Below are positions 1 through 36,525 of a stretch of 36,525 nucleotides of DNA, piece after piece (position 1 is the first letter of the stretch; the number at the start of each line of letters is the position of its first letter). The stretch is from a virus. Where the stretch lies: IMG/VR virus record IMGVR_UViG_3300037297_000047, positions 1-36,525 of that record. The stretch is one strand, 5' to 3'. The notes under the pieces were generated by a model that worked only from the letters and a program-made list of their open reading frames with translations, ran no database searches and was not told the DNA's origin. Made by a program: the position numbers and the translations under genes.

Positions 1-84
1 TTCGTTTTTTTCAATATTTATTAGCTCTTTGTTTACCCCAAGCAAAGCTGGAATTATTTTTTCTATTGTTTCACTAGTTTTCAT
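1..84 (-). CDS. ERF-family protein, N-terminal fragment at window edge
   Basis: These bases repeat the first 28 codons of the ERF gene at 35676-36377. The reading frame runs off the left edge of the window because the circular genome was cut here. It is the same gene seen again, not a second one. The last 11 bases overlap the stop end of the HNH gene. Confidence 0.8.
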   Translation of the reverse strand, partial: MKTSETIEKIIPALLGVNKELINIEKNE

Positions 85-232
85 TACTTACCTCTTTTAT
101 TTCTTTTTCATAAATTAGATCAATAAGCTGGTCTCGCTCTACAGGTTTAAAAAATATGTTAAAATAGTCATTGCATTTATCACAACTTGTAACCAAATTG
201 CGTTCGTCATGAATGATTTTATATATTTCCTG
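1..232. repeat. Terminal direct repeat, left copy
   Basis: Bases 1-127 are identical to 36294-36420. Bases 128-232 match 36421-36525 with about nine substitutions. This is the overlap expected when a circular or circularly permuted phage genome is assembled as a linear contig, with a strain variant at the far end. The unique genome is then about 36,293 bp. Confidence 0.9.
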
Positions 233-418
233 CTTTGTTAACTCTCTTTTATATTTTCTCAAAACATAATTGTGTATGTGTTTCACAGTACTGTTTTTTT
301 TTGAACTTTTGTTCCCTTGTTTAATCCTATGTGCAGCCTGCAAATTTAATCCCAGTTTGCCACACTTTTGACATTGAAAACCATCCCGCGCCAATATTTC
401 ATATTTTGTCAGTACCAT
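74..418 (-). CDS. HNH-type endonuclease-like protein
   Basis: A 114-residue protein. After a short N-terminal helix it has a CQKC knuckle, an AAH segment that fits the first metal-site histidine, then DERNLVTSCDKCN, the typical second half of an HNH fold (asparagine followed by a CxxC knuckle). I start it at the ATG preceded by GGAGGTACAAT; an upstream start would add 12 residues with no good ribosome site. It overlaps the 3' end of the gene at 399-584 and the start of ERF. The role may be packaging, recombination or homing-like DNA cleavage. A variant C-terminal half sits at the right end of the window. Confidence 0.7.
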   Translation of the reverse strand: MVLTKYEILARDGFQCQKCGKLGLNLQAAHRIKQGNKSSKKNSTVKHIHNYVLRKYKRELTKQEIYKIIHDERNLVTSCDKCNDYFNIFFKPVERDQLIDLIYEKEIKEVSNEN

Positions 419-584
419 ATTGTACCTCCAGGTCTTCCACGTCTGCCCACTCATACCATTTCACGTTTTGAACACACATCAAAAGACATCTGTTGCTTTC
501 ACTAGCTATTTTGATTACTTCATATGAAACAGGGTTTTTCTGTCTTTTATCACTTTTGAATATTACTTTGTCTTTTATCTTCAT
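399..584 (-). CDS. Small hypothetical protein, SH3-like barrel
   Basis: 61 residues. The alternation of short beta stretches (KVIFKS, SYEVIKIA, CLLMCV, WADVEDLEV) resembles the small SH3-like barrels common in phage accessory operons. I recognise no family. It overlaps the stop of the upstream gene by 4 bases (581-584) and its own end overlaps the HNH start by 20 bases, so the three are probably translationally coupled. Confidence 0.6.
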   Translation of the reverse strand: MKIKDKVIFKSDKRQKNPVSYEVIKIASESNRCLLMCVQNVKWYEWADVEDLEVQYGTDKI

Positions 585-1075
585 AATCCCATCATCTCCC
601 TATATTTTTGGGCTTCATTATCACTAATATGCCCTGCATAATCTATAAACAGTCTTTTTTCAAGATTCATTGCATATTGCTTAGCTTCAGATTGAGTTAA
701 TTTAGACAAAGATTTTATATATCCTTTATATACTATTTGTCCGCTTGCTTCAGCATAATCTATTATGCATTTGCCAATATGTTTTTTTGGTATTTCGTCT
801 ATGCTATCAATATAAGTATAAAGAAATTCTCTTTTTAATTCAAAATGCATTTTTTGAATGCTAAACTCACCTGCTGCTTTGCATATATCAGGGTACAAAT
901 AACCCCATACGTATTTAAAAAAACCATGTTGCGCCCTGTCCACGACCTTGACACTTACTTCTACATTTTTTTTGTTATTTTTTGAAATAAAATCGCAAAG
1001 ATCATTTGTCCATGCCGCCTGATATTCATGGTATATGTGGCCATCTTCTATTTTGCCTACTGAACTGATTTTCAT
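581..1075 (-). CDS. NinB-like recombination-associated protein (tentative)
   Basis: 164 residues, preceded by AGGTGATCAA. The layout (a basic VKVVDRAQHGFFKYVWG segment, a helical middle and a C-terminal KSLSKLTQSEAKQYAMNLEKR segment) resembles NinB-like phage proteins, which bind single-stranded DNA and assist homologous recombination. The SLSKLT...YAMNLEK block matches the position of the conserved STSKLT...Y...I segment I know from this family. It is one gene away from HNH and ERF on the circular map, which fits. The assignment is by pattern only. Confidence 0.5.
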   Translation of the reverse strand: MKISSVGKIEDGHIYHEYQAAWTNDLCDFISKNNKKNVEVSVKVVDRAQHGFFKYVWGYLYPDICKAAGEFSIQKMHFELKREFLYTYIDSIDEIPKKHIGKCIIDYAEASGQIVYKGYIKSLSKLTQSEAKQYAMNLEKRLFIDYAGHISDNEAQKYREMMGL

Positions 1076-1257
1076 TTGATCACCTGAACCAATTCGTTTT
1101 TTTCATTTAAAATCAATCTACATGCATCTTTGCAACATTCGTTGTCTTGTTGCAAAGAATTTCCATAATATAAATCTGTCACGTCAATTTCTTTGCAACA
1201 AGGAAGACAAGCTATGTACACTTTTTTTATTTTAATATTTTCTATTATAGTTTTCAT
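1072..1257 (-). CDS. Small cysteine-rich protein
   Basis: 61 residues starting at the ATG after GTGGGGGC. It has CLPCC near the N-terminus and ECCKDAC in the middle, six cysteines in all, suggesting a small zinc- or other metal-binding fold. The function is unknown. Its stop overlaps the next gene's ATG (ATGA), and its ATG overlaps the stop of the GTG-started gene upstream. Confidence 0.65.
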   Translation of the reverse strand: MKTIIENIKIKKVYIACLPCCKEIDVTDLYYGNSLQQDNECCKDACRLILNEKNELVQVIK

Positions 1258-1412
1258 TGATTGCCCCCACAAAGATATTCTTCAAGTATCCATTTTATTT
1301 TTTTTTCTATAGTTTGCTTGTTATTTTCCCAATCTTTACAAAACCCTTGAGCGTCATATTTTTTTATTTTTTCAAGCAACTCTTTTTCTTGTATTTCTAT
1401 ATTATATGTCAC
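1254..1412 (-). CDS. Hypothetical protein, 52 aa, GTG start
   Basis: Short reading frame with a strong GGAGGTAAGGTA ribosome site before GTG. The protein is charged and helical (IEIQEKELLEKIKKYDAQG, then WENNKQTIEKKIKWILEEY) and ends CGGNQ. Its TGA overlaps the ATG of the next gene and its GTG overlaps the TAG of the previous one, the spacing expected in a coupled operon. No family recognised. Confidence 0.65.
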   Translation of the reverse strand: MTYNIEIQEKELLEKIKKYDAQGFCKDWENNKQTIEKKIKWILEEYLCGGNQ

Positions 1413-1579
1413 TACCTTACCTCCACAATTTCTACAAAAACTTCTTCTTCAACAACTTCTTTTTTTTCTTTTGATTGAACACTTTTTTTTAAGTCATAAA
1501 GCATTCCTTTTTTTCTAGGGTATCCGTCAAAATATTCTTTTTTGTTTAATAGATTGCTATTGTCTTTTGCATGTCTCAT
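1412..1579 (-). CDS. Hypothetical protein, 55 aa
   Basis: Starts at ATG after GGAGGGTAAA. It is basic in the first two thirds (DGYPRKKGMLYDLKK) and strongly acidic near the end (EKKEVVEEEVFVEIVEV). It is the first gene downstream of the promoter-like element at 1678-1683 and the leader hairpin at 1598-1626. Function unknown. Confidence 0.65.
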   Translation of the reverse strand: MRHAKDNSNLLNKKEYFDGYPRKKGMLYDLKKSVQSKEKKEVVEEEVFVEIVEVR

Positions 1580-1597
1580 TTTACCCTCCAAAAGATG

Positions 1598-1626
1598 CCC
1601 CGTCTTTTATTTCTACTTTGACGGGG
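1598..1626 (-). other. Leader hairpin
   Basis: A perfect 7-bp stem (CCCCGTC with GACGGGG, 15-base loop) between the promoter element at 1678-1683 and the ribosome site of the gene at 1412-1579. On the minus strand it is followed by CATCTTTT, not a clean U-tract. It may be a weak terminator, attenuator or RNA-stabilising stem. Confidence 0.45.
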
Positions 1627-1677
1627 ACTTACTCTTTGATTGACCTTTCTATATCAATATAACCATGTATCTTATAA

Positions 1678-1683
1678 TGTCAA
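1678..1683 (-). promoter_or_regulatory. Conserved ACTACTTGACA element (-35-like)
   Basis: Minus-strand AAAAACTACTTGACA. TATATT follows after 16 bases and could be a -10 box. The same extended motif precedes the genes starting at 5858 and 34518. It heads the 1.6-0 kb gene group. Confidence 0.55.
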
Positions 1684-1690
1684 GTAGTTT

Positions 1691-2200
1691 TTATATTTTA
1701 TTACAATAATCTAGAAAATCTTCAAATAATATGCTTTTGAACATTTTCTTGTATCCAGGTATAGCTAGCTCAATTTTTTCTTCGACTGATTCTTTGCTCA
1801 AATAGTCTCTATATTCAAACATTGCTATTAGCTCATCTATCTCTATTATTATCAGTTCATTTATTTTGTAGGGTATTCGGATATTGATAAAATAGAACGC
1901 CGGGTTGCCCGTGGTGTCTTTGAAGCTCTTCAGTTCTTTAATCTGGTGATATTCAGTAAAGGGAATATCTTGTTTTTTTTCTTTTGTGTTTGCAAAAAAC
2001 TTTTTATTTATTCTTCCTATTTTTTTCAATATTTTGCATTCAATCAAGATAGGGTTTTGATCAATTGCGATTAAGTCACAAGGTTTAGGCGGTATAAAGC
2101 GAGTCTCTGCTGTTTTTATGGAGTCTGGTATTTTGTAGCACCACCATCCGTAGTCTTCAAAAGTGTTTATCACTTCTCTATGGAATTGACTTTCTTTCAT
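1691..2200 (-). CDS. PD-(D/E)XK nuclease, Holliday-junction-resolvase/RecU-like
   Basis: 169 residues, start after AAAAGGA. The order of elements fits the family: an N-terminal glutamine/glutamate helix (ESQFHREVINTFE), a WWCYKIPDS strand, then PCDLIAI (metal-binding Asp) and PILIECK (E-x-K catalytic core), followed by a HQIKEL helix and a FYFINIRI strand. Related phage proteins resolve branched DNA before packaging or act as penicillin-binding-protein-related factor A/RecU types. The fold call is good; the exact activity is inferred. Confidence 0.65.
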   Translation of the reverse strand: MKESQFHREVINTFEDYGWWCYKIPDSIKTAETRFIPPKPCDLIAIDQNPILIECKILKKIGRINKKFFANTKEKKQDIPFTEYHQIKELKSFKDTTGNPAFYFINIRIPYKINELIIIEIDELIAMFEYRDYLSKESVEEKIELAIPGYKKMFKSILFEDFLDYCNKI

Positions 2201-2221
2201 AAAAAATCCTTTTACTTATAT

Positions 2222-2296
2222 TTATCTGTTGAAATAAAAAAAAGCTACGACCATTATCATGAAACATACTATTTCTACAATTTTAACTATTTCCAT
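2222..2296 (-). CDS. Tiny single-helix membrane peptide, 24 aa
   Basis: GGAAGGCAAG precedes the ATG. After a short amphipathic start (MEIVKIVEI) the rest is hydrophobic (VCFMIMVVAFFYF) and ends NR. It overlaps the 3' end of the gene at 2283-2585 and lies just upstream of the nuclease gene. It is one of several such peptides in this genome. Function unknown. Confidence 0.5.
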   Translation of the reverse strand: MEIVKIVEIVCFMIMVVAFFYFNR

Positions 2297-2585
2297 CTTG
2301 CCTTCCATTTTTTATTTTTTCTTCCATATCTTTTATCGCTTGATTATACCCATTATTATATATGTACTTGCCCAACTTGTTTTGGCCTCTACCATATCCA
2401 TACATATAGCCTTGAGAAAAGAAATAATAAAAATCTTCTGCATAATTTTTAAGTAAATCTTTCGTCAAAGTATCCATACTAATTGCTTCTACAAACAAAT
2501 CAAAACTAGCCTTAATTATTTCTTCTTTTACTGCCATATAAGTATTATATTGATTATTGCCTTTTAAGGTTTTATTTCTTTTCAT
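2283..2585 (-). CDS. Hypothetical protein, 100 aa
   Basis: Starts at ATG after GGGGTGTGTATT. Helical, with a YYFFSQGYMYGYGRGQNKLG segment and a charged C-terminus. No family recognised. Its start overlaps the TGA of the tiny membrane peptide at 2582-2662. Confidence 0.6.
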   Translation of the reverse strand: MKRNKTLKGNNQYNTYMAVKEEIIKASFDLFVEAISMDTLTKDLLKNYAEDFYYFFSQGYMYGYGRGQNKLGKYIYNNGYNQAIKDMEEKIKNGRQDGNS

Positions 2586-2662
2586 AATACACACCCCAGT
2601 ATCTTAGAAATTACTAAATAAATTGTTGCGCACACAATAAGCGTGCCCTTAATTGTTATCAT
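2582..2662 (-). CDS. Tiny single-helix membrane peptide, 26 aa
   Basis: Frame MITIKGTLIVCATIYLV followed by ISKILGCVL. Its ATG lies inside the end of the upstream gene and its TGA overlaps the ATG of the downstream gene, so it fills an otherwise empty 60-base gap exactly. No strong Shine-Dalgarno is visible, so translation would depend on coupling. Confidence 0.4.
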   Translation of the reverse strand: MITIKGTLIVCATIYLVISKILGCVL

Positions 2663-2840
2663 CAGATTCATATTTATCACATATGCCCAAATAATCTATA
2701 GGATACCAGTGAGGAATTTTAACAACGTCGCACGTTGAAGAATCATCATAGTAAAAGGTTAAATGCTTACAATTCCAACAACATTTTACTTCATGCCTTA
2801 TTCTATATTTTGCCTCTTTATAATCAATCATTTTGTTCAT
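2649..2840 (-). CDS. Small cysteine-rich protein, zinc-ribbon-like
   Basis: 63 residues from the ATG after GAGAGTGGGTATT. It contains CCWNCKHL in the middle and further cysteines in STCDVV and GICDKY, the layout of small phage CxxC proteins that probably bind zinc. It overlaps the MazG-like gene by 17 bases. Confidence 0.6.
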   Translation of the reverse strand: MNKMIDYKEAKYRIRHEVKCCWNCKHLTFYYDDSSTCDVVKIPHWYPIDYLGICDKYESDDNN

Positions 2841-3144
2841 AATACCCACTCTCTATTCTTTCCAGTGTTCTGTTTATTTTGTATTCTATCATCTCCTTGA
2901 TTCTATCACGCATCATAATGCCCGGATGTACTTCTCCAGGATAATTGCCTAATATTTGTGACAATAGTACAAAGCAATCTACCATTTCTTCTATCACGCA
3001 CCCATCCGGCATTTTTCCCCAAGGTGCTTTTATTCTTGCTTCTGTCAATTCGTGTATTTCTTCCTGTAGTTTATCCATTTGATTTAGTAACCCAAAATGT
3101 TCGAATATCTGCTTAAGCTTTTTATATTGGTCTAGGGTTATCAT
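2824..3144 (-). CDS. MazG-like nucleotide pyrophosphohydrolase
   Basis: 106 residues, start after GGAGATAATGA. The helix pair QMDKLQEEIHELTEA and VIEEMVDCFVLLSQIL carries the acidic EExxE and ExxD residues that bind magnesium in all-alpha NTP pyrophosphohydrolases. The C-terminal EYKINRTLERIESGYY is also typical. Such enzymes hydrolyse (d)NTPs to monophosphates; in phages they may clean nucleotide pools or lower host alarmone. Family good, substrate unknown. Confidence 0.75.
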   Translation of the reverse strand: MITLDQYKKLKQIFEHFGLLNQMDKLQEEIHELTEARIKAPWGKMPDGCVIEEMVDCFVLLSQILGNYPGEVHPGIMMRDRIKEMIEYKINRTLERIESGYYEQND

Positions 3145-3364
3145 TCATTATCTCCTCTATGCTCTTACCTGTTGCTTTTTCTATTATTTCAAAAACTTTG
3201 AACCATTCTTTAATATCTTTTTTCATCTCTTTGCAAACTTTTTCATCACTCAATGCAGCAGACAACCATTTTCCTATGCCAGAAAACTGTATAATTAAAG
3301 CTTCCAACATCTCTTTGTTTATCTCTTCTAACTCTTCTATTCTTTGTTGTTTTAATTTACTCAT
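3122..3364 (-). CDS. Hypothetical helical protein, 80 aa
   Basis: Charged helical N-terminus (KQQRIEELEEINKEMLEAL), then an IEKATGKSIEEIMNDNPRPI tail. Overlaps the start of the MazG-like gene by 23 bases. No family recognised. Confidence 0.55.
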   Translation of the reverse strand: MSKLKQQRIEELEEINKEMLEALIIQFSGIGKWLSAALSDEKVCKEMKKDIKEWFKVFEIIEKATGKSIEEIMNDNPRPI

Positions 3365-3367
3365 AAT

Positions 3368-3535
3368 TTAACTCTTTTTTATGCTGCTAATTTTTTTCAA
3401 ATTTTTTTTAAAATCTTTAATCAAAACCTTAAATATTTTAAAATTTTTTCTTTGCATTTTATGCATTTTTCTTTTTAAAAACTCTATATTTTTATCATAT
3501 TTGTTTAGCCTTATAATTTCCGAAATTATTTTCAT
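3368..3535 (-). CDS. Very basic 55-aa protein
   Basis: Starts at ATG after AAAAGGTAAAAT, immediately after the stop of the gene at 3539-3748. About 20 of 55 residues are lysine or arginine (for example RKMHKMQRKNFKIFK and DFKKNLKK), suggesting a nucleic-acid-binding or membrane-active helix. The composition is extremely A-rich. Confidence 0.55.
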   Translation of the reverse strand: MKIISEIIRLNKYDKNIEFLKRKMHKMQRKNFKIFKVLIKDFKKNLKKISSIKKS

Positions 3536-3538
3536 ATT

Positions 3539-3748
3539 TTACCTTTTCTTTATTTCTTGAATTATATCTGTTTCTAGTTTCTCAAGTGCCATATTAAAAG
3601 CATGATCTAGTTTCTCAAGTTCCATATTAAAAGCATGATTTAGTTCCCTAGTGTTTTGCTCTGTTTTATATACCCACATTAAAGTTGTAAGAAGCGTTCC
3701 TATCGCAAAACCTAAAGTCATTCCATCCCAGAAATTTTTTTTATTCAT
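3539..3748 (-). CDS. Membrane-anchored small coiled-coil protein with internal duplication
   Basis: 69 residues from the ATG after GAGGCCTATA. A single transmembrane segment (MTLGFAIGTLLTTLMWVY) is followed by two tandem 11-residue units built on DHAFNMxLEKL. The DNA carries the matching 33-bp tandem repeat at 3574-3639. Topology and function are unknown. It overlaps the upstream stop by 8 bases. Confidence 0.6.
   Translation of the reverse strand: MNKKNFWDGMTLGFAIGTLLTTLMWVYKTEQNTRELNHAFNMELEKLDHAFNMALEKLETDIIQEIKKR
3574..3639. repeat. 33-bp tandem repeat, two copies
   Basis: Two adjacent 33-bp units (3574-3606, 3607-3639) that differ at a few bases. They encode two 11-residue coiled-coil units in frame. 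The copy number could change by slippage without breaking the gene. Confidence 0.8.
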
Positions 3749-3962
3749 TATAGGCCTCAATTTCATCAGGATCTAATCGAGACTCGCATCTTTCATGTTC
3801 ATTTGGTTCTGTTAGATCACTAACCATATATATTTCTTTATAAAAATCTTTTTCTTTGATAACCTCTATCTTTAAAATTTCCCCATATTTCAGAATCTCG
3901 TTATCTTGACCCTCTCTATAGGCAACCTTTTGCCCTAAGTCATATTTAGTTTTTATTATCAT
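3741..3962 (-). CDS. Hypothetical protein, SH3-like barrel, 73 aa
   Basis: Preceded by CAGGTGGGGACAAG. YDLGQKVAYR, YGEILKIEVI and EIYMVSD are beta segments like those of small phage SH3/Tudor-like proteins; the end is acidic. Function unknown. Confidence 0.55.
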   Translation of the reverse strand: MIIKTKYDLGQKVAYREGQDNEILKYGEILKIEVIKEKDFYKEIYMVSDLTEPNEHERCESRLDPDEIEAYNE

Positions 3963-4099
3963 CTTGTCCCCACCTGTTTTTTCATAAATTTCTCTATATT
4001 AGTAAGTTGCATCTCTTCACATATAGTAGCTGTGTTTCTATCATGCTTTTTCTTTAAGTCATAATAGTGTTTAAAAAATTCTGTTATTAGTTTGTCCAT
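3959..4099 (-). CDS. Hypothetical protein, 46 aa
   Basis: ATG follows TTGGGAGTAATTT. The peptide is helical and charged (ITEFFKHYYDLKKKHDRN) and ends KKQVGTR. Its TGA overlaps the next ATG (ATGA). No family recognised. Confidence 0.6.
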   Translation of the reverse strand: MDKLITEFFKHYYDLKKKHDRNTATICEEMQLTNIEKFMKKQVGTR

Positions 4100-4115
4100 A
4101 AATTACTCCCAACAA

Positions 4116-4427
4116 TTAGCCTTTATACAATTTGATTCTATCGTAAGTAGTTTCTGTTATCCACCAAGGAGTACTGATCGTTTCTTTATGCCATAGCCAA
4201 TAAGTATCTCCGTCTATTCTGATTACCTTCCAGGGGTCATGTGGGTTTTTGAAAAAGACAACCCAATCGCCTACTTTGATATTTTCTACTCCACCATATT
4301 CTCTAGTCAATTTACCTTCTTCATTTAAGATGCCTGCATTGACAAAAAACTTCAAAGCCTTGTCTTTGTCTTGTATCAATTCGTCTTTAAGTTTTTCAAT
4401 TAAATCTATTATTTCGCTGTTTTTCAT
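4116..4427 (-). CDS. Hypothetical protein with C-terminal SH3-like domain, 103 aa
   Basis: An N-terminal helical half (IIDLIEKLKDELIQDKDKA) and a C-terminal beta half (VGDWVVFF, PWKVIRIDGDTYWLW, DRIKLY) rich in tryptophan. The second half looks like a KOW/SH3 barrel of unknown binding target. Start after CAAGGTGTAAAT. Confidence 0.6.
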   Translation of the reverse strand: MKNSEIIDLIEKLKDELIQDKDKALKFFVNAGILNEEGKLTREYGGVENIKVGDWVVFFKNPHDPWKVIRIDGDTYWLWHKETISTPWWITETTYDRIKLYKG

Positions 4428-4429
4428 AT

Positions 4430-4678
4430 TTACACCTTGTAGTTTATTGATATATATCTGTAATGAAATAAAAACCCAATTAAATAATAAAAAGTCATTT
4501 CGTTTAAAATAATATGTGCAAAATCCCCTTCTTCTCCGATCAAAACAATTTCGTCTTCAGATATAGCTATAGAAATATTGTTTTCTTTCTCATAAGTTTC
4601 GTACTCATCTTCCAAAAGAGTCATTTCCCAACCGTTTTTATTTAAAAAATCCACAATTTTATTTTTGTATTTGTTCAT
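4430..4678 (-). CDS. Hypothetical acidic protein, 82 aa
   Basis: Short helix followed by beta strands (WEMTLLEDEYETYEKENNI, ISEDEIVLIGEEGDFAHIIL) and an aromatic C-terminus. Overall acidic, so a small inhibitor or DNA-mimic role is possible but unproven. Start after AGGATTAAGCT. Confidence 0.55.
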   Translation of the reverse strand: MNKYKNKIVDFLNKNGWEMTLLEDEYETYEKENNISIAISEDEIVLIGEEGDFAHIILNEMTFYYLIGFLFHYRYISINYKV

Positions 4679-4681
4679 AGC

Positions 4682-5089
4682 TTAATCCTTTATCAACCTT
4701 TTGTTGTTGTTCACTTCATATTCAATATCTTTGAACGCTATTCTCAAATCTTTTGACCCTTCTTGAAAGTGTTTAAAAAATTCCTGAAAAGCAAATGAGC
4801 AATATTTTTCAATATCATTTAGATTTGACAACTTTTCCACATATTCTCTTTTTACTTTTGAAGCTTGTTTCATTTCTTTTTGCATTTTGTTTATTTGGAT
4901 TTTTAACGACTTGTTTGCTGCTAACAATCTAGTTTCTTTTATGCTTCTCTTCGATTCTAAATCTTTCATTGCTTGAGTGAATTGAAAAGCCATTCTTTTT
5001 TCTACAAGTTCACGTTCTTCTTTTCTTTCATCTTTTATTATCTTTTCTGTCACTGTTGAATTTAGTTTTTTTATCAGTTTTTTAATCAT
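4682..5089 (-). CDS. Coiled-coil protein, 135 aa
   Basis: Start at the ATG after GGAGGCGAGTTG, overlapping the upstream TGA. Almost entirely alpha-helical and charged, with heptad-like stretches (TEKIIKDERKEERELVEKRM, LKIQINKMQKEMKQASKVKR). Possibly a structural or regulatory partner of the 201-aa protein with which it is coupled. Confidence 0.6.
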   Translation of the reverse strand: MIKKLIKKLNSTVTEKIIKDERKEERELVEKRMAFQFTQAMKDLESKRSIKETRLLAANKSLKIQINKMQKEMKQASKVKREYVEKLSNLNDIEKYCSFAFQEFFKHFQEGSKDLRIAFKDIEYEVNNNKRLIKD

Positions 5090-5694
5090 CAACTCGCCTC
5101 CTTTCGGACAAACTTGTTTTTGTTCTCTGATTTGATCTTGTTATATATATCCATCTCAGTATATACTTTTTCAGAATATATTGGCTTCCCCTCCTGAAAA
5201 GATACAAGTTCTTGCTCCGCCTTTTTCAGATTTATTTCTTGATTGATTTTTCTTGCTCTTACTCGGTAGTTGGTAATAATAATATCAAATATAAACAAAA
5301 AGAAATTTTCATATGTATTAAGCTCTTGCTCTGTAAAAAACTTTTTCTTTTCTAGTTCTCCATATTTCTTTTTGATTGCTGCAAAATCAAGCATCTCCTC
5401 ATTGCATACAAATCTCACAAATTTATCAGGGTAGAAAATGTCGTTTGTGATCTCTTTTCCACTCTTTACATATCCTTTTTTGACGATATCTTTCAGTTGT
5501 GAAATTACAGGATATTTAGGGACTGCGTTATTGTATCCTTTGTGTCCATTCCTGATCAACATATCAATAGTATCAAGTTGAGTTTCACTATAGCCCTCTT
5601 CTTTGATCCAATCAACAATATCGTCTTCTCTTATTTGACTATGACCATCGGGGAATCTAAGTTGCTGCTTTTCAAGAAATTCTTTGACTTTCAT
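5089..5694 (-). CDS. Hypothetical protein, 201 aa
   Basis: Start after AAAGGGGGAAAA. The N-terminal half is mixed (KVKEFLEKQQLRFPDGHSQI, then a GYSETQLDTIDMLIRNG helix) and the C-terminal half is helical with basic patches. I do not recognise it. Position between the cysteine-rich 55-aa gene and the coiled-coil gene suggests an early function. Confidence 0.6.
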   Translation of the reverse strand: MKVKEFLEKQQLRFPDGHSQIREDDIVDWIKEEGYSETQLDTIDMLIRNGHKGYNNAVPKYPVISQLKDIVKKGYVKSGKEITNDIFYPDKFVRFVCNEEMLDFAAIKKKYGELEKKKFFTEQELNTYENFFLFIFDIIITNYRVRARKINQEINLKKAEQELVSFQEGKPIYSEKVYTEMDIYNKIKSENKNKFVRKEAS

Positions 5695-5858
5695 TTTTCC
5701 CCCTTTGCAGCATCTCTTCCTAAAGCCAACCTCATTTGAAAAGTCATGTGGTCACTCTCCCATTGCTTGCACAATCCTGATCCTTCCTGGTTGTCACACT
5801 TGATTATATGTTTTATACAATTTGCACAACACATCAATGTTTCTTCAGAACCTTTCAT
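5691..5858 (-). CDS. Small cysteine-rich protein, 55 aa
   Basis: ATG follows GAGGTGTGTG. It has CCANC, IKCDNQ and GLCKQW, a CxxC...C...C pattern consistent with a small zinc site, and a WESDHMTFQMR helix. Its TGA overlaps the next ATG. It is the first gene after the promoter element at 5909-5914. Confidence 0.65.
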   Translation of the reverse strand: MKGSEETLMCCANCIKHIIKCDNQEGSGLCKQWESDHMTFQMRLALGRDAAKGEK

Positions 5859-5908
5859 CACACACCTCTTTTAAAATTTTTTATTATAAACACCCATGAC
5901 TCATATAT

Positions 5909-5914
5909 TGTCAA
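5909..5914 (-). promoter_or_regulatory. Conserved ACTACTTGACA element (-35-like)
   Basis: Minus-strand AAAAACTACTTGACAATAT, about 50 bases upstream of the start at 5858. A TATAAT lies 20 bases downstream of TTGACA, longer than ideal spacing. Same family as the elements at 1678 and 34551. Confidence 0.55.
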
Positions 5915-5924
5915 GTAGTTTTTA

Positions 5925-6029
5925 TTATTTATTTTTTTTATTTCTGTAATGCTCTATTATATGATAAAGACATACACCAAATATATAGCCTATTACTGCA
6001 ATAGTTAAGTTTATAGTAATTTCATTCAT
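5925..6029 (-). CDS. Tiny single-helix membrane protein, 34 aa
   Basis: I start it at the ATG after GAGGATAAGCAAG, not the upstream frame start. ITINLTIAVIGYIFGVCLY is a clear transmembrane helix and HHEHYRNKKNK-like basic residues at the end (IIEHYRNKKNK) point to an inside C-terminus. Its ATG overlaps the upstream stop. Confidence 0.6.
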   Translation of the reverse strand: MNEITINLTIAVIGYIFGVCLYHIIEHYRNKKNK

Positions 6030-6216
6030 CTTGCTTATCCTCATCCAAAATAAACTTTGTGTTTCTCCTACAATCTTCACATAAACAAAACTCATATTCA
6101 TAATCACCGGGACACCATTTTTTAGTTTCGGTTAAATATCTAATTACATGCTTATTAGAAATAGAAACAAAATAATAATTTTCCGTTATTTTTACGCTAC
6201 ACCAAAAACACTTCAT
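6022..6216 (-). CDS. Zinc-ribbon-like protein, 64 aa
   Basis: Two cysteine pairs, CFWC at the start and CLCEDC in the second half, flank beta segments (YYFVSISNKHVIRYL), the typical layout of a small zinc ribbon. Acidic C-terminus. Shine-Dalgarno GGAGGCGGG is rather distant from the ATG. Coupled to the replication protein upstream and the membrane peptide downstream. Confidence 0.65.
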   Translation of the reverse strand: MKCFWCSVKITENYYFVSISNKHVIRYLTETKKWCPGDYEYEFCLCEDCRRNTKFILDEDKQDE

Positions 6217-6971
6217 TCCAGACCCGCCTCCTTCAGTTTTTTATTTCTATGTTCGTTTATTTCATCTTGATTATTTTCTTGTTGTTTAGGGGGAATTATT
6301 TCATCGTTCCATTTCTTTTGATTAAGGAATGTAGATAAGTTAGGCCTATATTGTTTATTAGGTATTGACTTAACATAATTATCTACAACATCCATTATCT
6401 TCTCATACTCTTTATTAGTAATCTTATCAAATGCCTGTAATGCTTTTACCTTACCAACCTTTTTATCATATTTAGACCATAAAAGATCAAACTTTAAAGC
6501 ATTTTCTTTTTCGTTTAAGCATTTATCTTTTTCGTTTAAGCATTTGTTGTCTAAACCGGGAGAGCGGGTTTGCGGTGCGCCCGGTTTAAGTGTTGCGGGT
6601 TCGTCTATTGACTCTATTTCGAAAGGAGTCGTTTTAGTTCTAACCTTTATATATGATTCTATAAAATGCCCTTCCTTATCTCTTCTTTGAATTTTTTCAA
6701 TAATTCCTAATTGTAGTAAAAGTTTTTTTGCTTTTCTTAGTTTTTCTGATCCCCAGTTTAACCCTTTTCTTAAATAAACATCTTTAGCTTTCACTTGATT
6801 AGTAGATTGAAGTCTTGCAGTAAACATTAAGTGAGAGTACAATAAATAAGCATCCATGCCGACTTTGCCATAGCTTAAAAATAATTTGTATTTTGCTACG
6901 GTGACAAATATCAATTCTCCGTCTACTTCAATGCTAATTTTATCATAATCTTTAGTTTTTTCTGTCATCAT
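6213..6971 (-). CDS. Replication initiator, O-protein-like
   Basis: 252 residues. The N-terminal half is a winged-helix type domain (residues about 15-110; DAYLLYSHLMF, WGSEKLRKAKKLLLQLGIIEK). The middle is a flexible linker. The C-terminal part (LLWSKYDKKVGKVKALQAF ... NLSTFLNQKKWND) is the small domain often found at the end of phage replication and helicase-loading proteins. By analogy with lambda O it would bind the origin and recruit the host helicase. The linker-coding DNA holds direct repeats and an inverted repeat that may be the origin. Its start overlaps the upstream gene by 20 bases. Confidence 0.7.
   Translation of the reverse strand: MMTEKTKDYDKISIEVDGELIFVTVAKYKLFLSYGKVGMDAYLLYSHLMFTARLQSTNQVKAKDVYLRKGLNWGSEKLRKAKKLLLQLGIIEKIQRRDKEGHFIESYIKVRTKTTPFEIESIDEPATLKPGAPQTRSPGLDNKCLNEKDKCLNEKENALKFDLLWSKYDKKVGKVKALQAFDKITNKEYEKIMDVVDNYVKSIPNKQYRPNLSTFLNQKKWNDEIIPPKQQENNQDEINEHRNKKLKEAGLE
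6492..6588. other. Putative replication origin inside the initiator gene
   Basis: Two copies of a 19-base iteron containing CGTTTAAGCATTT (6506-6524, 6527-6545) at a 21-base period, a degenerate third copy (6492-6504), and a GC-rich inverted repeat TAAACCGGG/CCCGGTTTA (6552-6560, 6580-6588) around a 19-base spacer. Iterons within the linker of an O-like gene are how lambdoid origins are built. Function is inferred from this layout. Confidence 0.5.
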
Positions 6972-7209
6972 TTACCCCATTAGAATTTGCTATAAATTCT
7001 TTCAAGTATCCCATGTTATCTAAATCTATTATAACTTCATCAATTTTGCCAAATTGCAAAAACATAAAAATACTCTTATATATAGTATTTGCATCATATA
7101 TAGTTATATTGCTTAATCTCATTACTTTTGCTATAATGCTCTTACCCGGGCTTCCACCCCCAAAAAACTGTTTTTCATATTTAAACCACTCTTCAGTAAA
7201 TATATTCAT
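6952..7209 (-). CDS. Hypothetical replication-operon protein, 85 aa
   Basis: First gene of the replication operon, with GGAGGATTAA before the ATG. Residues about 14-60 include FGGGSPGKSIIAKVMRL, a glycine-rich stretch that superficially resembles a P-loop, though the rest of an ATPase is missing. It overlaps the initiator gene by 20 bases and may be a helper of it. No family recognised. Confidence 0.55.
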   Translation of the reverse strand: MNIFTEEWFKYEKQFFGGGSPGKSIIAKVMRLSNITIYDANTIYKSIFMFLQFGKIDEVIIDLDNMGYLKEFIANSNGVNDDRKN

Positions 7210-7221
7210 TTAATCCTCCAT

Positions 7222-7284
7222 AAAAAAAAGAGACCACCTAAGCCCCTGATAATTCAGTCTGGAAAGTCGGCTTAAATGATCTCT
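7222..7284 (-). terminator. Intrinsic terminator/attenuator in the replication-operon leader
   Basis: Minus-strand RNA forms an uninterrupted 16-bp stem (7229-7244 with 7269-7284, including G-U pairs that would be mismatches on the other strand) followed directly by eight U's. It lies only a few bases upstream of the GGAGG of the gene at 6952-7209. Transcription must pass it to express replication genes, so it is a probable attenuator. Its loop base 7259-7266 is perfectly complementary to 7315-7322 further upstream in the leader. Confidence 0.75.
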
Positions 7285-7287
7285 TAT

Positions 7288-7305
7288 GTTATAATTTATT
7301 ATAAC
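7288..7305 (-). promoter_or_regulatory. Palindrome overlapping a possible second promoter
   Basis: A perfect palindrome GTTATAAT-tt-ATTATAAC. On the minus strand TTGAAC, 18 bases and TATAAT form a fair promoter whose -10 lies in this palindrome. A transcript from here would begin just before the attenuator hairpin and lack the complementary segment at 7315-7322. A related GCAAGTTATAATAAA segment occurs near 7732-7750. Confidence 0.4.
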
Positions 7306-7371
7306 TTGCTTCTGCTTTCCAGTTCAAAAGTAAGTCATAACTTTAAATAAAGTTAGTACATGGTTATTTAT

Positions 7372-7377
7372 TGTCAA
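7372..7377 (-). promoter_or_regulatory. Conserved TACTTGACA element (-35-like)
   Basis: Minus-strand AAAATACTTGACAATA, about 165 bases upstream of the replication operon. TAACTT follows after 16 bases. A transcript from here would contain the whole attenuator leader. Confidence 0.55.
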
Positions 7378-7418
7378 GTATTTTTCAATAGTTTTGCCTG
7401 TTGCTTTTATTACTTATA

Positions 7419-7471
7419 GGGACGGCGCTTCGCGCCATCCCCTACTCTCCCCCTATTCAGGGGAGAGTAGG
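7419..7471 (-). repeat. GC-rich twin hairpins
   Basis: Two adjacent hairpins just after the stop of the gene at 7482. The first has a 10-bp stem (7419-7428 with 7432-7441) with a 3-base loop; one pair is G-U only in minus-strand RNA. The second is a 12-bp stem (7441-7452 with 7460-7471). Far more GC-rich than the surroundings. Could be a transcript-ending or RNA-protecting structure, or a host-type intergenic palindrome. No U-tract follows. Confidence 0.6.
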
Positions 7472-7481
7472 TTTGGGTATT

Positions 7482-7700
7482 TCATAATGCTAAATCATCT
7501 TTTGCTAATTCATACATTGTGCAAGTACCGTCATCTTTAACCAAATGATTTAATATTTTTGCTGCAGTTTCTTCATCTACTGCTTTACAATTATACTCAA
7601 GTTGCACCCATGCTATAGGGCACGGTCTGTCACCGTATTTGCATTTACTGCACTGTTCATCAAAGCGCATCCCTTCTGATCCATTGCTAAAGTATGCCAT
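7482..7700 (-). CDS. Small cysteine-rich protein, 72 aa
   Basis: I start it at MAYFSNGSEG, because the upstream ATG is itself part of the GGAGGG ribosome site. CSKCKYGDRPCPI is a CxxC...C metal-binding pattern, followed by NCKAVDEETAAKIL and DGTCTMYELA. I know similar small phage proteins only as hypotheticals. It stands alone between the elements at 7855 and 7372, so it is probably its own transcription unit. Confidence 0.65.
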   Translation of the reverse strand: MAYFSNGSEGMRFDEQCSKCKYGDRPCPIAWVQLEYNCKAVDEETAAKILNHLVKDDGTCTMYELAKDDLAL

Positions 7701-7738
7701 TTTTCCCTCCATTAAAATTGGTCTTTAGTTATATTTTA

Positions 7739-7828
7739 TTATAACTTGCAACTATTTATAATAAAAAATACAACGCAAAGGACAATAATAATAATTGATA
7801 TTATATCTAAAAAGTTATTCATAATCAT
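7739..7828 (-). CDS. Tiny single-helix membrane peptide, 29 aa
   Basis: Frame MIMNNFLDIISIIIIVLCVV, then FFIINSCKL. Almost entirely hydrophobic with one long transmembrane helix. It starts about 27 bases after TTGACA at 7855-7860, with only a weak GGTAA ribosome site. AT-rich DNA easily yields such frames, so confidence is moderate; I list it because clearer members of this peptide type occur elsewhere. Confidence 0.35.
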   Translation of the reverse strand: MIMNNFLDIISIIIIVLCVVFFIINSCKL

Positions 7829-7854
7829 TTACCAATTATCTTTTTTGATTGTAT

Positions 7855-7860
7855 TGTCAA
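7855..7860 (-). promoter_or_regulatory. Conserved TACTTGACA element (-35-like)
   Basis: Minus-strand AAAATACTTGACAATA upstream of the gene at 7482-7700. TAATTG follows at 16 bases. It lies nearly back-to-back with the plus-strand promoter at 7879, so the two could interfere. Confidence 0.5.
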
Positions 7861-7878
7861 GTATTTTCTAAATTATTC

Positions 7879-7906
7879 TTGACATTTAAATTAGGTGTGG
7901 TAGTTT
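7879..7906 (+). promoter_or_regulatory. Plus-strand promoter
   Basis: A consensus TTGACA (7879-7884), 16-base spacer and TAGTTT (7901-7906) preceded by TGG, an extended -10 arrangement. The only downstream object is the small transcript ended at 8036; no gene follows on this strand. Confidence 0.55.
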
Positions 7907-7911
7907 GCTAG

Positions 7912-8036
7912 CAACTTATGGCTTTTGTTTTGTACGGCACAAGTCATGATTGATCAGGTGCATCATCCATTAAAAGACTGGTCAACTCTCTTTTAGACGA
8001 GAAGCCCCCTTTTTAGGGGGTTTTCTTCTTTTAAGT
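7912..8036 (+). ncRNA. Candidate plus-strand small RNA
   Basis: A stretch of about 125 bases between a consensus plus-strand promoter and a strong intrinsic terminator, in a genome where nearly everything else is minus-strand. It holds only an 11-codon frame (ATGGCTTTT...). A 5-bp stem ATGAT/ATCAT lies mid-way. Its boundaries are estimates from the promoter and terminator. It may be a regulatory RNA or leader-like transcript. Confidence 0.55.
8001..8036 (+). terminator. Intrinsic terminator, plus strand
   Basis: CCCCC (8005-8009), 6-base loop TTTTTA, GGGGG (8016-8020), extendable through G-U and A-U pairs, then TTTTCTTCTTTT. The T-rich tract follows only on the plus strand. Confidence 0.8.
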
Positions 8037-8078
8037 ACTAGACCATTAGATTTCATGCAGAACGCCGTCTCGTTGCTC

Positions 8079-8099
8079 TCCGCAAGTCTGAGAGCATTT
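8079..8099 (-). other. Short hairpin after the late operon
   Basis: GCTCTC and GAGAGC flank a 9-base spacer just after the stop codon of the last late gene. No U-tract follows on the minus strand. It may mark the 3' end of the late mRNA. The surrounding 8037-8098 holds no gene. Confidence 0.35.
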
Positions 8100-8542
8100 T
8101 AAAGCCTCTTCATGATTGACTTTTCTTCTAACCTACTGAGCCTAGACTCTGTCTGCAGCTGTGATTTTGCTAGTTCTTTTTGGAACTCCATTTGATCTCT
8201 TCTCAATGTATCAAGATTGTTTGATACTTTTTCAATGAGTGATCCTTGTTTGTTCATCGTTTCGACAACAAAATTTTTGGTGTCTTTAACGTAATCTTTT
8301 AGAATTTTTTGGCTTGCCATATGTCTTGTGTTCTCTGATTTCACATAGTCTTCTATTTTTGCTTTTATTCTTTTCACTTCTTCTTCTTCTGCTTTCTTTA
8401 GCAGGTTTTCATTGATGTTTGCTTTGTGGTCTCTGATTTCTTTGTTAACTGATCTCCTGAACCAAGTCCAAAGAACACCTATCAATCCAGTTATAGTGCT
8501 TATGCAAATAACAAGTAAAGTGATAAACATTTTTTCAGTCAT
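8099..8542 (-). CDS. Membrane-anchored coiled-coil protein, possible lysis protein
   Basis: 147 residues: an N-terminal transmembrane segment (MFITLLVICISTITGLIGVL), a basic WFRRS stop-transfer, then a long charged coiled coil to the end (KKAEEEEVKRIKAKIEDYV ... ESRLSRLEEKS). The layout recalls small phage haemolysin/holin-associated proteins at the end of the late operon. Its ATG overlaps the upstream TGA. Lysis is inferred from position only. Confidence 0.5.
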   Translation of the reverse strand: MTEKMFITLLVICISTITGLIGVLWTWFRRSVNKEIRDHKANINENLLKKAEEEEVKRIKAKIEDYVKSENTRHMASQKILKDYVKDTKNFVVETMNKQGSLIEKVSNNLDTLRRDQMEFQKELAKSQLQTESRLSRLEEKSIMKRL

Positions 8543-8894
8543 AAGTCACAAAAGCATTGAATATTTCTTGATCAAACACATCTTTCTCGATCAAATACTC
8601 TTTGAAATAATGTACAGTTTCGCTTGAAGATTTGACAACTGTGTATGATGCTATCTGAGCAGCCCATTTGTTATCTTTCCAATACTTAATACGGGATCTA
8701 ACGTCTTCAACTGTCTTCATGTCTCTGATTTCAACATACATCAATACAACGTCGCCATGTATAGCTGCTTTTTGGAAGTTTTCTTCCATATTGCCTACAA
8801 GTATTTTTGCAGACATGAAAGATACAAAGACCAAAACGATCAACACTGCGAATGCTTCTTGTCTTTTCTTAACGTAGTCCATAATTTTTTTCAT
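8535..8894 (-). CDS. Single-pass membrane protein, end of late operon
   Basis: 119 residues from the ATG after AGAGGTATCAT; a longer frame start upstream lacks a ribosome site. A basic N-terminus (KKIMDYVKKRQE) is followed by one transmembrane segment (AFAVLIVLVFVSFMSAKIL) and a mixed domain that would lie outside the membrane. Candidate holin, spanin or superinfection factor; nothing decisive. Confidence 0.55.
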   Translation of the reverse strand: MKKIMDYVKKRQEAFAVLIVLVFVSFMSAKILVGNMEENFQKAAIHGDVVLMYVEIRDMKTVEDVRSRIKYWKDNKWAAQIASYTVVKSSSETVHYFKEYLIEKDVFDQEIFNAFVTYD

Positions 8895-8913
8895 ATGATA
8901 CCTCTTGTTTTGC

Positions 8914-8942
8914 TTGACATATTCTTTGTCATTATTTAAATG
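8914..8942 (+). promoter_or_regulatory. Possible plus-strand promoter
   Basis: Consensus TTGACA (8914-8919) and a poor -10 (TAAATG) after 17 bases. It points at the plus-strand terminator at 8977-9007. Confidence 0.3.
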
Positions 8943-8976
8943 TAATACACCATCCATATATCACACACTATTTTTT

Positions 8977-9007
8977 CCGTCCGGTTTCCCACTGCCGGGC
9001 GGTTTTT
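8977..9007 (+). terminator. Intrinsic terminator, plus strand
   Basis: CCGTCCGG (8977-8984) pairs with CCGGGCGG (8995-9002), with a U-G pair that exists only in plus-strand RNA, then TTTTT. It sits in the gap between SSB and the next gene, antisense to the late operon. Confidence 0.65.
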
Positions 9008-9339
9008 CAAAATGCATCTTCTTTTTTTGAAGACATTAACCTAAAATGCTCTACTATCACAACTATCTTGCTTCTCTTATTTCCCTGTTCGTCTGTCCAC
9101 CTGTCTTGCTTAAGCCTGCCGTCTATTGCTACCAGGTCTCCTTTTTTGACATAAGCATTGATTATTTCTCCTGCTTTGTTCCAGGCTTCACAATCAAAAT
9201 AATTTGAAAGATCATTGTCTTTGTATTTCATATTACACGCTATAGAAAACAAACATAACTTTTTGTCTCCTGGTATTTCTTTTAGTTCTGGATCTTTTGT
9301 CAACCTTCCAGTCAGTATTGATTTGTTCAAATCAGACAT
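9007..9339 (-). CDS. ssb: Single-stranded DNA-binding protein
   Basis: 110 residues forming a plain OB-fold SSB: NKSILTGRLTKDPELK, LCLFSIACN, YFDCEAWNKAGEIINAYVKKGDLVAIDGRLKQDRW and a final VVIVEHFRLM strand. It coats single-stranded phage DNA during replication. It lacks the usual long linker and DDDIPF tip; the chain ends KKEDAF, a minimal acidic tail. Unusually, it lies in the late operon after the tail genes, not with the replication genes. Start after AAAGAGGTAAAAA. Confidence 0.9.
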   Translation of the reverse strand: MSDLNKSILTGRLTKDPELKEIPGDKKLCLFSIACNMKYKDNDLSNYFDCEAWNKAGEIINAYVKKGDLVAIDGRLKQDRWTDEQGNKRSKIVVIVEHFRLMSSKKEDAF

Positions 9340-9754
9340 TTTTTACCTCTTTGGTTGTTGTTACTGTATTTCTTATATTTACTCTATTATCTGACTCTGT
9401 TACTATTTGAGTCGGCAATACAACAGACTTAGAAATATTTTGAATTGTATCATCTACTAGTTTTAATATTTCTTTATTGTCCAGCATAAGAGGTTTTTTG
9501 CGCTCTTCCTCAAGTGCTTCAATTGTTTTGGGGTCTGCGTCTATTTCGGCTTTTTTCTTTTCCACTACTTTTGACCCGTCCCAGGTAAATATAAAAACTC
9601 CGTGTTCATTTGATATGCTTTTCCCGTTTATCTTAAACGTAGGCTTCGGCTCATCTTTCAATTGTATTTCTGTGCCATCAAATTTAATTTTTTGATGATC
9701 ATAAAAAAGATCTATTATTTCATTTTTTTGATTTATTTTAATATATTTTTCCAT
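9332..9754 (-). CDS. Hypothetical protein after the tail fibre gene
   Basis: 140 residues. N-terminal beta-rich part (YIKINQKNEIIDLFYDHQ, FIFTWDGSKVVE) followed by a charged helical second half. Position right after the receptor-binding protein and the small two-part layout resemble tail-fibre-associated accessory proteins, but I cannot name a family. It overlaps the SSB start by 8 bases. Confidence 0.6.
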   Translation of the reverse strand: MEKYIKINQKNEIIDLFYDHQKIKFDGTEIQLKDEPKPTFKINGKSISNEHGVFIFTWDGSKVVEKKKAEIDADPKTIEALEEERKKPLMLDNKEILKLVDDTIQNISKSVVLPTQIVTESDNRVNIRNTVTTTKEVKNV

Positions 9755-9763
9755 TTTTACCTC

Positions 9764-10657
9764 TTAATTTCCTAAATATGTAGCTGTAAACCCGGCAAAA
9801 GATGGTTGAGTAGATGTTGCAGCCGATCCGTGAACTCTGACAATATCACCTTTTGACAAATATCCTTCCCAGTCTGGAGCAGGTATAGAATTTGCAATAA
9901 TCGAATAATTTATATTTAATCTGTCGGATGGCGTTATCAGCCTGATATTTGTTGTTAACTGAGGAGAATTTAAACTAAATCCTAAATAACCTGCATTTTC
10001 ACAACAAGCAGAAAAAGAATATTTACCGTTTCTATTTATTAAAATTTCTAACCCTTCCGTATTTCCGTTATATAATGGGTGATTGTGAGAAAACATATTT
10101 CCGAAATCTTCATCAATATTTGTAAATCTCATAATATTTGAATCTATACTCCCATAACCCGCCCAAGTATTCAGTCGCAACTGACAACTTATTTTTTCTT
10201 CGGTGATAACCCATTCCGGCGTTGTACCTATTATTTTTAACCTGTCTTCTCCTTTCGGCAATTCTATTTGAGATAAATTCCCAATGGTTTCTGCTCCTTC
10301 TCCGTCTATTGTCAAAAGATTGCCGCCTGTTTGGTGGTAAAATTCTAGCTCTCTATTTTGGTTGTCTGCAAGTGTTGGCAAGGTTATTGTTATGTCACCA
10401 CTGCTGGTATCACAAATATATTTCCCAAATCCGTCACCGTCTGAGATAGTGTAAGGTGAATCTGCACTTGTGAGATATTTAATGCTTGTACCTGTAAAAC
10501 TTAAATTATTTTGCATATAAGTCAATAAATCTGAATGGGATGCTTTTTTAATCTTTTTGTCTGTTCCGCTTAAATCTGCCGAATCTCCTAGCAAATATAA
10601 ATCAGCTCCGACCAAAGTTGTTTTTGCTGGCTTATCGTCTATTTTAAATCCTGCCAT
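9764..10657 (-). CDS. Receptor-binding tail protein with C1q-like tip domain
   Basis: 297 residues. A short N-terminal attachment part (about 1-60), a beta-strand domain typical of tail fibres (residues 60-155: GKYICDTSSGDITITLPTLA, NLLTIDGE) and a C-terminal C1q/TNF-like domain (about 160-297) with GYGSIDS, GKYSFSA, GFSLNS and GDIVRVHG. Such domains form trimeric knobs that contact the host surface. The last protein of the tail module, so the best candidate for host recognition. The C-terminal domain has a stand-alone copy at 31549-31938. Confidence 0.7.
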   Translation of the reverse strand: MAGFKIDDKPAKTTLVGADLYLLGDSADLSGTDKKIKKASHSDLLTYMQNNLSFTGTSIKYLTSADSPYTISDGDGFGKYICDTSSGDITITLPTLADNQNRELEFYHQTGGNLLTIDGEGAETIGNLSQIELPKGEDRLKIIGTTPEWVITEEKISCQLRLNTWAGYGSIDSNIMRFTNIDEDFGNMFSHNHPLYNGNTEGLEILINRNGKYSFSACCENAGYLGFSLNSPQLTTNIRLITPSDRLNINYSIIANSIPAPDWEGYLSKGDIVRVHGSAATSTQPSFAGFTATYLGN

Positions 10658-10666
10658 GTTTTGCTC

Positions 10667-12475
10667 CTAAGTTATAATTTCTTCTATCCAGTTGTTGTTG
10701 TCTTCATCATTAAAATATATATTTGATTCATCCCAAAACGAATTAACTTCAATTGTTGGGATCGTATAGGGTTTGACAAATCTCATTGAAAGTTTTATTG
10801 TGAAATTTTCTAAATTTTTCGTAACGCCTAATACTTCATAAATACCAAAATTACCCGATGTAGAACTAATTCTATCTGTAGGATTTGCTATGATAAAATC
10901 TGTTGGTTCTATATTGACGTAAGACCAATTTGTTGTTCGCTCAATAATATCGTCTATCTCTGAAGACAATTCCATTATTGTTTCTGATTTGTCGATAGCG
11001 TCTGCTAAAGTAGTTAACTCGGTGTCAAATGTTTCGGTTTTATATTGTTTGTATCTGTCAAAAGCTACATCTCTGAAGTCTACATTCTCATAATATACCC
11101 TTGTATCTTCGTCTATATTATGATTATAACCTATCCTTACACTTGTTAAATATTGAGATCCATTATTCACGATTGCAGGGTCATCAATCCAGTCATCTTT
11201 TAAAATTGTGTAATCGGGGTTTCTGTTTTCATCATATAGCCTAGCAGTATAAAGCCCGTTGTCCTTAACAAAAAACCTTATATCACAATCATTAGCAACT
11301 GACTCTATAGCATCAGACAATTTTACACTTGAATCGTCTATATATAAGCTTGTGTCTCTTGCGCTTGATGCTGCTAAATTCATTTCGTCTACGTCAAAAA
11401 AAGAGTCTAAAAATGGCTTTGTATCATAATTTAACATTAAATCTTTTAATATCTCGACACCGTTTTTTATATCTACAGTAAAATCAATTTTGACCTCGTC
11501 GAAATCTCCTCCAACATCACCAGACGTAAGATTAAAAGTACCTAATATTAAATTAGTGCTTGCAGGGGTTTTTGCGACTCCATTGACTCTTACCTCTTGA
11601 ATTGATCCAACAAAGTTATTAGAAGTATCCGCAAACAAAAACGTATATTCAGAAGGGCTTGTTTCTTCTTCATTTAAGCAATAACTAGGTGCGTTTAATA
11701 TCTTGCCATATGCAACAGGCTTTGCTTGATCATTATTGTTGTCATTCAAAAAAGGATAATCTAAGGTGCTTAGCAAATTAGTAGAAACCCCTTGCGTTAG
11801 GCCTTTTCTCGGATCTTGTATCGTCAAATCAAACTCTGCCCAAGTTCTTTTGTCATTTTCGATAAAACCAGTATAAACATCATCAAAGTCTTGGTATCCG
11901 TCACCCACATCGCCTACTTTAATCCGGCTCGACATCGCAAATAAGTTTCTTGTTCTCCAGTCGTCAAATTCACCATCATTATTAGCAAATTTTACTGAAC
12001 CTGATTGATATTTTAATAAACCATAAAAAAGCGGATCAATGGACTTTTTAAGATTAAAAATGCTGGTTACTCTAGGCTCATAATACTGGTTGTTGTAATA
12101 ATTGCTTGTGTTTGTTTTGTAAGAATAACCTACAGCAACGCCAATGACCAAATCGTTTGAAAGTACTGGCTCAAAATCTTCTAAATGAATATAAACTTTT
12201 GTTGTGTCGGTATCATAATAAAAACTATTATCAGTCAATTTGCAGTCGCTTATACTAAACGTTTGAGCCAAAGAAATATCTCTATATCTAAAAGAACTTA
12301 CATTATATATTTGTTCATTATTCCAATCGTAGAAACCCTGATTCCCGTAGTCATCAGTTAAAGCTAAAACGCTTGGAGTCAATGTCCAAAACCAGACACC
12401 AGCCTCATAATTTAGCATGTTTCTTAAATCAAGAGGTATATCGTATTCGAAAAGTATTATTTTATTTGTTGCCAT
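10667..12475 (-). CDS. Central tail hub / tail-tip protein
   Basis: 602 residues, starting at the ATG overlapping the upstream stop (TAATG). The order baseplate-hub-like N-terminus, repeated beta domains (FEYDIPLDLRNML, LLKYQSGSVKFANNDGEFD, VYTGFIENDK) and a late domain with strands like VTSVRIGYN resembles tail-hub proteins that sit at the tail tip of siphoviruses. Position between distal tail proteins and the receptor-binding protein supports this. No hydrolase motif seen. Confidence 0.65.
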   Translation of the reverse strand: MATNKIILFEYDIPLDLRNMLNYEAGVWFWTLTPSVLALTDDYGNQGFYDWNNEQIYNVSSFRYRDISLAQTFSISDCKLTDNSFYYDTDTTKVYIHLEDFEPVLSNDLVIGVAVGYSYKTNTSNYYNNQYYEPRVTSIFNLKKSIDPLFYGLLKYQSGSVKFANNDGEFDDWRTRNLFAMSSRIKVGDVGDGYQDFDDVYTGFIENDKRTWAEFDLTIQDPRKGLTQGVSTNLLSTLDYPFLNDNNNDQAKPVAYGKILNAPSYCLNEEETSPSEYTFLFADTSNNFVGSIQEVRVNGVAKTPASTNLILGTFNLTSGDVGGDFDEVKIDFTVDIKNGVEILKDLMLNYDTKPFLDSFFDVDEMNLAASSARDTSLYIDDSSVKLSDAIESVANDCDIRFFVKDNGLYTARLYDENRNPDYTILKDDWIDDPAIVNNGSQYLTSVRIGYNHNIDEDTRVYYENVDFRDVAFDRYKQYKTETFDTELTTLADAIDKSETIMELSSEIDDIIERTTNWSYVNIEPTDFIIANPTDRISSTSGNFGIYEVLGVTKNLENFTIKLSMRFVKPYTIPTIEVNSFWDESNIYFNDEDNNNWIEEIIT

Positions 12476-13554
12476 TAACAAAACCTTGCAATAATCATAG
12501 ATGCAAATGTAGATCCTGATCCCCCACTTGGAGATATTTCCATATCTATTAAATCACCTTTTTCAAGATAAATACAGCCGCTGGTATAGCTTATTTGAGC
12601 AGCCCCTGCTGTATAGGAAATCCCCAAAAGAACATTAGATATATTTCTTGCTCCATTAACTCTAAAATAGTGAGTTGAAGCAGTAGTTCCTCCTGTAGAA
12701 CTTCTCATACTCACATGATATAACCCTGTAACAGGTATTAAAACATCTCCTCCGCTTAATTGGAAATTAAAGCTTGTGTTGTTGGTATCAAAAGACAGTG
12801 AAGGAAATACACTACTTCCGCTATGGGCTTGATTGCCTTCTACATGCGCTATATATTTTTTGTTGTAATCATCAGACCAATTTTTATAAAGTTGCCTTTT
12901 ATCTGTGTAACTAGCAGTTGACTTTTCCATGCTGGCAATATGCCTATAATTAGCTAAAGCGCCTGATCCGTAATATCCTTGTTTTGAGTCAGACCAAACA
13001 GGAGCGGTCGCAGTAAATGCAGCAGATAAAGACCCTCCGACAATAGTTATTGCTGTCGCACTGGCTGGGATTGCCTGTTGTAATCCGGGGGACGCTATAG
13101 TAATTGTCCCACCGTTGCTTACATCTCCATCACCTGAAGTTATAGTATACTTGTTAATATCCCCAGCAAATTGAATTATGTCTCCTGCCAATATATCCCC
13201 TGTCCCTGCACTGGCCAAAGTAATACTTGTCGCGCCTATATTATACCCTGTGGCATCTGTAGTAGCTCCAGAAGCTGACCCAGATTGAGGAACTAGACAA
13301 AGATAAATTTCGCCGTCTGCCACCGTAGTACTTGTAACTGGGTCTGTAGTACTTATACTTTCATTTGAATCAAACTTATACAGCGCCCCGTTATTTTCAA
13401 CCCAACTACCCGCCGCTATCTCTGGTACTGTAGTAGTAAGCATTTCAGTTAAAGTGATTGACCCTTCTCCTTTAAATGCTTTATCTAGGGTCAACATTAT
13501 ATTGTCAAGGTTTGCGTCCCCTATTGCGTAATCACTAACAATTGTTCCTGCCAT
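12475..13554 (-). CDS. Tail-tip protein carrying a coat-protein insertion domain and a C1q-like domain
   Basis: 359 residues. The N-terminus (1-90) is a small attachment part. Residues about 92-172 are nearly the same as residues 226-303 of the major coat protein (shared GATTDATGY, SITLASAGTG, ILAGD, FAGD, SATAIT), about three quarters identical by eye. The C-terminal part (about 240-359) is C1q/TNF-like (VLIPVTGLYHVSMRS, FRVNGARN, YLEKGDLIDMEI). The coat domain in a tail protein is unusual. Start after GGAGGCCAGATAA. Confidence 0.65.
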   Translation of the reverse strand: MAGTIVSDYAIGDANLDNIMLTLDKAFKGEGSITLTEMLTTTVPEIAAGSWVENNGALYKFDSNESISTTDPVTSTTVADGEIYLCLVPQSGSASGATTDATGYNIGATSITLASAGTGDILAGDIIQFAGDINKYTITSGDGDVSNGGTITIASPGLQQAIPASATAITIVGGSLSAAFTATAPVWSDSKQGYYGSGALANYRHIASMEKSTASYTDKRQLYKNWSDDYNKKYIAHVEGNQAHSGSSVFPSLSFDTNNTSFNFQLSGGDVLIPVTGLYHVSMRSSTGGTTASTHYFRVNGARNISNVLLGISYTAGAAQISYTSGCIYLEKGDLIDMEISPSGGSGSTFASMIIARFC

Positions 13555-14304
13555 TTATCTGGCCTCCTCTGTTTCTAAACCTATAGTCCACAAATTACCA
13601 TTATGCGGTAATTGTGAATATTCAAAATTAGCCACCAAATTCGAATAAAGAGGTGGGTATTTGTCTAAATCATTTTCCCAGTATAATAAATAAAAAGGAA
13701 TAACTTGATCTACATAATCAAAAAAATTATTAAACTCTAATTTTTCGGCATAAGTTATGCTTGGGAAAGTAAATCTTCTTTGTCTTAGCTGAACACGTCT
13801 ATCACCATACAGTTGCCCACCTACAGACTTTTGAATCTCTGCATTAGAATTTATAGCAAATGTAGGATCAGGACTAGAACCAGGGCAAACGAATTTTTCT
13901 CCTAAAAAGATCTTTGATATTTCAATATATCCATCTGTGTTTGTCGGGTCTTGGACTGTAATTCTCCAATATTGATAACTTTGTTTTGTAGAAAAACCAT
14001 AAATCCAATTACCGTTTAAATAAGTTAAAGCTTGGTCAACAGGTGGAGTTGTCCAACTGTCCGTTGTATTTGCCTGGACTTTAACTGTTGCTGAACTTGT
14101 TATATTATTAAATACTAAATAAACATAATCTACATCAATTGCAGACGCATAATCAAATTGAAGATATTCTGAACTAACATCAATAAATCTTCCTAGCCTT
14201 GTTGTCCTTGTATCTAATAAAGCATCTGACCACGTATAATAAGGATTCTCTGATGACGAAGTTATAGTAGCATTGTTTATTTGGTTATCATATAGTATTA
14301 TCAT
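13555..14304 (-). CDS. Distal tail protein (Dit-like position)
   Basis: 249 residues. A beta-sandwich N-terminal part that looks like a carbohydrate-binding/discoidin fold (YYTWSDALLDTRTTRLGRFI, YVYLVFNN, YWRITVQDP) and a C-terminal domain (KLEFNNFFDYVDQVIPFYLL). Immediately after the tape measure, as distal tail proteins are. The assignment rests on gene order. Confidence 0.55.
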   Translation of the reverse strand: MIILYDNQINNATITSSSENPYYTWSDALLDTRTTRLGRFIDVSSEYLQFDYASAIDVDYVYLVFNNITSSATVKVQANTTDSWTTPPVDQALTYLNGNWIYGFSTKQSYQYWRITVQDPTNTDGYIEISKIFLGEKFVCPGSSPDPTFAINSNAEIQKSVGGQLYGDRRVQLRQRRFTFPSITYAEKLEFNNFFDYVDQVIPFYLLYWENDLDKYPPLYSNLVANFEYSQLPHNGNLWTIGLETEEAR

Positions 14305-14307
14305 ATA

Positions 14308-16644
14308 TTACCTCGTCACTATAGCTCTTTCAGGAACAAAAAGCTCTCCATTCTGCATAGCTCTGAACAATTCATCAAAAGTGGCTTCTCTTGTGCCGAT
14401 TACTTTAAAAACTCTTTCACCGCCCCTTCCTTGACCATTGGCCATATTAAACAATTCTGCTTGTTGTTGCTGATTTAGCACCATTTCACCGGAATTAACT
14501 CTTGCCTCAACACTATCACCAGCAAATCTACTCCCCGGGACAATCCCCCCAAATTGGAATTTAGGCTTAACAGGTTTTGCTTGTACTACTGCGGCGTATT
14601 GTATCCCTGCGGTTACTGCTGCTAAAGCCGCGTTTATAGGTGCTAAAATCATGTTTAAAGGCCAAGGAGCTGCCAAAGAAGAAACATAAGCGTTTAATGG
14701 TGCTGCCGCTAAGTTAATTGCTGCTAAAGCTTTTTGTATTTCCCAACTAGCCAAAGATGCCTGATATTCTGTTTCAGCTCTTTTCTTGGCAAATTTCTCT
14801 TCAATCTGCGCTTTCTTAAGGGCGTTTCTTGCCTCTACTTTTTCTTCTTCTGTCCCTGTTTGCTCTGCAAGTTCTAATTCTCTCTCTGCTCTTTGGATTG
14901 CTGTTTCTTCTGCAAGTCCTGCTGCTTCAAGTTCTCTTTGTTCTTGAGCATCTATGCTTTGTAGCCTGTTCTCGGCCTGCACCTGCTGTAGCTGATCTAT
15001 AGCTTGTAGTGCACCAATAATTCCGCTAGTAGCTACTTGATATGTGACTTGAATGTCCCTGATGTTTTTGCTTATTTCTGAAAAGGTTTTAAAAGATTCA
15101 AATGAAGCATTATCTAAAGCTGCAACAAACCCAGATTGAGCGGCGATAAGCTTGTCGTATTCTTTTCTTAGTTCTGATGTTTTAGCTATTTGATCTTCTT
15201 GTTGCTCTATAGCTTTTTTAGTTGTCTCTTGTACTTTTTTTTGTGGTTCAACTAAAGCTTTGTTTAAGCGATCTCTAAGGTTATCTTGTTTTTTCCCAAA
15301 ATTATCGACTTCTTCGCCTATGGTCTTGTATAGATTCCGAGCGTCTTTTACGGCGTCTGAACCAAATTTAGAAAAAGAATTTCTTGCGACATCAACAGAT
15401 TTTTGCAGGTCTGACCATGATTTTTCACCGGATAAAGTCTCATAAAAAGTGCCTATTATTTTTGCACTATCAATTATAGACCTTACAAAATTCTTTATCG
15501 CGTTAATCCCTCCGGCAATTGATAAAGATAAAGCTTTAAAGACAATTGCTGTGCCTTGCACTGCCGTAGCCAATATGCCTAGTCCGTCCGTTGCCTCTTC
15601 AGAATTTTCTTTTATACCTAGTAATTCTTTGACAAAAGTGCTAATATCAGTTGCTATATCACCTATAGAATCAGCAAAGGAAACAGCGCTAGTTTTTAAA
15701 ATATCTAACAATCTGGCAGCCTCTGCTAAAGCTTCGTCAAAAGTCCCTTCAAAAGCTGTTGAAGCTTCTTCTCCAACACGAATCAAAGCGTCTGCATACT
15801 CGCCAAGCGTTTTGATAGCCGCATCTGTAGACTTTTGGAAATCAAATAATGCTTCGTTCCAATCATTATATAGCGTCAATGCCTCTGTCGCTATAGGAAG
15901 GAGTTTAGCTCCCTGATAATCTGTGAAATCTCTATTTATTTTGTCAGCTCTTCTTAGCTGGAATGCATACGTGTCAGTATTTCGAGCAACATCTCCAACA
16001 GCATCAGCCGCTTGTTTTTGCGCCAACTGGAGTCTAAGGAATGCCTTCTCGTTAATAGTCAGCTCTTTAAAAACTTCGCCTTGTTGTTCTGCGAACTGTC
16101 TTAGCTGTGTTTCCCCCAATGCAAGCCCCAAGCTTTTTGCTGCTTCAGTTTCTCCTAAGAGCGCACTAGTAAGAGCCTTACTTGCTCCGGTTGTACCACC
16201 TGAAAAGTTAGTGAAAGAAACCAAATCCGCTGCCAATGTCTGCACCTGGAAAGATAAATCTAAAGCTTGATCTCGAGCAACTCCAAAACCAACTAATAAA
16301 TCTCCAGTAGCGGCTAAAAGGTCTTTTGATTCAGTTGTAGCAATATTGTAATCTCTTGCTAATACGTCAGCTAGTTGATTAGCCTCGTCTATTACTGTTC
16401 TAAATACTACACCAAATTTATTAGATGTCTCTTCAGCTTCGCTTGCTGCGTTTATAGTTTCTTTGGCTATATTTTTAAGTGCTTTAACGCCATTAACTGC
16501 AAGACCTACAAGAAAAGCTTTTTCGAGAAATTGGACACTTTTGGCTGTCTTCTGAGTATTCTTGTCTATTTCATTAAGAGACTTCTTAGCAGCAGTGGCA
16601 TCTCCTGTTATTTTCCAGACTAGCTCTCCGATTACATTAGCCAT
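14308..16644 (-). CDS. Tail tape measure protein
   Basis: 778 residues, long and alpha-helical, starting right after the chaperone frameshift extension (TAAATG). N-terminal helices (VWKITGDATAAKKSLNEIDK), a hydrophobic centre (AALAAVTAGIQYAAVVQA), an 80-residue glutamine/glutamate-rich coiled coil and a C-terminal FGGIVPGSRFAGDSVEARVN segment, common near tape-measure ends. At about 0.15 nm per residue it predicts a tail near 115 nm. No lysozyme or peptidase domain seen. Confidence 0.9.
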   Translation of the reverse strand: MANVIGELVWKITGDATAAKKSLNEIDKNTQKTAKSVQFLEKAFLVGLAVNGVKALKNIAKETINAASEAEETSNKFGVVFRTVIDEANQLADVLARDYNIATTESKDLLAATGDLLVGFGVARDQALDLSFQVQTLAADLVSFTNFSGGTTGASKALTSALLGETEAAKSLGLALGETQLRQFAEQQGEVFKELTINEKAFLRLQLAQKQAADAVGDVARNTDTYAFQLRRADKINRDFTDYQGAKLLPIATEALTLYNDWNEALFDFQKSTDAAIKTLGEYADALIRVGEEASTAFEGTFDEALAEAARLLDILKTSAVSFADSIGDIATDISTFVKELLGIKENSEEATDGLGILATAVQGTAIVFKALSLSIAGGINAIKNFVRSIIDSAKIIGTFYETLSGEKSWSDLQKSVDVARNSFSKFGSDAVKDARNLYKTIGEEVDNFGKKQDNLRDRLNKALVEPQKKVQETTKKAIEQQEDQIAKTSELRKEYDKLIAAQSGFVAALDNASFESFKTFSEISKNIRDIQVTYQVATSGIIGALQAIDQLQQVQAENRLQSIDAQEQRELEAAGLAEETAIQRAERELELAEQTGTEEEKVEARNALKKAQIEEKFAKKRAETEYQASLASWEIQKALAAINLAAAPLNAYVSSLAAPWPLNMILAPINAALAAVTAGIQYAAVVQAKPVKPKFQFGGIVPGSRFAGDSVEARVNSGEMVLNQQQQAELFNMANGQGRGGERVFKVIGTREATFDELFRAMQNGELFVPERAIVTR

Positions 16645-16848
16645 TTAGTAAACCTCGAATGCTTTTCTTTCTACTTCCCATATCCAGTTTTCTTCTTCCT
16701 TGCTAAATCCTGCAATTTGTACCATTGCTTGAGTTTGTGGTATATCCCATTCTTTCATATACATCTTTGGGGTTACCTGTATGCCGTGCTTGTTCAGTGC
16801 CGCTATAAGCCTTTTGTAATGAAACTTTTTAATTCCTTTACCTACATT
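16645..16848 (-). CDS. Tail assembly chaperone extension (-1 frame, gpT-like)
   Basis: 67 in-frame codons in the -1 frame relative to the chaperone gene, entered at the A10 run and ending TAA right at the tape measure ATG. The residues (for example RLIAALNKHGIQVTPKMYMK) look like a real domain and contain no independent start. Product would be a gpG-gpT type fusion of about 212 residues. Confidence 0.75.
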   Translation of the reverse strand, partial: NVGKGIKKFHYKRLIAALNKHGIQVTPKMYMKEWDIPQTQAMVQIAGFSKEEENWIWEVERKAFEVY

Positions 16849-17282
16849 TTTTTTTTAGGCATATCTTTGTTGGCAGCTTCTGCTAATATTTTAATTATAT
16901 GCTTGGGATCAACCTGCCTGTCCCAAAAGTCATAGTCAAAAACCTTTTCTTCTTTTATGCCGTTTGATTCGAATAGTTCCATAAGTAAATCAAATCTTTT
17001 CTGAAAATATACAGGCTGACCTATTTCGTTTATTTTGTTCACTAATTCCACATTAGTTTTCTTAAGTTCTTTAATTTTTTCTTTGTTCTCTTTCTTATTA
17101 AGCGACTGCAAGGCTGCTATTTTAGAAACATTTTCATTCATTTGCTCATAGTATCTTTGGACTTTAGCCATAGCTTCCGCAAGCTTATAATATCTGTTTA
17201 AAAAATAGTTACTCACAAAGTCTATTTCTATGTCTAAAACTTTCTTTTCACCTTTTTCTCTGTATTCTAATTTATAAATCAT
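16842..17282 (-). CDS. Tail assembly chaperone (gpG-like) with programmed frameshift site
   Basis: 146 residues, mostly helical, following the tail tube gene. Its 3' end holds ten consecutive A's (16847-16856), coding KKK then a stop, a classic slippery site for a -1 shift into the 67-codon extension. In lambda gpG/gpGT such proteins coat the tape measure during tail assembly. Start after GTAAGGATGAAGAA. Confidence 0.85.
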   Translation of the reverse strand: MIYKLEYREKGEKKVLDIEIDFVSNYFLNRYYKLAEAMAKVQRYYEQMNENVSKIAALQSLNKKENKEKIKELKKTNVELVNKINEIGQPVYFQKRFDLLMELFESNGIKEEKVFDYDFWDRQVDPKHIIKILAEAANKDMPKKKM

Positions 17283-17297
17283 TTCTTCATCCTTACA

Positions 17298-17317
17298 TAA
17301 AGGGGCTTTCGCCCCTG
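17298..17317 (-). terminator. Hairpin after the tail tube gene
   Basis: AGGGGC-GAAA-GCCCCT with a GNRA loop, then UUAUG on the minus strand, between tail tube and chaperone genes. Weak U-tract, so likely a partial terminator or mRNA-end stabiliser that keeps tube protein in excess. Confidence 0.5.
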
Positions 17318-17321
17318 TTTA

Positions 17322-18191
17322 TTATGCTGCTCCGTTTTCTACTGTCCAACCTAATAGCTGCTGTCCATCTGTCCTGCTTGAATCTAATTTAGCAGTATAT
17401 GTTAATGGCATTTCTTCAACTCCGTCTTCGTTAGCTCCTTTGAAATTAAACTGAAACCCACCTGAGTTAGGATCAACTGAATAAAGATCAAGTCTTCTTA
17501 TTAGTCCATTTGAATCAGTGTGAGTAATTTGCATTGCATACGCGTTTAATGTAGCTGTAGAAGTTCCGCAATAAAGAACACTTGACGCAACTGGAGTATT
17601 ATCCCCGAAATCTATTGTTATATCTTTTGTTGTCGGGCTAGGCGTAGTCATCCCCGCACTTATAAAGTTAATTGACCAGCCTGAAGGACTGTTCCCATTA
17701 GCAACTACTACATAATCATTATTCTCTGTTAACGCTTCAGGTGTTCCGCTTGCATCAAGAGTAACACTCGTAAGTGTGGGTTTCGCGGTAGTTCTCAGAT
17801 TAGTACCTGTAGAAGTCTCAATAATCACTAAATCATAAAGAGTATTATCAGACCACCCAGAAGCAACAACTTGATCCGTGATATTAGCGTCTAACACTAA
17901 AGACCCTGCCACGTTTTCTATAGAGAATATACCCCCACCCATTCTTTCGATACCTTCTTGGTTAAGGTTGATTAAAGTAAAACCACCTTCAATTGTGAAA
18001 TTTTTAAGTTGCTTTTGTAGTTTACCTGCATTTGCTGTGTCTACTTCGTTGACATCATAATTCAATGTAGCTGTCACTGCACTGTTTATTGCTCCAATAT
18101 CAGTAAAAGTGCCTTCGCCTTCTGCCTTTAGAGCAACAACAGCACCATCAGGGAAATAGACGTTTGCAGTTTCCGTTGTTTGTACTGGCAT
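17322..18191 (-). CDS. Major tail tube protein
   Basis: 289 residues, beta-rich, start after AGGAGGCATAAC. N-terminal TANVYFPDGAVVALKAEGEG and GAINSAVTATLNYDVNEVDTANAG are typical of tail tube folds; a central domain (residues about 130-215, TSVTLDASGTP, YVVVANG) appears inserted. It sits between the tail terminator and the chaperones, the normal place. Strong ribosome site and a following hairpin fit high expression. Confidence 0.8.
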   Translation of the reverse strand: MPVQTTETANVYFPDGAVVALKAEGEGTFTDIGAINSAVTATLNYDVNEVDTANAGKLQKQLKNFTIEGGFTLINLNQEGIERMGGGIFSIENVAGSLVLDANITDQVVASGWSDNTLYDLVIIETSTGTNLRTTAKPTLTSVTLDASGTPEALTENNDYVVVANGNSPSGWSINFISAGMTTPSPTTKDITIDFGDNTPVASSVLYCGTSTATLNAYAMQITHTDSNGLIRRLDLYSVDPNSGGFQFNFKGANEDGVEEMPLTYTAKLDSSRTDGQQLLGWTVENGAA

Positions 18192-18201
18192 GTTATGCCT
18201 C

Positions 18202-18579
18202 CTATCTTGCTTTTATTGTCGCCTCTATAGGCGTATTATAGTTGTCTGTTTGGTCTTGAGGCGGTATAGTCTCAAGCACTGAACAAACTATATAATAATC
18301 AGGATAATGAACCCTGTTTATTTCGGTGATTACTGCCCCCGCAATTGTTTTGCTTCCGGTTTCAGTTTTGTCTCTGCAGCTGATATTATATAAATACTGG
18401 TCATATTCTAATGCAGCATTATAGATTCCGCTCATATAAATGTTTATAGATTTATCAAGAGTAAAGTCTTGAGGAATCAATGTTCCTTGAAATAAAGCTT
18501 TGCCAGACATATAAACATCAAGAAGATCAGTTATGGGGGCAACATTAAGTGCGTTATTTAATAAATCAGATCCGAACAA
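18202..18579 (-). CDS. Tail terminator protein
   Basis: 125 residues. TTG start preceded by AAGGGG, overlapping the upstream gene's end. The pattern (LLDVYMSGKALFQG, IYMSGIYNAALEYDQYLYNI, YYIVCSVLETI) and position between the gp10-like and tube proteins fit tail terminators that cap the tube and join it to the head. No other ATG nearby fits better. Confidence 0.65.
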   Translation of the reverse strand: MFGSDLLNNALNVAPITDLLDVYMSGKALFQGTLIPQDFTLDKSINIYMSGIYNAALEYDQYLYNISCRDKTETGSKTIAGAVITEINRVHYPDYYIVCSVLETIPPQDQTDNYNTPIEATIKAR

Positions 18580-19006
18580 TTTTAGCCCCTTTGCCTAGCG
18601 CTATTTTAATTTCTTCTTGTTGAATTTTTTTCAACACTTCTTGCCATTTTTGACCGCCTACGACCAGATCAATACTTGGCCTGAAGTGTGGTTGAGCTGC
18701 CATCTTTCTAGTCCCAAATTCTTGATATGTAGCATAGTCTAAATTAGACCCAACTACCCCTTCGTTCTTCCCCGGTTTGGTTTCTAATTTTTGTGTGGCT
18801 GGGCTTCCAGAACCATTATTAAATCCCGCCTCTTCTTTGTCTGTTCTCCACATATATGAGTTACGGAGAGTCCCTCCAAACTTTTGGGCAACAGGAGCTA
18901 ATACTTTTGTCTGTGCAAGTATCCTGGCTAATATCTCTATATTTCCTTTATCAACACCTTTTTGAAGTCCTTCTTCTGGGTTGCCGTATTTGATAATCTC
19001 AGACAC
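18566..19006 (-). CDS. HK97 gp10-like tail completion protein
   Basis: 146 residues, GTG start after AAAGAGGTTTAAAA. The C-terminal half has LDYATYQEFGTRKMAAQPHF, the hallmark of the HK97 gp10 family (tyrosine, EFGT, then PFxRP). It acts in joining the tail to the head. Preceded by the head-closure gene and followed by the tail terminator. Confidence 0.85.
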   Translation of the reverse strand: MSEIIKYGNPEEGLQKGVDKGNIEILARILAQTKVLAPVAQKFGGTLRNSYMWRTDKEEAGFNNGSGSPATQKLETKPGKNEGVVGSNLDYATYQEFGTRKMAAQPHFRPSIDLVVGGQKWQEVLKKIQQEEIKIALGKGAKIVRI

Positions 19007-19349
19007 TTTTAAACCTCTTTAGTGGTATAGATATGATTTTATTTTGTCCGGCTACATTGTCTACATATACCACACTGTAATCTTGATTGTTTATGGTGCA
19101 CTTTGCATCTTCATTTATTGTTGTTGTATAGTCATCGGGGTCTATTATAACCACCCCTGTAACCTCTGCTCTATGCTGCTCAGAAATAAGCCTGTCAACT
19201 GAAGAGCCAGTCCAATAAATACCCTGGACTGATAGAGTCGCAGAAGCAGGAAATGTCTTTGTAACAATTCCGTTTGTAAATGTCGTTTCTACATTCCTAA
19301 ATTCTACTGTTATAGATTCGTTGCTTTGAAATAGCTCTTTAACAAACAT
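18999..19349 (-). CDS. Head closure / head-tail connector protein
   Basis: 116 residues from the ATG overlapping the adaptor stop (TGATG), with AAAGGG upstream. Beta-rich (ESITVEFRN, ATLSVQGIYW, AEVTGVVIIDPDDYT, YSVVYVDNVAG). The sequence and position between adaptor and gp10-like protein fit gp16-type stopper proteins that close the packaged head. Confidence 0.65.
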   Translation of the reverse strand: MFVKELFQSNESITVEFRNVETTFTNGIVTKTFPASATLSVQGIYWTGSSVDRLISEQHRAEVTGVVIIDPDDYTTTINEDAKCTINNQDYSVVYVDNVAGQNKIISIPLKRFKSV

Positions 19350-21316
19350 CAATTTACCCTTTGCATTTTTACACCTTGTATGATGTAATATTTAAGATAA
19401 TTGTCGACTGCTGAATATGTTTTAGCACCTGCTGGTCCTGAATATGTTTTGCTAACAGGACCGTATGATTCGCTTTTTACGTTTGTTATAATTTCTTGTA
19501 AAGTTCCGTTTTGCACTTGTGCTGCCAAGTAACAAGCGGCGTCAATAATATCTTCCGGGATAACATCGTCTTCAATTTCAATTCCATCTTTATCAATAAC
19601 ACCGTAGCGAGGCCATTTTAAAGCTTGGTCTTCGTCAACCCTGCTTCCTTCGAAATTATAGTTTAAATCTATATATTCAGTAGCTTTGTTTAACCATTGT
19701 TTTATTTCTGTTGTACTGTTTGAAGAATAGTCCGTACCTCTGTTTAACCAATATTGCACAAACTGTGATGTTGTTGCATAGCTAGTTGAGTCTGGTTTTG
19801 CTGTACCGTCCTCTACAACAAAGTCTATAGAAAAGTACTTATATATTATGCTTGTTAAAAGAGGAGTTGTTGAACCATCCGAACTATGCAAAAATCCTAA
19901 AAGATTATACGCATTTTCTTCGGAATTATTTAATTCTGTTATGTTTGCAATTACATCGCTTGATATATTAGACTGCGCATATGATTGATCAGAAGTAATC
20001 CACTCCGTGCCACTCCAATATAAATAATCACTGTTTTGTTTTACTACATACCTTATTAAGTCACTACCTGTTATTGTTTCCGTAAAAGCTATAGACAATA
20101 ATTCATCCGCTGAGAGATCCTCAGCCAAAGAAAAAATAGGGTTATTTGTAGGGTATATTTGCGCAGTCAAAGAAGCAGTTAATTGATCAACCGAGCTTTG
20201 CACATTAGTATCGCCAAAAATAACTTTGAATTGCCCGTATATCTCACCACTTACACTTAAAGAACCCACATTCGCATTAAACGTAGCAACATCATTTGCT
20301 TGTTCGTATGTGTCGTTGCTAGCAACCCAAGCCGAACCATTCCAATATAAGTAAACACCACTTTGCCCTATCTGTAAAGTATAGCGTGGAGATCCCCCCT
20401 CGGTTGTAGTAAAAGCATCAAAACTAATCAAAGTCCCTGCGCCTGTATATTCCATTTCTGGAACAATTACCACTGATTCTAAATAAGCGGCGTTAGGGAT
20501 AGTATATGCTGTTGTCTGTGCAGCAGTTGAATAAAGAATTAAATCTCTAAAAGACCCGTCTGCTATATTGTATAAATTACTATAAGCGCCCAAATGTACC
20601 AAATTTGAAGTAGTTCCTTGCCACGGAGATATAGCTTGAGTTGCGCCTAATTGCACTCCATCTATATACAAAGAAACCTGGTTGCTTATGCAAATAATTT
20701 CAAACACGTATTCTTGGCCAGCTGTAGGTGTCCACACGCCAAAAGTTACCGCCGCCAACCCATTTGCAGTAATTCTCAAAGTATTTCCAGAAGGACTATT
20801 AAATATAACAACTTGGTCAGTAGACCCGGTGGCTTGGGACAACGCAAAAATGTTTACATTCGCAGCTGGGGTTGTAGTATAATTAGGTGTATATTTAAAT
20901 TTTGCGACCCAGTTGCCAGACAAAGCCCCTATCAATGAATCGTCCCAGTAGAGACCTTGAGTCCCGCTACAAAAAAGCTTACCTCCGCTTATAATTGGAG
21001 ACCCATTTAAAGTAGCAGTTAAATCTGTAAATCCTATAGCCCCCCAGTTTAAGTCAGTAACAGAGGACAATTGAGACCCACATATAGAATTAGCTGGTCT
21101 TTTGTCTATCTGATTAACCGTACCCCCCGAAAACTGAGCAAGAGTACTATCGTAAATAAATCCCGTGTCGTTATCAAAATTCTGAATAAAATCTTGTCCA
21201 GGATTGTCTACAAGCTTTAAACCTAAATCACTATCAAATTGTATATAATTTGAATCAAAAATAAAATCTGACTCTTGGTTATATGTTCTTGTTGATGCAA
21301 AGTCTATTCTTGCCAT
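19349..21316 (-). CDS. LamG-like surface domain fused to head-tail adaptor
   Basis: 655 residues. The C-terminal ~150 residues (WLNKATEYIDLNYNFEGSRV, ALKWPR, DVIPEDIIDAACYLAAQVQNG) are the DnaT-like head-tail adaptor fold found at the neck of many siphoviruses. The N-terminal ~270 residues include a concanavalin/LamG-like sandwich (GGKLFCSGTQGLYWDDS, WVAKFKYTP, NQVSLYIDGVQLG, FRDLILYS). Two YLYWxGxxW repeats lie between. The adaptor alone is usually about 150-200 residues, so about 500 have been added, probably displayed at the neck. One uninterrupted frame. Confidence 0.65.
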   Translation of the reverse strand: MARIDFASTRTYNQESDFIFDSNYIQFDSDLGLKLVDNPGQDFIQNFDNDTGFIYDSTLAQFSGGTVNQIDKRPANSICGSQLSSVTDLNWGAIGFTDLTATLNGSPIISGGKLFCSGTQGLYWDDSLIGALSGNWVAKFKYTPNYTTTPAANVNIFALSQATGSTDQVVIFNSPSGNTLRITANGLAAVTFGVWTPTAGQEYVFEIICISNQVSLYIDGVQLGATQAISPWQGTTSNLVHLGAYSNLYNIADGSFRDLILYSTAAQTTAYTIPNAAYLESVVIVPEMEYTGAGTLISFDAFTTTEGGSPRYTLQIGQSGVYLYWNGSAWVASNDTYEQANDVATFNANVGSLSVSGEIYGQFKVIFGDTNVQSSVDQLTASLTAQIYPTNNPIFSLAEDLSADELLSIAFTETITGSDLIRYVVKQNSDYLYWSGTEWITSDQSYAQSNISSDVIANITELNNSEENAYNLLGFLHSSDGSTTPLLTSIIYKYFSIDFVVEDGTAKPDSTSYATTSQFVQYWLNRGTDYSSNSTTEIKQWLNKATEYIDLNYNFEGSRVDEDQALKWPRYGVIDKDGIEIEDDVIPEDIIDAACYLAAQVQNGTLQEIITNVKSESYGPVSKTYSGPAGAKTYSAVDNYLKYYIIQGVKMQRVN

Positions 21317-21327
21317 TTATAACCCCA

Positions 21328-21879
21328 TCACACATGTTTCTTTTCACTAAAATTAAATGATACTGTACATCTTGCCGTATTAGTTGTATCATTGTTTACA
21401 ATCTTAAACATGTATGTAATATTTTTATCTGCTATAAAAGGTAAATCGTCTTTAGCTTCTCCACCTAGCACAGAAACGGCAGCAATTCCATTGGAAAACA
21501 CTTCCCATTCTGGAGCAAGCTTTGTACCTTCCGCAGTCACAGATGTATTAAAATATATCTTTGTTTTAGCTATTTCTATATCAGTATTACATCTATCTAT
21601 CGTGTCCCATTCTGTACCAGCTATATATGTGGGATTAGCATGAAGATCTATATTTATAGTACCAGCCCCAAAAGCTTTAAAAACTACAGGTAAAAAAATC
21701 AATTTTTCGCACTCTATATTACTAGGGTCTATGATAATATATCTCGTTGCATTGTTAGGGACTTGAAATCTTTTTGACATTCCATACATATTGTGTATAC
21801 ACACATCATTATTATAGGTGTCTTCTGTTACAACCGCGCCTAGCTCTCCAACATATCCTATTATTGATTTTTTAGACAT
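21328..21879 (-). CDS. Virion structural protein (head/neck region)
   Basis: 183 residues, beta-rich, start after AGAAGGTATATA. The C-terminal RCTVSFNFSEKKHV resembles the end of the neighbouring upstream protein (TFNAFWYEEVEGI), suggesting paired related subunits, for example head fibres or decoration. Function by position only. Confidence 0.55.
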   Translation of the reverse strand: MSKKSIIGYVGELGAVVTEDTYNNDVCIHNMYGMSKRFQVPNNATRYIIIDPSNIECEKLIFLPVVFKAFGAGTINIDLHANPTYIAGTEWDTIDRCNTDIEIAKTKIYFNTSVTAEGTKLAPEWEVFSNGIAAVSVLGGEAKDDLPFIADKNITYMFKIVNNDTTNTARCTVSFNFSEKKHV

Positions 21880-22439
21880 TATATACCTTCTACTTCTTCA
21901 TACCAGAAGGCGTTGAATGTAACAGATGTCGCAGCAGCAGGAGTAAAAGCAAAAACATAATCAGTTGAAGGTTTTAATATTATTTCGTCATTACCCCCAG
22001 AACCTGAACCTCCTGATCGGGCAGCGGGACTCCCAGCTGAACCATAGCGGGCAACATCCAAAATTAAAGGAGTTCCCAGCACAGGAGTTGTCCCGGAAAG
22101 AATAGTAGCTCCACTAGTCTTGCTGGAATTTCTATTACGATTAAAAGGAGTATAAGCAGTGCCCCCAGAATAACTTGTCACATCTTCATAAAAAACATAC
22201 TCAACAGCGGCAGTGTCAGTTGATACGTTTGTTGATCCAGGTCTAAAATGCAGATATCCAGAACTTGAAGCAGGGGTTGTTAATCCTATATATGTCGCAA
22301 CACTAATTATTCTTAAATCTATTGCCATAGTAAACCCTATGCCCGCATGAATATAAGCATGGTCGGTCTGTATAACAGCAGGGAACTTAGTAAAACTTTC
22401 AGAATTACTTATTATGCTTTTTTGATAATTCGTAGCCAT
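21879..22439 (-). CDS. Virion structural protein (possible head decoration)
   Basis: 186 residues, glycine/serine-rich with a run ARSGGSGSGGND and beta strands. Likely a beta-sandwich surface protein. It lies between the capsid module and the neck genes. Start after AAAGAGGTATATT. Confidence 0.55.
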   Translation of the reverse strand: MATNYQKSIISNSESFTKFPAVIQTDHAYIHAGIGFTMAIDLRIISVATYIGLTTPASSSGYLHFRPGSTNVSTDTAAVEYVFYEDVTSYSGGTAYTPFNRNRNSSKTSGATILSGTTPVLGTPLILDVARYGSAGSPAARSGGSGSGGNDEIILKPSTDYVFAFTPAAATSVTFNAFWYEEVEGI

Positions 22440-22454
22440 AATATACCTCTTTGA

Positions 22455-22490
22455 TAGGTTTGCGAAAGCCCTCTTGGTGAGGGCAAACGT
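22455..22490 (-). terminator. Hairpin after the coat/decoration genes
   Basis: GCCCTC-ACCAA-GAGGGC followed by UUUCG on the minus strand, extendable by an outer GTTTG/CAAAC pairing. Between the small capsid protein and the next structural gene; a likely partial terminator after the most abundant head proteins. Confidence 0.5.
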
Positions 22491-22497
22491 AAAACTA

Positions 22498-22902
22498 TTA
22501 TATTCTTCTGCAAATAATGGAAACTAAACCTCTGTCATTTGCACCGTTTGTGATTACATTTAAATCATCACCAGCTGACAAAGTTGATTGTGCATCATCC
22601 AAAGTGCCAGCCCTAGCTATGGTAGTATCAGCAGCCATCGCCACCGCATCACAAATAGCAGTTGTAACCTTTCTAACTGTAGCTGTTCCTCCGGCCGATG
22701 TAGCCCTTGCTTGTACCACCACATCTATCACCTCACAATCAAAAGGAACTGTTACACTTTTAGCTGTTGCATTGGCAGCAGCGTCAATATCCGCAATGAG
22801 CACAACAGGCGCAGAATAAACTGCGTCACCCAGTTGTACTTTTTGGTTAGAAGGTATAGACCCTTTGTTTAGTTCAATTCTTTGGTTGTTTGTTAATGCC
22901 AT
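22498..22902 (-). CDS. Capsid-associated protein, likely decoration
   Basis: 134 residues directly after the coat gene, start after GGGGGGATC. A compact beta protein (YSAPVVLIADIDAAANATAK, VTVPFDCEVIDVVVQARAT, GLVSIICRRI). Small proteins of this type next to coat genes often decorate the capsid. Alanine-rich and less AT-rich than the early genes. Confidence 0.55.
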   Translation of the reverse strand: MALTNNQRIELNKGSIPSNQKVQLGDAVYSAPVVLIADIDAAANATAKSVTVPFDCEVIDVVVQARATSAGGTATVRKVTTAICDAVAMAADTTIARAGTLDDAQSTLSAGDDLNVITNGANDRGLVSIICRRI

Positions 22903-22910
22903 GATCCCCC

Positions 22911-24062
22911 CTATCCTAGCAAGATAGCTGTATGTTCAGGCTTAATAAGTTTGGTTCCCCAAGCTATTCTAACATGTAAAGAATTTTGCAAGAACTGTTT
23001 GTATTGTGCTACTTCAAAAGATAAGCCAGTGTTAGGGTCTGTTAAGATCTCAGTAGCTGTTGCTAAGTCTCCTCCGATAGGCTGAGCAGGCATCCTTGTT
23101 GCCAGATGAATTGCAGTACGGTGAAATCCAATATTAGCAGTATAATCACTAGAAACCGTGATAGCAGTAGCACTTGTCGGAATTGCTTGTCTTAATCCAG
23201 GTGCTGCAATAACTATAGTTCCGCCACCTGAAACATCTGCATCACCAGTAACAACTAAATACTTATTTGTGTCACCAGCAAAAGTAATAACATCGCCCGC
23301 TAGAATTGTTCCTGTCCCCGCACTAGCAAGTGTAATTGAGGTAGTTCCTACTGCATAACCAGTCGCGTCAGTAGTCGCACCAGCAGCAGTTCCCGCAGTG
23401 TGTGACTGCACTTGAGCTGATTCTCTAATATCAAGACCACTAAGAGGCAATAGCACACCTTGTCTTAATGTCGCATCTGTCCCGGCAGTGTTTTGCTGGT
23501 TAAGTGTTGTTAAATCTCTCAGGTTAACTCCTGCTGTTGTGTCGACCACAAGATGCCTGTCACCTAGTGGAGTCCCGTTATCTGTCAGTATCTTTGCTAT
23601 TTGATTTGCATCACTAATACTTGTTGCAAATGGTGTAGTCCCAGCTGTTCCGAATGCCCTTGAAGACAAGAGATACTCTTGCGCTATATCTGCTTCAATT
23701 TCATTTACTAAAGTTCTGATCGCTTGAGCAGTTTGCTGTGCTAACGTAGAACTGTATAATCCATTGTTAGAATATCCTTGTGTTTGCTCTCCATTCCATC
23801 GAATAGGAACGTGCCTAGATTTGTCGATAGTGATTGTAGTATTATCGATTGTTTGGTCACCTGTGTCAGGTGGTGTTACCGCTGGTGTGTTGTCTGCTGC
23901 CGATTGTGGTTGTGTCTGAGGGATTCTTACAACCTCATTTAGTGCTGCTCTTTCTACTGTGTTATCTGTAGACACAGAAGGGATAAATCCTGTAATCTCC
24001 CTACTTACTACGTCCAAACCCTCATATAAATCAGGGATTAAATCTGTCAATGTGTTTGCCAT
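22911..24062 (-). CDS. Major capsid protein, P22 coat-like
   Basis: 383 residues. The start MANTLTDLIPDLYEGLDVVS with REITGFIPSV and VERAALNEVVR, then TPAVTPPDTGDQ and WNGEQTQGY, is the well-known P22-like coat pattern; the end (LAWG-like RIAWGTKLIKPEHTAILLG) also matches. Residues 226-303 are the inserted barrel domain (SITLASAGTGTILAGDVI ... FAGDTNKYLV). Follows the scaffold gene; start after AGGAGACATAATAAA. Confidence 0.9.
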   Translation of the reverse strand: MANTLTDLIPDLYEGLDVVSREITGFIPSVSTDNTVERAALNEVVRIPQTQPQSAADNTPAVTPPDTGDQTIDNTTITIDKSRHVPIRWNGEQTQGYSNNGLYSSTLAQQTAQAIRTLVNEIEADIAQEYLLSSRAFGTAGTTPFATSISDANQIAKILTDNGTPLGDRHLVVDTTAGVNLRDLTTLNQQNTAGTDATLRQGVLLPLSGLDIRESAQVQSHTAGTAAGATTDATGYAVGTTSITLASAGTGTILAGDVITFAGDTNKYLVVTGDADVSGGGTIVIAAPGLRQAIPTSATAITVSSDYTANIGFHRTAIHLATRMPAQPIGGDLATATEILTDPNTGLSFEVAQYKQFLQNSLHVRIAWGTKLIKPEHTAILLG

Positions 24063-24083
24063 TTTATTATGTCTCCTTGTCTT

Positions 24084-24800
24084 TTAGTCGACAATAGACA
24101 GTTCATTTGCAGAGACCTTTTTGGCCATTTGAACTTTTTCAGCAGGTGGGAGTTTATCAAACTCAGCCTTTTTCATCGTTCTACTACCGCCTTGCGAAAA
24201 ACCCCTACTATTAGCACCGCTATTGTCTGGTTTTATCAAGTACTCCTTACCCTGGTCACTTTCTGCCCATTTCTGGAAATACTCTTTAGCTGGTAGTCCT
24301 AGACCATCGCCATTTTGGATGACAACTTGCCTTTCCTTGCCATCTACCTCAACAATGGCTTTGCCTTTGTACGCTGAGGATAATAATTCTTTATGTTTAG
24401 GATCAACTTTTATCTGATCGAATACTTTAGATAGGCTAGAGCTGATTAAATTATCGTTGAGATCCCTTTCTAATGCTTTATAGCTTTCTTCTTTCTCCTT
24501 GAGAGCTTCCTTTATTCTAGTCAATTCCCTATCTGATTTGTCGCTTTTATCTTTACCGCTAGAACTTTTAGAAACATAATCATTGTATCCGTTGATATCA
24601 ATATTGTCAAGCTGTTTTTGAACTTCTTCTTTCTCTGTTTTGATTGTTTTAAGCTTCCCTAATAATTCATAGTTTTTGTTCTTTAAGCCCTGAATATCAT
24701 CTTCTGTTTTATAACCATAAGCTCTTGCAACTTCATCAAACAAACCCTTATTGTTCTCATCCTGTATGAATTCTTTAAATTCTTCTTCCGTAATCGCCAT
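24084..24800 (-). CDS. Scaffold protein
   Basis: 238 residues, almost all helix and strongly charged: EEFKEFIQDENNKGLFDEVA, a coiled-coil middle (LKTIKTEKEEVQKQLDNIDI) and a basic end (RTMKKAEFDKLPPAEKVQMA). Right before the coat gene, as scaffolds are. Start after AGGAGGCCATTAG. Confidence 0.8.
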   Translation of the reverse strand: MAITEEEFKEFIQDENNKGLFDEVARAYGYKTEDDIQGLKNKNYELLGKLKTIKTEKEEVQKQLDNIDINGYNDYVSKSSSGKDKSDKSDRELTRIKEALKEKEESYKALERDLNDNLISSSLSKVFDQIKVDPKHKELLSSAYKGKAIVEVDGKERQVVIQNGDGLGLPAKEYFQKWAESDQGKEYLIKPDNSGANSRGFSQGGSRTMKKAEFDKLPPAEKVQMAKKVSANELSIVD

Positions 24801-24820
24801 CTAATGGCCTCCTATATAAT

Positions 24821-25888
24821 TTATTTACTAATGATTTGACCATAAACATTTTTAGTCAAGTTATTGTCCTTTGCCCATTGGTCAAAATCTTTATAACTAA
24901 ATACTTCATTTTTACCAGTTATAGGGTTTCTCCCCCTTCTTATTTCAGGCTCATAGTCACCAACAATGTCTACCACTGTTTCTCTATCATTTATATCGTA
25001 AGCAGGATTACCGGTTGTACCTGGAGTCAAAGCCTTTTTTCCGTCTGGATATCTAAAAGGCTGATCAATCCCAACTGTTTGACCGTCCATACTCGCAGAT
25101 TGTGGCCTTGTCCTATTATCTAAGACTGCAACTAATTTTCTTTTTATTTCAACCCCTTGATCTTCAGCACTTTTTGATTGAGCATAAGACCCCATATTTA
25201 TAACCCTGTTTGTCTCTGTCCTTAATATCCTCTCTGCACTTGCTCTAGCACCTGTTATTTTAGTCTTTCTTCCTATTCTTTTTTCAGTGCCAATTATATT
25301 TTTGATAGTGTTTATAGTTTCAGTTTTAGATTGTCCGTTAACTAGACTTTGAGTTATAGCACTTCTTATCTGGTTCACTTCTTTAATGCGGTTATTAGCT
25401 AGCAAATTAGTCAAAGACCCTGTCTGTGGTACATACTTGGACTTATTGCCAAATCTCTTTTCAATAGACTTTGTTATTTCCTTAAATGCTTGATTTGTTC
25501 CAAGAGTGGTGAGTTCTATTAAGTTTTTAGGGAGTATACCTAATTTTAATCTTGGCTCTATCCATTGTAAAGTGTAAGCTTTTCTATAATAAGTATTGGA
25601 AAAAGAAATTCCCAAAATATTACGAATATAATTGTAGATTTTACTATAAGATTCCGAATATTCTTTTCTAATTTGAGCCAATAGATTGGACAGCCTATTG
25701 CGCTCTATCATTTTGTTGTAATAGTCTTCTGGTTTTAGCCCTGATAATATTTGACTATAAACCTTGTCTAGTTTTGTGCTTATGTTCTTAATTGCTCTTT
25801 TATACTCTTTTCTTATTTCAGAGTTTAACCTTTTCGTCTCTGCTTTAGTTTGATTAAAAGCTTCTTCTTGGAAATTAGACCAACTCAC
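24821..25888 (-). CDS. MuF/SPP1 gp7-like minor head protein
   Basis: 355 residues, GTG start after GAAGAGGCTGTAA, overlapping the portal stop. The C-terminal core (GARASAERILRTETNRVINM, DNRTRPQSASMDGQTVG, TPGTTGNPAYDINDRETVVD) is the conserved F-protein domain found after portals in many phages. It may enter the host with DNA or help head assembly. Confidence 0.8.
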   Translation of the reverse strand: MSWSNFQEEAFNQTKAETKRLNSEIRKEYKRAIKNISTKLDKVYSQILSGLKPEDYYNKMIERNRLSNLLAQIRKEYSESYSKIYNYIRNILGISFSNTYYRKAYTLQWIEPRLKLGILPKNLIELTTLGTNQAFKEITKSIEKRFGNKSKYVPQTGSLTNLLANNRIKEVNQIRSAITQSLVNGQSKTETINTIKNIIGTEKRIGRKTKITGARASAERILRTETNRVINMGSYAQSKSAEDQGVEIKRKLVAVLDNRTRPQSASMDGQTVGIDQPFRYPDGKKALTPGTTGNPAYDINDRETVVDIVGDYEPEIRRGRNPITGKNEVFSYKDFDQWAKDNNLTKNVYGQIISK

Positions 25889-27269
25889 TTACAGCCTCTT
25901 CATCCTGGACTATATCTTCTTGCATTGGTGCTTCTTCCTCAATCACTATAGACTCTTGTGTCTCTTCAATGGATTTTTGTTCGTCCTTAATAGTCCAGCC
26001 ATCCGGGTACAATTCTTTATTCTGCATGTTATAGAAATATGTTTCCCAAGACATATATCCAGCTTGAACAGCTCCCATAAAAGAAGTCAAGGTTTGTGGG
26101 TCTACTTCGGATAACTCAAAATCACCGTTGTATTCAATATTTATTTCATCTGTGTTGCCGTCCCATTCGGCCATTACATTTGCAACTATTGTCATGCTAT
26201 CAGACAATGCGTTTGATATATCTGCAAGAGTGGCATATTCTCCTTGGCTTTGTATTCTGGAAGTTTCAGCACTTTGCACATACCTACCTTTCCCAGAGAT
26301 CAAAGATGTGCCCATAGCAGCCATTTGTTCTTCTTTGTGCACTAATTCGTCTTTAAGTCCAGAATCGCTTGCTGCTTCTAAAAACTTGGCGTCTCCATCT
26401 GTAGGCATTTTGGCGCACCCACCAACAGGAAAAACTTTAGAGTCATCCCACCCCTTAACAATAATAGTTTTCGCACCTGTCCAATGTAACATATTTTCAT
26501 AATCTGCACTATTTTTATAATGTCCCAGGTTTACATTGACAAAATCCAACATGGGCGAACTAGAGATCTCAAAAGTAATTCCCTGATTAGTAATAAAATA
26601 AAAAGGAATAAAATCCATTGTTTTCCCGTTCATTTTTGGAATAAATTCTCTAACCAAAACAAATTCAAAACTATTTGCGGAAGTTTCTTTTTTGATATAG
26701 TCTCTTACATAATAAACACCTTCTTCCAAAATAAGAACACGCCACTCGGTTTGCTCTTTGCACTTAAAAACATCTTCAGAGTCATTTACTACACCCTCAA
26801 GAACAACTAAAGACAATTGAGTTAAACCGCCGATAACCTGTGTTTTCCAATTTATGATTTCTTCTGCTTTGTACTGTGTTAAATAAGTCCGTCCTTGTTC
26901 ATCTGAATAATCTACAAGTACGCCGACCCTGTTTGTTATCAAAACTTCTTTTGCCAATTCTTTAGAAAAATAATAAAAAGATCTTCCTGTGAGATCTACA
27001 TTTTTTCTGGCTTCTTCTGTTATTCCCATTACTTGGGGCAGTTTTCTAAACAATTGCCCTATTGCGATATTAGCAGTTCTACCCGTGTAATTTATATATC
27101 TGGCTCTATCAAGATACGCTTCATAGCTCTTGTCATCTTGACCTCCAAGTTTTGGCAAATAGGTTGTGTTCTTAGACTTTACCGTGTCTTCACCCTGGAA
27201 ACCGTCTCTAGTTTTTTCCCAAATATGCACCCATTTTTTGTATAACTTGTGTTTATGGTCTACCTGCAC
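25875..27269 (-). CDS. Portal protein (DUF4055-like)
   Basis: 464 residues; GTG start after GGGGGCTGGTA, overlapping the terminase stop. Near the N-terminus it has NTTYLPKLGGQDDKSYEAYL and YTGRTANIAIGQLFRKLP, typical of DUF4055 portals, which form the dodecameric ring through which DNA is packed. The C-terminus is acidic (EETQESIVIEEEAPMQED). Lies in the standard terL-portal-MuF order. Confidence 0.85.
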   Translation of the reverse strand: MQVDHKHKLYKKWVHIWEKTRDGFQGEDTVKSKNTTYLPKLGGQDDKSYEAYLDRARYINYTGRTANIAIGQLFRKLPQVMGITEEARKNVDLTGRSFYYFSKELAKEVLITNRVGVLVDYSDEQGRTYLTQYKAEEIINWKTQVIGGLTQLSLVVLEGVVNDSEDVFKCKEQTEWRVLILEEGVYYVRDYIKKETSANSFEFVLVREFIPKMNGKTMDFIPFYFITNQGITFEISSSPMLDFVNVNLGHYKNSADYENMLHWTGAKTIIVKGWDDSKVFPVGGCAKMPTDGDAKFLEAASDSGLKDELVHKEEQMAAMGTSLISGKGRYVQSAETSRIQSQGEYATLADISNALSDSMTIVANVMAEWDGNTDEINIEYNGDFELSEVDPQTLTSFMGAVQAGYMSWETYFYNMQNKELYPDGWTIKDEQKSIEETQESIVIEEEAPMQEDIVQDEEAVSELV

Positions 27270-28468
27270 TACCAGCCCCCTGTTTGGATTACTGCACCTT
27301 TATTATGTCTCATAACATCCTCTTGAGAATAGCGGATTTGATCTATGCAATGATTGTGCTTGTCTTCTATCTTGTTAGATATTTGACCCGTTTTTGGGTC
27401 TACTACATAACTGTACAATCTAAACTCATCTATATGGTGCTTGCATCTTGGGTGCACAACTATTCGTTCATATGACCTCAAGTGCGCTATTCCGTCTTCT
27501 ATGCTTCCAGCTCCTTTCTTACAAGCTCTCATTTTAGGAAAACCGTTTCTTTGCATATATGATATAGTCTCCGGTCTTGCATTATCTGCAATTATAGGAT
27601 AATTTTGACTTTCTGGTATTGTCTTGAATTTATTTGGAAGCAAGTCAATATCAACTCCTATTTCATAAAACTCATAATCTATATAAAGAGTCTTGTCAAT
27701 CACAAAATTACGTCCTAGAGTAGTTGGGTCTTTACTAAACCCCCAGTCTGCACCGAAATAAAACCAAACATTTTCTGGGGCTTCAAACTCTTCAACAAAC
27801 CACTTCCCATAAAATACCTGGGCTTCTGAATGTTTGACGCATTGTCCCATCCACTTATGCAAATACTTCTCATAGTCAACACGCTTGTCATATTCCATCT
27901 CAGCCCTAAGAACTTCTGGGAAAAAAGGGTTATCTGAGTAATTTATTTCTATTCTTTCAACATCTTCTCTATCAGCTAAATTATAGTCTGCATGTATTGG
28001 GTCAGTCTCATCTGTGGGATTATAAGCAAATATTAACTGACTGCCTTCTTTTCGTATCGTTGGAGTAAGTATCTCTAAAGACTTTCTTGATATTGTGTGT
28101 GCTTCTTCCACCCAACAATAGTCTATTCCTTCAGTAGATTTAATGTCATTAACGTTGTTTCTTAATCCTTTAAATATAAACTCCGATCCATTAGCACCAA
28201 CTATAGATCTTTCTGTTATTTTGTAAAATGAACTTAGATTAAGCTTTTCTATTATGTCACATAAGAGCTTGTGAACAGAGTCTTTTATTGAATTTTGTAT
28301 CTCTCTAGTGCAGAGTATCCTTACTTTTCGCTTATAAGCTGTTATTACTAGAAATATAGCTATACCCCAGCTTTTGGCAGAACCACGCCCACCAAAAACC
28401 AGGATATAGCGCTTTACGGAGGTGTATAATGATTTGAGTTTGTCAGGTATTTTTATGTTTAATGTCAT
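27269..28468 (-). CDS. terL: Terminase large subunit
   Basis: 399 residues. ATPase: Walker A VFGGRGSAKSWGIA, adenine-motif-like CTREIQNS, Walker B GIDYCWVEEAH and coupling FAYNPTDE. Nuclease: FGADWGFSKDPTT, PIIADNARPE and IDQIRYSQED, giving the acidic RNase-H-like site. Packs DNA into the prohead; PBSX/SPP1-like group. It is close to the family's usual length (about 400-430). Confidence 0.95.
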   Translation of the reverse strand: MTLNIKIPDKLKSLYTSVKRYILVFGGRGSAKSWGIAIFLVITAYKRKVRILCTREIQNSIKDSVHKLLCDIIEKLNLSSFYKITERSIVGANGSEFIFKGLRNNVNDIKSTEGIDYCWVEEAHTISRKSLEILTPTIRKEGSQLIFAYNPTDETDPIHADYNLADREDVERIEINYSDNPFFPEVLRAEMEYDKRVDYEKYLHKWMGQCVKHSEAQVFYGKWFVEEFEAPENVWFYFGADWGFSKDPTTLGRNFVIDKTLYIDYEFYEIGVDIDLLPNKFKTIPESQNYPIIADNARPETISYMQRNGFPKMRACKKGAGSIEDGIAHLRSYERIVVHPRCKHHIDEFRLYSYVVDPKTGQISNKIEDKHNHCIDQIRYSQEDVMRHNKGAVIQTGGW

Positions 28469-28529
28469 AATATTCGCATTCCAGCAACCCTAGCTTGTTA
28501 GAACCTATAATAAGCCAATCTTCCACTTT

Positions 28530-28733
28530 TTACTTGAAACTTTGATGTATTAATCCTGTATCTAGTAAAAAATCACACTTTATACTTTTGCAATCTTTTT
28601 CTATTTCAACTATGGTGGTAGTCATACACTCACATCTATAATTTAACAATTTAGCACACTTTTCACAGTAATATGAATAGCACTCATAGCAAAAGTGGTC
28701 TGCTTTTTCTTCACACTCTTCACATTTTTTCAT
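28530..28733 (-). CDS. B-box/treble-clef-like zinc protein, 67 aa
   Basis: An N-terminal cysteine array (CEECEEKADHFCYECYSYYC, then EKCAKLLNYRCEC) that closely resembles a B-box zinc finger, followed by a short tail with two more cysteines (DCKSIKCDF). It lies in the gap between the terminase subunit genes. Such fingers in bacteria are uncommon and usually act in protein binding. Function unknown. Confidence 0.6.
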   Translation of the reverse strand: MKKCEECEEKADHFCYECYSYYCEKCAKLLNYRCECMTTTIVEIEKDCKSIKCDFLLDTGLIHQSFK

Positions 28734-28736
28734 TAT

Positions 28737-28946
28737 TCAAACCTTTCTCATAAGATCTTTAATTTGTGGCGAATATAGAATAATACAGTCGCCCTTTAAT
28801 ACAATTTCTCCTTCCCTTATACAATATTTACCCCCCCCAACCTCTAAATGAGATAAAAAAGCCCCCTTTAAACAATGTAAGATTATCTGCTTATATTTTG
28901 ATTTTGCAGCACTTTTATTATGGAATTTTATTTTTAAACTATCCAC
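28737..28946 (-). CDS. Hypothetical protein, 69 aa, GTG start
   Basis: GTG preceded by GAGTGAGGCTATAAATA. Basic N-terminus (SLKIKFHNKSAAKSKYKQI) then beta strands (GEIVLKGDCIILYSP). No family recognised. Confidence 0.5.
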   Translation of the reverse strand: MDSLKIKFHNKSAAKSKYKQIILHCLKGAFLSHLEVGGGKYCIREGEIVLKGDCIILYSPQIKDLMRKV

Positions 28947-28949
28947 TAT

Positions 28950-29150
28950 TTATAGCCTCACTCCAAGTTTTTTTAATCCTTCCAACTCCATTTTTCTTCG
29001 TTGTTTAATACTATATTTAGAAAAAATACCCTTTAGATATTCAATATTTTCAAAAGACTTAAAAGGCTTGGCACACTTGAAAGAACACACGCTATTCATC
29101 CCAAGCCTTCTGAATAGTTTATAAATATAATATATATCATTTTTAGTCAT
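28950..29150 (-). CDS. Hypothetical protein, 66 aa
   Basis: Basic helical peptide (NDIYYIYKLFRRLGMN, KYSIKQRRKMELEGLKKLG) overlapping the end of the small terminase gene by 8 bases. No family recognised; possibly a small DNA-binding protein linked to packaging. Confidence 0.5.
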   Translation of the reverse strand: MTKNDIYYIYKLFRRLGMNSVCSFKCAKPFKSFENIEYLKGIFSKYSIKQRRKMELEGLKKLGVRL

Positions 29151-29571
29151 TTATATCAGCCCCCACAAACTCAATCTGTATAGTACTAGGCAGCTTTTCA
29201 CCACCACTAGTTACATCAATAAGTTGCTGATCCATTCCTATATATCTTTCTAAAGCTTTTAAATATTTATCTCTATCTGCAGCGTTTATAGTTTCGTCAA
29301 ATGCTACCTTTTTTCTAGCTTCTAATATCCTTTGGATTAGCTCTTTGTCTATATCTCTATTTTCTTCTATGAGTTGATCTATTCTAGCCCTTATCTTAGG
29401 TTTTCTGTAGTTTTCACTCCCTATGGAATAAGCGCTGTTTTCGCTATAGCCTGCTTTAACAGCAGATTGGTATTTGTTCCATCTTGTTTCGGGGTCATTA
29501 ACAAAAGCTTGACAATAAGCTTCTTCTTTATCTGTTAATTTATTAGCTTCGCCTAAGTCTTTGTTGCTCAT
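29143..29571 (-). CDS. terS: Terminase small subunit
   Basis: 142 residues from the ATG (MSNKDLGEANKLTDKEEAYC); the longer frame would start at the TTG of a promoter element. LTDKEEAYCQAFVNDP, AVKAGYSENSAYSIGSE and KPKIRARIDQLIEEN are the typical helix-turn-helix small terminase pattern (YCQ..V....AA..AGYS..SA...GS..L..P.V...I). Binds the packaging site on phage DNA. Three small genes separate it from terL. Confidence 0.85.
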   Translation of the reverse strand: MSNKDLGEANKLTDKEEAYCQAFVNDPETRWNKYQSAVKAGYSENSAYSIGSENYRKPKIRARIDQLIEENRDIDKELIQRILEARKKVAFDETINAADRDKYLKALERYIGMDQQLIDVTSGGEKLPSTIQIEFVGADIND

Positions 29572-29628
29572 TCCTTGCTCGCTTTCATTTAGTGTATTCA
29601 CGTTATTCTTATTGCTTTTATTTGATAT

Positions 29629-29634
29629 TGTCAA
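29629..29634 (-). promoter_or_regulatory. Conserved TACTTGACA element, late promoter candidate
   Basis: Minus-strand AAAATACTTGACAATA with TAAGAA after 17 bases, upstream of the terminase and head genes. A TTTATC-AAAA-GATAAA dyad (about 29640-29655) sits just upstream and could be an operator, possibly for the neighbouring HigA-like protein. Confidence 0.55.
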
Positions 29635-29708
29635 GTATTTTTATCTTTTGATAAATTTTTCAAAGTATCGTCATAATTTTCAATTAGATCTTGATAAACT
29701 TCATCAAC

Positions 29709-30119
29709 CTATTCTAAGTCTTTTATTTCTTTAGCTCTTTTTAGGTTATATTCATGTTGTAGATTTAGCCAAAATTCTATTGAAGTACCTAGTGCGTTTG
29801 AAAGTTTTAAAGCATCATCGAATGTCAAATCATGATAACTAACCTCCCCATCTTCCAAATAACCAAGCACAATATCATCCAATCTGTCTTTAAAAAATAT
29901 TGGTACTTTTTCCCTTAATTCTTTGTAATTTGCACAAAACTCCTCTCTCAGTATCTCTGCGGGATGGCAGTGTTTGTCATCTGTACTTACGACTTCTTTT
30001 ATGAATATATAATGGTCTTCCCTAAAAGATCGGCTGTGTCCAATTATCTGTATTTTACTTTTAATGAGATCTATATTGTTATCTATAACATGTTGAATCA
30101 ATTCTATTTTATTCATCAT
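29709..30119 (-). CDS. HigA-like transcriptional regulator
   Basis: 136 residues. The C-terminal part has HPAEILREEF, then LTFDDALKLSNALGTSIEFW and LNLQHEYNLKRAKE, the end of HigA/VapI-type helix-turn-helix antitoxins. The middle is diverged from the usual recognition helix. Candidate repressor of the region. After its TAG the same frame continues for 25 codons that still look coding. It overlaps the HExxH gene. Confidence 0.65.
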   Translation of the reverse strand: MMNKIELIQHVIDNNIDLIKSKIQIIGHSRSFREDHYIFIKEVVSTDDKHCHPAEILREEFCANYKELREKVPIFFKDRLDDIVLGYLEDGEVSYHDLTFDDALKLSNALGTSIEFWLNLQHEYNLKRAKEIKDLE

Positions 30120-30514
30120 CTACTTTTCCCACTTTTTTTACTTAATTTAATTTCTTCCCAGCCTTTGTCTTCAAGAATCCACTCAGTATAATTTCCCATG
30201 AAATATGCTCCCCACTCACCACCTTCTAAAGAATATATTTCTTTCAGTTTTTCTAGTGCGTGATATAGCTCATGGACAACTACATTCACGTTCAAAGATT
30301 CTATAGTTATCACAAGTGATGATGCGTGGTCGTCAGATTCCAAATATGTAAACGTTCCATCAGTAGAAGCAGAACACTTTAACGGATCAAGTTTATACTG
30401 TCTTCTCATTTCGTCATAAGCAATATTATGATTTTCGTGCAAAAAGACATCAATAAAACAACCGGGAAGATCTATATATTTGTATTTACGCTTTACTTTT
30501 TTTATTTTTTTCAT
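30116..30514 (-). CDS. Zincin-like HExxH metallopeptidase
   Basis: 132 residues with NVVVHELYHALEK (the HExxH zinc site), then GGEWGAYFMGNYTEWI, where a downstream glutamate or histidine could be the third ligand. Similar phage proteins are small putative proteases. Its stop overlaps the HigA-like gene, recalling ImmA-plus-repressor pairs, in which a protease cleaves the repressor; here the pairing is an inference. Confidence 0.65.
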   Translation of the reverse strand: MKKIKKVKRKYKYIDLPGCFIDVFLHENHNIAYDEMRRQYKLDPLKCSASTDGTFTYLESDDHASSLVITIESLNVNVVVHELYHALEKLKEIYSLEGGEWGAYFMGNYTEWILEDKGWEEIKLSKKSGKSR

Positions 30515-30517
30515 TAT

Positions 30518-30691
30518 TTAGAATTTACTCATGAAGTTTATTATGTTTATTAGTTTTTTTGTTTTATAAAAGTTTACCCATATAGTTATAAAAGGCATAT
30601 CTAAACAAATATATCTTTTTTCTGCCAAATGCAAACTTATGCCTAAAGATATATGATAGGTTAAATATATTTCTATTAAAGAATCGTCCAT
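30518..30691 (-). CDS. Hypothetical protein, 57 aa
   Basis: Starts at the ATG overlapping the upstream stop (TAAATG). A hydrophobic, aromatic-rich peptide (EIYLTYHISLGISLHLAEKR, FITIWVNFYK) with a basic end, possibly membrane-associated. No family recognised. Confidence 0.5.
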   Translation of the reverse strand: MDDSLIEIYLTYHISLGISLHLAEKRYICLDMPFITIWVNFYKTKKLINIINFMSKF

Positions 30692-30841
30692 TTAGTTGTC
30701 CTTGTTTAGCTTTTTGATTATTCTTTTTGTTGGAGTTGTTTTTCTTTCCTCAAATTCCTGCTTTTTCCCTTTGTTCCATTGATCTACGGGTCGGTGATAC
30801 CCTACTACACGGCTATATATTTCACAACATATTTTTTTCAT
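30692..30841 (-). CDS. Stand-alone glycyl-radical (NrdD C-terminal-like) domain, 49 aa
   Basis: Starts at an ATG after AAGGCGG, overlapping the upstream gene by 20 bases. The sequence CCEIYSRVVGYHRPVDQWNK, then GKKQEFEERKT, is the C-terminal tail of anaerobic ribonucleotide reductase (NrdD): SRVVGY holds the glycine that becomes the radical (Gly14 here), and RPVxxWNxGKxxEFxxR follows. The catalytic barrel is absent and the upstream zinc cysteines are reduced to CC. The remainder is a basic tail (TPTKRIIKKLNKDN). By analogy with YfiD/GrcA it may act as a spare part for the host enzyme. Confidence 0.7.
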   Translation of the reverse strand: MKKICCEIYSRVVGYHRPVDQWNKGKKQEFEERKTTPTKRIIKKLNKDN

Positions 30842-31034
30842 TATATACCGCCTTTTTGAATTGATAGTAACTATAAACTAACAAAAATATAATTATCAAT
30901 AATATATATAATATTGGAATCCACAGGGGACTAAGAACCCATAGCCATGACCAATCTACAACATTTGTTAGTTTCAATGTTAATGAAAATATGGTTAGAA
31001 TACAATAAAATTTAACACTATATAAAACGCTCAT
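30822..31034 (-). CDS. Small membrane protein, 70 aa
   Basis: Two hydrophobic stretches (YCILTIFSLTLKL and WVLSPLWIPILYILLIIIF) with a short basic C-terminus (QFKKAVYNEKN). Probably two transmembrane helices. It overlaps both its neighbours. Function unknown. Confidence 0.6.
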   Translation of the reverse strand: MSVLYSVKFYCILTIFSLTLKLTNVVDWSWLWVLSPLWIPILYILLIIIFLLVYSYYQFKKAVYNEKNML

Positions 31035-31552
31035 GATTTAACTCCAAACAAAAACTTAAGGTCTTTCTCCCCTATTTCTTCAAGAGCTACTTTAATAAAA
31101 TCTCTATTGAAACAATATACTTTACATTGTTTTTCTATAGAGTTATAATCTTGCCCGAAACATTTGCATGAGTAATCATAAAAGATATACCATTTTTTCT
31201 CATATCGTGACTTCCAATCAATCTCAATACCTCCATTGAGCCTTAAAGCTATGTCTTTTAGTTGTTGTTCTAGTTTTATTCTTTTCCCGTAGTCAAGAGC
31301 TTCTTGCTTTGTTTTAAAATAATTTCCTAAATTATAAAGATTATCGTCAAAATCGTCTCTATCATCAAAGTCGTCTATAGCATCCTTTCTTTCATTAAAA
31401 TCGCACCAGATCCAAGAAAAATAATAATATATCCCCCCTTTTTCAGCACGCCATCTAACATTCTTGCTTTCTTCTTGCCCTATATACTTTTTTAGTTCTT
31501 TAATCGTCTGCTCTGCTTCTTTAATTTTACTTAGTGCTTGTTCTTTGTTCAT
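31031..31552 (-). CDS. Conserved phage hypothetical protein, 173 aa
   Basis: An N-terminal coiled coil (EAEQTIKELKKYIGQEE), then RWRAEKGGIYYYFSWIW and LGNYFKTKQEALDYGKRIKL, which I recognise as a widespread phage/prophage domain of unknown function. The second half is mixed with a late IEKQCKVYCFNRDFIKVALE segment. Start after AAGAGGGAAAAT. Confidence 0.65.
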   Translation of the reverse strand: MNKEQALSKIKEAEQTIKELKKYIGQEESKNVRWRAEKGGIYYYFSWIWCDFNERKDAIDDFDDRDDFDDNLYNLGNYFKTKQEALDYGKRIKLEQQLKDIALRLNGGIEIDWKSRYEKKWYIFYDYSCKCFGQDYNSIEKQCKVYCFNRDFIKVALEEIGEKDLKFLFGVKS

Positions 31553-31938
31553 ATTTTCCCTCTTTTGTCATCTTCTATTCTTATTTTCACATCTCCGTAT
31601 AGCAAACCGCAACCATGAACCCTTATCACATCTCCAGGGACAAATTTTTCCAAAAAAGTCACCAACGCCAAATCGCTTGTGATATATAAAAGTTCAGTTA
31701 GAGGTATATATTCAATATCTGTTAATAAATTCTTAGAATTAAGACTTAAACCAATGCTTTTTTTATTTTCTGTTTTTCTGATCTTGAACCTCAAAGAACA
31801 TGGTTGTTTAACAATAATCTGAGTACCACATTCATTTGTTGAATTTATCTCAATGCAATCTTTTTTCTTCAAGTCTGTTTCTATGTTGCAATCAGGTATT
31901 TTCACTATTTTTGAATCTATTGTGCCATATCCTACCAT
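31549..31938 (-). CDS. Stand-alone C1q-like domain related to the tail receptor-binding protein
   Basis: 129 residues from the ATG after AGGTGGGAAAGTG. Matches the last ~130 residues of the receptor-binding protein at 9764-10657 block by block: GYGTIDS for GYGSIDS, IGLSLNSKNLLTDIE for LGFSLNSPQLTTNIR, PGDVIRVHG for KGDIVRVHG. It lacks the tail-attachment part. It lies among early genes 21 kb from its relative. It has extra cysteines (DC, EC, PC, GC). Could block receptors inside or outside the cell, or be a horizontally gained tip cassette. Confidence 0.65.
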   Translation of the reverse strand: MVGYGTIDSKIVKIPDCNIETDLKKKDCIEINSTNECGTQIIVKQPCSLRFKIRKTENKKSIGLSLNSKNLLTDIEYIPLTELLYITSDLALVTFLEKFVPGDVIRVHGCGLLYGDVKIRIEDDKRGKI

Positions 31939-32117
31939 CACTTTCCCACCTTTATTTTGCTGTATATTTCGTCTTTTACCATATAAAGTCTTTCAACTGC
32001 ATCCTCAAATTGCTTACTATCAATATCCACATTGGCCAAAGCTTCAAGAGCAATTGATAGCATGCTGTAATTGTATATATCATTAAACTCTTTTATATTC
32101 ATAGATTTATTTTGCAT
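31938..32117 (-). CDS. Hypothetical protein, 59 aa
   Basis: Helical acidic peptide (MLSIALEALANVDIDSKQFE, RLYMVKDEIYSKIK). Ends TGA overlapping the next ATG by 1 base. No clear ribosome site for the first ATG; the second (MNIKEF) is an alternative. A TTGACA near 32131-32136 might be a promoter. Confidence 0.5.
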   Translation of the reverse strand: MQNKSMNIKEFNDIYNYSMLSIALEALANVDIDSKQFEDAVERLYMVKDEIYSKIKVGK

Positions 32118-32138
32118 GTTTTTTTATTGTTTTGTCAA

Positions 32139-32501
32139 TTATTTAAAAAGCTCTTCTATGAGATCAAACACCCTCCATATTAAATTTCCAACTATAGCGC
32201 CAAACACAAAACCCATAGCTAATATATATCTTTTTTCCCTTTTTAAAGCACTTTCTTTTTCTATAACTTTTTCGGCCAACGTTTCCAAATAATTACACCG
32301 CGCGCTTAAACCGTCATCTATCACTTGCATTATTTCTTTTTTATCATAATCAGAAAGAACATATTCAATCTTGCCAAAATGATAATTTGAGTAAGTCAAC
32401 TCTATTCTTAGATAATTTTTATTTTTAAAATCTCTATATTCTTTTTGATCTTTGACTAGTTTTTGGTATTCATCTAAACTTATAGTGCAAGTATTTATCA
32501 T
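32139..32501 (-). CDS. C-terminally anchored membrane protein, 120 aa
   Basis: Start after GTGAGGTTGCAAA. A charged, helical first 90 residues (EYQKLVKDQKEYRDFKNK, CNYLETLAEKVIEKESALK) and one transmembrane segment near the end (YILAMGFVFGAIVGNLIW). Cytosolic coiled coil on a membrane anchor; function unknown. Confidence 0.55.
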   Translation of the reverse strand: MINTCTISLDEYQKLVKDQKEYRDFKNKNYLRIELTYSNYHFGKIEYVLSDYDKKEIMQVIDDGLSARCNYLETLAEKVIEKESALKREKRYILAMGFVFGAIVGNLIWRVFDLIEELFK

Positions 32502-32510
32502 TTTGCAACC

Positions 32511-32927
32511 TCACTTCATTAAACGTTTATCTATTTGATTACTTATTTTGCTTAGCTCTTTTTGATAATCTTTTAACATTATTTTGGCAACCTGGACATC
32601 ATGTCCCCAAACGCCTTTTGCTCCTAAAGGAATTATCTTTATTTGATATTTATTATTATAAGCTTTTAAGACAGCTTTAAACTTTAAAGTTTTACAAGCG
32701 AAAATATTGGTTTTGATTGAGTCTTTGTAATATAAAATGCCTAAATCTTTGTCAGTTTTAAAATTTTCGTTGTTAAGTATAGCCCAAAGCTTAATTTTAT
32801 CAAATAATTTTTTCTTATTGTAATTCACTTTTTTTACTATTACTAAATCTTTTTCTTTTTCATTAGCAACTTGAAAACCACTACAACTTACTGCAAACAT
32901 AACTACTAAAATAATTAACCTTCTCAT
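32511..32927 (-). CDS. Lipoprotein, possible DUF4468-like
   Basis: 138 residues from the ATG after CAAGAGGTGGAAAA. Signal peptide MRRLIILVVMFAVSC with lipobox AVSC, so it should be lipidated and membrane-bound. The mature part (VKKVNYNKKKLFDKIKLWAI, DLGILYYKDSI, KFKAVLKAYNNKYQIKIIPL) resembles DUF4468-type domains. Phage lipoproteins often exclude superinfecting phages. Overlaps the upstream stop by 4 bases (ATGA). Confidence 0.65.
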   Translation of the reverse strand: MRRLIILVVMFAVSCSGFQVANEKEKDLVIVKKVNYNKKKLFDKIKLWAILNNENFKTDKDLGILYYKDSIKTNIFACKTLKFKAVLKAYNNKYQIKIIPLGAKGVWGHDVQVAKIMLKDYQKELSKISNQIDKRLMK

Positions 32928-33079
32928 TTTTCCACCTCTTGTTTTATATTTTTTAATAAACATCCAATAGAGCAAAATTCTCTATCTATGCAATCACGAC
33001 CATTAAAACTTTTTAAATCATAATACGCTTTGTTTCTGTCTAACATTTTCATACATTCATCACAGTGATGTATTTTCAT
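32924..33079 (-). CDS. Small cysteine-rich protein, 51 aa
   Basis: I start it at MKIHHCDECMKML, after AGGTGGGG; the longer frame upstream passes through the tRNA-like element and is probably spurious. CDEC and FCSIGC form a treble-clef-like zinc site. Function unknown. Confidence 0.6.
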   Translation of the reverse strand: MKIHHCDECMKMLDRNKAYYDLKSFNGRDCIDREFCSIGCLLKNIKQEVEK

Positions 33080-33099
33080 TTTCCCCACCTTTTTTGATA

Positions 33100-33130
33100 T
33101 TAAGAGGGCGTTCCTTACGCGCCCCCTTAA
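33100..33130 (-). other. Stable hairpin downstream of the tRNA-like element
   Basis: 11-bp stem (33100-33110 with 33120-33130), with one G-U pair only in minus-strand RNA, and a 9-base loop. It is GC-rich in an AT-rich genome and lies between the tRNA-like element and the ribosome site of the next gene. No U-tract, so probably a processing or stability element. Confidence 0.5.
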
Positions 33131-33194
33131 AGACTTCTTAATTTTTAATTCCTTTTTGCTGCTTGCACCTCCATTATCTTTATAATATGTCTTT

Positions 33195-33284
33195 GGACAA
33201 GCCAGGAATCGAACCTGGAGAAACTTATAGCCGTTCTTTAAATTCGAGATCTTTTTACTCTGTTGTACTGCCAGTACCTTGTCC
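33195..33284 (-). ncRNA. tRNA-like element, 90 nt, no clear anticodon arm
   Basis: Perfect 7-bp acceptor (GGACAAG with CTTGTCC), canonical T arm CCAGG-TTCGATT-CCTGG and a D-arm-like hairpin GTAC-TGGCA-GTAC. The intervening 46 bases do not form a convincing 5-bp stem with a 7-base anticodon loop, though an AGAAC/GTTTCT-like variable arm is possible. No CCA is encoded. Could be a class II tRNA with a degenerate anticodon arm, a tRNA pseudogene or a tRNA-mimic. Confidence 0.5.
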
Positions 33285-33295
33285 ATATATATTCT

Positions 33296-33353
33296 AAAGC
33301 GGAGCGGATACCATCGGATGAGCAAGACCGCTTTGCCCGTTCATATCCGCCCC
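33296..33353 (-). ncRNA. Structured RNA element between ferredoxin and the tRNA-like element
   Basis: GC-rich. A 10-bp closing stem (33301-33310 with 33344-33353) encloses a 6-bp hairpin (33320-33325 with 33333-33338). A competing 7-bp pairing (33296-33302 with 33328-33334) crosses it, so it could form a pseudoknot or switch. It matches no riboswitch or ribozyme consensus I know. Confidence 0.45.
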
Positions 33354-33371
33354 TGCCTCAGGATAGCTTTT

Positions 33372-33554
33372 TTATTTTTCAAACGCCTCCCCGGGGCAAA
33401 TTTCTATACATTCACCACAGTCAACACACAAAGCTTTGTCAAGTGTTACATCATTATAGCTTTTGCCGTTTATCATCACATAGTCAAGTGCTCCAGTGTT
33501 ACACATTTCAACACATTGACCACACCCCAAACACTTGTTTTTGTCCAAATTCAT
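33372..33554 (-). CDS. 2[4Fe-4S] ferredoxin
   Basis: 60 residues. Two complete cluster motifs: C8-x2-C11-x2-C14-x3-C18 and C43-x2-C46-x2-C49-x3-C53-P. The proline after the fourth cysteine is present only in the second motif. A one-domain bacterial-type ferredoxin carrying low-potential electrons in anaerobes. Start is the second of two ATGs after AGAGGTTAATGA. It is next to the membrane peptide at 33558 and the structured RNA. Phage ferredoxins of this type are uncommon. Confidence 0.9.
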   Translation of the reverse strand: MNLDKNKCLGCGQCVEMCNTGALDYVMINGKSYNDVTLDKALCVDCGECIEICPGEAFEK

Positions 33555-33557
33555 TCA

Positions 33558-33635
33558 TTAACCTCTTTTTTTATAACTTTTGTATATAGTCACTATTGTT
33601 AGCAATGCAAATATTATTTCTATTATAATTGTCAT
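33558..33635 (-). CDS. Tiny single-helix membrane peptide, 25 aa
   Basis: Excellent ribosome site (GAGGTGGCAAA ATG). TIIIEIIFALLTIVTIY is one helix, followed by a basic KSYKKRG tail (inside C-terminus). It lies 3 bases before the ferredoxin start, so the two are probably co-translated. Confidence 0.65.
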   Translation of the reverse strand: MTIIIEIIFALLTIVTIYKSYKKRG

Positions 33636-34126
33636 TTTGCCACCTCTTTTTCAATCAAACGAATAATTATATCTCGGTAATTATCCCAGATATATGCAGC
33701 CTGATCATAAAGCATGATAGCTTTTTCTCTTTCAAGGGAAACCCACTCTTTAATTTTTTTTTGAATACATCCAAAAAATAAAACATCTTTTGTGAAAACT
33801 ATTGGGAAATTACATATTTGTAATGATTTTATTTCTTGCCCATTCCCAATAACATATCTTAGATCGGCATCCCTGAAATCAGCATTCTCAAGAATAGCAC
33901 CCCCAAAATTAGCACCCCTGAAATTAGCACACCCAAGATCAGCGTCCCTGAGATTAGCATATCTGAGATCGGCATCTCTAAAATCAGCACCCCTGAAATC
34001 AGCATCCTCAAAATTAGCACCCCTGAAATTAGCGCCCCTGAAATTAGCCAAGCTTCCTATTTTCCCTTTTGAATCTAACCATTTTTTATGATCAACTAAC
34101 ATTTCTTTTAATTTCTCTTTATTCAT
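33632..34126 (-). CDS. Pentapeptide-repeat protein
   Basis: 164 residues. Residues about 25-85 are tandem pentapeptides of the A(D/N)(F/L)xx type (ANFRGANFRGANFEDADFRG, ADLRYANLRDADLGCANFRG), which form a right-handed quadrilateral helix. The remainder is a C-terminal helical part. Such proteins can mimic DNA and protect topoisomerases (for example Qnr) or act as structural adaptors. Start after AAAGAGGTGGGGA. Confidence 0.85.
   Translation of the reverse strand: MNKEKLKEMLVDHKKWLDSKGKIGSLANFRGANFRGANFEDADFRGADFRDADLRYANLRDADLGCANFRGANFGGAILENADFRDADLRYVIGNGQEIKSLQICNFPIVFTKDVLFFGCIQKKIKEWVSLEREKAIMLYDQAAYIWDNYRDIIIRLIEKEVAK
33850..34060. repeat. 15-bp periodic repeats encoding pentapeptides
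   Basis: Repeated units such as CCTGAAATTAGC in tandem at a 15-bp period, matching the pentapeptide repeats. They are a likely site of expansion or recombination. Confidence 0.75.
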
Positions 34127-34141
34127 TTCCCCACCTCTTTA

Positions 34142-34384
34142 TTACATTAAAAATGTTTCAAATTCAGGAACATCTAATTTGTGACTCCTAATCCACAAAT
34201 AAATGTTATCAATTATTTTTTGGTAATCGCTTTGAGTTCCTGAACCTTCCAAAATAAGTTGAATAATGTTGCAAAGCCCACTCATTTTGCTAATTGCCAT
34301 ATGCAATGTTTTCCCATCTGTTTGCATTGACAAATAATTCATTGCTGAATCTACTCTTTTCATTACGTTTGTTTTTTCAGTCAT
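34142..34384 (-). CDS. Hypothetical protein, 80 aa
   Basis: Start at MTEKTNVMKRVDSAMNYL after GAGGTGGCTGTC; a longer frame passes through the tiny-peptide gene and is unlikely. Helical with ISKMSGLCNIIQLILEGSG. No family recognised. Confidence 0.6.
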   Translation of the reverse strand: MTEKTNVMKRVDSAMNYLSMQTDGKTLHMAISKMSGLCNIIQLILEGSGTQSDYQKIIDNIYLWIRSHKLDVPEFETFLM

Positions 34385-34431
34385 GACAGCCACCTCATTT
34401 GAAATAAATTTTGCGACTATCCCCTTTTTTC

Positions 34432-34518
34432 TTAGCAATGCTTGATTAAAAGAACACATACAATCAAAACCAACAACATATAAAAAACCCAAAAAAAACC
34501 TGCTGTTGTTAATCTCAT
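34432..34518 (-). CDS. Tiny single-helix membrane peptide, 28 aa
   Basis: Perfect ribosome site (GGAGGTAACA ATG). TAGFFWVFYMLLVLIVCVLL is a transmembrane helix, followed by IKHC. The start lies 33 bases after TTGACA at 34551-34556. Confidence 0.6.
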   Translation of the reverse strand: MRLTTAGFFWVFYMLLVLIVCVLLIKHC

Positions 34519-34550
34519 TGTTACCTCCAATATACACCTTAATATAATAT

Positions 34551-34556
34551 TGTCAA
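34551..34556 (-). promoter_or_regulatory. Conserved ACTACTTGACA element
   Basis: Minus-strand AAAAACTACTTGACAATAT; TATATT follows 16 bases later, immediately before GGAGG. If it is a -35/-10 pair, transcription would start at the ATG, so it may instead be an operator or give leaderless RNA. Confidence 0.45.
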
Positions 34557-34571
34557 GTAGTTTTTATTATT

Positions 34572-34898
34572 TTATTTAAATTCTCCTCTTTTTTTTACAA
34601 AATCTGTCAATATAATGTGAACTAGCAAATTCAAGTCTCTGATTTCTTTTTCTAACACTTCTTTTAGTTTCTTGTACAATTCTATATCCATATCGATCAA
34701 AAAAGGGTTTGCCTTGTCTATGATTATGTCTTCTTTTGTGATAGACAAACTTTTGTATTTTTGACCTTGTATATAGTCTTTGATCACATCAACACAATAT
34801 GATTTTACCGACTTGAAACAGTCAGGATAATCATTTTTGATTAGTCTTTTCAACCCGTTTTTAGTTTTGTTGCTTATCTTTATACTTGCGGTTACCAT
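34572..34898 (-). CDS. Hypothetical protein, possible ribbon-helix-helix N-terminus, 108 aa
   Basis: Start after AGAGGTAAAA. ASIKISNKTKNGLKRLIKND resembles a ribbon-helix-helix DNA-binding strand-helix; the rest is helical (YCVDVIKDYIQGQKY, ELYKKLKEVLEKEIRDLNLL). Could be a regulator. It overlaps the nuclease gene by 38 bases. Confidence 0.5.
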   Translation of the reverse strand: MVTASIKISNKTKNGLKRLIKNDYPDCFKSVKSYCVDVIKDYIQGQKYKSLSITKEDIIIDKANPFLIDMDIELYKKLKEVLEKEIRDLNLLVHIILTDFVKKRGEFK

Positions 34899-35676
34899 TT
34901 TTACCTCTTTCGGTTACATAAAATTTGTTGTATTCTTGCCACAATTGGAATGCACTCTTAAACATTCTCCACCCGTGACATAGCTCTTTGTAGCTATATT
35001 TGACAAACTTGTACTCATAATTTCTATTTATTATTATGTTATATACAGATACTGGTTTTTTTATATTTCTTTGAACTGCCTTAGCATATGCTGCTAATTG
35101 CATTATCCATTCTTTATATTTGCACATTTTTTCAAGTTCTTTGTTTTGTGTTTTGTAATCAAAAATAAAAACTCTTTCTTTTGTTTCTATCATCAGATCA
35201 ATAGTTCCAGAATAGCCACTTCCTGTTATTTGAATTTCTGTATTAAAACCATTTGCTTTCAAAGCTACAATCCCCACAAATATTTCTTTTACAAGATCAT
35301 GCCCCAGAATTAAAGATTCCCTACCTACACTATCTATTTTGGGCAACATCAAAATACTATACTCGTTATTTTTATAAAAATTTACAATATTTTCCAAATC
35401 ATTATGAATTTTGTTTCCAAAATCAACTGCAGTTGTGTTGCTTTTAAATTCATTTTTTATAGCGATCTTATAACTTTCAAAATCGCCAGTATACATGTCT
35501 ATATCGTGATTATACGCTGCTATGGACAAGTGCCTGTCTATCTTCCACTTATTCAAATATTCTTTGTTGATAATTTCAAGTATAGTAGTCACAGAAGGTA
35601 CAAGATCAAGCTTTCTTGCTTCTCTCATTCCTGCACCTTCTTGAAATATTCCTTGTTTATTATAATATCTTCCCAT
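34861..35676 (-). CDS. PD-(D/E)XK nuclease, RecB/Cas4-like exonuclease
   Basis: 271 residues, ATG overlapping the ERF stop. An early H (DFGNKIHNDLENI), then GSGYSGTIDLMIE (catalytic D), FIFDYKTQ (D-x-K) and WIMQLAAYAKAV (Q...Y). This order is the RecB-like/PDDEXK_1 phage exonuclease. Together with the ERF annealing protein it forms a lambda-Red-like recombination pair. Confidence 0.75.
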   Translation of the reverse strand: MGRYYNKQGIFQEGAGMREARKLDLVPSVTTILEIINKEYLNKWKIDRHLSIAAYNHDIDMYTGDFESYKIAIKNEFKSNTTAVDFGNKIHNDLENIVNFYKNNEYSILMLPKIDSVGRESLILGHDLVKEIFVGIVALKANGFNTEIQITGSGYSGTIDLMIETKERVFIFDYKTQNKELEKMCKYKEWIMQLAAYAKAVQRNIKKPVSVYNIIINRNYEYKFVKYSYKELCHGWRMFKSAFQLWQEYNKFYVTERGKNGNRKYKDKQQN

Positions 35677-36377
35677 TAGTATGGTATCTCATCAATTTCT
35701 TTTTGGGTAACAACTGTTCCGTTAAACTGCTCTTGTATCTTTTTTGATTCTGGAATCCCTTCACCTGCTTGTATTTGCTTTTTTCTTTCTTCAAAAATTT
35801 TGATTGCGGCGTTTCTTTGTTTTTCTGAAACAAAATGTTGTTCTAAATCACTGAAATATTTTACCATAGCTTGCTTTGTTGTCATTTTTTTTAGATTTTG
35901 TTCTACTTCATCAAAATCTATTTTTATTTTGTTATTCTTTTTTTCTGGTTGCGTGTCATCTAGTGAGAGATTGTTTGCGTCTGTATCTTCTTCACTGCTG
36001 GTATTTAAAATAGCATTTAATCCATACCTTCTTCCAAAACTCAAAAGACTACCCATCTCTTGGTTAATATTTCTACCTGGAAATTTAGCAACCATAGGTA
36101 TGTGGCTTTCTATCCATTCACCTGAAATATGATAAATTCTTGTTATTATAACGATTTTGTCTTCAAAGTGCATTGCATTATGAACAGCAAACAAATTGTG
36201 TTTTGATAAAACAGGTTTTATCTTAGATAAAGAAAAAGGCAAGCTTGCATATCCATAGGTGTAACTACCTTTTTCGCTTTTAATTGTTGCTGTTTCGTTT
36301 TTTTCAATATTTATTAGCTCTTTGTTTACCCCAAGCAAAGCTGGAATTATTTTTTCTATTGTTTCACTAGTTTTCAT
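35676..36377 (-). CDS. ERF-family single-strand annealing protein
   Basis: 233 residues, start after AGAGGTAAGTA. The N-terminal core (YASLPFSLSKIKPVLSKHNL, HISGEWIESHIPM, INQEMGSLLSFGRRYGLNAI) is the ERF superfamily signature, the single-strand annealing proteins of phage recombination. A low-complexity linker follows. The C-terminus ends EIDEIPY, resembling the DDDIPF tip of SSB, which could recruit SSB partners. Operon with the nuclease. Confidence 0.85.
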   Translation of the reverse strand: MKTSETIEKIIPALLGVNKELINIEKNETATIKSEKGSYTYGYASLPFSLSKIKPVLSKHNLFAVHNAMHFEDKIVIITRIYHISGEWIESHIPMVAKFPGRNINQEMGSLLSFGRRYGLNAILNTSSEEDTDANNLSLDDTQPEKKNNKIKIDFDEVEQNLKKMTTKQAMVKYFSDLEQHFVSEKQRNAAIKIFEERKKQIQAGEGIPESKKIQEQFNGTVVTQKEIDEIPY

Positions 36378-36525
36378 TACTTACCTCTTTTATTTCTTTT
36401 TCATAAATTAGATCAATAAGTTGATCTCGCTCTACACTTTTGAAAAATATGTTAAAATAGTCATTGCATTTGTCACAACTTGTAACCAAATTGCGTTCGT
36501 CATGAATGATTTTATAGATTTCTTT
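36294..36525. repeat. Terminal direct repeat, right copy
   Basis: The first 127 bases equal 1-127 exactly; the remaining 105 differ at about nine positions. Most differences in the HNH frame are synonymous, as expected for a real strain variant. Confidence 0.9.
36367..36525 (-). CDS. HNH-type protein, C-terminal fragment (variant allele)
   Basis: The C-terminal ~52 codons of the HNH gene, running off the window edge. Compared with 74-418 it has a P-to-S and a Q-to-K change but otherwise silent differences, so it looks like an allele from a related phage and not an error. Confidence 0.75.
   Translation of the reverse strand, partial: KEIYKIIHDERNLVTSCDKCNDYFNIFFKSVERDQLIDLIYEKEIKEVSNEN

Follow-up and report, generated by a model that had tools for sequence, protein, structure and literature searches.

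A candidate leader attenuator built as two kissing hairpins in the replication-initiator operon of an uncultured phage

The window analysed here, the 36,525-base virus record IMGVR_UViG_3300037297_000047, carries on its minus strand a leader element that we consider likely, with moderate confidence, to be a pair of kissing hairpins attenuating the operon of the replication initiator. The downstream hairpin (H2) is by its sequence an intrinsic terminator, and the bulge at its apex is complementary to the loop of the upstream hairpin (H1). Two elements were also found upstream of the initiator of a distant relative, La (locus L003, 2070-2178) and Lb (L003, 2704-2810). The element is probably a real, previously undescribed RNA switch, because the relative has two such RNAs with loops that are different yet matching. 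An initial annotation of the window had reported an exact 8-base complementarity between 7259-7266 and 7315-7322, which was borne out along with its coordinates. Its placement of a terminator in the replication-operon leader, with an apex pairing to the upstream leader, is supported. The observation as a whole is confirmed, whereas its interpretation is partly supported.

Architecture of the leader element and its promoters

On the minus strand, from 7377 to 7209, the order is a TTGACA promoter, H1, a 14-nt linker, H2, 8 U, GGAGG, and ATG. The features of the element and its surroundings are as follows.

7369-7380, minus strand: P1 promoter box, TACTTGACAATA, with the -35 TTGACA at 7377-7372
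7298-7341, minus strand: H1, the 5' hairpin, 16 bp (10 bp, A.C mismatch, 6 bp) with a 10-nt loop, AACUGGAAAG, from folding and prefix folds
7315-7322, minus strand: a, the kissing strand in the H1 apical loop, CUGGAAAG (as DNA CTGGAAAG)
7298-7327, minus strand: possible inner promoter P2 inside H1, TTGAAC-18-TATAAT, 10/12 consensus
7288-7305, minus strand: h, an alternative small hairpin of the H1 3' arm and linker, GUUAUAAUAAAUUAUAAC, 7 bp, -2.2 kcal/mol
7230-7283, minus strand: H2, the terminator hairpin, with a 15-bp stem, the a' bulge, and a 4-bp mini-hairpin at 7257-7246
7259-7266, minus strand: a', the kissing partner of a at the terminator apex, CUUUCCAG (as DNA CTTTCCAG)
7222-7229, minus strand: terminator U-tract, 8 T in the DNA, from the sequence
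7215-7219, minus strand: GGAGG of the first gene, 2 nt past the U-tract, from the sequence; ATG at 7209
6952-7209, minus strand: 85-aa ORF, the first gene behind the putative attenuator, with no Pfam or PHROG match
6213-6971, minus strand: replication initiator (phrog_270, 3.6e-24)
7722-7749, minus strand: partial copy of the H1 3' arm and linker, without the terminator, 89% over 28 nt
1675-1686, 5906-5917, 7369-7380, 7852-7863, 29626-29637, and 34548-34559, coding strand: copies of the box TACTTGACAWTA, by count

The H2 stem pairs 7283-7269 with 7244-7230, which gives 15 bp counting G-U, and basal A/U pairs extend it to 17-18 bp. The 16-bp terminator annotated just before the GGAGG was thus right in its position, whereas its stem is one of 15 bp plus an A/U extension. 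The apex is composed of an 11-nt 5' bulge, which holds a', and the mini-hairpin; the proposed pairing with the leader stands, but the single open loop does not. The apex strand 7266-7259 (CTTTCCAG) and the upstream strand 7322-7315 (CTGGAAAG) are exact reverse complements of each other, and the isolated a:a' duplex of the window has an energy of -9.7 kcal/mol (duplex energy alone). The window element is a kissing-hairpin pair because 7322-7315 sits in the apical loop of H1; this segment had been described as upstream leader, and it is upstream, but it is not free. Hairpin h has counterparts of the form AGUUUU..AAAACU in both relative elements (-2.7 and -1.5 kcal/mol). A leader peptide was considered and set aside; no ORF of at least 30 aa was found inside the element on the coding strand.

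The 12-base box TACTTGACAWTA is present in six copies in the window, each on the coding strand, where 0.02 copies would be expected; therefore, P1 is one of a series of likely phage promoters, and the copies are probably the promoter set of the phage itself. The -10 of P1 is poor by consensus (nearest TAACTT, spacer 16). The promoters of La and Lb (TTGACA-17-TATATT) match the consensus at 11/12 positions. An RNA from P2, which may still be active in the window, would begin without H1. Regarding the two promoters initially annotated, the outer one belongs to the phage-wide box, but the inner site has no counterpart in La or Lb. The suggestion that the choice of promoter sets readthrough fared poorly, as promoter-like sites are as common in shuffles (74 in the window versus 73.5 expected) and the inner promoter is not conserved. 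A consensus scan of the plus strand near the window element gave no consensus promoter for an antisense RNA; in the relative, transcription across Lb could start from one weak 9/12 site, which La lacks.

The partial copy at 7722-7749 stands behind the second promoter box (7852-7863) and looks like a decayed second element, comparable to the relative with its two. Upstream of P1, the region 7420-7471 contains two strong adjacent hairpins without a T-run (z = -7.0 for the region).

Several other features of the window were recorded. The major head protein family phrog_283 is matched in part by residues 99-178 of the ORF at 12475-13554 and over its whole length by 22911-24062, so that the two have a domain in common. 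The ORF at 33632-34126 matches several unknown phage families and contains tandem repeats of 15/30 bases (33867-34048).

Related elements, compensatory change, and the initiator

The window initiator finds one phage in IMG/VR, 45% identical, which is present as two records (G001 and G002) that are identical over the 6,708 bases compared. La and Lb were found by sequence reading and by a descriptor scan. Each comprises a TTGACA-17-TATATT promoter, H1, linker, H2 with a U-tract, and a Shine-Dalgarno sequence. In all three elements, the position is behind a TTGACA promoter, the end lies just before the Shine-Dalgarno sequence, and the initiator follows 1-3 ORFs downstream. La and Lb are 76% identical, and the window element is 49-50% identical to either. 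The two kissing pairs of the relative (CCUCUAC/GUAGAGG and UCUCCGC/GCGGAGA) differ mutually and from the CUGGAAAG/CUUUCCAG pair of the window. Loss of the two 8-mers among relatives had been named as grounds for rejecting the initial annotation; the test was run, and the pairing is kept via different sequences in 3/3 elements.

The covariance check was also run. Between La and Lb, 6/41 pairs have two-sided changes, three of them among the seven kissing pairs, and no kissing pair is broken. As many two-sided changes were reached by 9/500 shuffles, a weak control with two sequences, and slid registers gave 0. A covariance model (R1) was then built from La and Lb only, with the kissing helix left out, and the whole window was scanned with the filters off. 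The best match was 7341-7224 with 24.4 bits (E 0.0034, rank 1/18), and the second reached 13.6 bits; the window element was thus recovered by a model built from the relative's elements alone. Most weight is given to this recovery and to the comparison of the two paralogs.

MAFFT did not align the window element with La and Lb, and the three-element alignment (A7) was fitted to the model structure and leans towards it. In this alignment, 98% of 100 cells are paired and 16/34 nested pairs have two-sided changes, a number reached by 0/500 shuffles, with slid registers giving 1-3. By helix, two-sided changes affect 6/14 pairs of H1 (three-sequence alignment) and 4/4 pairs of the H2 mini-hairpin; in the H2 stem, 16/16 aligned pairs are kept in 3/3 elements (gaps set aside), six of them with two-sided changes. 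At the sequence level, all four helices are kept through compensatory change. The sample comprises three elements from two independent uncultured phage lineages, with G001 and G002 identical here.

Chance controls were performed for the fold and for the loop match. The 156-nt leader folds at -37.8 kcal/mol (z = -4.0). With shuffled loops, 400,000 trials gave the 8-mer match of the window in a fraction of 7.8e-5; the kissing match was obtained in fractions of 2.4e-3 for La and 3.8e-3 for Lb, which are not independent of each other. A descriptor with a terminator stem of at least 14 and an apex starting with at least 7 nt complementary to the leader had 0 matches in 60 dinucleotide shuffles of the window. 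It also had 0 matches in 127 other loci (1.56 Mb, with overlaps kept in, the sister-phage loci included, and 27 related loci left out).

The initiators of the window and G001 share 63% identity over residues 1-120, which falls to 30% in the remainder. A sister phage, G003, is mostly ~95% identical to G001, but the two initiators (L110 14410-15225 versus L003 3001-3828) are 75% identical over the C-terminal 120 aa, whereas the first 151 aa of the G003 protein have no match. The G003 initiator matches replisome organizer families, and the exchange is probably a modular swap of the origin-binding half. Neither element was found in G003, and the small ORF behind La is retained there. The element is absent where the N-terminal domain is swapped; therefore, the RNA goes with the N-terminal domain of the initiator, as judged from this single contrast.

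Both sister phages have a type II hammerhead ribozyme just downstream of the initiator (L003 4211-4285, 49.7 bits; L110 15602-15676, 45.5 bits; gathering score 37). On L003, the ORFs 1719-1985 and 2336-2608 have a common 49-aa N-terminal part (78% identical) and different C-terminal parts, and one of them ends in a stretch with a weak match to the end of a further protein of that phage. The Rfam tRNA model matches L003 5062-5170 over 109 bases with 36 bits (gathering score 29), and ARAGORN finds no tRNA.

Viral contigs were searched with the initiator, its alignment, the 85-aa ORF, TerL, two further proteins common to the window and the relative, the MDRFKF ORF, and a DNA pattern; in these searches, the element was found only in the window, G001, and G002. 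Among genome contigs, the initiator gave no match, and the capsid protein retrieved 24 loci of mixed taxa. R1 had L003 as its sole match on 77 loci. A covariance model, R2, had two matches among 50 of the 67 virus records listed, both being the already known pair. On genomes, R2 gave 0/22, 1/398, and 0/201 matches, in weak searches without a positive control among the bacterial genomes. The single match of the 398 was rejected as an ordinary short terminator skipping 33 model positions, including the apex. The phage DNA search returned no match for the window region or Lb and two short chance-like matches for the window element, and the plasmid DNA search with La returned short chance-like matches only.

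Folding states, proposed mechanism, and alternatives

Folds of successive prefixes indicate that H1 forms first. Before the H2 3' arm is present, the nested a:a' fold, in which H1 is opened, is less stable than the best fold by 1.7, 1.1, and 1.1 kcal/mol at the first three lengths in the window. At the first three lengths tested, the corresponding values are 0, 0, and 0 kcal/mol for La and 2.3, 0.9, and 0.4 kcal/mol for Lb. The near-equality of the nested fold is partly built in by the a:a' complementarity. Thus, there would be a short period during which either leader state is allowed. In the whole RNA, the terminator is favoured by 17.7 (window), 20.7 (La), and 25.2 kcal/mol (Lb). As the terminator wins by 18-25 kcal/mol once its 3' arm is present, any readthrough must be kinetic or factor-driven. 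The kissing contact can coexist with the terminator because it uses only the apex and no stem nucleotides.

The initial annotation proposed a pseudoknot or an anti-terminator. The former survives as the loop-apex kissing contact. For the latter, the leader was compared with the terminator 5' arm, and 852 (window), 702 (La), and 977 (Lb) of 1000 shuffled leaders paired equally well or better. The leader does not match the 5' arm, and a simple anti-terminator is therefore not what these sequences support.

In the proposed mechanism, RNA polymerase would start at P1, so that the RNA would begin at or near H1 and H1 would be made first. The emerging apex of H2 would then dock on the H1 loop before the H2 3' arm exists. 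For most transcripts, synthesis would end in the U-tract and leave a compact ~120-nt RNA, and the remaining ones would read through, resulting in expression of the initiator. The amount of initiator would be set by whatever tips the balance between the folds while the 3' arm is still missing, be it a protein of the phage or host, pausing of the polymerase, or another RNA; from the modelled folds, readthrough may depend on the two-state leader. If the element works as proposed, it would be a compact ~120-nt switch with an easily swapped recognition pair, and the start of phage replication would be tied to RNA folding.

The terminated RNA might also act in trans, its exposed a and a' kissing the nascent leaders of other phage copies and raising termination, which we regard as distinctly unlikely. 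Such an action would provide dosage control of the initiator or immunity against like phages, and the a/a' pair would evolve like an incompatibility tag. That kind of evolution would explain the compensatory drift of the two paralogs to poorly cross-matching pairs: as isolated duplexes, the mismatched La/Lb combinations have -4.3 and -3.2 kcal/mol versus -9.3 and -11.4 kcal/mol for the matched ones.

Three other explanations were weighed against the attenuator. The RNA may be the product in its own right, a stable small phage RNA of ~120 nt with H1 as its cap and H2 as its end, working in trans as a decoy, antisense, counter-defence, or packaging RNA, with the initiator expressed by terminator leak. 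The RNA is structured end to end, H1 begins 36-37 nt past the -35 in the window and La, near the expected start, H2 finishes in the U-tract, and the loops are conserved as a pair rather than as a sequence, all of which would suit such a product. However, a Shine-Dalgarno sequence right after the U-tract in 3/3 elements suits a leader better than a free RNA, the element is missing where the N-terminal domain of the initiator is swapped, and no known small RNA in Rfam was matched; we hold this explanation to be unlikely. A plain constitutive terminator or insulator, whose kissing match merely stabilises the RNA with nothing regulated, would account for the strong stem with its U-tract and for a final fold far more stable than any alternative. 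An unconditional terminator before an early operon would, however, silence it unless a promoter lies inside, and the compensatory change in the kissing pair shows selection on the pair, which makes this reading very unlikely.

It is more improbable still that the inverted repeats belong to a replication origin or an operator in the DNA and that the RNA structure is incidental. In favour of such a role, the element accompanies the DNA-binding half of the initiator, and an operator covering the inner -10 could be formed by a perfect palindrome (7288-7305) that is nearly repeated at 7728-7746. The operator was set aside, since the relative keeps the pairing but has another sequence at the palindrome. 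Furthermore, alignment columns 63/109 are U-G and 6/39 are G-U in 3/3 elements, which are pairs of RNA and not of a DNA cruciform; loop-apex covariation, a U-tract, and promoters ahead of the element are what a transcript would be expected to show, and no iterons were seen nearby. The leader attenuator thus remains our preferred reading.

Comparison with known systems

Plasmids provide the classic examples of attenuators preceding replication genes, and in these the RNA that makes the kissing contact is a separate antisense RNA. Rfam 15 gave 0 matches at the gathering score in the window; at E <= 10, only below-threshold, implausible matches were obtained at the window element, and L003 had just far-below-gathering matches at 2070-2178 and 2704-2810. 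In the open-access papers searched, no comparable RNA element was found.

The attenuators of pT181 and pIP501, together with P4 immunity, operate most similarly to the proposed switch. In the former, an intrinsic terminator lies immediately ahead of the rep start codon and is itself preceded by a 5' hairpin, which in pT181 engages in loop-loop kissing (PMC5703833 and PMC4878617); a C-A interior loop is described for this pT181 hairpin in PMC3753616. The terminator directly before a translation start is likewise the layout of the window element, La, and Lb, and H1 has an A.C or C.C mismatch in 2/3 elements, which resembles the C-A loop. Unlike rep in pT181 and pIP501, the initiator here is not the first gene but lies 1-3 ORFs further on. 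In those plasmids, the anti-terminator at the base of the hairpin takes up the terminator 5' arm, whereas the leader here has no such match; with 1000 shuffled leaders each, no pre-emptor of the pT181 type was detected in the window, La, or Lb, and membership of that type was rejected due to its absence.

Among phages, the P4 immunity system (CI RNA, seqA, seqC) is described in the part of PMC4825925 devoted to it as causing premature termination through short complementary upstream and downstream segments. By this description, the likeness lies in phage replication genes and in termination via short complementary RNA segments. P4, as portrayed there, has a processed CI RNA with two targets, whereas here there is one a/a' pair, with one hairpin for each strand. 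A second target of the P4 type was not found, as each element has one complementary pair and the window element contains no further copy of either 8-mer. The lines on IsrK of prophage Gifsy-1 in the same source (PMC4825925) present a leader that exists as a small RNA when terminated and also begins a readthrough mRNA. The phage leader examined here may have the same two roles, a likeness again drawn from the description; IsrK, in that account, acts on the translation of the readthrough RNA, whereas attenuation is proposed here. The kissing partner in pT181 and pIP501 is a separate antisense RNA, whereas here it is the terminator's own apex within the same RNA; what sets this element apart is a predicted kissing contact built into the leader and reaching the terminator tip.

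Follow-up and report, generated by a model that had tools for sequence, protein, structure and literature searches.

The analysed stretch of DNA, hereafter the window, comprises the complete 36,525 bases of an IMG/VR virus record, whose gene content is that of a tailed phage. It encodes the head components terminase, portal and minor head protein, a scaffolding protein (24084–24800, minus strand; phrog_206, 2.4e-20) and a major coat protein (22911–24062, minus strand), as well as a recombination pair of an exonuclease and an Erf-like single-strand annealing protein (34861–36377, minus strand). The tail genes considered here, likewise on the minus strand, follow each other in the order tape measure protein (14308–16644; phrog_24676, 5.3e-10), one further tail protein (13555–14304), a 359-aa protein (12475–13554) with a ribosome-binding-type GAGGAGG sequence directly ahead of the ATG of its ORF, and a 604-aa tail protein (10667–12481). 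From synteny and from the tape measure context we infer that the 359-aa protein is a tail-tip protein. Its block is syntenic in a related phage (IMGVR_UViG_3300042731_005822, referred to as G001), where the neighbours on both sides are conserved with 48–66% identity, the upper value being that of the 604-aa protein. In a further record (IMGVR_UViG_3300034152_000141, referred to as L148) the same two flanking genes, 29% and, for the 604-aa protein, 30% identical, surround a homologue of the 359-aa protein which lacks the domain described below.

Elsewhere in the window, a 655-aa protein (19349–21316, minus strand) combines a C-terminal head-tail adaptor part (about residues 496–648; phrog_477, 5.1e-41; Pfam DnaT_2) with a long N-terminal extension containing a weak LamG-like stretch; its counterpart in G001 has 531 aa and is alignable over the last 295 residues only. 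Two adjacent small genes near the coat region (21328–21879 and 21879–22439, minus strand) both match phrog_5335, a family of unknown function, and are probably tandem paralogues. A 130-aa protein encoded far from the tail genes (31549–31941, minus strand) resembles residues 166–282 of a 297-aa tail-region protein (9764–10657, minus strand; 28% identity, E=1.6e-7), and neither of the two has a Pfam match.

The tail-tip protein and the coat protein share one homologous block. The best local alignment of the two proteins, a pairwise comparison which the original prediction had suggested as a check, joins residues 91–171 of the former (13042–13284) with residues 223–303 of the latter (23154–23396) and contains 60 identical residues among 81 (74%) without a gap. 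Its raw score of 313, compared to a maximum of 89 in 200 shuffles, rules out chance or low complexity as the source of the match, which is by far the strongest gene-to-gene similarity within the window. BLASTP likewise reports the block (54 of 72 residues identical, E=1e-27), and all its other segments between the two proteins are at chance level (E≥0.06), in agreement with the predicted unrelatedness of the flanking parts. The match had been anticipated by eye between residues 92–172 and 226–303 with about three quarters identity, and between nucleotides 13046–13275 and 23161–23400; both the match and the degree of identity hold, with residue ranges shifted by one to three positions and with the computed nucleotide limits given above in place of the proposed ones. 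At the DNA level, codon positions 1, 2 and 3 agree at 58, 69 and 26 of the 81 codons, which corresponds to a saturated pS of 0.82 and a pN of 0.20. The third base agrees in 19 of the 60 identical residues, while random synonymous choice predicts 23.3 ± 3.6. Saturated synonymous sites combined with a low pN indicate an old shared ancestry under strong constraint on the protein sequence, and thereby substantiate the proposed stronger divergence of the DNA relative to the protein, as well as the proposal that the sharing is old and maintained by selection.

The coat protein of the window is of the P22 type, by Pfam as well as by fold. It scores 48.2 bits against PF11651 (9.2e-13; curated cut-off 24) and matches phrog_283 at 2.9e-93; its AlphaFold2 model (pLDDT 84.9) matches the P22 coat at 1.6e-17, and the best 17 PDB matches found with Foldseek are all coats of P22, CUS-3 and Sf6. 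In gp5 of P22 and its PF11651 relatives a β-barrel, the I-domain, interrupts the same HK97 fold at an equivalent position, behind about residue 222. The block shared by the two window proteins comprises this I-domain in full, and it is modelled in the window coat with a pLDDT of about 90. The P22 I-domain comprises about 120 aa and has long D- and S-loops, whereas the corresponding site is occupied by 73–86 aa in 15 of 15 related coats, namely those of the window, of G001 and of 13 reference phages retrieved with the coat core, independently of the domain. With an overall length of 81 aa the window domain is shorter than that of P22, whose long D-loop makes contacts across the two-fold axis. 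Based on the homology to P22, the barrel is presumably exposed on the capsid of the window phage. Within one subset of coats the domain is 0.70–0.86 identical, compared to 0.41–0.54 for the coat core. The coat of G001 (L071, 9014–10186) has a strongly diverged I-domain of 86 aa which is 41% identical to that of the window coat, with 51% identity in the core; this points to a replacement of the I-domain or to an evolution separate from that of its coat. A GDxDVSxGGT loop (tail-protein residues 141–150, 13105–13134), a putative metal-ion binder, is conserved in most coat and non-coat copies; the loop is missing in one subtype represented by L003, L160 and the L014 coat. A profile of the domain retrieved nothing closer than E=0.65 from the PDB, and the PHROG family annotated as distal tail protein, phrog_1302, matches the coat domain weakly (2.9e-5).

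In the 359-aa protein the I-domain interrupts an N-terminal anchor, the first part of which covers residues 1–90 (13285–13554) and the second about residues 172–225 (12880–13041), and is followed by a C-terminal head (about residues 240–359, 12478–12837). Between the window and G001 the domain is 79% identical, the anchor (residues 1–90) 68% and the C-terminal part 36%; the domain is thus the best-conserved part of the protein, which argues against a neutral filler. The domain-less L148 anchor aligns contiguously with residues 1–90, runs straight through the insertion point and resumes behind it (score 184, shuffled maximum 60), and the C-terminus of that homologue is different, with a weak Sortilin/Vps10 match. 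Taken together, the two comparisons define the carrier as a conserved anchor with a barrel insertion that may be absent and a head that can be exchanged. The inserted barrel is predicted with a pLDDT of 82–96 and, judged by this model confidence, appears to fold autonomously. The head is probably a C1q/TNF-like jelly roll, although Pfam reports no C1q match for it: Foldseek assigns TNF/C1q with a probability of 1.00 (E about 1e-3), the underlying model being of low confidence in this region (pLDDT about 60), phmmer yields lymphotoxin-alpha at E=0.13, and the BFVD matches include C1q-domain viral proteins.

The protein also matches phrog_283 (3.7e-13), the match being confined to the I-domain positions of that family; no HK97 coat core surrounds the domain by sequence comparison, and anchor and head match other proteins. 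Together with the 60/81 match and the placement of the gene by synteny, this bears out the central claim of the original prediction, the reuse of a coat insertion domain in a tail-region protein. The 359-aa protein is known from metagenomic sequences only. A full-length query found no match in viral contigs, for which reason the domain, the N-terminus and the relatives were searched separately. Neither the window anchor nor the L148 anchor matched any of the reference phages searched, and the C-terminus returned chance-level matches only (E=0.1).

A survey of proteins carrying the domain, likewise suggested beforehand, yielded at least 217 domain-bearing ORFs, at least 209 of them P22-like coats, and a further scan 33, including 26 coats; these counts are pattern-biased and partly refer to recurring contigs, so they do not represent prevalences. 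Outside coats the domain recurs sporadically, and eight kinds of carriers were found. Beside the tail-tip protein shared by the window and G001, these are a Phage_tube_2 tail tube (L014/L015), a tail tube of the 6XGR-type NCBIfam family (L003, in LR797314), a LamG-like protein of 675 aa (L017), a 786-aa protein from a Roseobacter MAG which is tailspike-like by eye (L156), a fragment from a Rhodobacteraceae MAG (L166), 707-aa retroelement targets (L267 and L268, with a relative in L269) and, from L276, a virion-type protein of 614 aa. Phage DSL-LC06 offered a candidate whose match was too weak (E=0.3) to count as a further class. The L268 target is equipped with a 3′ variable repeat, a template repeat, Avd and a reverse transcriptase and thus belongs to a diversity-generating retroelement; it adjoins the genes for bAvd (2.3e-16) and reverse transcriptase (RVT_1, 1.2e-16), and 13 of the 15 mismatches between variable and template repeat fall on template adenines. 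Complete retroelements with target, Avd, template repeat and reverse transcriptase extend over 1711–5543 in L268 and 394–4226 in L267. Targets of such elements are a known class of receptor-binding proteins, to which the module is thereby tied.

For five non-coat carriers a relative or a family model without the domain reveals the insertion, and the sites are clean. In the L014 tube the domain sits after the sequence YGTT, and an otherwise collinear tube without domain (L278) is 80% identical elsewhere; this insertion is comparatively recent. The L017 protein has no Pfam match when intact; removal of the domain uncovers a match to Laminin_G_3 (7.8e-13), so that the fold interrupted here is LamG-like. 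Two separate stretches of the L003 tube match the 6XGR tube family, and the L268 target is collinear with L282, a homologue lacking the domain (score 219, shuffled maximum 88). The insertions are located in loops of unrelated folds. The original prediction had regarded ubiquity of the domain in both protein classes as an argument against a local transfer; the domain is present in all 15 related coats, while its non-coat occurrence is sporadic and accompanied by domain-less sister proteins, so that this objection does not apply.

The relationships among the copies point beyond a single genome. The window tail copy is closest to its counterpart in G001 (0.78) and next to coats of other phages (0.75), and the coat of its own genome ranks 11th among the 209 coats listed; seen from the window coat domain, the tail copy of the same genome ranks 122nd among the 217 copies listed. 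In G001 the tail copy shares 0.33 identity with the coat domain of the same phage, a very different I-domain (33–42%), and 0.75 with another coat. For the tube copy of L014, identity amounts to 0.52 with the coat of the same phage and to 0.73 with coats elsewhere. In the case of L003, the tube copy shares 0.81 with the L160 coat, and no non-coat copy exceeds 0.54 with it; the record of L003 itself contains the domain in the tail tube only, with no P22-like coat carrying it. Hence the predicted local transfer within the genome is not upheld. The domain tree, built on 84 columns, leaves 74 of 107 inner branches open, and the AU test does not reject a single clade of non-coat copies (p=0.35); the case for several gains is therefore founded on nearest neighbours and insertion sites and not on the tree. 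Movement between phages is needed to account for these data, and more than one gain of the domain by non-coat proteins is the simplest reading. We consider a horizontally mobile module, inserted into exposed virion proteins, as very likely the history of the domain.

Other origins have to be weighed against this history. High protein identity inside one genome would be expected if a segment of the coat gene had recently been copied into the tail gene, but the saturation of synonymous sites rules out a recent local duplication and the domain was already present in the common ancestor with G001, so that the tail copy is not a recent derivative of its own coat and this origin is extremely improbable. 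Scarcely more credible is the view that both protein classes carry the domain by common ancestry and not by transfer: its presence in all 15 related coats would fit, but sister tail-tip, tube, LamG-like and retroelement-target proteins do without it and the folds of the carriers are mutually unrelated. More serious, albeit unlikely, is an old duplication within the phage lineage, in which the coat I-domain was copied into the tail protein, vertical descent accounts for both copies, and divergence or replacement subsequently altered the coat domain of G001. In its favour, the window harbours the two copies together, and an AU test does not reject them as sisters (p=0.71). The low mutual ranks of the two window copies, the 33% identity of the tail/coat pair in G001 and the clear acquisition of the domain from outside by other carriers speak against it.

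Consistent with the preferred mobile-module history, we propose the following scenario. Recombination between phages would place the I-domain in loops at the surface of exposed virion proteins. The Erf-like annealing protein which the phage encodes is a plausible agent of such a transfer; for recombinases of this type, a part in relaxed recombination between phages has been proposed (PMC3945230). The common ancestor of the window phage and G001 would have gained the domain in the N-terminal anchor of its tail-tip protein, where purifying selection then kept it. There it would project from the tail tip and might have an accessory function in contact, adhesion or stabilisation, as thought for Ig-like domains. 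By analogy to these promiscuous domains, the module is most likely an exposed accessory domain, and the explanation as a whole, a mobile I-domain module gained by the anchor of a tail-tip protein, appears probable. An adhesive role in the tail protein is a nearly balanced matter, with the scale tipped slightly to the negative side. Somewhat less credit is given to the same mobile history with the domain acting in the tail protein as a spacer or folding aid without any binding. The P22 I-domain, with its many folding-sensitive positions, acts in assembly (PMC9965877), and the domain folds by itself in the model, which would suit such a function; the domain is, however, more conserved than anchor and head of the tail protein, many of its conserved positions are polar, and it recurs in exposed recognition-type proteins. 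A broader proposal, to be taken as tentative, views the domain as a general transferable virion-surface module contacting cell surfaces, whose conservation in coats would reflect binding as much as assembly.

The I-domain is regarded as an accessory particular to the coat which assists folding and assembly. In P22 it is located in the A-domain of the coat (PMC9965877) and has folding and assembly roles (PMC9965877, PMC5957328). Finding the same constrained sequence in tail tubes and receptor-binding proteins separates the needs of capsid assembly from a general role and makes the role of the domain testable in isolated proteins. In practice, profile searches will mislabel such tail proteins as major head protein, as PHROGs does here. 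The open-access papers searched contain no report of a P22-type I-domain in tail or receptor proteins, and the novelty is accordingly provisional. A survey of domain-level mosaicism in phages (Smug et al. 2023, PMC10684548) found it strongest in receptor-binding, baseplate and lysis proteins and mentions, in the passages searched, neither the I-domain nor a sharing between coat and tail. The closest parallel is offered by the promiscuous Ig-like domains, likewise small exposed β-domains spread over several classes of virion proteins, which have been described (Fraser et al. 2006, cited in PMC7602432) from tail fibres, the baseplate, major tail proteins, insertions in coats and decoration proteins. 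The I-domain module, found in the coat, two tail-tube families and tail-tip, LamG-like, tailspike-like and retroelement-target proteins, works as Ig-like domains do but is not an Ig domain, no Ig-family match being obtained in Pfam or PDB profile searches; unlike Ig-like domains, it sits in loops within other folds. Its documentation adds a second family to these promiscuous surface domains of phages, and its insertions can be located to the residue. The tail-tube protein of phage YSD1 (6XGR; PMC7385642), which belongs to the same NCBIfam family as the L003 tube, also has extra exposed β-domains, one of them between strands of the tube domain; those of YSD1 are Ig-like, whereas L003 carries the coat-type I-domain.

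Follow-up and report, generated by a model that had tools for sequence, protein, structure and literature searches.

The window, that is, the whole 36.5-kb stretch of DNA analysed here, is a linear IMG/VR virus record with a genome GC content of 34%. PHROG and Pfam matches identified genes for the small and large terminase subunits (TerS and TerL), the portal, a Mu F-like minor head protein and the tape measure protein, together with SSB, a replication initiator, Erf and an exonuclease. The coat protein is related to the P22 coat family. The initial annotation had described a small siphovirus. The gene content does correspond to a small tailed phage, and because no tail sheath gene was found in the window, a siphovirus is plausible.

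Within this genome, a 60-aa ferredoxin is encoded at positions 33372..33554, where the initial annotation had placed it, on the minus strand. The reverse complement of this segment translates as MNLDKNKCLGCGQCVEMCNTGALDYVMINGKSYNDVTLDKALCVDCGECIEICPGEAFEK followed by a stop codon, giving a small protein that stands alone from start to stop. All eight of the cluster cysteines first reported are indeed there, arranged in two complete CxxCxxCxxxC motifs (C8/11/14/18 and C43/46/49/53) separated by a linker of 24 residues. The residue following C18 is an asparagine in place of the usual proline. The ribosome site claimed for the gene is also present, as a Shine-Dalgarno-like AGAGGT (33561..33566, minus strand) located 6 nt before the ATG. 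In Pfam, the protein matches 4Fe-4S families only, with no plant-type [2Fe-2S] domain among the matches. The E-values are 3e-13 for Fer4, 9e-11 for Fer4_7, 1e-10 for Fer4_9 and 6e-11 for Fer4_21, above the curated cut-offs (42.5 bits versus 27 for Fer4_7, 41.8 versus 27 for Fer4_9 and 42.8 versus 35 for Fer4_21). On the other hand, the score against the NCBIfam model for free ferredoxins, FdxA_fam (NF058577), is 38.2 bits, below the cut-off of 65. Codon adaptation of the gene is 0.730, for a genome mean of 0.728. Its GC3 of 0.37 is mildly above the genome mean (0.275), but with 60 codons the difference is not significant.

The structure of the protein was predicted with AlphaFold2 from aligned ferredoxins of phages and cells. 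The model (pLDDT 90.3, pTM 0.73) shows two short helices where expected and a predicted hairpin in the 24-residue linker. Foldseek comparison of this model with the PDB returned two-cluster ferredoxin domains as top matches. The chain 9g03_E, a free ferredoxin in complex with CODH/ACS, aligned with a TM-score of 0.89 by target length, the ferredoxin domain of oxalate oxidoreductase matched at 1.3 Å over 58 residues, and the clostridial ferredoxin 1fca was also retrieved. No protein of the viral structure library matched the model at an E-value of 0.001 or better. On the basis of the predicted model, a ferredoxin fold can be assigned to the 60-aa protein with confidence. Overall, the motifs, the Pfam dicluster scores and the predicted fold agree with the bacterial-type 2[4Fe-4S] ferredoxin proposed initially, and, judged from its sequence, window 33372-33554 is a real, intact gene of this type.

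The protein resembles clostridial-type 2[4Fe-4S] ferredoxins (1fca/1fdn, and the CODH/ACS ferredoxin 9g03_E) in its length, its two CxxCxxCxxxC motifs and its fold. However, the two motifs of clostridial ferredoxin are separated by 18 residues, whereas the longer linker of the phage protein carries the predicted hairpin; the asparagine after C18 is a further difference, and identity in the Foldseek alignments is 26-27%. A two-cluster domain is also common to the phage protein and the delta subunits of 2-oxoacid:ferredoxin oxidoreductases (OGOR_delta, OorD, PorD/KorD). In addition, the INxKxYNxV stretch of the linker resembles a Bacillota protein (L445) whose best-scoring model is OorD. Nevertheless, the phage protein scores 33.2 bits against the OGOR_delta model, below the cut-off of 125, and no gene for a catalytic subunit of a 2-oxoacid:acceptor oxidoreductase was recognised among the scanned ORFs of the window.

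The terminase large and small subunit genes (27269..29634, minus strand) are found on one side of the ferredoxin gene and the exonuclease and Erf recombinase genes (34861..36377, minus strand) on the other; all of them share one strand, and this arrangement puts the ferredoxin inside the phage genome. Phage genes therefore flank it on both sides, the arrangement looked for in an auxiliary metabolic gene. It is surrounded by small early-type genes, with the terminase genes about 4 kb downstream of it, and is not part of the tail operon. Its upstream neighbour encodes a pentapeptide-repeat protein of 164 aa (33632..34126, minus strand; PF00805, 1.6e-22). Its downstream neighbour is a previously unannotated ORF with a good ribosome site (32924..33079, minus strand), encoding a cysteine-containing protein of 51 aa that matches no Pfam family. 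Just downstream of the ferredoxin stop codon, a strong GC-rich hairpin (33294..33361, minus strand; -37.3 kcal/mol, z -4.95) has no match in Rfam. It is followed by a tRNA-like element of 93 nt (33193..33285, minus strand; z -2.8), detected by ARAGORN at a relaxed threshold only. The acceptor stem and T arm of this element are perfect and its anticodon arm is degenerate; it is either a degenerate tRNA or a tRNA-like RNA. Comparison of the non-coding stretch near the ferredoxin with Rfam, phages and plasmids gave nothing of note. The ferredoxin gene is solitary: no ribonucleotide reductase (RNR), radical-SAM activase, ferredoxin reductase or other electron partner was recognised among the scanned ORFs of the window.

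A search for homologues in related phages, suggested at the outset as a check, returned none. An exact-peptide search of IMG/VR with the ferredoxin found no homologue, and Fer4 models detected no ferredoxin over the Pfam cut-off in any of 50 TerL-related phage records, nor in any of 32 coat-, portal- or TerL-related records. The related records include L163, with 13 genes in common with the window, and L245, with 10; many are fragments, and absence from them is not proof of absence. Because no homologue was found in the related records checked, the ferredoxin does not appear to be conserved in the lineage. With no orthologue found, the selection that the initial annotation read from the cysteines and the ribosome site is a supposition. 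IMG/VR searches with Erf and the exonuclease likewise gave no relatives. As for a cellular donor, a peptide scan, sampled genomes of four bacterial phyla and a few single genomes contained no close one. In these sampled, non-exhaustive searches, the best cellular identity was about 50%, mostly with domains of larger enzymes, hence no donor is obvious and no host is indicated. Of the stand-alone matches, a methanogen ferredoxin (L109, 47%) and the Bacillota protein L445, which resembles 2-oxoglutarate oxidoreductase delta subunits, come closest.

Among 50,697 GenBank phage records, eight matches to the ferredoxin search were obtained, and all eight were rejected as counterparts. Four are enzyme domains (RnfB, [FeFe]-hydrogenase, a radical-SAM activase and a sulfite-reductase-like domain) on mislabelled bacterial scaffolds, a fifth is an NdhI-type protein from a marine cyanophage relative, cyanophage genes annotated as ndhI account for two others, and the last (H5) scores the same as the sulfite-reductase-like match. 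The four scaffolds, filed as phage under MT835490, MT836430, MT839176 and OR845778, appear to be bacterial chromosome fragments; they contain an Rnf cluster, ATP synthase with [FeFe] hydrogenase, a radical-SAM activase and a sulfite-reductase-like gene.

Scans of IMG/VR DNA with patterns for two-motif ferredoxins gave a different picture. Among the matches listed, stand-alone 2[4Fe-4S] ferredoxins were found on at least about a dozen contigs, in at least three gene contexts in unrelated phages. In a first context, seen in two related phages (L302:8575-11205 and L322:1695-5984), a gene with class II RNR domains (PF02867, PF21995) stands between two ferredoxins of 57 aa that differ from each other. 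In a second one, the ferredoxin adjoins ThyA (L289:2100-2264 and L312:4299-4463), with dUTPase, thioredoxin, an NrdG-like radical SAM protein and NRDD encoded nearby; L289 and L312 look like two contigs of one large phage. In the third, at least six contractile-tail contigs carry a ferredoxin between the tail sheath gene and a tail tube-like gene (L259:4480-4695, L273:2096-2308, L277:10627-10839, L357:5095-5343, L377:3412-3684 and L390:4092-4258). The tube assignment relies on position and sequence likeness; the tube-like ORF of L277 has no Pfam match, and L390 stops just past the ferredoxin. These tail-operon copies, divergent among the six contigs, represent a conserved ferredoxin that may be structural. 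PHROG matches support the phage origin of the ferredoxin contigs. L322 has a DNA polymerase and an exonuclease, L312 a DNA polymerase and L302 an endolysin, and tape measure and terminase genes are among the matches as well.

The window protein and these phage-borne ferredoxins (those of L265, L289/L312, L302, L322 and the L259/L277/L357 type) have the same domain. However, it is only 29-37% identical to the RNR-linked, ThyA-linked and tail-operon copies, their gene contexts differ, and the 24-residue linker is absent from the other phage ferredoxins among the matches listed, which all have shorter ones. Direct orthology with the tail-operon or RNR-linked ferredoxins was rejected on this low identity and on linker length. 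In a weakly resolved tree of 45 short sequences, the window ferredoxin does not group with the tail-operon or other phage copies.

Cyanophage PetF, likewise a small phage-borne electron carrier, is a plant-type [2Fe-2S] ferredoxin, whereas the window protein has two [4Fe-4S] motifs. The statement that phage ferredoxins are mostly plant-type and from cyanophages agrees with the literature consulted, whose examples are cyanophage PetF; petF was found in 44 of 153 cyanophage genomes (PMC10452541). Another phage-borne low-potential carrier is the flavodoxin of phage 0305phi8-36, which its authors predicted to reduce the phage RNR (PMC9405906). That carrier is an FMN protein of a large Bacillus phage with its own RNR, whereas no RNR was recognised in the window. 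Among the open-access papers searched, which included no subscription articles or preprints, none describing a 2[4Fe-4S] ferredoxin from a phage was found; this is weak evidence. A 2[4Fe-4S] ferredoxin in a phage is uncommon, as the initial annotation held, but not unique, since unrelated IMG/VR phages carry stand-alone ones.

We consider that the protein is probably a soluble 2[4Fe-4S] electron carrier serving host reductases, with dNTP synthesis as the likeliest sink. When infecting an anaerobic or facultatively anaerobic host, the phage would make this small soluble ferredoxin as an additional electron carrier. Low-potential electrons would reach the ferredoxin from host enzymes such as 2-oxoacid:ferredoxin oxidoreductases or hydrogenases, and would be passed on to host reductases needed by the phage; the most likely recipient is anaerobic dNTP synthesis, through an RNR or the radical-SAM activase of that enzyme. 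In this reading, we infer that the protein is loaded with clusters and redox-active, as well as its partners, the physiology of the host and any benefit. The redirection of host low-potential electrons, already suggested from the sequence, is plausible. With moderate to low confidence, our analysis points to dNTP synthesis via host enzymes as the sink; it is the most reasonable one because of the RNR contexts in other phages and of the flavodoxin-RNR proposal (PMC9405906). Against such a carrier, no partner was recognised in the window, related phages gave no homologue, and the FdxA_fam score is below its cut-off. A broader and rather doubtful extension is that phages of anaerobes have repeatedly and independently gained 2[4Fe-4S] ferredoxins as electron donors for dNTP synthesis, the window copy being a bare member that would feed a host class II/III RNR or activase. 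The known phage electron carriers are mainly photosynthesis genes of cyanophages, plus one flavodoxin. Finding a ferredoxin of bacterial type in a small, ordinary phage would extend them to low-potential, probably anaerobic, metabolism, and the recurrence of such genes next to RNR genes elsewhere among phages offers a concrete and testable proposal for their role.

The gene could instead be a moron, a hitch-hiking host gene recently captured and drifting, without benefit yet; the ferredoxin might then work while the phage does not depend on it. Its absence from all related phage records checked, its GC3 slightly above the genome mean and the lack of a partner gene in the window speak for such a capture. 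However, the frame is intact with all ligands, its own ribosome site and phage-like codon usage, and no near-identical cellular donor was found in the sampled searches; we regard this alternative as unlikely. It is more improbable still that the protein is an Fe-S component of the virion, with a role in its structure or assembly. Iron-sulphur proteins are known at phage tail tips, lambda gpL being one with such a cluster, and the tail-operon contigs have their ferredoxin gene precisely between those for the tail sheath and the tail tube. The window gene, in contrast, lies outside the tail operon and is kept apart from the tail-operon ferredoxins by low identity and by the weakly resolved tree. 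Finally, although IMG/VR contigs can carry host flanks (the pattern match in L292 looks like one), a host fragment or a chimeric assembly, which the initial annotation had named as a way to overturn its claim, is very improbable here. Packaging genes on one side of the ferredoxin and Erf/exonuclease on the other share its strand, and its codon usage matches that of its neighbours; a host flank was rejected on this gene order.

Apart from the ferredoxin locus, an ORF in the tail region of the window (12475-13554, minus strand) contains a segment 60-70% identical to regions that overlap coat genes in several relatives. This ORF also matches a PHROG major head family, which suggests a shared mobile domain, perhaps Ig-like.
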